From an uncultured cyanobacterium (GTDB lineage: Bacteria; Cyanobacteriota; Cyanobacteriia; CAKZMO01): DNA of 37,726 nt. The notes beneath the pieces are model-generated. The model saw only the letters and a program-made list of their open reading frames with translations. It was not told the DNA's origin and searched no databases. The stretch's first letter is position 1. Every line of letters begins with the position of its first letter. This document shows, piece by piece, positions 1 through 37,726 of this stretch. A program made the position numbers and the translations under genes. The DNA lies in NCBI GenBank assembly GCA_937128595.1, contig CAKZMO010000185.1, positions 1-37,726 of the forward strand. The letters are read 5' to 3'.

Positions 1-51
1 TGCGCGGCTTCTCCATCAACTATTGGTTTTATATCAGCGCGTAGCACTATA
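1..51 (-). repeat. Partial foldback repeat, type 2, cut by window edge
   Basis: The reverse complement of this stretch matches 25949-25999 closely: GTGCTACGCGCTGATATAAA, then ACCAATAG, then the hairpin arm TTGATGGAGAAGCCGCGC. Only the outer half and one central arm are present, because the element runs off the left edge. It is in the opposite orientation to the complete copy at 25949-26050. Confidence 0.85.
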
Positions 52-177
52 AAACTGCGATCGCTCACCATAGGCGTCGGCTTTTTCCAGTGGGAATATG
101 ACCATTTACAGAAAGTCCCCGAAAAATTAACAGATCGCTTATTGGCGCGACAGGCTACTGAAACCAATGGAGGCTAG
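1..177 (+). pseudogene. C-terminal coding tail, possibly interrupted by repeat
   Basis: Frame 1 is open from the window edge to TAG at 175-177 (59 codons). Codons from about 55 onward read like genuine protein: GVGFFQWEYDHLQ, then KVPEKLTDRLLARQ, ending ETNGG. The first 17 or so codons fall inside the foldback repeat. Either the repeat inserted into the 3' part of a gene and was kept in frame, or the gene is broken. The family is not recognised. Upstream sequence is needed to decide whether this is a living gene. Confidence 0.3.
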
Positions 178-495
178 ATGGACGGGTTGTTGAACTGACT
201 ATTCATTGACTGACAGTGATTGATCGAGATCAATCTAGTTCTTCCGGAACAAATGGAATTTCTTTACAGTCACATAACCATACGTTCAGCGGAAATCCAT
301 ACAGAAGCAGATCTGGAAGGCTCTAGGTCTGCTTTTCTCTATTGCAAAGTAAAGAATAGTCTCTGATCCTATACTCGCTTGCTATCAAGTGAGCTGTCAG
401 TTATAAGCTATGCTGGTGGCAATCTATAATTGCGCACCATGATGCTGGTTCTTCGCATCATGCTCTAGTTGTTAAGGTCAGTAGGCTTTCTGAGT
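178..495. other. Intergenic, no gene seen
   Basis: No convincing reading frame or RNA gene is visible in these 318 bases. The stretch is moderately AT-rich and must hold the promoter of the ribbon-helix-helix gene at 496, but no clear -35/-10 pair stands out. Confidence 0.5.
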
Positions 496-729
496 ATGTC
501 TTCGCATTCGCCGTCCGAGTATGATTTGCCAGAAAACAAGGTAGAGGTATCGATCCAACTGGATGCTGATCTGCTCCGCCAAGTTCGATATTTGACAGAA
601 GACCCCAGCAAAGTCATTGAGGTTGCAGTCAGACAATGGCTCAGAGGTGGTGCACGTCGTGATGATGACTTAACTCGCAACCTAGAACGCAATCCTCCGG
701 TTCCAGCACGGGGCGAGTGGAACGATTAA
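496..729 (+). CDS. Ribbon-helix-helix (antitoxin/Arc-like) small protein
   Basis: A 77-residue protein from ATG 496; a TTG at 469 would add nine residues. Residues 15-50 show the ribbon-helix-helix pattern: a beta strand VEVSIQLDADLLRQV, then a helix, the turn EDPSKVIE, and a second helix VAVRQWLR. This fold is used by CcdA, ParD and Arc-type DNA-binding repressors, usually as dimers. The C-terminal 27 residues are charged and rich in Arg, Asp and Asn, like the toxin-neutralising tails of type II antitoxins. No toxin-sized reading frame follows (730-1095 is empty) or precedes it, so it would be an orphan. A stand-alone regulator is equally possible. Family call moderate, function inferred. 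Confidence 0.6.
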   Translation: MSSHSPSEYDLPENKVEVSIQLDADLLRQVRYLTEDPSKVIEVAVRQWLRGGARRDDDLTRNLERNPPVPARGEWND

Positions 730-1095
730 GACAGACACTGGGCAAAAGGGATGATGCGCTGAATAATCCCTTTCGCTAGACCCGAGATAAACCTAACTAT
801 CTGCGTCAAAACATTCACTAGGTATTGAAATAAAAGTACCTTTGGAGTCTGAAATTGGGTTGACCGTAGAATATCAAATACACAGGAACGAAGGTTTGGA
901 GAGGTTTTCCTCGGAATAGCTGTAGCCTTTTAGAGAACGACGGGAACCATAGAAAGGCAGTCCTGATTGCATCTTATTGGCAACTTTCCTCCACTCGCCT
1001 CAAGCCTTTGTGCATCATTAACCACGTTGCAGTCGCTCTTTCAGGTTTTTGAATTAGGATTGATACACTCCCGTGTTGTTTCTCGTTCCTAGCCG
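730..1095. other. Intergenic with one hairpin
   Basis: 366 bases without a convincing gene. It holds the hairpin at 745-773 just after the RHH stop and presumably the promoter of the histidine kinase operon starting at 1096. No conserved operator is recognised. Confidence 0.5.
745..773 (+). terminator. Hairpin after the RHH gene, possible terminator
   Basis: AAAGGGATGAT and ATAATCCCTTT pair over 11 bp with one mismatch around a 7-base loop, 16 bases after the stop at 729. Only three T residues follow in the arm, so it is a weak intrinsic terminator candidate. Confidence 0.4.
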
Positions 1096-2877
1096 ATGTC
1101 GTTGCCTCATCAGTCTTCTAGACTAGCTACTTCCCTAGCAACAAGTAAGCCTGTTGCTGAACCTTCTGCTCGATTTTTGCCCTGTGCCGATGTGGTCTTT
1201 ACACAAGATGAGACAGGGATGTACCTCTCTTTCTACTGCAGTGACAGTGAAACCTATGGGCTAAAGCCAGAACATGTCATCGCTCAGGGATCTGAGTCAG
1301 ACTTTTTGCCTGTCTCAGTTGAAACCTACATGGGTCGGATTCGTTACGTCCTCAACACCCAAGTTGCACAACGGTTCACCTATCCATTTAGCTGCTGCGA
1401 CATTTTATTGCTGCTCGATTTGGCCGTTAGCCCCATTCTCGTTACAGAGGGGCATGCGACTCAGGTCATTGTTGTTGGTAATTTACTCCGCGAAATTTCT
1501 CCTCAAGAAGCCACAAATTTTGTCAACGAACTACCTCCGTTACAGCCGTCGATCTTGCTCAATCGCTATCAAGAGCTGTTGACACAGGTCGCTTGGAATA
1601 TTCGTCGTACGCTTGACCTGGAAACCATCTGGCAGCAGACGGTCGATGGACTAGGAGAGGCACTAGGCGCTGATCGGTGTTTAATCTATCCCTACAAACC
1701 AGGCGATCGCTCCATCAAAGGAGTCGCTGAATATGCTAGGAATCCCAACACCGGAACGTTGTTGAGTCATGTTTTAGAGGTCAACAAGCATCCCTATCTT
1801 GAGCAGGCGATCCGAACTGCGCGTCCAGTCATTTTCAACTCTGAAGAAGGCACCTCATCAAAAACTGTACTAGCGCTAACGACTTGCTACCAGGATGATC
1901 CCAACGCACTGATCATCATCTGCCAGCCTGAGCAATTCTTGATTCTGAATGAACGTGAAGTCGATCTCATTCAAGAATTTGCCGATCAGGTTGGAACGGG
2001 CATTGCCCACGCTAGCCTATTTGCTGAGAGCCGCGACCTTGCGATCGAGCTACAGCAAGCTAACGATCGCCTCATTCAAAAGCACCACGAGTTAGAGGAA
2101 GCCCACAAGCAAGCAGAAGAAGCCTCTCGCTTAAAGAGTGAGTTTTTGGCCAATACGTCTCATGAACTCCGCACGCCTCTGAATGCCATGATTGGTTTTC
2201 TGAAATTGGTGCTAGACGGCATGGCCGATGATCCTGAAGAACGAGATGAGTTCATTGGTGAAGCCCATCGTTCAGCAGTTCACCTGCTCAACATCATCAA
2301 CGACATTCTCGACATTGCTCGGATTGAAGCCGGCAAAATGCAGTTGGAGATGAACCCTGTCAATTTGGAAGGTCTGTTAACTGATGTCGAAAACTTCACA
2401 CGAACTCAGGCCGAACAAAAGAATTTGATCTACGAGATTCGGTTGCCTGCCACCCATGACTCAGTATTGCTCTATGGCAACTATCAACGGCTCTTGCAGG
2501 TACTGCTCAATCTGATTTGGAACGCTATTAAATTCACGGTTCATGGCAGTATTGTCATCACAGCGGAGATTGAAGAGCGCGAAAAAGCGGGAGATGAATC
2601 CAATACGGGTATGGTGAAGCTCAGTGTGGCCGATACTGGCATTGGCGTTTCTTTGGAAGACCAGGACAAACTCTTCCAGTCGTTTAGTCAAGTGGATGGG
2701 TCTCGAACTCGACGCTTCGGAGGTTCAGGATTAGGGCTCGTTATTTCTCAGAAATTGGTTGAGGCGATGGGCGGCGTTGTCAATTTCTTTAGTATGGGAG
2801 AAGGTCTCGGATCGACAGTGACCTTCACGGTTCCTCTCTATCAAGATCCGGTTATCATTGACCCATTCCTGGATTAA
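1096..2877 (+). CDS. GAF-domain sensor histidine kinase
   Basis: A soluble two-component sensor kinase of 593 residues. Residues 25-140 form a PAS-like N-terminal region ending in a hydrophobic stretch (CDILLLLDLAVSP). Residues 155-310 are a GAF domain (NRYQELLTQVAWNIRRTLDLE start, GADRCLIYPY). A short coiled coil covers 315-345. The HisKA box SHELRTPLNA carries phospho-acceptor His356. The ATPase domain shows the N box (LIWNAIKFT), the G1 box DTGIG near 513, the F box DKLFQSFSQVD and the G2 box GGSGLGLVI. No receiver or membrane helix is present. Cys198 in DRCLIY could be tested as a bilin ligand, but flanking residues do not match a typical phytochrome site. It opens an operon with a flavoprotein and a VOC protein (gaps of 20 and 32 bases). 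Signal unknown. Confidence 0.93.
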   Translation: MSLPHQSSRLATSLATSKPVAEPSARFLPCADVVFTQDETGMYLSFYCSDSETYGLKPEHVIAQGSESDFLPVSVETYMGRIRYVLNTQVAQRFTYPFSCCDILLLLDLAVSPILVTEGHATQVIVVGNLLREISPQEATNFVNELPPLQPSILLNRYQELLTQVAWNIRRTLDLETIWQQTVDGLGEALGADRCLIYPYKPGDRSIKGVAEYARNPNTGTLLSHVLEVNKHPYLEQAIRTARPVIFNSEEGTSSKTVLALTTCYQDDPNALIIICQPEQFLILNEREVDLIQEFADQVGTGIAHASLFAESRDLAIELQQANDRLIQKHHELEEAHKQAEEASRLKSEFLANTSHELRTPLNAMIGFLKLVLDGMADDPEERDEFIGEAHRSAVHLLNIINDILDIARIEAGKMQLEMNPVNLEGLLTDVENFTRTQAEQKNLIYEIRLPATHDSVLLYGNYQRLLQVLLNLIWNAIKFTVHGSIVITAEIEEREKAGDESNTGMVKLSVADTGIGVSLEDQDKLFQSFSQVDGSRTRRFGGSGLGLVISQKLVEAMGGVVNFFSMGEGLGSTVTFTVPLYQDPVIIDPFLD

Positions 2878-2897
2878 TTGACTTTAGCTTCGTCCGC

Positions 2898-3479
2898 ATG
2901 CTTTTAGCTCCTTGGCGATCGCCACTATCCCGTGCTCTACATCGCAACCGATCGCTCCCTAATGCCCGCTATTTTCAACTCGCAACTGTGCGCTCAAATG
3001 GTCACCCCGCTAATCGCACTGTGGTTTTTCGAGGATTTGCCTCAGACAGCGATCGCCTCCAAATGGTCACCGATACCCGCAGTCAGAAGGTTGATCAGAT
3101 TGGGAATCTGGGCTGGAGTGAGATTTGTTGGTATTTCCCCAAGACCCGCGAACAGTTTCGACTCAACGGTTCTCTGATTTTGGTGAGACCGGATGAGCCA
3201 GAAGACGAGGCTCAGGAGAGGCGATCGCAGATCTGGCAAAGCTTGTCAGACAATGCGCGATCGCAGTTTGGCTGGCCTCATCCCGGAACTCCTCGTTCTG
3301 AACACAGCAGTTTTGAGGTTCAGCCACTCGATCCTAAATCTCCACCTGATACATTTTGTATATTGATGCTAGAACCCGTTTGGGTTGACCATCTAGAACT
3401 ACGAGGCGATCCTCAAGATCGAACTGTGTATGAACGAAATGCTCTTGATTCTTGGTCAGTCCAGTCGGTTCATCCGTGA
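2898..3479 (+). CDS. FMN-binding PPOX-family flavoprotein (Npun_F5749-like)
   Basis: A 193-residue protein resembling the cyanobacterial and plant branch of pyridoxamine 5'-phosphate oxidase-like split-barrel flavoproteins (Alr4036/Npun_F5749 type). The N-terminal PWRSPLSRALHRNRSLPNAR is characteristic, followed by the barrel strands YFQLATVRSNGHPANRTVVF and GFASDSDRLQMVTDTRSQK, which form the FMN site in the family. The C-terminus WVDHLELRGDPQDRTVY also matches. True PdxH uses pyridoxine phosphate, but for this subfamily the substrate is not established, so pdxH is not assigned. It starts 20 bases after the histidine kinase and lies 33 bases before the VOC gene, so the three are probably co-transcribed. 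Confidence 0.85.
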   Translation: MLLAPWRSPLSRALHRNRSLPNARYFQLATVRSNGHPANRTVVFRGFASDSDRLQMVTDTRSQKVDQIGNLGWSEICWYFPKTREQFRLNGSLILVRPDEPEDEAQERRSQIWQSLSDNARSQFGWPHPGTPRSEHSSFEVQPLDPKSPPDTFCILMLEPVWVDHLELRGDPQDRTVYERNALDSWSVQSVHP

Positions 3480-3512
3480 GCAGCCTACCCTGATTTTCAG
3501 TGGAGAGTTCCT

Positions 3513-3980
3513 ATGACACCAGCTTCATCGTCTCAGATCACCACTCCAGCTTTAACTCTTGGACCATTGCAAGGAGTGCACCATATCGCTCTTCACGTCA
3601 AAGATATGGATGCATCTCGAAATTTCTATGGCAAGATATTGGGACTTCACGAGCTGACTGGAGACGAAGTTCCTTCTACCCTAAAAGACCTAGTAGCGGC
3701 TGGAGAAGTCACGAACTTCCGACTGCCCGATAACACCATATTAGATCTCTTCTGGAAACCCGACCTCCAGCCCCCAGCAGATGACCCCAAAACCGAATTT
3801 ACCCGAGCCGGACATCTCGCGTTCGATATCGCTCCTGATCTATTCGACCAAGCGGTTGAAGTCTTGCATCAGCATCAAGTTCTGATCGATCATGGCCCTG
3901 TCAGCCGACCCACGGGACGAGGAATCTATTTCTATGATCCAGACGGATTTTTGCTCGAAATCCGCTGCAATCCCGCTTAG
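3513..3980 (+). CDS. VOC/glyoxalase-fold metalloprotein
   Basis: A 155-residue single-copy vicinal oxygen chelate protein. Two beta-alpha-beta-beta-beta modules are visible: residues 21-82 (HHIALHVKDMDASRNFYGKI) and 97-152 (GHLAFDIAPDLFDQAVEVL). Likely metal ligands are His24, His101 and Glu149 in YDPDGFLLEI. The family includes glyoxalase I, extradiol dioxygenases and resistance proteins; nothing here fixes the substrate. The ATG at 3513 has GGAG 8-11 bases upstream. It is the last gene of the cluster that begins with the histidine kinase. A convergent gene ends 118 bases downstream. Confidence 0.88.
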   Translation: MTPASSSQITTPALTLGPLQGVHHIALHVKDMDASRNFYGKILGLHELTGDEVPSTLKDLVAAGEVTNFRLPDNTILDLFWKPDLQPPADDPKTEFTRAGHLAFDIAPDLFDQAVEVLHQHQVLIDHGPVSRPTGRGIYFYDPDGFLLEIRCNPA

Positions 3981-4098
3981 CTGATCCGATACACCCGCGA
4001 GGAACGACCTGCTGTGATGGCGTAGCACTACTACTTCTGCACCTAGAGAATGCAACGCCATCAAAATCAAGCTGTCTCACCATTTCGAGGGCGATCGC

Positions 4099-4533
4099 CT
4101 ATTGTAGATGCTTGCCGATGATCTGAGCCAATCCAGGAACTGCGGACTCCACATCTCCTTTCACCGACTTGCGAAAATTGCCGTAGACCGAGCGAATGAC
4201 TCCGTTGCTGGTTTTCTCGGCTCGACTATCGGTAACGCTGAGAACCCGATCAGCGGCCTGTGACTGATTTTGAGATAAATGCGCAACCGGATCACCTGCG
4301 GCAAGACCTTCTGCCCACATCGGCTCTAGCGCAGTCAAAACCTCTGGCAGTAGTCGCTCCACTGCTCCAGAAATGTAACCTGCACCAATGTTTTTCACTG
4401 TACCGTAGGCTGCTTTCATCGCCATGCCACCCATCCCTTTTTTGGCCGCCACTTGCTGGTCGATTAAAGTCACACAGTCAGCAACAACACTTTCTCGGTT
4501 CTGTTGATCTTGAAACTTTTCAGTCAATCCCAT
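4099..4533 (-). CDS. Conserved small soluble protein (DUF6918-like)
   Basis: A 144-residue protein with no signal peptide or membrane helix. The sequence is mostly helical: an N-terminal segment MGLTEKFQDQQNRESVVADC, a Gly/Met-rich turn KKGMGGMAMKAAYGTVKNIG and a basic helix near the end (SVYGNFRKSVKGDVESAVP). It reminds me of the small bacterial family DUF6918, whose function is unknown, and I give no function. The ATG is preceded by AGGAG at a spacing of 7, which supports the start. It is transcribed convergently with the VOC gene and divergently from omp85. A GATGGCGT/ACGCCATC inverted repeat (4016-4062) lies in the convergent gap. Confidence 0.75.
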   Translation of the reverse strand: MGLTEKFQDQQNRESVVADCVTLIDQQVAAKKGMGGMAMKAAYGTVKNIGAGYISGAVERLLPEVLTALEPMWAEGLAAGDPVAHLSQNQSQAADRVLSVTDSRAEKTSNGVIRSVYGNFRKSVKGDVESAVPGLAQIIGKHLQ

Positions 4534-5046
4534 GGGCGTTCTCCTAAATCACTTTTCACAGGATGCCCGTTTCTATCCAAGGGAGAGCAGACATGCTGTT
4601 TGAGAGGTGCGATCGCCTTGATGCAAATCGTGGCATGGTGACCTGCGGGGAGGCAAAGACAAAAACATGCTATTGGACACAAGAGCTTTTCAAGTGAACT
4701 AAAACAGCTCAGAAAAAAGAGCAGTTCGTGCTACAGTATTGTGTCCTTTGGCTTATCAGGAACAAAACCACTACTGAGCACGGCTTCAAAGATGGTAAGA
4801 ATGATGTATCGCGACTTTATAAAAAAAATTACAAAGTTCGATGAAATAGCTGGTTAAATAGCTGGAAGGGAAGAAAACTGGGCCGATCACGTAGAAGCAG
4901 CGCCCTTTTATGCCAGATGTCATCAGGCTGAATGGGAAAACCCACCGATTAGCCCTTCCAGATAGTCCCAAAAAAGAGTGTGGTTTATATCTAGTTCGTC
5001 AGAACGGTATAACAAGGTGTGTGTGGAGTACAAGCTCGTTAATACT
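4534..5046. other. Divergent intergenic region upstream of omp85
   Basis: 513 bases between two divergently transcribed genes, so it should hold two promoters. No gene, repeat or clear operator is seen. A GTG at 4978 would extend Omp85 by 23 residues, but that would bury its signal peptide. Confidence 0.5.
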
Positions 5047-7479
5047 ATGCGATTCTCGTCTGTCTTATTGGCATCGTTTACCGTGTCCGCAGGGCTCGGC
5101 TCATTTAGTCCGGTGTTAGCTCAGGATATTTCTCTCGTAAACGCAGAGCGAGAATCTTCAGAGCGAAGCTACCCAACCTCAGATCAATCAGGTCAATCAG
5201 AATTAGAAACCGAATTTGAAGCCATAGAGGGCGATCGCCCCGGATCTTCAGCTTCGTGGAAAATTGGCTCGGCACTGCCCTTCATGTCGCTGCTCGGATC
5301 AGACATCAGCCCACCTGCTGAGTCTTTGAATCTCCAGTTCAGTCCTGCCGATGCAGGCGCTTCCTCCTCAACCGTGATTCCCTCTCCCCAGGACACAGTC
5401 ACCATCAGCAGTCCATCGGCTAGCTCTGACCTGATGGCTCAAATTAATGACTCTGACGATGATGACACCTTAAACATTGAGCTCAATGAGGATAATCCTG
5501 AAGACTTTCCCATTGAGGTACCCGAAAACCCCGAGGTCCCTGAGGTAGAACCCGAAGAAGAACCTGTCACCCCAGGCACCATCAATCTTCCTCTGCCTTC
5601 TGACACCGATGCAGAATTTGAAACAGGGGAAGAAGAGCCTCGAGTTCTAGTCGCAGAAGTGTTGGTGATTGGAGCAGAAAGTCGCCCCGAACTCGAAACG
5701 ATTGTTTACCAGAGCATTGACACCCAAGCCGGACGAACAACGACGCGATCGCAGCTTCAAGATGATATCAATGCTGTTTTTTCTACAGGCTTTTTCTCAA
5801 ACGTTGAAGCCGTTCCTGAAGATACGCCCTTGGGAGTTCGAATCACCTTTGCAGTAGACCCAAATCCTGTGTTGTCTGACGTGCAAATCACAGGTAGTGC
5901 GCTGCAAGAACAGGGCATTCTGTTGACCGTTCCCAGTGATGAACCTGGAATCGACATTACCCCCGATCAGTTGACGGTGCAGGAGACCGCCGACCGCGTC
6001 TTTTCGCCTCAATATGGCTCGACCTTGAATTTACTTGAGTTCCAAGATGGGGTCGAACGGCTGAATGAGATCTACCAAAATAATGGGTACGTTCTTGCTC
6101 AGGTGATTGATGCCCCCCCTCCACAAAATGGTGTTGTTCAGCTCGAAGTCGCAGAAGGCGTAATTGAAGATATCGAAATCACCTTTTTGGACGAAGATGG
6201 TCAGGCGGTTGATGAAGACGGTGAACCTGTTGAAGGACGCACTCGCGACTTCATCATTACCCGTCAATTTGAGTCCGAGCCTGGAGATGTCTTTAATCAG
6301 TCGCAGATTCAGGCCGACTTGCGGCGGGCATTTGCTTTAGGAATTTTTGATGATGTTAGGGTTGCGCTTGATCCGGGTGATGACCCGCGCAAGGTCGATG
6401 TCATAGTCAATGTGATTGAAGGAAACACAGGCTCAGTTGCCGCAGGTGTGGGATTTAGTTCTGCATCTGGGGTTTTTGGCAGCCTCAGCTATCAGCAGCA
6501 AAACCTCGGAGGAAACAACCAGCGCCTTGGAGCCGAGGTGCAGTTTGGACAGCGCGAACTCTTATTTGACATACGTTTCACCGATCCCTGGATTGCTACA
6601 GATCCGTACCAAACCTCATACACGGTCAATGCCTTCAGTCGTCGCTCAATTTCACTCATTTTTGACGGCGGCGAAAATGAAGTGGAATTAGACAATGGCG
6701 ATCGCCCCCGAGTCCAGCGATTGGGCGGCGGTGTCAGCTTTAGTCGCCCGTTGGATGAATGGTTGGGGTGGGAAGGCTGGCGAGCCTCCACAGGGTTCCA
6801 GTTCCAGCGCGTATCCATTCGAGACGCAGACGGAGACCTGACCCCAGAAGATGAAGAAGGCAACGATCTGAGCTTCAGTGGCGATGGCACCGATGACATT
6901 ATTACGCTGCAACTGGCAGCAGTGCGCGATCGCAGAAACAACCCAACTCAGCCAACCAGCGGCTCCCTCCTCCGATTTGGAACCGAGCAGTCGCTGCCTT
7001 TCGGACAGGGCAGTATTCTGTTCAATCGACTGCGAGCGAGCTACAGCTACTACATCCCAGTTGAGTTCACCGATTTTACTGACGGGGCCGAGGCTCTCGC
7101 GTTTAACTTCCAGGGGGGAACAGTTCTAGGCGACTTACCTCCCTATGAAGCCTTCTCGTTAGGCGGAACAGACTCCGTGCGGGGCTATGATGCAGGCGAG
7201 TTGGGTAGCGGTCGGAGCTTCCTCCAAGCCACAGCCGAATATCGTTTCCCCGTGTTTTCAATCATTGGGGGCGCTCTGTTTGTAGACTTTGGCACCGATT
7301 TGGGGACAGCGAGTGATGTCCCTGGTGAGCCCGCAGAAGTACGAGACAAGCCGGGAACGGGCTTTGGCTACGGCATCGGCGTTCGTGTTCAGTCACCTCT
7401 TGGCCCCATTCGGGTTGACTATGGCATCAACGACGATGGCGATGGTCGGATTCATTTCGGCATCGGCGAACGATTCTAA
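5047..7479 (+). CDS. Omp85/BamA outer-membrane assembly protein
   Basis: An outer-membrane protein insertase of 810 residues from ATG 5047. That start gives a clean Sec signal, MRFSSVLLASFTVSAG followed by PVLA-Q near residue 25; the GTG at 4978 would place 23 residues before it. Residues 27-200 are a polar, very acidic linker (SDDDDT, EVPENPEVPEVEPEEEP). Three POTRA domains follow (about 200-280, 281-385 and 386-480), each with a strand-helix-strand pattern such as FFSNVEAV and GIFDDVRVAL. From about 480 to 810 there is a 16-strand-type beta barrel with the lid-loop motif VRGYD and a terminal strand ending GIGERF. Three POTRA domains match cyanobacterial and Toc75-type Omp85. A foldback repeat lies 22 bases after the stop. 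Confidence 0.96.
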   Translation: MRFSSVLLASFTVSAGLGSFSPVLAQDISLVNAERESSERSYPTSDQSGQSELETEFEAIEGDRPGSSASWKIGSALPFMSLLGSDISPPAESLNLQFSPADAGASSSTVIPSPQDTVTISSPSASSDLMAQINDSDDDDTLNIELNEDNPEDFPIEVPENPEVPEVEPEEEPVTPGTINLPLPSDTDAEFETGEEEPRVLVAEVLVIGAESRPELETIVYQSIDTQAGRTTTRSQLQDDINAVFSTGFFSNVEAVPEDTPLGVRITFAVDPNPVLSDVQITGSALQEQGILLTVPSDEPGIDITPDQLTVQETADRVFSPQYGSTLNLLEFQDGVERLNEIYQNNGYVLAQVIDAPPPQNGVVQLEVAEGVIEDIEITFLDEDGQAVDEDGEPVEGRTRDFIITRQFESEPGDVFNQSQIQADLRRAFALGIFDDVRVALDPGDDPRKVDVIVNVIEGNTGSVAAGVGFSSASGVFGSLSYQQQNLGGNNQRLGAEVQFGQRELLFDIRFTDPWIATDPYQTSYTVNAFSRRSISLIFDGGENEVELDNGDRPRVQRLGGGVSFSRPLDEWLGWEGWRASTGFQFQRVSIRDADGDLTPEDEEGNDLSFSGDGTDDIITLQLAAVRDRRNNPTQPTSGSLLRFGTEQSLPFGQGSILFNRLRASYSYYIPVEFTDFTDGAEALAFNFQGGTVLGDLPPYEAFSLGGTDSVRGYDAGELGSGRSFLQATAEYRFPVFSIIGGALFVDFGTDLGTASDVPGEPAEVRDKPGTGFGYGIGVRVQSPLGPIRVDYGINDDGDGRIHFGIGERF

Positions 7480-7501
7480 ACACCTTCCCAAACCCCATTT
7501 T

Positions 7502-7580
7502 TATAGCTATAGCCGGCAGTTATAGGACATTGTTGTGGCCTCGCCACAACAATGTCCTAAATGAGCTGACTACATCTATA
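7502..7580 (+). repeat. Foldback repeat, type 1, copy A
   Basis: The ends TATAGCTATAGCC and GCTGACTACATCTATAG are imperfect inverted repeats. The centre is a perfect 16-bp hairpin, AGGACATTGTTGTGGC (7524-7539) and GCCACAACAATGTCCT (7543-7558), with loop CTC. The 3' half GTCCTAAATGAGCTGACTAC is shared with copies at 25855 and 34055, with small changes. Lying 22 bases after omp85, it could also act as a transcription stop or RNA stabiliser. Confidence 0.9.
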
Positions 7581-7681
7581 GTTCATGGTTTGGGAATTCA
7601 AAACTCTGAGGTACTGTTCAGATGGAATGGAAGAGCGAGCAGTTCTGTTCGCTCTAGAGTTATTCATCTGAGCCGACTATT

Positions 7682-8878
7682 ATGCGAACGATCGCCAACA
7701 TCAATGCCAAAATCCAGGATCAGAAAGCGGTCATTTGGACGGTTGAAGAGGTCAAACAGCGAGTTCCTGAATTAGGCGTTGCTGAGGTGGCGCGACAGGT
7801 AGATGTAGTGACCACTGGCACCTTCGAACCGATGGAGTCATCTGGAGCCGTGATCAATCTGGGGCATACCGATCCTCCAATCAAAATTCGCCAGTGCTGG
7901 CTCGATGGAGTGCCTGCCTATGCTGGATTTGGAGCCGTCGATTTGTATCTAGGGGCGACCCAGATGGCCGAGGCCGTCAGCGGAGAAGGGGCTGAATCAG
8001 ACGACTTGCGCGATCGCGGCGGCGGTCATGTCATCTCTGATTTGATCGCGGGTAAGTCGATCCACTTACGAGCCATTGGGCAAGTCACCGACTGCTATCC
8101 GCGTTCATCTTTTGAAACGACCCTGACCCGCGACACCATCAACCAGTTTTATCTGTTCAATCCGCGCAATCTTTATCAAAACTTTGTCGTAGGCGTCAAT
8201 GGCGGCGATCGCCCCCTCTATACTTATTTGGGCCCACTCCTGCCCCGTCTTGGCAATGCGATCTATTCCAATCCTGGGGCAATTTCACCTCTGTGGAATG
8301 ATCCAGGACTACAGCTCATCGGCATTGGCACTCGGATTTTTCTGGGCGGAGGAGAAGGCTATGTGGCCTGGGAAGGAACCCAGCATTTTCCACTGCAAAA
8401 GCGTTTACCTAACAGCACCCCTATCGGGCCAGCCGCGACCCTAGCGCTGATTGGAGATGCAAAAAAAATGGATACTCGTTGGATCAAAGGGTGCTATCTG
8501 CGGGGATATGGGCCGTCTTTAATGCTGGGGGTTGGTGTGCCGCTGCCTGTTCTTCACGAAGAGGTGATCTTGCGCTGTTCGGTGATGGATGAAGACATCG
8601 TAGCTCCAGTAGTCGATTTCTCAATTCCTCGACGCGTTCGTCCGACGTTTGGCTTGGTCAGCTATGCTCAGCTGAAGTCGGGCCGCATCACCATCGACAC
8701 CCGAACAGTTCGCACCGCCCCTCTCGCTAGCATCTATCTTGCCAATCAAGTGGCTCTTGAACTCAAACATCGGATTGAGGCAGGCCAATTTTTTCTGAGC
8801 GAACCTGTCGCGCCCCTTCCCATGGATCGAGCATTTTTGGCACAAGATCAGTGGCCTGGACGAGTTAATCTACAGTAG
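7682..8878 (+). CDS. Homocysteine biosynthesis protein (DUF39/HcyBio family)
   Basis: A 398-residue soluble protein of the DUF39/HcyBio family (COG1900). Matching stretches are TTGTFEPMESSGAVINLGHT, GVPAYAGFGAVDLYLGATQM, GGGHVISDLIAGKSIHLRA and a Gly-rich core GTRIFLGGGEGYVAWEGTQH. In methanogens this family, with a NIL/4Fe-4S partner, is needed to make homocysteine from aspartate semialdehyde using sulfide. Cysteines that could carry a persulfide include Cys72 (IRQCWLDG) and Cys138 (VTDCYPRS); I cannot align them here. The C-terminal CBS domains of the Methanosarcina protein are absent. The start is ATG 7682 without a strong ribosome site. Its end overlaps the convergent hydrolase gene by 14 bases. 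A NIL-ferredoxin lies at 17471. The reaction is inferred from family. Confidence 0.9.
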   Translation: MRTIANINAKIQDQKAVIWTVEEVKQRVPELGVAEVARQVDVVTTGTFEPMESSGAVINLGHTDPPIKIRQCWLDGVPAYAGFGAVDLYLGATQMAEAVSGEGAESDDLRDRGGGHVISDLIAGKSIHLRAIGQVTDCYPRSSFETTLTRDTINQFYLFNPRNLYQNFVVGVNGGDRPLYTYLGPLLPRLGNAIYSNPGAISPLWNDPGLQLIGIGTRIFLGGGEGYVAWEGTQHFPLQKRLPNSTPIGPAATLALIGDAKKMDTRWIKGCYLRGYGPSLMLGVGVPLPVLHEEVILRCSVMDEDIVAPVVDFSIPRRVRPTFGLVSYAQLKSGRITIDTRTVRTAPLASIYLANQVALELKHRIEAGQFFLSEPVAPLPMDRAFLAQDQWPGRVNLQ

Positions 8879-9788
8879 GGGCAGCCCCAAACGGGCGATC
8901 GCCCTGTTTTAGCAATACCAGCACTTTCCAAAGCTCTAGGGTGTGTAGCCAGCCAACAAATCCTGCATACAGACAGACGTCTCGAGTCGAAACCAGATAA
9001 ACATAATGAATGCCAAAGTCATTTTTCCACAGACGTAGGGTTCGACCGTCTTCAAAGGTGTGCCAGATCCTAGCCTGTTCAAGGTTACGTGGATGGCTGT
9101 CCGTGATACCAGGAATAGCTCTCACCTGCTGAATGACAAAGTCAGGGGCGATCGCCGCTCCCACAGAATCATCTCGCCAAAACTGATGAATCAGCCTCAC
9201 CACTTCAGGATGAGTCTTGAGACGGGCATGGTCTATATCAGGCAAACACACGAAGCGAGCATGGGAAACAAAAGTAGACATGACCGGAATGGTGCCATCA
9301 CGACCTCCGTCAATATCGCCCGCAATCACCAGTGTTGGAATCCGAGCCGCAATTGATTCGGCCATCGCCCGCCGATTAGTTCCTAGATCAGTCGCAATGC
9401 CAATTCCCCACCCCAGCGGATCTAGAAGACGACCCAAGTCGGCTCCGCCCACAGGCGATGCTACCAGCACGAGAGAATGCACCCGACTCCACCATTCTGG
9501 ATGACGGTGCAGCACCTCCAGCCAAATCAATCCGCCCATAGAATGACCGACGATTCTCCAGGGACGATGGGGATAGGCTGCGGCAGTTTGAATGGCGATC
9601 GCCTCCACTCTTTGAATCAGCGGCTCAATCCGCAACCAAGTCGGAACGTATCCCAAATCTGGCGCACTGTAGGGATGTTTGTTCCTTGTGAGCCGATTTG
9701 CCAAGATGACCATATCTTTGTTTCCGTCTGCCCAACCATGCTGGGCAAACAGATGAAAAAATGGCGTATCAGATTTTGTTGCGTTCAT
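8865..9788 (-). CDS. Alpha/beta-hydrolase
   Basis: A 307-residue alpha/beta-hydrolase fold protein. The nucleophile elbow GHSMGG puts Ser83 as the catalytic serine; HGWADG near 17 supplies the oxyanion-side loop. The acid is likely Asp160 or Asp164 in AGDIDGGRDGTIPV and the base His187 in DIDHARLKTHPEV. Residues from about 210 form an extra C-terminal region rich in Trp and aromatic residues, not part of the core fold. No signal peptide is seen, so it probably acts in the cytoplasm. Substrate unknown (lipase, esterase or acyltransferase). Its 3' end overlaps the DUF39 gene tail by 14 bases in convergent orientation, so read-through from either side would make antisense RNA. Confidence 0.88.
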   Translation of the reverse strand: MNATKSDTPFFHLFAQHGWADGNKDMVILANRLTRNKHPYSAPDLGYVPTWLRIEPLIQRVEAIAIQTAAAYPHRPWRIVGHSMGGLIWLEVLHRHPEWWSRVHSLVLVASPVGGADLGRLLDPLGWGIGIATDLGTNRRAMAESIAARIPTLVIAGDIDGGRDGTIPVMSTFVSHARFVCLPDIDHARLKTHPEVVRLIHQFWRDDSVGAAIAPDFVIQQVRAIPGITDSHPRNLEQARIWHTFEDGRTLRLWKNDFGIHYVYLVSTRDVCLYAGFVGWLHTLELWKVLVLLKQGDRPFGAAPTVD

Positions 9789-10033
9789 TCGGCCTGAGTC
9801 GCTACTAACAGAATTACGAGGTCAATTCAAGTCAATTCACCAAAGGGTAGATTGGGATGTCCAACTCCTTTTTGGCGAATAGATCCAGATTGGTTCTGGT
9901 AGCTCCAGCCTATCCACTTTCGATTCGGAGCCGCGATCATCCAAATTCCAGAATGGCCTACAGCGATACTAAATCGCTTGAAAAACTACATTCTCAAGAC
10001 ATACATCAAGCGACAAGCTCTCATCAGATAACG

Positions 10034-11191
10034 CTAAGCGAAGTTACCAACGCGAATATTTCGACGATTTAAGAGTTGCTGGTAGAGATGTTCAAGCTGT
10101 GTCACATTCTGACTGAGGGTGTAGCGATCGAGCACCCGCTGGCGTGCTTTTTGACCCAGCAGCGCGGTCAACTCAGGCTGATCTCGGCACAAGGGCAATA
10201 GCGTCCGAAGCTGAGACGTCACACGGTGAGTACTCAGCGTGATGCCAGAACCGTTTTCTAACACTTCACCATCGGCTCCAGCATTAGTAGCAATGCAGGT
10301 CATTCCACAAGCCATAGCTTCTAGTAGAGAGATTGAAAGCCCTTCGACCAAGGAAGGCAAGACAAACACGTCTGCTCCCTGCAAGATATTGATACGCTGG
10401 TGCTCATCGGCAACAAATCCCATCCATATGATGTTGGACTCAGTGCTATAGGCATGTTTTAGCGACGCTGCAAGCAGCCCATTACCGACAATCAGCAGTT
10501 TGCAATCGTTGCCCATATTACAATTGCGCCAAGCGCGTAGCAGCGCCTCTACATTTTTCTCTGGAGCAATGCGCCCCTGGTAGACAAAGAGCCGATTAGC
10601 ACGCAGCTGAGCCTTCAGGTTAGAGGAACTTGGGAAATATTTTTCTGTATCGACACCGTTGGGAATCACAGCAATTTTTTTGTCGGGAATCCCCAATCGA
10701 AGCAACAAATCTCGCTGCAAAAATGAAAAAACGATCACTCGGTCGTAGTGCGAGAGACAAGGAGCATAGACCTGGTACATCAGATGCTGAGTTCCAGACG
10801 TAAGGCTAAGCCGCTTATTGTCAAAGGGAGGATGAAAGGTTGCAACCAAAGGAAGCCCAAGCTCTTCACAGATCTCTGGCAGCTTAAAATCCAGAGGAGA
10901 GAGCGTCAAAGACGCATGAACAAGATCAGGCTTTAGCTTCTGAAGCGACTCTACCAAGACTTTGCTCGACCGCAAAGAAGGAATGGTATAAATCTGAGAT
11001 TTGTAGAGAAATGGAATTGGCACCTCTTGAATGTCTGGTTGGGAATGTGGGCGATCGCCCGACTTTTCTGGAGGATCAAAATGAAAAAAGCTAACTCGGT
11101 AGCCGCGATCAAGGAGTGAGTTTGTAATCTCGCGGCTGTAGGTTACATTCCCACAGAAGGGCGACTTTTTTCCAAGCCATGCAATGTGCAT
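10034..11191 (-). CDS. GT4-family glycosyltransferase
   Basis: A 385-residue retaining glycosyltransferase with the GT-B fold. The N-terminal Rossmann half starts MHIAWLGKKSPFCGNVTYS, with the typical Gly loop for the acceptor side. The C-terminal half has VIPNGVDTEKYFP, the donor-binding LFVYQGRIAPEKN and the E-x7-E signature in EGLSISLLEAMACG. Such enzymes move a sugar from a nucleotide donor to lipids, polysaccharides or small acceptors; the substrate is not shown. No membrane helix is visible. It is 41 bases downstream of the MFS transporter gene and in the same direction, so they may share a transcript, but no polysaccharide gene cluster surrounds it. Confidence 0.92.
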   Translation of the reverse strand: MHIAWLGKKSPFCGNVTYSREITNSLLDRGYRVSFFHFDPPEKSGDRPHSQPDIQEVPIPFLYKSQIYTIPSLRSSKVLVESLQKLKPDLVHASLTLSPLDFKLPEICEELGLPLVATFHPPFDNKRLSLTSGTQHLMYQVYAPCLSHYDRVIVFSFLQRDLLLRLGIPDKKIAVIPNGVDTEKYFPSSSNLKAQLRANRLFVYQGRIAPEKNVEALLRAWRNCNMGNDCKLLIVGNGLLAASLKHAYSTESNIIWMGFVADEHQRINILQGADVFVLPSLVEGLSISLLEAMACGMTCIATNAGADGEVLENGSGITLSTHRVTSQLRTLLPLCRDQPELTALLGQKARQRVLDRYTLSQNVTQLEHLYQQLLNRRNIRVGNFA

Positions 11192-11232
11192 TCAAGTGAC
11201 TACGTACCATCGTTAAGCAATGAGTAGAGACG

Positions 11233-12957
11233 CTAGTCGGACGGCGAAGTTGTGCGACTCGATCTCATAGGGGAACTATACCAGGTTAAGAGTCCACCAG
11301 CGAGAATGATGACTGATAGACCGCCCAAAACTGCAGACAGGCCAAACAAAGTTTCCGCAATTCCGGCTAAGGCAAGTGGCAAGCTTAAGGCAATGTTAAC
11401 AGTATTGTTTTGAAGACCAAAGACTTTGCCTCTCATTTCTTCAGGAGTCTCAGACTGAATGGTTGTCTGCATCGGAATGCCGACCAGTGCGGCAAAGATT
11501 CCAAGCAAGCCAATCAAAATCAGCGTAAGCCAAAGACTCTGGGTCTGAAAAGAGAGCACGGCAAGACAGATTGACATTCCAGCTGAGCCGATGAGACTCA
11601 GGTGCGATCGCTGGAACCGTTGACCAAATTGACCCACAAGAGCCGCACCAATCGCCATACCGCCGCCTGCTGCTGCGAGCAAGAATCCAAACTGATCAGA
11701 ATCGATGGTCGGAATAAGTTCTGCTAAGCGCACTGCTAAGACCGCTAGCGCAGCAAATACGGAAAACAGGATCACCAACTGAATCAAAGCAGCTCGCACC
11801 TTTTCATGGTCGCGCAAATATCGCAGACCATCCTTCATGTCCGCCCAAATGTGAGGCTGTTCCTGAGAAGACGGTTTCTGTCTTTCCTTTGGATGAATAA
11901 GCAGCAGGATGAAGCCAGCCACAACATAGCAACTGCCAACCAAAAGTTCTTTGCCGATATCGAGACTACCTAGCAGACGAGTCGCGATGATATCAGCCAG
12001 TTCTAGCAAAGGCTCGCCTAAGGCAAATCCAACAATGACCGAAGCCATCATCGTCGTTGTATAGAGGGAATTGGCAGACAGCAGGTGCTTTTTCTCAACC
12101 AACAATGGAATCACAGCTTGCTCTGCTGGAGCAAAAAACTGGGTCAGCGTTGACACTAAAAACGTAATGCTCAACAAAGCAAAAAAGCCAACAGGAAGAC
12201 CATAGAGCGGTTTCCAGTCAGCGCTGAGCCAAATGAGGATTGGCAACAGAAAAACCAAACCTCCCCGGAGCAGATTCGTAGAAACCAAGACCGCTTTTTT
12301 CTGCCAGCGATCTACAAAGACTCCAGCCGCAAACCCAAACAGTACTGCGGGAATGGTAAAGACGATCATGAGCGCCGACACCCAGCCGCTGATGCTCTGA
12401 CCACTGGCCTGAAAACGACTAGAAATCAGCGCAATCATCAAGACCAAATACACTTTATCCGCAATTTGAGAAAAGACCTGACCACTCCATAGCGAGAGAA
12501 AGTTGAGGTTCTTCAGAACTGGCAAAAACCCGACTTCTAGCTCTGAATTGCTGCCATTGGGTGTGACAGGTTCAGTAAAGATTGTCTTTCCATTCCTGTG
12601 ATTCGTCGCTTGATCGGCTTGGGAGTTGGCTTGTTTTCCATCGGCAGCGATTTTTGGGTCGATTGTAGATGCCTTGCCTAAGCCTGTTGAGTCGTCGCTC
12701 TGATGCTCAGCTTCCATGGCTTGATTGATTGCTCGATTCGGAGGGAGGGAAGAGCGATCGCCCTGACTTTGCACATCCTTCTGATTGGCTGAAGGGTCTG
12801 ACTCTGCTGATGAGCCAACCGGAGACGCCTCCTCTTCAACCGATTTCTGATGTACCTTTGACGAAACTGACGCCTGCTCGGAGGGCGTATCAGTGAAGGA
12901 CGTAGAATCTAAGTCTGAATCAGAAAACGGCATTATGAACGGTTCTTGAGCTTGCAT
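11233..12957 (-). CDS. MFS transporter with long disordered N-terminus
   Basis: A major facilitator superfamily permease. Twelve or so hydrophobic helices start near residue 160 (NFLSLWSGQVFSQIADKVYL), with the motif A-like loop GVFVDRWQKKAVLVSTNLLR between helices 2 and 3 and a long central loop (HPKERQKPSSQEQPHIWADM). The family arrangement resembles macrolide/enterobactin-type exporters (MFS_3). The first 155 residues are polar, rich in Ser, Gln, Asp and Glu, and predicted disordered, which is unusual. Start choice is uncertain: a frame start at 13056 would overlap recO by 31 bases, while ATG 12957 begins 69 bases after recO, and ATG 12933 is also possible. Substrate unknown. Confidence 0.85.
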   Translation of the reverse strand: MQAQEPFIMPFSDSDLDSTSFTDTPSEQASVSSKVHQKSVEEEASPVGSSAESDPSANQKDVQSQGDRSSLPPNRAINQAMEAEHQSDDSTGLGKASTIDPKIAADGKQANSQADQATNHRNGKTIFTEPVTPNGSNSELEVGFLPVLKNLNFLSLWSGQVFSQIADKVYLVLMIALISSRFQASGQSISGWVSALMIVFTIPAVLFGFAAGVFVDRWQKKAVLVSTNLLRGGLVFLLPILIWLSADWKPLYGLPVGFFALLSITFLVSTLTQFFAPAEQAVIPLLVEKKHLLSANSLYTTTMMASVIVGFALGEPLLELADIIATRLLGSLDIGKELLVGSCYVVAGFILLLIHPKERQKPSSQEQPHIWADMKDGLRYLRDHEKVRAALIQLVILFSVFAALAVLAVRLAELIPTIDSDQFGFLLAAAGGGMAIGAALVGQFGQRFQRSHLSLIGSAGMSICLAVLSFQTQSLWLTLILIGLLGIFAALVGIPMQTTIQSETPEEMRGKVFGLQNNTVNIALSLPLALAGIAETLFGLSAVLGGLSVIILAGGLLTWYSSPMRSSRTTSPSD

Positions 12958-13025
12958 TGTAGAAAAAGAGCAATGAACAGCTCGGTCAGCTCGACGGAGC
13001 ATTTCGGGAGCCCACCCTTGAAAAC

Positions 13026-14231
13026 CTAACGGCTCGGAGATGGCAAGAGAAAACAAACTTCAATGAGCGCTGCCGACCGAATGGACTGATCGAAGTGATA
13101 TTGGGCATAGTGCCTCAACACTCGCTCTAAGGAAAGCCATGTCTGGCAAGAGATAGGACGATCGCCTTCGATTTGTTCAGAAGGAGACTCTTCTATCTGC
13201 TGCGCGTCGAGACTTTGCATTGTCTCGCGCTGTTGATCGATTTGAGCAATCCACTGAAGCGCCGCAAGCTCCGCAGCCGTGAGCTGGGTCGTTAATTCTA
13301 TTTTGCGGGATGATGACCGATTAATGTGAGAAACATTCGATAGATTCTTGGATAAGTCCTCTTGTGACTGGTTATGACGAGACTGAACATCGACTGGGGA
13401 TAAACCTGCATAGGTAGAAGCAGGCGATCGCACAATCGCTCGATAGTCTTGCTCATCCGTCACGACTGTCATGCTCGAGTATCCGAGTTCCGTGTCAGCC
13501 CTTTCGAGGCTTTCATTGACACCCGCCTCATTCCCCTCGTCTTGCTCTGTATATAGGTTTCGAGCGAGTTTCCTATCTGAATCTGAATCCAATGAGCTTA
13601 CAGCCTTGAACCCTGGACAAACTGGACGATCAGACACACCAACGTCAGTGCGGGGTTCAATCTTAGATGAAACCGGAGCCACTATGCCTCCTGCCGTCGT
13701 GTCAAACTCGACCCGCCACTGAGAATCGTTCAAATCAGGCTGAACCGCTCGCTGAGTTGCACAGCACCGAAACACTTGGGGCGCGAGTCCTCCATAAGCA
13801 AGCATGGCGTAGATAGACCGTACCAGGGTCGCTAGGGTCGCTGATGAAGGCTCCGCCTCTAACTCAGCTAAAGAGCGACATATAAGTTCATAAAGTTCGT
13901 CTTGAGGATGTTGGGAGAGAGCCTGAAATAAGGCGAGTTCGGCGAGATATTGCCCTGCCGTGAGCTTTCCTAAGTCTTTGCTGAGGTTCACAAACGATGT
14001 GATGCTGTCCGCTTGAATGACCTTATCGAGCGATCGCCCCCGAATAATCAGCAGATTGTTGACCACAAATAGACCGCTGCGTCCCCGTAGACTCGACTTG
14101 TGCTTTCGGGCTCCTGGCGCAACTGCACGAACAAGGCCAAATTCTGGGGTGAGAATGGTCAGTAGGCGATCGTTCTCTCCAAATGGAACACTCTTCAGGT
14201 TGATGCCAGTCGCAGTGTAGGTTTTGCTCAT
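13026..14231 (-). CDS. recO: DNA repair protein RecO with large internal insertion
   Basis: RecO helps load RecA by acting with RecF/RecR at SSB-coated gaps. The N-terminal OB fold is clear: TYTATGINLKSVPFGENDR, then LLTILTPEFGLVRAVAPGAR and KHKSSLRGRSGLF. The helical part includes AGQYLAELALFQ and VRSIYAMLAYGGLAPQVFRC. ATG 14231 (MSKTYTATG) is preferred over the upstream 14264. The product is 401 residues, against about 240-300 for usual RecO. The excess is a polar stretch of about 120 residues (189-310) inserted after GGIVAP. The zinc-finger cysteines of some RecO proteins are mostly missing: CC is present at 156-157 but no second pair follows. It lies 63 bases after deoC. Confidence 0.93.
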   Translation of the reverse strand: MSKTYTATGINLKSVPFGENDRLLTILTPEFGLVRAVAPGARKHKSSLRGRSGLFVVNNLLIIRGRSLDKVIQADSITSFVNLSKDLGKLTAGQYLAELALFQALSQHPQDELYELICRSLAELEAEPSSATLATLVRSIYAMLAYGGLAPQVFRCCATQRAVQPDLNDSQWRVEFDTTAGGIVAPVSSKIEPRTDVGVSDRPVCPGFKAVSSLDSDSDRKLARNLYTEQDEGNEAGVNESLERADTELGYSSMTVVTDEQDYRAIVRSPASTYAGLSPVDVQSRHNQSQEDLSKNLSNVSHINRSSSRKIELTTQLTAAELAALQWIAQIDQQRETMQSLDAQQIEESPSEQIEGDRPISCQTWLSLERVLRHYAQYHFDQSIRSAALIEVCFLLPSPSR

Positions 14232-14294
14232 GCGATCGCGCGTTTTCTCAATAACTTCCTGCATCCAGACACTTTCTGCATTGAGAGAAAAGCC

Positions 14295-14990
14295 TCAAGC
14301 TTCAAACTCAGGTTCTCCTAATTGTTCAAACTGACGCACCAACTCTGGGCCTCGCGATGTGCCCAACCGGGTGGCTCCAGCCAAAATCAGCTCGGCCGCT
14401 TGTCCAGCCGTACGAATTCCCCCCGACGCTTTGATACCGAGGCGATCGCGCGTTAGCTCATACAGTAGCTTCACATCTTCAACAGTGGCTCCCCCAGTCC
14501 AACCCGTGTTGGTCTTCAAATAAGCAACGCCCGCATCCATACAGATTTCAGCAGCAAGTCGCTTTTCGGTCTCGGTGAGCAGCGACATTTCTAAAATTGC
14601 CTTGACCGTCTGCCCCGTTGCGTCAGAAATTTCAGCCAACTCTCGGTGCAATTCATCTGTCCTTCCTGATCTTAACCAACCCAGATTGATCACGACATCT
14701 AATTCTGTTGCACCGTGTTCGGTTGCTTCCTGTGCCTCATACAGTTTTACCGCCGAAGTCGTTGCCCCAGAGGGGAATCCAATCACCGTACACACAGCTG
14801 TCGGTCGATTGTGCAAAAGTTCTGCGGCCTGTTTGACATGGGTAGGGTAAACACATACTGCTGGAAAATTAAATCGCTCGGCCTCCCCACAGCAATGGAC
14901 AACTTGTTCAGGCGTAGCAAACGGAGTGAGAAGTGCATGATCGATGAATTTCGCCAAGTCAATGTCTTCGATGCCAGAATATCGCGCCAT
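14295..14990 (-). CDS. deoC: Deoxyribose-phosphate aldolase
   Basis: DeoC splits 2-deoxyribose 5-phosphate into glyceraldehyde 3-phosphate and acetaldehyde, salvaging deoxynucleosides in the cytoplasm. The 231-residue TIM barrel shows all catalytic residues: Asp98 in [10 protein letters not shown], the Schiff-base Lys159 in AYLKTNTGW and Lys187 in IKASGGIRT. The start FIDHALLTP is also typical. ATG 14990 is chosen because GGAG sits 8 bases before it (tatggagaagcacaATG); an upstream TTG at 15149 would add 53 residues unlike the family. It appears to head a minus-strand group followed by recO, an MFS gene and a glycosyltransferase. Confidence 0.96.
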
Positions 14991-15157
14991 TGTGCTTCTC
15001 CATAAACAGGGGAATTCTGTGAAGCCTATTCTATATCTGTAGCGATGGAAGCTCCTTGCTCGGAAATCCCTACTCTTGCCTGTAGAAATTGTCCAAAACA
15101 AAACTGCTGAGAGCTTCGACAACCAAAGACTCCTCAGCAGCTTGATCAAGGGCTATT

Positions 15158-15304
15158 CTACTTCTGCCCGCGACTATCTCGCTCTCGACGACGGCGATCG
15201 CGCCACTCAATCGCAGTCAAGTAGGCAACCCCTCCAGTGACCGCGACCAACAGCCCTAATGCTAACGTCGCCAAGATCCCTAGGGCTGATACATCAATGT
15301 CCAT
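15158..15304 (-). CDS. 48-residue single-helix membrane peptide
   Basis: A small gene. ATG 15304 to TAG 15158-15160 encodes MDIDVSALGILATLALGLL, then VAVTGGVAYLTAIEWRDRRR and a short basic tail. One transmembrane helix spans about residues 7-30, followed by a strongly positive tail, so the N-terminus should face the lumen or periplasm. Size and layout match small thylakoid subunits and assembly factors. The pattern TGGVxYLTxxEWRDRRR makes me think of the photosystem II assembly peptide Psb35 (Ssl2148 type), but I cannot confirm this from memory. It is 200 bases downstream of petN on the same strand, with a possible terminator between them. Confidence 0.7.
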   Translation of the reverse strand: MDIDVSALGILATLALGLLVAVTGGVAYLTAIEWRDRRRRERDSRGQK

Positions 15305-15372
15305 ATCCAATCCCTAACATGACCTGATCTAGATTTGGCTTTGCCCAGATTTGATTCTGGAAAAAATTCAGA

Positions 15373-15392
15373 CAAAAAGCAATTGCTTTTTG
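15373..15392 (-). terminator. Perfect 20-bp palindrome, possible petN terminator
   Basis: CAAAAAGCAATTGCTTTTTG is a perfect palindrome. Read on the minus strand it is followed by TCTGAATTTTTT, giving a hairpin plus T-run as in an intrinsic terminator. It lies 112 bases downstream of petN and 68 upstream of the 48-residue gene, so it could separate their transcripts. Confidence 0.5.
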
Positions 15393-15477
15393 ATTCTGAG
15401 TACTTTGAATAAGACCTACGCTTAACTTAGCTTAGATCCGTTTTTTTACTGAGAGTGATTGAGTCTGCTAGATAGCA

Positions 15478-15504
15478 ATGCTGTCAGATATTTTCTGGCA
15501 GCAT
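15478..15504 (-). terminator. Hairpin directly after petN stop
   Basis: On the minus strand ATGCTGCCAGA pairs with TCTGACAGCAT around AAATA (11 bp, one mismatch), touching the petN stop codon. There is no T-run after it, so it may protect the 3' end of the very short mRNA rather than end transcription. Confidence 0.5.
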
Positions 15505-15594
15505 CTAAAAGCCGTTTCGTCCCCAGACCACCATTGAGATAGAGAATGTGAACACGACGAGTAATGAAACCCATCCTAAAGTCAGAATATCCAT
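15505..15594 (-). CDS. petN: Cytochrome b6f complex subunit PetN
   Basis: A 29-residue peptide: [16 protein letters not shown] followed by [13 protein letters not shown]. This is the almost invariant PetN (subunit VIII) sequence of cyanobacteria and chloroplasts, a single transmembrane helix at the edge of the cytochrome b6f dimer needed for complex stability and plastoquinol oxidation. Length and both ends match the family exactly. Relative to the usual FTWSI the Trp is Phe here. It is easily missed because a longer overlapping frame (15446-15640) covers it. No other b6f gene is in the window, as is common for petN. A hairpin abuts the stop codon. Confidence 0.96.
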
Positions 15595-15853
15595 GCTTTA
15601 ACCCGTAACTCTTGATATCAAATGGCTGAATATGAATCACTTCAACGCCTATCTATCATAATCTAAAGTGGAGCCGTCAACTGATTCGTATCAATCCTGA
15701 ATCAGTGCATTGCAAAAGCGATTGCCTTGGAGTAACGACTTCATAGATTCGCTTCACCTATTGGCGATCGTCCCAATCATTACTCCCATCCCGACAGGTT
15801 CTCCCATCCTGAACACCCGCAATCGCATTCGAGTCAAAAAAGAGGTATTGGTT

Positions 15854-16675
15854 ATGGCAAATGAGGCACATCTCTTACAACTGAAAGAAGGGGTAGACGC
15901 CTGGAATCAGTGGAGAGAGGCAACACCCGATACCCTGCCTGACTTGGAGGGAGCTAATCTCAACCAAATGTCTCTCAACTCGATCAACTTTCAGGACGTA
16001 AACCTCAACCATGCCTCGCTGATTGGAACAGAACTCGACTTTGCCAATCTTATAGAAGCCAGTCTAGTCAATGCCAACATGAGCGGCATTGATTTAAAGG
16101 ATGCAGATTTATCTCGAGCTAATCTCACCCAAGCCAATCTTTTGGGAGCCTATCTGAGTGGAGCAAACTTTACCCAAGCCAATCTCAGTCATGCCACCCT
16201 ACAGCGCGCCGACCTGACTGGAGCTAATCTGACTAGCGCGATCCTTGTCAAAGCTGTTTTGATTGGAAGCGATCTGAACCGCGCTGATCTGACTGGAGCA
16301 GATCTCAGTGAGGCCGACCTCAGTCGCTCTGAACTAGGACGGTCTAAACTGACCCGTGCAGACTTCACTGGCGCGATATTAAACGAGGCTCGTTTGATTG
16401 GTGCGGAAATGAGCGAAGCCGATATGACAAATGTGGACTTGAGAGGAGCCCGACTCAATCGCGCCAATCTGAGCGATACACTCTTGATTGGTGCCTGGTT
16501 TAGTGGCACGACTCTACTAGGAGCGCGCCTCAATCGTGCCACTCTCAGTGGGATCAACCTACGAGATACAAACCTCAGCGGCGCAAATTTGACCGACGCA
16601 AATCTACGAGGGGCAAATCTCAACGATGCCAACCTCAGCAATGCCACCATGCCCGATGGCACCGTTCGAGATTAG
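15854..16675 (+). CDS. Pentapeptide-repeat protein
   Basis: A 273-residue protein. The N-terminus MANEAHLLQLKEGVDAWNQW is the usual cap of cyanobacterial pentapeptide proteins. From about residue 35 to the end it consists of A(D/N)Lxx repeats such as ADLSRANLTQANLLGAYLSG and GANLTDANLRGANLNDANLS. These fold into a right-handed quadrilateral beta helix. Some relatives mimic DNA and inhibit gyrase, but most have no known role, and no such role is claimed. ATG 15854 is chosen with AGAGG 9 bases upstream; the frame is open back to 15710, but the extra 48 residues are not repeat-like. No signal peptide. The strong repeat bias creates a 157-residue antisense frame that is not a gene. Confidence 0.92.
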   Translation: MANEAHLLQLKEGVDAWNQWREATPDTLPDLEGANLNQMSLNSINFQDVNLNHASLIGTELDFANLIEASLVNANMSGIDLKDADLSRANLTQANLLGAYLSGANFTQANLSHATLQRADLTGANLTSAILVKAVLIGSDLNRADLTGADLSEADLSRSELGRSKLTRADFTGAILNEARLIGAEMSEADMTNVDLRGARLNRANLSDTLLIGAWFSGTTLLGARLNRATLSGINLRDTNLSGANLTDANLRGANLNDANLSNATMPDGTVRD

Positions 16676-16727
16676 TATCCAACTCAAGGGTAGTATGCGG
16701 AACCGCAAAGGTTTGCCAAAATATGTC

Positions 16728-17336
16728 TTACTGGGGGACAACCTGAGCACCATGACTGCGGGGATCATCGGAACTCGGGCTAAACATTGCATCTTCCACC
16801 TCAGACTGACGTCCCGATAATCTTTGGTGAGGCAAGGTCTCGCCTTGGGACAAAGCAATCAAATTATCAGACAAAATAGTCTTAGGCTGCTCTCCTATAG
16901 CGCTAGCGATCGCCATTCCCTCTGCATCCATGAACAGAAAGTGGGGAATGCCATCTACCCGATACTTCAACATTTCGGGCAGCCACTTTGAATTATCGAC
17001 ATTTAGCATCACAAAATTGACGCGATCGCCATATTCGGTTCGAAGCTGCGCCATATCGTCTGCCATTGCTTGACAGCTCGTACACCAATTAGCGTAAAAC
17101 TCAACCAGGCTAGGCTTTTCGTTGGTGGTCGCGACTTCATAAGATGTTGCAGACTGAGCTAAGGACGTCAGCGATTCGCTACCTGTAGCAGTTTGAGTGC
17201 CTACGAAGACTGAAGCCACCAGCACCACTGCCACCAACACGACAAGAAAATTGCGGAATCGGTTTACTAAAGAAGATGCGGGCTTCGGGGAAGATTGAGG
17301 ATTGGAATTCTGTGCTTCGGAAGCGTCAGTAGCCAT
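16728..17336 (-). CDS. Membrane-anchored thioredoxin (TxlA/HCF164-like)
   Basis: A 202-residue thioredoxin-fold protein. Residues 26-46 form one membrane anchor (NFLVVLVAVVLVASVFVGTQ), followed by a thioredoxin domain with active site WCTSC (Cys85, Cys88) and the cis-proline DGIPHFLFMD. Cyanobacterial TxlA and plant HCF164 are anchored in the thylakoid with the domain in the lumen, and pass electrons from CcdA to cytochrome b6f assembly and other lumenal targets. WCTSC rather than WCGPC fits this group. The topology (short polar N-terminus, then helix) is consistent. It is divergent from the NIL-ferredoxin gene with 134 bases between starts, and convergent with the pentapeptide gene. No ccdA is nearby. 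Confidence 0.9.
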   Translation of the reverse strand: MATDASEAQNSNPQSSPKPASSLVNRFRNFLVVLVAVVLVASVFVGTQTATGSESLTSLAQSATSYEVATTNEKPSLVEFYANWCTSCQAMADDMAQLRTEYGDRVNFVMLNVDNSKWLPEMLKYRVDGIPHFLFMDAEGMAIASAIGEQPKTILSDNLIALSQGETLPHQRLSGRQSEVEDAMFSPSSDDPRSHGAQVVPQ

Positions 17337-17470
17337 AGGATTACAAAGGTTATATACGAACTTTGTCTTGAAATGAGATTAAATTGAACCTGTCTGAACG
17401 AGTGTTTCGGAACGTTATTGGCTCCACCATTACAATTTATTGTAAAGAAGACACTTTATGTTTGGGGCTT

Positions 17471-17875
17471 GTGAAAAAACGCATTACGCTTACCTTTCCA
17501 AAACGAACGGTTCATATGCCCGTAACCTATCGGCTAGCTAAAGATTTCAATGTGGCCGCCAACATCATTCGGGCACAGGTTACACCCAATCAGGTCGGGA
17601 CTCTGGTGGTCGAATTGCAAGGTGACATCGACCAAATTGATGCTGCCGTGGAATGGATGGAAACCCAAAACATTGAGGTATCTCAGGCAACCCACGAAAT
17701 TTTAATCGACGAAGAGGAGTGTGTTCACTGCGGCTTGTGTACGGGAGTTTGCCCGACTCAAGCGCTTTCTCTTAATCCTGAAACCTTTCGCCTCACCTTT
17801 ACGCGATCTCGTTGCATTGTCTGCGAACAGTGCATCCCAACTTGTCCTGTACAAGCTATCTCAACGAATCTATAG
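17471..17875 (+). CDS. NIL-domain 2x[4Fe-4S] ferredoxin
   Basis: From GTG 17471 the product is 134 residues; an upstream TTG at 17384 adds 29 residues with no family likeness. Residues 1-78 are a NIL domain (KKRITLTFPKRTVHMPVTYR, then NIIRAQVTPNQVGTLVVEL), an ACT-like fold also found on methionine ABC transporters, where it senses methionine. Residues 80-130 hold two cluster motifs, CVHCGLCTGVCP (Cys84, 87, 90, 94) and CIVCEQCIPTCP (Cys115, 118, 121, 125), so two [4Fe-4S] clusters are expected. In methanogens this family partners DUF39 in homocysteine synthesis, and a DUF39 gene is at 7682. Divergent from txlA-like, convergent with comEC. Confidence 0.92.
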   Translation: MKKRITLTFPKRTVHMPVTYRLAKDFNVAANIIRAQVTPNQVGTLVVELQGDIDQIDAAVEWMETQNIEVSQATHEILIDEEECVHCGLCTGVCPTQALSLNPETFRLTFTRSRCIVCEQCIPTCPVQAISTNL

Positions 17876-17921
17876 CCATCCAGGAACTCGTAGCTGTAGT
17901 TCGCTGTAAATTGAACAAGAG

Positions 17922-20276
17922 CTAGAGTCGAGAATCTGCAACCTGGCGATTTTGCACAAAACCTCGACGAGGTAGCCACTGCACCGCTCCATCCTGGTCA
18001 GTCCGATAAACCTGCGTTTTCAGGGTTCGAAGTGGATGATTTATATCCAAAACCGCTTTGTAATGAGGGGCGATCGCCGTCTGGGGAGCAATGTGTTGAA
18101 GCAGGTCTGCATCCAATTCGGTTCCAGGCCACCACAGCACGTCTGAAGACAACCACTGAGCCAGTTCGGGCTTCTCCTTCCAAAACCGATGCAATAACTC
18201 TGCTGAGCCAGAAGCAACCACCAACCAAGATTCATCTTCCACTACAAGCCGCAACACGCAGGGACTGTCGGACAAAAATTGTACTTGCTCCAACCCAAGC
18301 TGAATCTGCTGTCCGGGTTCAAACACTGCTGTTCGAAGGCGAGCCGGTTGAGACTGAGTCGCCACTGTCGTTTGGATACGCTGAGCAGATGAACGAGAGT
18401 AGAGCGTTTGAATCGGAACCGTTTGCACAATTTGCTCCCAGCCACTATCGACTGTCGCTACGGAAGGGGCGATCGCCCAAGTCAATTTTGCAATGCCTTG
18501 CTGTCGCAAAAAAGGGAGCACCGCGTATTCTGCATCCTGAACTGTGCCGTCATAGATCAGTCCTGTGTTGCCTCGATTCTGAACCACAATAGCAGGAGCA
18601 CGGTCGGCCGCTAACACCGTCACCTGAACCATTTGAGTTTGGGCATATCCAACGGGGATCACGACTAGAGCAAGCGCACCAAACCCGGCTATCCACCATA
18701 GTTTGCGATGACGAGTCTGCCACCAAATCAGTCCGTAGATGCTATACAGCAAGCCCACTTGCCAGAGTGCAATCGTCCCCGTTGTCAAAACGCTGCCAGG
18801 GAGACCATTGAAGAGGTTCACCAGTGACATCAAAACCCAGAGAGCAGGAGAGAGGCTCAACGTCACAATACTCGCTAGAAAAGGCGACGCTAGGGCGATC
18901 GCTGCACATCCCATGCCGCCAAGACTCAACAGCACGACAACAGGCGTCGCGATCGCATTTAGGACGATGCTGTACGTCGGCATTGTTCCGAAGACATAGA
19001 GCTGTAGGGGAACAGTCCACACATAAGCAGCGATGGGGATCGCCACTAGGGTCGCGATTCCAGTCGGTATCCAGTCGAGCCACTTCATAAGCACCGGGGT
19101 GGTGACGAGCAATCCCAATGTTGCTAAGAAACTGAGCTGAAATCCGAGATCCCAAATCCACATCGGGTTCCAGATCAGCATGAGGGTGGCGATCGCCACT
19201 AGCAACGCTACAGGTCGGGTCTTGCGCTCCAGACTCGCTCCGACCAAAGCTGCACCGCCCATCAAAGCCGCCCGGATAATGGAGGGCTGAACCCCTGTTA
19301 GTCCGATATACAGCAGCAGAGCCGAGATTCCTATCGCTAAACGAGGCTTGGCTGGCCAGGTTTTAGCAAAAGCCAGAACTGCTCCTAACAAAAGCGAGAC
19401 GTGGAATCCACTAGCCGCAATAGTATGAGCTAAACCCGCTTGATTAAACGCATCACGAATTTCGAAAGGCAAATCTACGGCATTTCGCCCCAACACCATT
19501 GCGCTCAGAAGAGAGCCTTCAGAGCTGCCCAGCGCAAGAATGAATGCGCCCACAATTCGATGTCGCAGTCGCCAAAATAGAGAGGGCGATCGCTCCTCCT
19601 GCACTTCTATCTCCTGACCACTTAGCCCTACAAATATGCCCTGCCGAGCCAGATATTGTTTGAAGTCGAAACCACCCGGATTTTGAGCAGGCTGAGGTTC
19701 ATACAGTCGGCCTTTGACCTTGAGTATTTGCCCTGGATACAGCTCCACATCAGCTTTTGAGAGTGGAATCGTAACATAGAGCTTGCCTGTTGGTTGAGGG
19801 GGCTGAGCCTGTTTTTGAGATTCTGATGTCTCTGGGCTGGACTCGACTGAGTCTGACGAGTGCGGTTCGCCAGATGTCTCGACTGGGCTTTTAGATGGAG
19901 CAACTTGCTCAACCTGTAGGTCGAACTTGAGTTTTTGATTGCGTGTCAGTCGAGGCTCATTGAGCAACTTGCCCCACACCTCAATCTCTGTGTCAGCATA
20001 TTTAGCTTGGAACCTGCTGATATCTGAATCGAGCGGATAAGGAACCCGCATCTCGCAGTAGAGGATGGCACAGCACCCAAATAATCCTGCAAGCAGCCAC
20101 AGTCTGACCTTTGAACCGACACGCCAGTATCGAGGAGCGATCGCCGCTGTGGCTCCTGCCAAAACCAGCATGATGAGAATGCTCACGGGTAGCCCCAAAA
20201 CCGTTTGGGGTAATCCCGTGAGCAACGCACCTAGAATGTAGGTCAGACAAAGGAGCAATAGTCCATTTGCCTTCAT
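17922..20276 (-). CDS. comEC: ComEC/Rec2 family DNA-uptake channel protein
   Basis: A 784-residue inner-membrane protein. The N-terminal domain (residues 30-220) includes an OB-like part with VKGRLYEPQPAQNPGGFDFK. The competence channel domain (about 235-520) has the signature GLAHTIAASGFHVSLLLG and many helices (GVQPSIIRAALMGGAALVGA). ComEC carries single-stranded DNA across the inner membrane during transformation. Two oddities: a polar insertion at about 127-163 (SSPETSESQKQAQPP), and a C-terminal metallo-beta-lactamase-like domain without its metal motif. Where relatives have DVGQGD and HxHxDH this protein has VLAADRAPAIVV and WAIAPSVATVDSG, so nuclease activity there is unlikely. Channel identity is strong; transformation ability is not shown. 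Confidence 0.92.
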   Translation of the reverse strand: MKANGLLLLCLTYILGALLTGLPQTVLGLPVSILIMLVLAGATAAIAPRYWRVGSKVRLWLLAGLFGCCAILYCEMRVPYPLDSDISRFQAKYADTEIEVWGKLLNEPRLTRNQKLKFDLQVEQVAPSKSPVETSGEPHSSDSVESSPETSESQKQAQPPQPTGKLYVTIPLSKADVELYPGQILKVKGRLYEPQPAQNPGGFDFKQYLARQGIFVGLSGQEIEVQEERSPSLFWRLRHRIVGAFILALGSSEGSLLSAMVLGRNAVDLPFEIRDAFNQAGLAHTIAASGFHVSLLLGAVLAFAKTWPAKPRLAIGISALLLYIGLTGVQPSIIRAALMGGAALVGASLERKTRPVALLVAIATLMLIWNPMWIWDLGFQLSFLATLGLLVTTPVLMKWLDWIPTGIATLVAIPIAAYVWTVPLQLYVFGTMPTYSIVLNAIATPVVVLLSLGGMGCAAIALASPFLASIVTLSLSPALWVLMSLVNLFNGLPGSVLTTGTIALWQVGLLYSIYGLIWWQTRHRKLWWIAGFGALALVVIPVGYAQTQMVQVTVLAADRAPAIVVQNRGNTGLIYDGTVQDAEYAVLPFLRQQGIAKLTWAIAPSVATVDSGWEQIVQTVPIQTLYSRSSAQRIQTTVATQSQPARLRTAVFEPGQQIQLGLEQVQFLSDSPCVLRLVVEDESWLVVASGSAELLHRFWKEKPELAQWLSSDVLWWPGTELDADLLQHIAPQTAIAPHYKAVLDINHPLRTLKTQVYRTDQDGAVQWLPRRGFVQNRQVADSRL

Positions 20277-20449
20277 TGTTTCAATGCACCCTGATGTTGA
20301 ATGATGTTGTTGAACACCTCAACTGCATTAAACTAAAGCAATTCATCAAATCAAATACGGATTCTACTCAAAAAATAGCGCCTTTCGCCGCAAGTTCAGG
20401 GATTTCTCGCTGTATCTAACGATGATTGTGACATTCCCAAGATTGCGGA

Positions 20450-20941
20450 TTAAATTGCCAGACCTAACTTGAGCCCAAAGAGAGCGTGTAAAAACATGAC
20501 GCACAGAGCAGCACTGCCTAAATAGGCATGGGCGCTACGGAATCCAGGATTCGCTTTGCCAAAGCCAAAGGTGGCGATCGCTCCATTTGCAGCCAGCAAA
20601 ATTAGCACTACGGAACCTGTCCAAAAATGAGGGCTATTGAGAATCGGCTGACCCTGCATCACCAGAGATAAAAGACCTCCGGTGTATCCCAATGCAATAA
20701 AAGTCGTCATCAGAGGAGCCATGACTTTATGATCCTTTCGGCTTTTGACAACAGCTTCACCGCCTCCTAATTTACGGATGCGCCATCCGGTCAGTCCTAC
20801 AAAGCTGCCCATCACAAAGACCACAATCCCCATCATGAGAGGATGCCCCCAATGGACAATAGGTTCTGGCGTTCCCAAAGAACCAAAAGCGTTGGCAATG
20901 GGTTCTAGAAATTCTCTTAATTGTTCTCCGACTTGTGACAC
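20450..20941 (-). CDS. DUF4079 membrane protein
   Basis: A 163-residue protein with four hydrophobic helices: MGIVVFVMGSFVGLTGW, PLMTTFIALGYTGGLLSL, SVVLILLAANGAIATFGF and SAALCVMFLHALFGLKLGL. It matches the DUF4079 family common in cyanobacteria and plastids, with no firm function. Histidines lie at or near helix ends (VHWGHPL, KDHKVM, SPHFW, RSAHAYL, FLHALFG), a layout like di-haem cytochrome b561 or ferric-reductase-type proteins, so haem binding is possible but not shown. The start is a GTG with AAGGAG about 10 bases before it. It is divergent from the dehydrogenase at 21185 and 173 bases upstream of comEC. Confidence 0.85.
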   Translation of the reverse strand: MSQVGEQLREFLEPIANAFGSLGTPEPIVHWGHPLMMGIVVFVMGSFVGLTGWRIRKLGGGEAVVKSRKDHKVMAPLMTTFIALGYTGGLLSLVMQGQPILNSPHFWTGSVVLILLAANGAIATFGFGKANPGFRSAHAYLGSAALCVMFLHALFGLKLGLAI

Positions 20942-21059
20942 GACTGATACGCTCCTTGCCCTAACCGCTTTGTTTGCGAAGTATTAAGCACATTGTAAAG
21001 GAACCTTTCACAGCAATCATGATCTAGCATGTTTGGGTGAAGAGACTTTGCTGAGTTCC

Positions 21060-21085
21060 CAAAAGCCCAGCGCCCTAGGCTTTTG
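21060..21085. other. Stem-loop in divergent promoter region
   Basis: CAAAAGCC (21060-21067) and GGCTTTTG (21078-21085) pair perfectly with a 10-base loop; outside them TCCC and GGGA can also pair after a short bulge. It lies between two divergent genes, so an operator or leader hairpin is more likely than a terminator. Confidence 0.4.
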
Positions 21086-21184
21086 AATACTGGGATCTTT
21101 GGCGTCTTTAAATCGACCTTTGAGACAAACTAGATCTGAGACATACCCATCCAATATGCGCCCGTTAATACAGCTTTATCGCCT

Positions 21185-22603
21185 ATGCAATTTCTGACCA
21201 AACCATTCGCCAGACTGCTGATTGTTGGAGGATGTATAGGGGCGATCGCCGGCTGCACATCTCCTTCAGAAGCTCCCCCTCTAGAAAGTACCGTCAGCAC
21301 TGACGCCTCTGAAACGGAACAGGCCACTAGCGTTTCTCAGAAAGAAAACGCCCAGTCTGAGCAATCCCTATTGCTTCCGCCTGCTGAAAGCCGAGTTGCT
21401 ACAGAAACGTTAACTCCTCAGCCTATTCGCATTACTCCAGACGATTTGCCGCCTCCTTTTGCGACTCCGAGTGCTTCAATGTCACCTTCCGTCATTGACA
21501 TTCCCGAAAATCCGGTACTCCAGGTTCCAGAAGGATTTACGGTCAACGTGTTTGCAGAAGATCTGGATCGTCCTCGCTGGCTAGCTCTAACGCCCACAGG
21601 AGACGTGCTCGTCACAGAAACTCGCCAAAATCGCATTCGACTGCTCAGAGACACAGACGGAGATGGAGTCGCAGACGATCGCCAAACCTTTGCCGACAGC
21701 AGCAATGGCCTCAACATCCCCTTTGGCATGGCCTTTGTCGAAAATTTCTTCTTCTTGGGCAATACCGATGCGGTACTGCGGTTCCCCTACAGTTCCAGCC
21801 AAAACCAACTTCAGGGTCGGGGCGAAAAAATTATGGCTTTGCCTGGAGGGGGGTACAACCAGCACTGGACTCGCAATGTCATTCCTAGTGCCGACGGACA
21901 GCATCTCTATGTCTCTGTGGGCTCTCGCTCTAACGTCAGCGAAGAACCACTGCCCCGCGCTTCGGTACAACAAGTGGACCTCGCAGGCTCTAATCAGACG
22001 ACAGTAGCATGGGGACTGCGAAACCCAGTCGGGTTAGATATTCATCCCGAAACCGGAGAACTCTATACCACCGTCAACGAGCGAGATGGGATGGGCAACG
22101 ACCTCGTCCCCGATTATCTCGCCCACCTTCAATCAGGAGAGTTCTACGGCTGGCCCTATGCATACATCAAGCCCGATTTCCTCGATCCTCGGCAGATGGC
22201 GGGCGATCGCAGCCGTAACCCTGACCTCGCGGCCCAAACCCACACTCCAGACGTCCTCTTTCAGGCTCACTCTGCCGCTTTAGGTCTCCAGTTTTACGAC
22301 GGCAGCACTTTTCCAGACCGATATCAAAACGGTGCCTTTGTAGCGTTTCGTGGCTCCTGGAACCGTAACCCAGGAACAGGATACAAACTTGTGTTTGTCC
22401 CCTTTGATGAGACAGGCCGTCCCTTAGGACACTACGAAGATTTTCTGACAGGTTTTTTGCTCGATCCGGCTGGCCCCACCGCATGGGGCAGACCCGTGGG
22501 ACTATTAGTGCTCCCAGATGGTAGCCTTTTGTTCACCGAGGAAATGAATCAGCGTATCTATCGAATTCAATACCATGGAGAGACCCACGAAGCCGACAGT
22601 TAG
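21185..22603 (+). CDS. Sorbosone dehydrogenase-type PQQ beta-propeller lipoprotein
   Basis: A 472-residue exported protein. The signal ends in a lipobox, IGAIAGC, so Cys24 should be lipidated. Residues 30-105 are a low-complexity linker. From about 110 there is a six-bladed propeller of the soluble glucose/sorbosone dehydrogenase family: GFTVNVFAEDLDRPRWLALT, a calcium-type loop DTDGDGVADD, the conserved His in GGGYNQHWTRNV, WGLRNPVGLDIHPETGELY and GEFYGWPYAY. Family members oxidise sugars using PQQ, but many bacterial homologues have no proven substrate. No PQQ synthesis gene is in the window, so the cofactor would have to be scavenged or made elsewhere. Monocistronic by position. Confidence 0.92.
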   Translation: MQFLTKPFARLLIVGGCIGAIAGCTSPSEAPPLESTVSTDASETEQATSVSQKENAQSEQSLLLPPAESRVATETLTPQPIRITPDDLPPPFATPSASMSPSVIDIPENPVLQVPEGFTVNVFAEDLDRPRWLALTPTGDVLVTETRQNRIRLLRDTDGDGVADDRQTFADSSNGLNIPFGMAFVENFFFLGNTDAVLRFPYSSSQNQLQGRGEKIMALPGGGYNQHWTRNVIPSADGQHLYVSVGSRSNVSEEPLPRASVQQVDLAGSNQTTVAWGLRNPVGLDIHPETGELYTTVNERDGMGNDLVPDYLAHLQSGEFYGWPYAYIKPDFLDPRQMAGDRSRNPDLAAQTHTPDVLFQAHSAALGLQFYDGSTFPDRYQNGAFVAFRGSWNRNPGTGYKLVFVPFDETGRPLGHYEDFLTGFLLDPAGPTAWGRPVGLLVLPDGSLLFTEEMNQRIYRIQYHGETHEADS

Positions 22604-22992
22604 AGATGCGGATAGGGCAACGTGGCGATCGCCCATTCGCAGTAGAGAAGTCGGTCTGCTCAAAGCTATTCTTCAGAAACATTTGAAATTTGTCACGTTC
22701 TCATCAAGGGTCTCCGAAAAGTCGGTAGACTGAAGGCGTTTTGATTGATTTCGTCTTTGGCAGATATCTTCGACAAATAGACATCAAGCCTTTGAGACCC
22801 ATCTTGGCTCACCTAATCGTCGAAGACAGGACAAGCCAAAAGTGTTTAAGAAACATGCACAGCGCATCCGTTTCTAGAGAATGAATTTTTTATCTCGATG
22901 ATTGTGATGCCAAGTCGAATCACTCGATCAGAAAAAGCATTCGGGCAGAAAAATATTTGGGATATCCCAAGCAAGATTTGGAGGTAACGAAT
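22604..22992. other. Intergenic, no gene seen
   Basis: 389 bases between two plus-strand genes. One HIP1 site is present. No RNA gene, repeat or strong hairpin is evident. The last 15 bases hold the GGAGG ribosome site of the lipoprotein gene at 22993. Confidence 0.5.
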
Positions 22993-23487
22993 TTGAAGAG
23001 AATCAGCGCTAGGTCGTTTGCACATACATCAGCCAAGTCTCAACGCAGGCCATCTCGCCGCATCAGAGCCGGGTTTGTTGTTGTTTCTGCCATTGGATTC
23101 ATTATGGGCTGTAGCGAAGGCAAAGTTGCTCAATGCAATCGCTTGATTGAGATTGCCAATCAAGCAGCAATGGAAGTCGAATCGGTGACGCAGTCTGCCA
23201 GTGCCGAAGATACGGAAGCTTTTCGCACCGTAGCTAGAACGGCAGATCAGGCGGCTGAAAACTTAGAATCCATTGACCTATCAGACTCTACCTTAGAAGA
23301 CTTCAAACAGCGGTTCATCACGCTCTACGTTGAGACCAGTGCGGCAACCCAATCTCTTGTTGATGCAGTTGAGCAGCAAAACCCGCAGGAAGCGACAGAT
23401 GCCTACAACCGCCTCCAGTCTGCGACTCAGCAAGAAGGTCCCCTAGTGGATGAAGTCAACAGCTACTGCCAAGGTGGCGAAACCTAA
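22993..23487 (+). CDS. Small predicted lipoprotein, helical
   Basis: A 164-residue protein from TTG 22993, chosen because GGAGG sits 7 bases before it; an upstream TTG at 22957 has no such site. A basic N-terminus (SQRRPSRRIRAG) leads to a hydrophobic stretch and a lipobox-like GFIMGC, so the mature protein may start at the Cys in CSEGK and be membrane anchored. The rest is helical and acidic, rich in Ala, Glu and Gln, with a heptad-like pattern (TVARTADQAAENLESIDLSD), and two further cysteines (AQCNRL, NSYCQGG) that could form a disulfide. I do not recognise a family with certainty. It is convergent with the large membrane protein downstream, leaving 42 bases between stops. Confidence 0.75.
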   Translation: MKRISARSFAHTSAKSQRRPSRRIRAGFVVVSAIGFIMGCSEGKVAQCNRLIEIANQAAMEVESVTQSASAEDTEAFRTVARTADQAAENLESIDLSDSTLEDFKQRFITLYVETSAATQSLVDAVEQQNPQEATDAYNRLQSATQQEGPLVDEVNSYCQGGET

Positions 23488-23529
23488 TCGTCAAGAATGG
23501 GTTGATTCAAGGATTGATGACCTAGAGGA

Positions 23530-25680
23530 TTACATCTGAGACTCCGTACCGGATTCGGTATTTCGGGGAGTCTCAGTTCCTCCTGGGTTGAGAAGCGATC
23601 GCCACTCTCGCAGCTGGAGCTGAGCTGGCGCAAACGCAGTCGTTTGAGGAGGAATCATCTCTGCAACAGTGATAGCGCGTCGGATATCTCGTGCAGCCTC
23701 GTTTTGAGCAATTCTTAACAGTGCTTCGCTCCACTGGTTAATATAGCGGTCGGCCTCAGAACGCTGAGGAGAATTTCGGGCAATCTGATTTGCAACTCGA
23801 ATCGCTGACGCAAGGGCTGAGGGCGTTCCCAGACTCGCCGTGCTGGTTGCTTGCTGAAGCTGTGCTCGGGCTTGCTGTGCTTGAGCTGACTGGTTAATCT
23901 GCCGCCGCCAGTTGCGAATATTGGTTTGAGCTTCCTCGTAAAGTGCCCGTCCTGACCCAATCCGTTCGGCAACGGCGATCGTCTGTTGTAAATTCCCAGA
24001 TTGAGCAATTTGGTTCGCTTCATTCAGGGTAGGCCGATCTTGAATTCGCTCCACCTGAGCTGTCCAGTTGCGGATCTGGCGACGGGCTTCGCTGTGCAAA
24101 GGTCGATTTTCGCCGATGCGTCGAGCCTCCGAAATCGCAGCTTGCAGTGAAAAGACATCGCCTCGGCTTGCCAATTCTTCAGCCCGATTGAGTACAGGCC
24201 GATCTTCCATTGTGTAAACTCGATTGAGCCACTCGTTGACAAGTCGCTGGGCTTCTGCAGACCGAGGATTGCTGTTCGGAACCAGCTTCGCTTCGGCGAT
24301 CGCCTCCCTCAACGCTTCAACCGTTCCAGGAGCAGCCATTGCCCGTGCCGTGTCAAGCCGCCGCAAATCTTGGACTTCAAGCTGCCAACGACGAGCAAGC
24401 TGCTGAGCTTTGTTGTAGAGCGGACGACTAGGAGGCAACCCGTCCGCCAGAATGATCGCGGATTCTAAGTCCGAAACTGTCCCAGATTGAGCCCGCTTAA
24501 CTGCGATCGCTAACTCTCGCAAATCATCGGCCTGAGCCTGATATTCAGTACTTGGCGGCAACCGATCCGCAATTTTGGAAACACTATCGACTTCACCTCG
24601 ATCGAGGGCAGCTTTGCCTTGCTCCAACACGTCATCCCAAAGTTCAACTAGGAGCCGTCGAGCAGCAGTATAAAGGAGGCTATCTTCTTCAATCGTTTCG
24701 ACCTTCTCGATGGCCTCCAGCAAGTTGTTCAGTCCTCCCCGTTGAGATAGACTTCGAGCCTCTGCCAGCCTTGCGCTAATTTCACGAGAGGTCTCAATCA
24801 AGTCATTGAGCTGTTTGTGTTTGACAGTAGCCCAATACTCGTTGCCAATATCGAGCAGTCCCACAGCAATGGAAAAGGCTTTTCGCATGTCATCAGATTT
24901 AATTGCCGATTCTGCCTCCGCATACATGTCTTCCGCCTTAGACCAAACAGACTGCCACTGATCAATGCGGTCTTCGACCTGCTCGTGTGCCGCTCCCTGA
25001 ACGGGAATTTTCTCTGCCATTTCTACGGCATTTCCCAGTTCACCCCGCTGAAATTCGGCTTCAGCGAGTTCGAGAATCTGAAAAGACCAGTCATCGATTA
25101 ATGCATCCGCATCAGGACGCATCGGGTGGTCAGACGGCAAGCCATCGACGAGGTCAATTGCCGTCAGCAAGTCATCCACGGTCTTCTTGTTGGCTGCTAA
25201 TTCTGCACAGTAAACTCGCAGGGAAGCAGAAGCCGTTGGCCAGAAAATCGAAGGACAGTTTGGCAGCGCTGGAATTTTGTAGAGCAGCGCAAACGAAAAT
25301 CCTGAGACTCCCCCCAAGACGGCGATCGCAAAAGTAGTCCAAAAGATCCAGCTTTTGAAAATACCACCCTTCTTGCGAGGCGGTGGGGAATCGGGTTTTA
25401 GGTCGTCGTGATGACGCGGCTGAGTCGATGCCGGACTGCCACCGGAAGCTTTGCCAGAAACGCCCATCGATGCCGCGTAGGCGTATGGGTCGGTAGGCAC
25501 CTTGGGCTGAGGATACTTGGGGCTGAAAAACCCCTCTTCACTCGATGGCTGAGACTGGCGATTGGAGGAGCGCGATTGCGGCTTGCCGTCCGTCTTCCGT
25601 TGAAAAGCGCGTCCTCGTTTTTGAGGAGGACGCGACGACGAACGCCGCGAACGCTTTGAGAATCCACGCTGATCAGCCAT
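23530..25680 (-). CDS. Large single-pass membrane protein with helical repeats
   Basis: 716 residues from ATG 25680 (ATG 25701 adds seven). Residues 1-105 are basic, Arg/Ser/Pro-rich and disordered (RSRRSSSRPPQKRGRAF). One membrane helix follows at about 110-134 (WIFWTTFAIAVLGGVSGFSF). The rest is a series of helical repeats of roughly 60-70 residues, each with the pattern A-x2-G-x4-L-x2-AI-x2-A-x2-I ... PLYxEAxxxIxxW, for example GNLQQTIAVAERIGSGRALY followed by EEAQTNIRNWRRQ. Cys142 and Cys158 just outside the helix could pair, suggesting the repeats face the periplasm or lumen. TPR-like scaffolding is the best guess. The family occurs in cyanobacteria, function unknown to me. Confidence 0.8.
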   Translation of the reverse strand: MADQRGFSKRSRRSSSRPPQKRGRAFQRKTDGKPQSRSSNRQSQPSSEEGFFSPKYPQPKVPTDPYAYAASMGVSGKASGGSPASTQPRHHDDLKPDSPPPRKKGGIFKSWIFWTTFAIAVLGGVSGFSFALLYKIPALPNCPSIFWPTASASLRVYCAELAANKKTVDDLLTAIDLVDGLPSDHPMRPDADALIDDWSFQILELAEAEFQRGELGNAVEMAEKIPVQGAAHEQVEDRIDQWQSVWSKAEDMYAEAESAIKSDDMRKAFSIAVGLLDIGNEYWATVKHKQLNDLIETSREISARLAEARSLSQRGGLNNLLEAIEKVETIEEDSLLYTAARRLLVELWDDVLEQGKAALDRGEVDSVSKIADRLPPSTEYQAQADDLRELAIAVKRAQSGTVSDLESAIILADGLPPSRPLYNKAQQLARRWQLEVQDLRRLDTARAMAAPGTVEALREAIAEAKLVPNSNPRSAEAQRLVNEWLNRVYTMEDRPVLNRAEELASRGDVFSLQAAISEARRIGENRPLHSEARRQIRNWTAQVERIQDRPTLNEANQIAQSGNLQQTIAVAERIGSGRALYEEAQTNIRNWRRQINQSAQAQQARAQLQQATSTASLGTPSALASAIRVANQIARNSPQRSEADRYINQWSEALLRIAQNEAARDIRRAITVAEMIPPQTTAFAPAQLQLREWRSLLNPGGTETPRNTESGTESQM

Positions 25681-25854
25681 ATTATCTCGTTCGGAATTCA
25701 TTGCAATAGAGCTAGCAACGGACGCCAGCGCGTTTCAGAAACACAGGATAGAGCTCCCCATAGCCTACCAATTACCCAGGCAATATAACACCATGCAAGA
25801 ATTTACGCCTAGATCCTGACATATTGAGACAGGTTGATGCAGGAGATTTTCAAG

Positions 25855-25948
25855 TATAGCTACAGCCATTAGCCTTAGGACGTTTTTGTGTCCGCGCAGT
25901 GCGCGGACACAAAAACGTCTATGTCCTAAATAAGCTGACTACAGCTAT
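25855..25948 (+). repeat. Foldback repeat, type 1, copy B
   Basis: It starts TATAGCTACAGCC and ends GCTGACTACAGCTAT. The central hairpin is a perfect 19-bp inverted repeat, GACGTTTTTGTGTCCGCGC (25879-25897) with its complement at 25901-25919, loop AGT. The right half TATGTCCTAAATAAGCTGAC is identical to copy C at 34055-34140. It abuts the type 2 element at 25949. Confidence 0.92.
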
Positions 25949-26050
25949 GTGGTGCTACGCGCTGATATAAAACCAATAGTTGATGGAGAAGCCGCGCGGT
26001 GCGCGGCTTCTCCATCAATATCTGTCCTAACCTATCTGCGCACTGCTATA
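25949..26050 (+). repeat. Foldback repeat, type 2, complete copy
   Basis: The central perfect 18-bp hairpin is TTGATGGAGAAGCCGCGC (25980-25997) with its complement at 26001-26018, loop GGT. The left flank GTGCTACGCGCTGATATAAA is shared with the copy cut at the window start. The right end TGTCCTAACCTATCTGCGCA then CTGCTATA keeps the spacing TGTCCTAA-N5-CTG-N6-GCTAT of the type 1 elements, so both types look related. Confidence 0.9.
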
Positions 26051-26095
26051 TCACCCAAGAAAAAAAGTGCAGGAGACTTTATCTTACTCAGGTTG

Positions 26096-27976
26096 CTAAG
26101 AACACTGCCAAAGATTGAGGAGGCGATCGCTTCCTCCAGAAATGAGCATGCGTCCGTTGGGAGTAAACGCCAGCGCCCGAATTGGTTGCTGATGTCGAGT
26201 TATGGGTACACCCAGTCGTTTTCGCTTCGAAACGTTCCACATCGTAATAGTCATTCCAGATGCCGTAGCTAGAATTTGACCATCGGGACTAAAGGCGATC
26301 GCCGTTAACGAACTTGCTTGGCGTGTCGCAATGGCGATCGATTTTTTGCGCGCCAGGTTAGTTAGCTCCACGGTTGAGCCTTCCGCCTGAGCTAAAAGCG
26401 TACCCTCAGGACTAAACTGAACCACAGTCATCCCTTCAAGCTGCCGGTTGTTCTGCCAGATCGAGCGGCGGCTAGAAATATTCCACAAATCGACTGTGCC
26501 GTTGAGGCTACCCAAGGCAAGGGTGCGTCCATCAGGATGGAATGACATAGAACGGATAGAGCGAAATTGGGTGGGCAATGAGTGCATCAAGCTGCCCGAT
26601 TGGGTGGCCCAAAGCTGCAGTGTTGTTCCTGTGGCACTGGCCAAAATCGGCTTTTGCGAGCTGAACGCAAGAGCTTGAATGGTATCAGGCTGACGGGGCA
26701 GCGTGTGCAGCAGATCTCCGTCGGGTAGAGACCAGAGACGGATTTGGCGATCGTAGCCACCACTCGCTAAAAGCATTCCGTCTGGACTGATGGCGATCGC
26801 CGTGAGCCGCCCATTGTGTCCCTGCAAAGATTGAATCAACCGACCATCTGGCAAGCTCCAAAGCTTCACTAAACAATCGTAACTGGCACTCGCCAACAAG
26901 CTATTGGAAGGATGAACGGCGATCGCACGCACCTGATCAGTATGCTCTCTGAGCATCATTTTCCAGGCAGGCGTTGCCCACAATGCAGGCGTTACCGGAG
27001 CAGGTAAAGGCGGCCAAGGTGCAGGTTCAAACTTAGGTTTCTCAGGAACCGGAGCAACAGTATCCGGCAAGCTTAAGATGATGCCTTCACCGTAAAGCTG
27101 CTGAATGATGAGCTTAGCCGTGCGAGGCCGATTGCCCGGAAACGGCTCCATCAAATCTTCTAGTACTCGCACCAGAGATGGCGAGATATGTGCCGCAAAC
27201 TCTCGCCACACCAGCCGATTGCTCTGCTCATCGATAGACAAGCCCATAGGATGGATGCCTGTCATCAAGTGAACAAAGGTACGACCTAAGGCAAAGAAGT
27301 CAGACTCAGGACGAGCCCGCCCTTCGGCCTGCTCGTTGGGGGTGTAGCCCGCCGCAAAAATACGAGTTCCGGTAAGACTGCCACTGTGACCTTGCAGATA
27401 GGTTGCTGTGGCATCTCGCACTGCTCCAAAGTCAATCAGCACAAGCTGCCCCGCAGGAGTCAACATAATGTTCGAGGGCTTGATGTCACGGTGAATCAAC
27501 CCTTGCTGGTGAATTACATCTAGAATCGCAAGCAGCTGAACTAGCCACTTGACCGCTAAAAGCTCATCTACAGGCTGATTGTTGCGCCGCCTGAGCCACT
27601 GGTCGAGAGAGACCCCCTCGATATATTCCATGACTAAGCAGTGGAGAGGGGTGGTAATGTCATCAGGCCACGTAAAATAGCTGTCTTGCTCGACTTTAGG
27701 AATACCCGGATGGTCGAGACGACTGAGAACACGGGCTTCTCGCTGAAACAGATCAATGGACTTGCGCTGGCTACCTGGATCGTAAAAGCGTCCTAGATTC
27801 AGAACCTTTAAGACTTTCGTCGTAGGCTTACCGTTGGGACGCAGAGCCGCTTCATCCGCGACCTCGAAGGTTTCTCCAAAGCCACCTGAACTGAGCGATC
27901 GCCGAACTCGATAGCGGTCGTGTAGCAGAATCCCTGATTCAATTAAAGATGCTGATTCCTGCCCCCAGGCGGTCAC
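26096..27976 (-). CDS. Ser/Thr protein kinase with WD40 propeller
   Basis: 626 residues. The kinase domain (21-310) has the P-loop SLSSGGFGETFEV, likely catalytic Lys57, Glu80 in helix C, HRDIKPSN with Asp164, DFG at 182-184 and GTRIFAAGYTPNEQ in the activation segment, so it should be active. A Pro-rich linker (EKPKFEPAPWPPLPAPVTPA) leads to seven WD40 repeats from about 345 (REHTDQVRAIAVHPSNSLLA, with ASASYDCLVKLW), enough for a closed propeller. No membrane helix, so a cytoplasmic signalling kinase. GTG start with GGAG at spacing 8. It lies 307 bases downstream of the NB-ARC gene in the same direction. Substrate unknown. Confidence 0.95.
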   Translation of the reverse strand: MTAWGQESASLIESGILLHDRYRVRRSLSSGGFGETFEVADEAALRPNGKPTTKVLKVLNLGRFYDPGSQRKSIDLFQREARVLSRLDHPGIPKVEQDSYFTWPDDITTPLHCLVMEYIEGVSLDQWLRRRNNQPVDELLAVKWLVQLLAILDVIHQQGLIHRDIKPSNIMLTPAGQLVLIDFGAVRDATATYLQGHSGSLTGTRIFAAGYTPNEQAEGRARPESDFFALGRTFVHLMTGIHPMGLSIDEQSNRLVWREFAAHISPSLVRVLEDLMEPFPGNRPRTAKLIIQQLYGEGIILSLPDTVAPVPEKPKFEPAPWPPLPAPVTPALWATPAWKMMLREHTDQVRAIAVHPSNSLLASASYDCLVKLWSLPDGRLIQSLQGHNGRLTAIAISPDGMLLASGGYDRQIRLWSLPDGDLLHTLPRQPDTIQALAFSSQKPILASATGTTLQLWATQSGSLMHSLPTQFRSIRSMSFHPDGRTLALGSLNGTVDLWNISSRRSIWQNNRQLEGMTVVQFSPEGTLLAQAEGSTVELTNLARKKSIAIATRQASSLTAIAFSPDGQILATASGMTITMWNVSKRKRLGVPITRHQQPIRALAFTPNGRMLISGGSDRLLNLWQCS

Positions 27977-28283
27977 GACGGTACTCCTAGCTAACTGGGT
28001 TCACTTCTATAATGTGATTCAAATTGTGATGCAAAATTGCATGAGATCCGAAGCTAAGTCAGAGTTGGGAACAGATACACATCTATACTCCCAGGAATAA
28101 CAGACCTCGAAATGATGCCGATCATCTAAGAACGCTCAGAAATAGTAGCATTCCAGCTTGAGATCCTAGACAATATTGATCACACATCATCACTTCAATA
28201 GATCCATTACCGCTGGAACTCATTTCAGACTAGAGTTAGCTTAATTTTACTCATTAGCAAACGTTGTAGCGATCGAGCAAGCC
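27977..28283. other. Intergenic upstream of kinase gene
   Basis: 307 bases between the NB-ARC gene and the kinase. On the minus strand TTGCAT and TATAGA with a 17-base spacer (about 28032-28004) make a weak promoter candidate. No WD40-coding remnant was found when reading on from the NB-ARC stop. Confidence 0.35.
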
Positions 28284-30017
28284 CTATGAAACATTATTTT
28301 CTACTTGCTTAGAAGTATCATTTGCAACGGGTGGCGCTAGTAAAATCCGAATATTGCGCTCAGCGTAGCCCACAATCTCAGAAGGTTGATTATGCACCTC
28401 TTCTAGGAGCTGTTTTAGTCCCGCTTCCACCTGGGTTGGATGCACCATGCTGTAGAGGCGATCGCGCACCCGATTGAGAATCAGTCGAACTTGAATCGGC
28501 AGCATGTCGTCATCCGTGCCACGATCGCTGACAAGTGCATGACTCCGAAGTAGGTTGAGATTGTCAGAGTGCGGTGGCTGAATCAGTTGCGCCAATTCAC
28601 GACAAGTGCGTTCGATAAATTGCGTCGTCACAAATTTCATCACCACAGGCTGGAGCGTAAAAATGGTCTCGCCGCCATCTGCAATTGCATCTTTTTCGAT
28701 GAGCGATCGCCGCTGAAGTGACTGAAGCGCTCCTAACAACTCTGTTAGTGATACTGACCGCCACAGGTTTTGCCTCAGTTCAGCCAGTGAAATGGGCTGA
28801 CAGGCGATCGCCAACCAATACATCACTTCTCTCTCTAGCTTAGAGAGGCGACCAATTTGCTGAGCAAGCAATTCCGACACCACGTCTGACACGAACACCG
28901 TGCTCTGACTCATGAATTGAATGATGTCGCCACCAAAGAACTCTCGAACAATCTTAGAAACTACCTTCAGAGCTGATGGGTTTCCCCGATAGCGCTGAAT
29001 CAACGCATCAAATGCGCTTCCCTGGCTAGACAATCCTGAGTTCTCTAGAATGGCTTTACCATCTGAGACGGAAACACCTTGAAGGCGGAGTTCTCGAACA
29101 GGTTCTCCTGTTCCAGCCATCGCGGCAATTTCACGGGGTTGCTCGCGGCTAATAATAACGAGACAACTTTGATGACGTTCGCTTCCAATGCGACGCAGCA
29201 AAGCTCCATAGCCCTGATATTGCTCACGATATTGGCCTGCCAATTGTTCCTCTTGCAACACCGTCTCTACGTCGTCCAGCAACAGTAAGCAGCGGCGATC
29301 GCGCAATTCGTCCAACAGCTGTGACAAGAGCTGATCCAGCCTACTTCCACTTGCTGACGACTCCTCTTCTGCGGACAAAGAATTTGGCTGGGACGATTCT
29401 GTAGACTCCGTACCTGTAACTCTATCCGTTTCGTCTGCTGAGTCCTTTGAAGTGTGAAGAAATTCAAGCAGTTCGGCCAACAATTCTTCGACAGGTGGCG
29501 CGCTCTGTAGAGAACGGTAGAACAAAGTCTGAAACTGAGACTGCACCTGTTCGGCAGCTTTGACCATAAGCGATGTTTTGCCCATTCCCGCCATGCCCAA
29601 CACGCCTACGAGACGACAGCTTTTATCAACCATCCAGTTACTCAGAGTACTCAGTTCTGACGATCGCCCACAGAACCCTAAAACTTCAGGCGCTTCTCCC
29701 CAATCTTGATGGCGGCTATCGGTCGAGATGTTGTCGCGCACAACGATCGTTTGCCAATCCAGTCCCAAAGCTTCGCAATAAGCCTTAAACGCTGAGGCTC
29801 GAATAGGATGGCGACCCGCCAAAAACCGCTTCCAAGTACCACTCGATATGCCGTTGGCATAAGGCCCCCCTGGAAAGCAAGAATAGGTTGGGTCTAGAAT
29901 TCTGCTGGCTTCGATGAGGCAAGTGTCATCGTCGTCAGTGCTCCAGCCCCAACCCTTCTCTCGTCTGGTCTGTCGCACTCGCTCCAGGCCAATTGGCGAA
30001 GCAATTAAGGTTGGCAT
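28284..30017 (-). CDS. HTH-NB-ARC (STAND) ATPase lacking sensor repeats
   Basis: A 577-residue STAND-class ATPase. Residues 1-95 contain a helix-turn-helix-like segment (SGTWKRFLAGRHPIRASAFK, then AYCEALGLDWQTIV). The NB-ARC P-loop is GMAGMGKTSL at 141-150 and Walker B is RCLLLLDDVE near 255, followed by a winged helix (about 390-480, EREVMYWLAIACQPISLAEL). Residues 480-560 (LLRSHALVSDRGTDD, IQVRLILNRVRDRLY) match the linker that in many cyanobacterial relatives leads into pentapeptide and WD40 repeats; here the chain stops just there (GYAERNIRILLAPP). So the usual sensor part is missing. ATG with AGGGGTGAG before it. Role in regulation or defence not shown. Confidence 0.9.
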   Translation of the reverse strand: MPTLIASPIGLERVRQTRREKGWGWSTDDDDTCLIEASRILDPTYSCFPGGPYANGISSGTWKRFLAGRHPIRASAFKAYCEALGLDWQTIVVRDNISTDSRHQDWGEAPEVLGFCGRSSELSTLSNWMVDKSCRLVGVLGMAGMGKTSLMVKAAEQVQSQFQTLFYRSLQSAPPVEELLAELLEFLHTSKDSADETDRVTGTESTESSQPNSLSAEEESSASGSRLDQLLSQLLDELRDRRCLLLLDDVETVLQEEQLAGQYREQYQGYGALLRRIGSERHQSCLVIISREQPREIAAMAGTGEPVRELRLQGVSVSDGKAILENSGLSSQGSAFDALIQRYRGNPSALKVVSKIVREFFGGDIIQFMSQSTVFVSDVVSELLAQQIGRLSKLEREVMYWLAIACQPISLAELRQNLWRSVSLTELLGALQSLQRRSLIEKDAIADGGETIFTLQPVVMKFVTTQFIERTCRELAQLIQPPHSDNLNLLRSHALVSDRGTDDDMLPIQVRLILNRVRDRLYSMVHPTQVEAGLKQLLEEVHNQPSEIVGYAERNIRILLAPPVANDTSKQVENNVS

Positions 30018-30967
30018 AGCTCACCCCTGCGTCTCTAAAGCAATTGTCACCCAGAATGCCCGAAAACGGCGAGTGCAGCGCCACACATCAAATTCAAACA
30101 TAGTCGAGGAAAAACTTAACATATGACGCTTGGGCATGTAGGATTTAGCGCGTAAATAACCAGGGATAGAGCGGCAAAGATATACGAAAGTCAACTCAGT
30201 TATATGCTTCGCGTACCTAGATCCTGTGCAGGCAAGAAAATCTTCGGTACTTTTGGCAATGATGTGGCGATCGCCTACTCCATTTTTTCTACTCTGACCC
30301 GTACTCAACCATACCCTTTCAACTTATCGAACTGTGCATGGATATCTTGAATTTTTGGGATTTTCTTGATCACGCCTCGCATTGAGAACTCTCGATTTCA
30401 CAAAGCTTGCATCGTAGCCCAAAGACCATCATTGAAAGCACCCAAACGACAGACAATCAAGCAACTGTGTTGTCAAGATCAGTAATGGATCAGCCTTGTT
30501 CTAACACAAAATATTGATTCTGGGTTCAACTTGGGTTGACACGCCACCTGAGTTAACAGCTTTTACGCGATTTCAGGCAGTTATCCGACCCCGTTTATTT
30601 AACCCTAACGCGCGCTCAAAATCAGGAAAGCCTCGCTATTGTTCACGAAAGATGTAAGAATAAAATAAAATTTGTTTTGAGAGTAAAATTTCTGGTGTTT
30701 TTGCGATCTTCGGCATTTCGACTCCAGCGTTTATGGGATAGTCTTCAATCTCTCGTGGGAACGGCGATCGCCAAATCCAACCCTGATCTTAAGCTGATCT
30801 GGATTTTTTAGGCCAAAACCCTGATGCTTAGATCAGCAGGAGCACTTTCCAAGACAGTCGTAAGCAGATTTCCAAGCGATTAGCGCGATCGCCAAAGCAG
30901 GAAAGTATTGGACTTATCTAACGTGGGGCTTTTTGTCACATTAGGTTCAAGTTGGAGTGTCATCACC
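30018..30967. other. Long intergenic region, no gene supported
   Basis: 950 bases between divergent genes. Frames up to 95 codons exist but have odd composition, no ribosome site and no family likeness. Around 30650-30700 it is strongly AT-rich (taagaataaaataaaatt). GGAG at 30954-30957 belongs to the NfeD-like gene. A small RNA or missed short gene cannot be excluded. Confidence 0.45.
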
Positions 30968-31171
30968 ATGAGTTTGCTAAAAATCGGGTCTAATCGAGCT
31001 GTTGTCGATCAGAGCATCGGCCCTGACAGCGCAGGTCGAGTAAAGTTTCAAGCAACATGGTGGCCTGCACGGTGCAATCGTGGAGTGCTGCTCAATCCAG
31101 GCGACGAAGTGTTGGTCGTCGGGGTCAACAACATCACGCTATTAGTCGAACCCGTATTAGACATGATGTAA
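30968..31171 (+). CDS. NfeD-like soluble OB-fold protein
   Basis: A 67-residue protein, MSLLKIGSNRAVVDQSIGPD then SAGRVKFQATWWPARC. The run GRVKFQATWWPARC with PGDEVLVVGVNNITLLVEP is the C-terminal OB domain of NfeD proteins, which assist membrane-quality-control proteases of the SPFH/stomatin group. The usual N-terminal membrane helices are absent, so this is a free-standing domain. ATG 30968 with GGAG 10 bases upstream is preferred over a TTG at 30908, which adds 20 unrelated residues. No SPFH gene is adjacent. Domain call good, function open. Confidence 0.8.
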   Translation: MSLLKIGSNRAVVDQSIGPDSAGRVKFQATWWPARCNRGVLLNPGDEVLVVGVNNITLLVEPVLDMM

Positions 31172-31364
31172 GAAGATTTGGGAGTCTCCATCTTTGTTGA
31201 AGGATTGCCCTGGATTCCCGAATCAAAGCAACTCTATCTAATGTTGGATTGCCTTGATAGTTGCGTTCATTTTTCTAGGTTTCGCTTATTCCTGTTTGTC
31301 TTCCGTTCTGAAAATCGTCACTACCTTCCACTCAATGCTAGTCAGAATCAAGGCTCGTAGCCGG

Positions 31365-31382
31365 AGTCGGTTCGAACCGACT
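31365..31382. repeat. 18-bp perfect palindrome
   Basis: AGTCGGTTCGAACCGACT is a perfect palindrome, preceded by a small GGCT-CGT-AGCC stem. It resembles a tRNA T-arm at first sight, but the rest of a tRNA is absent and the loop would be wrong. It could be a protein-binding site or RNA hairpin. Confidence 0.6.
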
Positions 31383-31516
31383 TAAGCCAAGAGTCCTCTT
31401 TCTGATTCAATCCGTGTTTGTCTGGATGATCCTGAAAAACGTCACTCAAACCTTCTGAATGTTGAATTCAGCTAGGCATGAAAACTGGAGACGTGAAGAT
31501 GAATGGAATAGGCGAT

Positions 31517-31563
31517 CGATACCCAGGTTCTCTAATCTTTTGTGATTGGTGACCTGGGTATCG
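31517..31563. repeat. 12-bp inverted repeat with 23-base spacer
   Basis: CGATACCCAGGT (31517-31528) is exactly complementary to ACCTGGGTATCG (31552-31563). The transcript would fold into a stable stem in either direction. No T-run is next to it. It lies in the convergent gap after the NfeD-like gene and before the 3' end of the response regulator gene. Confidence 0.65.
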
Positions 31564-31724
31564 AGCTATCTAGCTGGGCACATAAAGCCCTATGCGATAA
31601 CTGCTCACATGCTGACTGCTGACATTTCGGCAGCCGGCCAGACGATATGCACATCAGCCCACAGCAGTTGATTTGCAGTTGAAAGTTCGAACTTGGACAT
31701 AGCAGACAATTGCGACAGAAGAAC

Positions 31725-33455
31725 TTAGTTGCCATTCTCTATCCATGCTTTAAGTTCCTGTGCAGGGAGCGGCGGACTATAAAAATAGCCCTGCATGATA
31801 TGACAGCCATGTTTCTTCAGTTCAACGAGCTGGTTCTCGGCCTCAATGCCTTTCGCAACAACTTTGAGCTTGAGGTTTTGTGCCATCGCGATCACAGTCT
31901 CAGTCAGAATGGCTTCTTCGTCATCTTCAGCGATATCATCAATGAAGGATTTGTCGAGCTTGAGCTGATGAATAGGCAATCTCTTGAGGTGTTTAAGCGG
32001 CATACAGCGCATCCCAAAACCATCAATGGCGATGCAAACCCCTGCGGCAGCAAGATCGCTTAAGATTTGAGCGATCGCCTCAAAATCCAGGTTCATCAAG
32101 CAAGATTCGCTGATATCGAGCACCAACTGTTTTGAGTCAAGCTTGCTGTCGCGGACAGACTGGAGAACGACTGAGGTAAAGTTTTCGCTCTGAATTTGCT
32201 GCGCCCAAAGATTTACCGATACTTGGAGCGGAATCAGCGTGAGCGATCGCCAAGCTTGTACTTGAGCACAAGCCTGTTTCAGAACCCAGTCTCCCAATGT
32301 TGGCAGCAAATTTGCCCGCTCTGCGATAGGAATAAATGTTTCGGGCAACAGCAAACCCTGAGTAGGATGCTGCCAACGCAACAGTGCTTCTACACCCACC
32401 ATGCGCTCAGATACGAGGTTGATTTGAGGTTGGTAATACAGCTCAAGCTGACCGCGTTCAACTGCGTGGATGAGGTCTTGCTGCAGCTCTTGTCGCTGAG
32501 TATAGGCTGCACCCAACTCAGGAGAATATATACAGAAAAAGGACTTTTGCTCTTCGACACAAGATTCCATCGCGATCTGAGCATTTTGAAGCAATGCAGA
32601 TGGAGTATTGCCATGTTCGGGTGAAAAGGATAGACCGACTCGCACTGACAAGGTACGAAGTTGACGAGCCTGTTCATAGGGAGGCGAAAGGACACTTAGG
32701 AGGCTTTGTAGCTTAGCAAGAACATCTTCCATGACCAGCGCATTAGAGACCACCACCCCAAACTCGTCGTTACTCAAACGAGCAATAATGCTGTCAGTGG
32801 AGGTTTCTTGAAGTCGGAGGAATTGGTTGAGACGATCTGCGACTTGCTGAACAATAACGTCGTCTAGAGGCTGATCCGGCTGAATTGGGGCGTTCGACGG
32901 AGCGACATGAATACGCATCATCGCAATGATAGATTCAGGTTCGCTTTGCTTCTGATCTAGCAGCTCCCTCAGACGTTGGTGCAACAGAATCAGATTGGGC
33001 AAGTTGGTTAGTGGATCGTAAAAGGCCAGATGATTCAGGTTTTCTGCTGCGCGCTTCATCTCGGTTTTGTACGGGTTGGCGATCGCCTCTTGTCTAGCGA
33101 GACGGGCACTCACAGCATCCATCAACTCTGCACTTGTAAAAGGCTTAGTCAGATAGTCATCTGCTCCTAAATTCATGCCTTGCCTGACATCGGGCTTGTC
33201 TACCTTCGCGCTTAGAAAAATAAACGGAGTAAACGCGGTCTTAGAATCAAGTCGGAGAGCCTCAAGCACCTCGTATCCATTACACTTAGGCATCATGATG
33301 TCGCAAATGACTAAGTCAGGTAAGTAGTGCTTTGCCATTTCGATGCCTTCTTCCCCGTCACCCGCATCAATGACCTGAATTCCCTGATGCTTGAGGATTT
33401 TCGCAATATTGTTTCGAATGCCTTTCTCATCTTCGATTACAAGAACTGTTTTCAT
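31725..33455 (-). CDS. Response regulator with degenerate GGDEF and EAL domains
   Basis: 576 residues. The receiver (1-120) is intact: acid pair Glu8/Asp9, phospho-site Asp52, Lys104 in LTKPF. The GGDEF-like domain (140-310) begins YDPLTNLPNL but has LSNDEF at 228-232 where GGDEF should be, so it should not make c-di-GMP. The EAL domain (320-576) keeps Glu356-Ala-Leu, Asn415, Lys499 and Gln555, but the metal motif DDFG is DGFG (Gly479) and the catalytic AEGVE is AKGIE (Lys535), so hydrolysis is also doubtful. It probably binds rather than turns over c-di-GMP. Same strand as and downstream of the PAS kinase, 965 bases apart. Confidence 0.95.
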   Translation of the reverse strand: MKTVLVIEDEKGIRNNIAKILKHQGIQVIDAGDGEEGIEMAKHYLPDLVICDIMMPKCNGYEVLEALRLDSKTAFTPFIFLSAKVDKPDVRQGMNLGADDYLTKPFTSAELMDAVSARLARQEAIANPYKTEMKRAAENLNHLAFYDPLTNLPNLILLHQRLRELLDQKQSEPESIIAMMRIHVAPSNAPIQPDQPLDDVIVQQVADRLNQFLRLQETSTDSIIARLSNDEFGVVVSNALVMEDVLAKLQSLLSVLSPPYEQARQLRTLSVRVGLSFSPEHGNTPSALLQNAQIAMESCVEEQKSFFCIYSPELGAAYTQRQELQQDLIHAVERGQLELYYQPQINLVSERMVGVEALLRWQHPTQGLLLPETFIPIAERANLLPTLGDWVLKQACAQVQAWRSLTLIPLQVSVNLWAQQIQSENFTSVVLQSVRDSKLDSKQLVLDISESCLMNLDFEAIAQILSDLAAAGVCIAIDGFGMRCMPLKHLKRLPIHQLKLDKSFIDDIAEDDEEAILTETVIAMAQNLKLKVVAKGIEAENQLVELKKHGCHIMQGYFYSPPLPAQELKAWIENGN

Positions 33456-34420
33456 GAGTTATGTGCTAGATCTCGAGTTTTGACGGTGCTTAAGTAAGGA
33501 GATGTGAAAGTAAATGAGTGACGTTCTGAAAGACTATTTTAGCCTGTTCATACAAGTCGGCTCTATGTTAAGTAGGTAGCCATCAGTAAACGATGCTATC
33601 TGGGGGTGGGCTCTCGTTCGTTTTAGTTTTGACCCCACACTTATGAGTAAGCAATCGATTTAACCCTGATTGAGAAACAAGAACGGAGAATATTTGGCAA
33701 AAAAATTAAGCTCCGTCGCGGCGGTCTTGAGATAGTGAATTGCGTCCTGCCTATCAAAGTAGTGCTGCCTGAAAGACGCTCCGCTTGTTGACTTCACCTA
33801 CCGCGAGATCTCGGACTCCATAGGAATGCATTTATCGTTTATTACAAACGCATCAAAACTTAAATCAATTTAGGGCTTACTCTCGTCAGGGGTAGATGTA
33901 GAATCCCAAACAAATTTAAGGTCTCTGACTAGACACGCTGTGTAAATGAACTGCACTCTCAACTAGCAATTCAAAGTTTTCAACGATTCAGCAGAAACCA
34001 AGGCCAGCGTGTGCTCTTTGGGAACATACCCAAATACAAAACAAGAAACCAATGTATAGCTACAGCCAGGAGACTTTCGCAGCTGCGCGCCGCGCGGCCA
34101 CGAAAATGTCTATGTCCTAAATAAGCTGACTACAGCTATAGTTCTCAGTTATCTAAAATATGCTGAAAATAAATCGGTGGCGGCTCAATGTTAGTAAGAA
34201 GAATCGAGCTCTCCCTTACTTAAATCTTTGTAGCCAACGTATTGATATTTGCACCTATTTAGAGTATGCCCCGAAGAAGAATATCTCTTCAGTTTTGTAC
34301 TCAGCATAATGGCTCAACTTGAGAGCATTCAATCTTCCTAAGTCATGAGAAAGCAGAATAAAGTCTGTCGTCACAAAGCAGCGATCGCCCCAGTAGCGCG
34401 TCCCCCTTTGTGATATAGCA
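33456..34420. other. Long intergenic region with one foldback repeat
   Basis: 965 bases between the PAS kinase and the response regulator. It contains repeat copy C (34055-34140). No reading frame here has a ribosome site or family likeness. It is unusually long for two genes that might form a signalling pair. Confidence 0.5.
34055..34140 (+). repeat. Foldback repeat, type 1, copy C
   Basis: The ends TATAGCTACAGCCA and GCTGACTACAGCTATA match copy B. The central arms (GACTTTCGCAGCTGCGCG against CGCGCGGCCACGAAAATGTC) are only partly complementary, so this copy has decayed relative to copies A and B. The right half is identical to copy B over TATGTCCTAAATAAGCTGAC. Confidence 0.88.
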
Positions 34421-37303
34421 TTAATTAGCGACCGAAGTATCTGCATTGGAAAAGCTCTGACGCAAAGGGAGCGTAATAGTAATGCATGTTCCTTTACCGG
34501 AGTCGCTTTCCACTTTGATTGTGCCGTGATGCAAATCGACACTTTTCTTCACGATCGCCAGTCCTAACCCGGTGCCTTGAATAGCGCCAACATTACTGCC
34601 TCGGTGAAAAAACTCAAATAGCCGTGTTTGGTCATCTAGAGGTATACCGATTCCCTCATCTCGAATCTGCAGAATACAAGTGCCATCTTCATAGGTGAGG
34701 TTGCATTCGACACGACTGTGGGGCTCAGAATATTTCACCGCATTTGACAGCAAATTATTGAGCATCTGTCGTAGCAGTTTGGAGTCGAGAAACGCAGGTC
34801 TTGGAGTTCCGCTCTGAGTAAACGTGACCACATGACTTTTGCCGAAACTTCGCTGAGCCTGAATGACCGTGTCTTTGCAGAATGTATCAAGCTCAAGCTC
34901 AATATATTCTATTTCAAGGCGATCGCGCTCGGCTCTTCCAATAAATAGAACATCGTCAAGCAGACGGGTCATATGCTGAATCGACTCATACACCTGCTGA
35001 AATAACTCCTTTTCTTCCTCCTCAGAATTCTTGAAGTAATCGAGAATTTCGACAGATGACATGATTGTTGTCAGGGGAGTTCGAAACTCATGAGATGTCG
35101 TTGAAATAAACCGCGATTTCAGGTCACTCAACTCTCGTTCTTTCGCTAGCGCTTTGAGAATTTCTTCTTCCAGCTGCTTGCGCTCGGTAACGTCTCTCTG
35201 AATAGCCATCCAATGGGTCGTATGTCCAGAGGCATCCGTGATCGGAACAATTACCGTATCGACCCAGAATTCTGATCGATCTTTTCGATAGTTGATCAGC
35301 TCTACTTTTGCGGTCGTCCACCGTTCTAACGCATCACGAATAATATCGAGGGACTTTCGATTAGTTTTTGGCCCCTGTAGCAGGCGCGGAGATTTTCCCA
35401 AAACCTCATCGAGATGGTAGCCCGTGTTGCGAGTAAACGCAGGATTGACGTAAACGATGCGCGGTCCAGGTTCTGAAAGGGGTTCCGTTTCGGTGATGAT
35501 AATGGAATCATTGGCGTTGGTTACCACCGACTCCAGAAGTCTAAGTCGGTCTTCGACCTGTTTGCGAGATGTGATATCCATCAAGACCCCATCCCAGAGG
35601 GAACTGCCATCGAGACGACGCTGAGGTTGGGCGATCGCCTGAATCCACTTGAGGTCACCAGACTTGAGAAGAATTCGGCCTTCCCACAACCAAGGAGCTA
35701 GAGAATGCGCTGACCGAGATAGAGAACTGTAAAACGTCTGAAGATCATCTTCAAAAATGCATTCAAAAACAGACGCCGCAGAAGCGCTAATTTCCTCAGC
35801 CTCCATCTCGAAGATATCGCGACAGCCTGGACTGACATATGAAAAAGAGAACTGGCGTTGGCTTGCCTGGGCGTAGTCCGTATCGCCCTGCAACTGAGTC
35901 AGTCGAAAAATCATTCCCGGCACATTCGCAACCAGGTTTTGAAATTGAACTTTGCTGTCTCGCAAAGCCGCTTGAGCATCTTTTTGCTCAGAAATTTTTT
36001 CAATGATGCCTAAGATTAAGCATGGACAGCGAGACTCATCCCGCACGGTTGCCGTCGTCAGTTTGATCCAGAGATGCGTCCCATCCTTCCGCAAACATCG
36101 CCGCTCAATGGAATATTGCTCTTGATTTCCATCAATTAAGGCTTGAAAGTTAGCGACATCTTGCGTCAGATCTTCCGCCAGAGTGAAGTGGAATAGAGTC
36201 TTGCAAAGAAGCTCGGCTTGGCTGTAGCCCAGCATAGTTTCAAGGGCAGTGTTGGCTTCGAGAATACGACCGCAAGGATCAAGAGTCACAATGCCTACGG
36301 AAGCATTTTCGAAAATTGCCTGAAATCGAGCTTCGCGAGCAACCCCTGCAATTCGTTGGGCAGATACAAGCGACTCCGATGAGAGTGACATGTCCGAAGG
36401 ATCTGGTTCAGTTGCATCGGATGATACAAGATATTGCTGGCTCTCTAAAGCTTGATTTGTACGTTCTAGATAGGAATGAAGCTTTTGCTCATGGGAAATA
36501 TCTTCGACAATACCTTCGTAATAGAGAGGAGTATTGTGGCGATCGCACACCAACCGTCCGCTTTCTGACACCCACAGCATTTGCCCATCGGGTCGTTGTA
36601 TTTGGGTTCTAAAATGGCGTACTTTTCCTTCTTCTTTAAGCTGAGAGAGAAAGGTCTGCCAAGCATTCGGCTGAACGTAATGGACTATTACTTCGTCAGA
36701 AGACGGCGAACGGGTTGAAGCCTGAATGAGTTCGCCAATACTGAGATATCCGTAAAGATGAGCGGCGGCAGCATTAGCGGCTGTGATGCGGCCATCTAGA
36801 TCTTTTTGCACCACACCAATGGGCAGATAGTCTAAGACGGAATCGCTAGACAGGAACTCAGGAGCCGTATCTAGAGCCGTCTGGGGCGGTTGAGATTGTT
36901 CTAAAGGAATGCGCGGTGCTGGATTGTCAGCAGAGCTTTCACAAGGTTGCCACAAACACCAGATTTGCTCAGTCTGGTGAGGCGTATTGTGATAGTCAAG
37001 AATGCCTGTCGCTGGTGTCAGCCGTCCGGATCGAGAAACGAGAGTCACGTCGATAGGAGCAACAGCTTTACCCGCCTGAAGCGATTGCAAGGCGTTGATC
37101 AGGCGATCGCGACTTTCTGGATGGACAACATCGAGCCACTGAAGGTGCAGTGCCTCATCAGCAGAATATCCTAATACTTTTTGCCATGTGTCGTTTACAT
37201 AGAGGACTTCCCCGGAAGGAACCACGACTTGAACCAAGTCATGAACTTGGTCTAACAGTCGTTTTAGGGGTAAGTCGAGGCGTCCGGTCTGTGGCTTCTG
37301 CAT
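34421..37303 (-). CDS. Multi-PAS hybrid-type sensor histidine kinase (no receiver)
   Basis: 960 residues from ATG 37303; a GTG at 37390 adds 29 residues before the first PAS domain. Five PAS/PAC units are visible: VHDLVQVVVPSGEVLYVNDT; LPIGVVQKDLDGRITAANAA; IFENASVGIVTLDPCGRILE; LVANVPGMIFRL with SYVSPGCRDIF; and NANDSIIITETEPL with VYVNPAFTRNTGY. The HisKA motif SHEFRTPLTTI puts phospho-acceptor His at about 738. The ATPase domain has NNLLSNAVKYS, DEGIGIP and GTGLGLAIVKK. No membrane helix, so signals are sensed in the cytoplasm. PAS5 has GKSPRLLQGPKT, like a LOV motif but without its reactive Cys. The REC-GGDEF-EAL regulator lies downstream. Ligands unknown. Confidence 0.95.
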   Translation of the reverse strand: MQKPQTGRLDLPLKRLLDQVHDLVQVVVPSGEVLYVNDTWQKVLGYSADEALHLQWLDVVHPESRDRLINALQSLQAGKAVAPIDVTLVSRSGRLTPATGILDYHNTPHQTEQIWCLWQPCESSADNPAPRIPLEQSQPPQTALDTAPEFLSSDSVLDYLPIGVVQKDLDGRITAANAAAAHLYGYLSIGELIQASTRSPSSDEVIVHYVQPNAWQTFLSQLKEEGKVRHFRTQIQRPDGQMLWVSESGRLVCDRHNTPLYYEGIVEDISHEQKLHSYLERTNQALESQQYLVSSDATEPDPSDMSLSSESLVSAQRIAGVAREARFQAIFENASVGIVTLDPCGRILEANTALETMLGYSQAELLCKTLFHFTLAEDLTQDVANFQALIDGNQEQYSIERRCLRKDGTHLWIKLTTATVRDESRCPCLILGIIEKISEQKDAQAALRDSKVQFQNLVANVPGMIFRLTQLQGDTDYAQASQRQFSFSYVSPGCRDIFEMEAEEISASAASVFECIFEDDLQTFYSSLSRSAHSLAPWLWEGRILLKSGDLKWIQAIAQPQRRLDGSSLWDGVLMDITSRKQVEDRLRLLESVVTNANDSIIITETEPLSEPGPRIVYVNPAFTRNTGYHLDEVLGKSPRLLQGPKTNRKSLDIIRDALERWTTAKVELINYRKDRSEFWVDTVIVPITDASGHTTHWMAIQRDVTERKQLEEEILKALAKERELSDLKSRFISTTSHEFRTPLTTIMSSVEILDYFKNSEEEEKELFQQVYESIQHMTRLLDDVLFIGRAERDRLEIEYIELELDTFCKDTVIQAQRSFGKSHVVTFTQSGTPRPAFLDSKLLRQMLNNLLSNAVKYSEPHSRVECNLTYEDGTCILQIRDEGIGIPLDDQTRLFEFFHRGSNVGAIQGTGLGLAIVKKSVDLHHGTIKVESDSGKGTCITITLPLRQSFSNADTSVAN

Positions 37304-37726
37304 CTGCGAAAAATATCTCAGTAAGACGCGAGGCTCAAACAAACTGTGAAGACTCGCTTCTTTTAACGCTTCGTCAAATCGCACCCACACTAAAAGCTGT
37401 CATAGCAAAAATTGTGGTGGTGGCAGCAATCGCTAAAGCGGCTTGATTGAGCAGTTTGATTAAGCAGTTTAACTAATTCGTTACGCTCTTTTGCACTCAG
37501 CAATATTCTACCTTTGATATAGAATTCCCAATTCTTTGGATAAAGTCCTGTGAATGTTTTTTACCTAGAGACACAAAGCTTTGCACCGTAAGCATCAAGT
37601 GCGATCGCAGCCCGCTCCTCCTCTCATCTAGCACTTCACAAGCGATTTAGTATCGCTATACAACAGTGAAATCGGCGTTGCACATTCGAAGAATGATTTT
37701 GGTAGGGGCATCGCAATGCGATGCCC
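37304..37726. other. Upstream region of PAS kinase, window end
   Basis: 423 bases with no supported gene. It holds the kinase promoter region, a near-direct repeat GCAGTTTGA/GCAGTTTAA around 37450-37475 and the palindrome at the window end. Confidence 0.5.
37706..37726. repeat. Perfect 10-bp hairpin at window end
   Basis: GGGCATCGCA, then A, then TGCGATGCCC, forms a perfect hairpin that reaches the last base of the window. It is probably the left part of another foldback element, since the flank GGTAG precedes it and its partner would lie beyond the edge. Confidence 0.7.

Follow-up and report, generated by a model that had tools for sequence, protein, structure and literature searches.

A short STAND protein and an adjacent Ser/Thr kinase form a recurrent gene pair in cyanobacteria

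The window, i.e. the whole stretch of 37,726 nucleotides analysed here (contig CAKZMO010000185.1 of an uncultured cyanobacterium), carries on the same strand, 307 bp apart, a gene for a short STAND protein followed by one for a Ser/Thr kinase (Table 1). Promoter-like sites numbered 8, versus 4.5 (sd 2.2) in shuffles, and terminator-like sites 4, versus 4.6 (sd 1.9), the strongest hairpin lying 3' of the kinase gene. There is a weak promoter-like match ahead of the kinase gene (28293-28321), and with 307 bp between the genes co-transcription of the pair is uncertain. Five other genes of the window were classified by Pfam as comEC-like, histidine kinase, GGDEF-EAL, GSDH and a marginal DUF1990 match; no defence gene was among these matches.

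Table 1. Features of the STAND-kinase locus (positions in the window)
Feature	Position	Strand	Description
Short HTH-like/NB-ARC STAND protein	28284..30017	-	577 aa, ATG start; short-clade member; AlphaFold pLDDT 85.3
N-terminal helical, XRE/HTH-like region, residues 1-100	29718..30017	-	HTH_31 match below cut-off; helices in AlphaFold model; kept in nearest orthologues
NB-ARC core, nucleotide-binding domain to winged-helix region, residues ~110-480	28578..29690	-	Pfam, alignment, model
Acidic, Ser/Thr-rich insert, residues 191-230	29328..29447	-	Absent from eight closest orthologues; pLDDT <50 at 202-215
C-terminal helices, residues 505-560	28338..28505	-	Common to ~540-aa short forms and L036; homology to long forms stops here
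Intergenic gap, 307 bp	27977..28283	.	No terminator-like site, no WD40 remnant
AGGAG, ribosome-binding-like	27984..27988	-	7 nt ahead of kinase GTG start; read from sequence
Ser/Thr kinase-WD40	26096..27976	-	626 aa, GTG start; Pfam, AlphaFold model
Kinase domain, residues ~18-295	27092..27925	-	Pfam and alignment
Seven-blade WD40 propeller, residues 336-626	26099..26971	-	28 strands in AlphaFold model; Foldseek match 5yzv

In the STAND protein, Pfam recognised an NB-ARC domain (37.7 bits versus a cut-off of 23.5) and, as a weak match only, an HTH (HTH_31, E 0.002, 18.8 bits versus a cut-off of 27); the HTH-like region is probably DNA-binding. The Walker A residues are G141, G144, G146, K147 and T148; K147, T148 and D248 are invariant in the STAND alignment, and both Walker A and Walker B are thus present. 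In structure comparisons the model matched CED-4 chains (Z 19.3-21.0) and plant resistosome cores (Z up to 22.1). CED-4 chain 4m9s_A aligned to residues 99-519 (Z 20.7, rmsd 4.4, 341 aligned), with a winged-helix region identified. AfsR chain 8k60_I was among the PDB matches of the NB profile (E 3e-5), outscored by plant NLRs. Neither Pfam nor the AlphaFold model revealed a C-terminal repeat sensor, the chain stopping at residue 577. The first-pass annotation had placed this end at the WD40 junction, and the alignment bears it out: the protein, 46% identical over the alignment to the WD40-fused L036, stops just before the WQAYL linker of the latter. The C-terminal helices are missing in short forms of ~445 aa, e.g. 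L135.

The downstream protein gave Pfam matches to Pkinase (90.9 bits) and WD40 repeats. Its catalytic residues K57, E80, H162-R163-D164, N169 and D182-F183-G184 are invariant in a six-kinase alignment, so that its earlier description as active-looking is a fair one; the Gly-rich loop has Ser in place of its first Gly. The 28 propeller strands make seven four-stranded blades, again as first described, and the protein combines the catalytic residues and seven-blade WD40 domain of cyanobacterial WD40 Ser/Thr kinases. The best PDB match of the propeller (Foldseek) was 5yzv, the WD40 domain of a Thermomonospora (hence prokaryotic) protein, which we take to be PkwA. Against the NCBIfam AfsK equivalog the kinase scored 39.4 bits, below the cut-off of 1300.

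Relatives of the STAND protein were not found in genome contigs with a single-protein query; a profile search of the contigs succeeded. In a tree of 149 rows, 65 form a clade with a support of 100 which includes the window protein and not one WD40-fused form; it is therefore not the case that all orthologues carry WD40 repeats. Length is conserved, the eight nearest complete relatives found being 540-558 aa long and 46-49% identical to the window protein. The long forms (~1200 aa, fused WD40) are 28-42% identical to it in the NB-ARC core (BLAST). The WQAYL-type linker pattern, seen in 21 of 72 long forms, 0 of 65 short-clade rows and 2 of 12 other short rows, is a poor class separator. Outside the clade, 11 short rows were scored unpaired, 2 of them without downstream data, and 7 lie among the long forms. 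L092 is a true truncation of a long form: the linker is kept, and an overlapping WD40 ORF follows. In the window, a tblastn search of the 307-bp gap with the L036 tail returned no linker or WD40 remnant at E ≤ 10; as a control, the same query recovered the kinase propeller at 3e-40.

Adjacency was counted in a non-redundant main sample from which the window and the kinase-selected loci were excluded. A same-strand kinase lies directly downstream of 29 of 70 short forms versus 0 of 37 WD40-fused forms (Fisher 4e-7), the kind of linkage seen in an AfsK-AfsR-like pair, and directly upstream of none of the 70 short and 64 long forms; as background, kinases made up 6 of 665 other flank ORFs. The arrangement is not unique to the window, since a like kinase is found directly downstream in the eight nearest complete relatives and in the incomplete L160. 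WD40 motifs are visible in eight of these nine kinases, the ninth (L113) being cut by a contig end. The gap between the genes was at most 351 nt in 30 of 32 pairs, and seven of the 32 overlap, four by 4 nt and three by lengths measured from the first possible start codon. Pairs with overlapping genes include a WD40 pair of Leptolyngbyaceae (L162) and a CHASE2 pair of Nostoc (L138). Pairing is not universal: in the short clade, 34 of 65 rows were scored unpaired, including a whole 17-row Pseudanabaena-type group, so that the short form can function without an adjacent kinase (among the 34, L128 and L151 are without downstream data, and the kinase of L140 is 958 bp away, beyond the distance limit).

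The reverse search, with a WD40-kinase profile in 388 genomes, gave 17 matches. Three of the strongest four, including the window, are paired; the fourth, in G020, has no NB-ARC neighbour and is the nearest kinase homologue among the other sampled genomes that lack a pair. Two of the 13 weaker matches are paired (G117 and G130). The loci L191-L229, fetched for the likeness of their kinases to that of the window and kept out of the main counts, contained, besides the previously identified partners in G104, G128, G130 and G201, three further places with an NB-ARC gene directly upstream (G128 C3 = L202/L224, G128 C2 = L208, G130 C89 = L204/L229). Ten wider regions (L220-L229) were inspected, and eight lacked an NB-ARC neighbour; in six of them (L220, L222, L223, L225, L227 and L228) the upstream gene on the same strand looks unrelated, as judged by eye only.

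All 36 partner kinases fell inside one supported clade (47 of the 65 rows of the kinase tree), in a sample biased to partner-like kinases because the profile was built from six of them. Their C-terminal modules differ: WD40, TPR, CHASE2 or none, some chains ending soon after the kinase domain. Among ten partners classified by Pfam, four had CHASE2, four TPR, one a propeller and one none. NB and kinase distances are correlated (r 0.73, 0 of 5000 permutations), weakly so after thinning to 16 divergent pairs (r 0.35, with 178 of 5000 permutations as high). At the thresholds used, no Ser/Thr was conserved solely in paired forms. At position T425, the share of sequences with Ser/Thr is 72% among paired, 59% among unpaired and 14% among long forms, and so tracks the short clade, not pairing; for T373 the values are 88%, 44% and 74%. 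No kinase/NB-ARC fusion (Rosetta-stone) ORF occurred among the ORFs examined for it. The constant link is that between the kinase domain and the STAND protein, the propeller being one of several exchangeable modules.

The conserved short length, the recurrent fixed-order adjacency, the common partner-kinase clade and the exchangeable C-terminal modules are supported directly. Conservation of the pair across many species suggests control of the STAND switch by the kinase, and we consider it fairly probable that both genes belong to a conserved signalling pair in which a sensory Ser/Thr kinase acts, presumably by phosphorylation, on a sensor-less STAND regulator, in analogy with AfsK-AfsR. The kinase would be the input, its C-terminal module (here the WD40 propeller) sensing a putative cue and setting kinase activity. 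The output would be the short STAND protein, in which an ATP switch (NB-ARC and winged-helix region) is joined to the HTH-like region, its own sensor being absent. Most likely phosphorylated by the kinase, it might shift its ATP/ADP state or oligomerisation and, if it binds DNA, alter its action on target promoters, as AfsK modifies AfsR.

The first-pass annotation had proposed another arrangement, a STAND regulator borrowing the propeller. The kinase propeller would then be a sensor in trans: within a complex of the two proteins it would hold the NB-ARC shut, the task of the fused WD40 in Apaf-1-like proteins, with kinase activity secondary. WD40 does occupy the same place in the long relatives, the nearest relatives do pair with visible WD40 kinases (save the one cut by a contig end), and the short form resembles CED-4, which is without a propeller and is controlled by a partner protein, CED-9. 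The retained catalytic residues argue against it, as do same-clade partners with TPR, CHASE2 or no module, so that the sensor-less part of the proposal holds and borrowing is unsupported as a general rule; on the whole we regard this arrangement as unlikely, although propeller and STAND protein may touch in the subgroup to which the window pair belongs. Lower still stands local regulation, in which the STAND protein would control transcription of the adjacent kinase gene without contact between the proteins: it would suit the weakly HTH-like N-terminus, the fixed order with the regulator first and the promoter-like match, but overlaps in seven of 32 pairs favour co-expression over control of a separate promoter, and the partner-kinase clade is conserved despite its changing modules. 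STAND proteins act in bacterial immunity, and an anti-phage or cell-suicide pair was considered, since PADLOC PD-T4-6 kinase models match the window kinase (E 2.7e-93) and two STAND relatives gave weak PADLOC matches (best L138, PDC-S73, E 5e-7). However, the former match covers the kinase domain alone (residues 14-294) and such a model would fit many kinases, the window STAND protein has no PADLOC match at E ≤ 0.01, and the five other window genes classified are not defence genes by Pfam, which makes a defence role very improbable. Simple truncation was the other option of the first-pass annotation. That a WD40-fused protein was recently cut short here, and sits beside a kinase by chance, is rejected for the window gene despite examples such as L092 and the short rows outside the clade, given the all-short clade, the kinase adjoining in all nine nearest relatives and the remnant-free gap.

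Control of a sensor-less STAND regulator by its kinase neighbour, if correct, would matter in several ways. We know of no targets for most cyanobacterial Ser/Thr kinases, and a kinase clade travelling with one STAND type offers a testable substrate guess for many species. STAND proteins normally bear their own sensor; the pair would show a possible rewiring of the switch from direct sensing to kinase input. Long forms have WD40 fused to the chain, whereas short forms have WD40, TPR or CHASE2 on the partner kinase, a natural experiment on sensor placement. More tentatively, and at somewhat less than an even chance, this might be a widespread, undescribed cyanobacterial module parallel to two-component systems: a dedicated clade of kinases bearing plug-in sensors (WD40, CHASE2, TPR), every kinase being coupled to a sensor-less STAND regulator of its own, whose ATP switch would be the receiver.

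Among known systems, CED-4/Apaf-1 share the NB-ARC fold and have a CARD in place of the HTH-like domain, in eukaryotic apoptosis. PkwA and the cyanobacterial WD40 kinases (cbSTKII) are similarly kinases with seven WD40 repeats, 5yzv having the same propeller fold. Cyanobacterial HTH-like/NB-ARC-WD40 STAND proteins have a homologous NB-ARC core, and the N-terminal region is common to L036, but their WD40 is fused, they lie outside the short clade and none of 37 is beside a kinase. AfsK itself has a C-terminal repeat propeller. A survey of cyanobacterial Ser/Thr kinases lists WD40, TPR, CHASE2 and other modules on them (PMC2176072); the term NB-ARC is absent from its available text, which describes no kinase partner. 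One CHASE2-type kinase, Anabaena all4838 (PMC2176072), appears in a nitrogen-deprivation RNA-seq table (PMC3141674). The kinase-short STAND pairing was not found in the available texts of the open-access literature searched, which included PMC1262709, PMC2176072, PMC8195603, PMC7159879 and PMC5587647; for Deinococcus, an AfsK-like kinase with an AfsR-like target has been proposed (PMC1262709). Medium SARPs (SARP-NB-ARC, ~600 aa, no TPR) are likewise sensor-less NB-ARC regulators of similar length, but with another N-terminal domain, and the text available describes no dedicated adjacent kinase (PMC10972967). AfsK-AfsR of Streptomyces is similarly organised, in that a Ser/Thr kinase is linked to an NB-ARC transcription regulator whose DNA-binding domain is N-terminal. 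Unlike AfsR, the window STAND protein has no TPR and no SARP domain (no OmpR-type DNA-binding or BTAD match at E ≤ 0.01 in Pfam), and unlike AfsK the cyanobacterial partner kinases vary in their C-terminal modules. Moreover, afsK precedes afsR and is separated from it by two genes, whereas the window genes are adjacent with the regulator first (PMC10936776). Phosphorylation of AfsR had hardly any effect on transcription activation in vitro; AfsK, encoded nearby, phosphorylates AfsR at five residues, including the last Thr of Walker A, and thereby raises its ATPase activity and counteracts its activation by ATP (PMC10936776).

Pfam bore out the order of domains proposed by the first-pass annotation, an NB-ARC gene followed by a WD40 kinase gene; the two are on the same strand, 307 bp apart. 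The N-terminal HTH is a weak match, under the cut-off both in the window protein (E 0.002) and in that of L111, a near relative (E 6e-4). AlphaFold, given an alignment of 33 rows, modelled the short protein with a mean pLDDT of 85.3; in this model the chain ends in helices 505-560, and structure comparison showed a core resembling plant resistosome cores and CED-4. The kinase model (mean pLDDT 79.4) displays a propeller of 28 strands; the relative placement of its two domains is unsure, given a pTM of 0.51. The window makes up contig C185 of a draft genome in 801 contigs (contamination estimate 7.95%); judged by the named loci found, the relatives of this genome are cyanobacteria. Two GC-rich, near-perfect, REP-like palindromes with similar cores lie downstream of the kinase gene, and elsewhere the genes of a histidine kinase and, downstream of it in the same orientation, a response regulator form an ordinary-looking c-di-GMP two-component set.

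Coordinates of features in the window and in loci of its relatives
Source	Positions	Strand	Feature
Window	28284-30017	-	Short STAND gene, 577 aa (NB-ARC)
Window	29328-29447		Acidic Ser/Thr-rich insert in short protein; absent from eight closest orthologues; very low model confidence
Window	26096-27976	-	Kinase gene, 626 aa (Pkinase, WD40)
Window	25980-26018		Palindrome, core ccgcgca ... cgcgcgg; also scores as terminator-like hairpin
Window	25879-25919		Palindrome, core ccgcgca ... tgcgcgg
Window	31725-33455		Response regulator-GGDEF-EAL
Window	34421-37390		Multi-PAS histidine kinase
L074	7888-9120		Gene after a Pseudanabaena-type short NB-ARC gene; its protein has a class III cyclase-like segment (by eye)
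L092	820-2634	-	WD40-fused form, apparently frameshift-split
L092	2-847	-	Next, overlapping ORF, with the WD40
L109	6784-8721		Orphan WD40-kinase orthologue, 47% identity to window's; no NB-ARC neighbour

The suspicion that the NB-ARC protein is simply truncated does not fit the trees, in which the short length is conserved. Among 388 genomes of the class, matches to the short protein were found in 92 at E<=1e-66 and, by profile search, in at least 251 at E<=1e-85; these counts are no census, since at most three candidates were scored per genome and the profile matches are those listed. The open frames of the 92-genome set cluster near 530-600 aa and near 1200 aa. Loci for the trees came from regions hand-picked for diversity and from the best 80 of 180 confirmed named loci. 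A first tree (85 rows) placed the window within 35 rows, all short (support 99), versus 43 long forms, i.e. with fused WD40, and 7 short ones. For the second, 232 NB-ARC matches were reduced to 216 by score and coverage filters, to 152 at 90% identity and, once three with unclear ends were removed, to 149: the window lies inside a 65-row, all-short clade (support 100), outside which fall all 72 long forms and 12 more short rows. This tree is unrooted and gives no order of short versus long form. L092 provides an example of real truncation.

The neighbour was taken to be the closest ORF no more than 800 bp away, ORFs shorter than 120 aa being passed over unless they encoded a kinase. The main count covers non-redundant rows that have downstream data, minus the window and the loci fetched via kinase similarity: a kinase lies directly downstream on the same strand in 29 of 70 short forms versus 0 of 37 long forms (Fisher 4e-7); directly upstream there is none (0/70 short, 0/64 long). 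Adding the window itself and two loci selected by their kinase gives 32 paired among 73 short forms; this count omits 4 short and 35 long rows that lack downstream data. Of the 665 other ORFs in the flanks that reach 120 aa, 6 encode kinases; the binomial tail of 1e-40 assumes independent rows, which these are not. The short clade holds 31 of the 32 pairs, scattered so that the paired label has to change 11 times on the tree; the remaining pair, L229, is a long branch. The adjacency with WD40 kinases, noticed at first in the window, recurs: L111-L118, the eight nearest among the complete relatives found, are each followed by a kinase, as is the incomplete L160, with kinase domains 52-55% identical to the window's. 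WD40 is visible in eight of these nine kinases; in L113, the exception, the contig ends within the kinase gene.

Against the pairing reading stand the roughly half of the short clade that is unpaired (34 of 65 rows, two of them without downstream data) and the orphan WD40-kinase orthologue of genome G020. All 17 Pseudanabaena-type rows of the clade are unpaired. After one such gene, in L074, the gene of a protein with a cyclase-like segment takes the kinase's place, and this protein is possibly another partner; L107 has a 415-aa ORF in the matching position.

Score and coverage filters and removal of 95% redundancy left 65 domains from 89 kinase ORFs for a kinase tree, 36 of these domains being from partners (kinase-selected loci among them). 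All 36 fall within one starred clade of 47 rows and 18 of the 29 non-partners outside it, distant kinases being under-sampled because the kinase profile was built from six partners. The 11 non-partners within the clade include L140, whose kinase gene follows an NB-ARC gene at a distance of 958 bp, more than the 800-bp limit allows. The C-terminal modules in the clade are WD40, TPR or CHASE2 (Pfam, ten partners); the L145 and L150 kinases have only 17 and 25 residues beyond the kinase domain, and at least four Cys precede that domain in 16 of the 32 pairs. In six genomes searched, the top kinase match was the NB-ARC partner in G104, G130, G201 and, trivially, G000 (the query's own genome); the partner ranks second in G128, and G313 has a short form without adjacent kinase. 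NB and kinase core distances correlate over the 32 pairs (r 0.73, 0/5000 permutations as high), as species history alone could bring about; for 16 divergent pairs r is 0.35 (178/5000).

Since the kinase is constant while the C-terminal module varies, the module would most likely feed the kinase, which in turn would most likely act on the STAND protein. In the window's subgroup, the propeller might possibly gate the STAND protein directly. Passages of PMC2176072 indicate that WD40, TPR and CHASE2 kinases of cyanobacteria were catalogued long ago, and passages of PMC5587647 that kinases are known as neighbours of WD40 genes; no description of the kinase-short-STAND pair was found among top-ranked open-licence papers. 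AfsK-AfsR of Streptomyces is, by analogy, the closest case of a kinase acting on a STAND protein that has been worked out. According to passages of PMC10936776, several residues of AfsR are phosphorylated by AfsK, one of them being the last Thr of Walker A. This residue corresponds to Thr148 of the short STAND protein, whose invariance here proves nothing, because all long forms have it too. The same passages report that phosphorylated AfsR has increased ATPase activity and has lost activation by ATP, and that phosphorylation alone hardly alters transcription activation in vitro.
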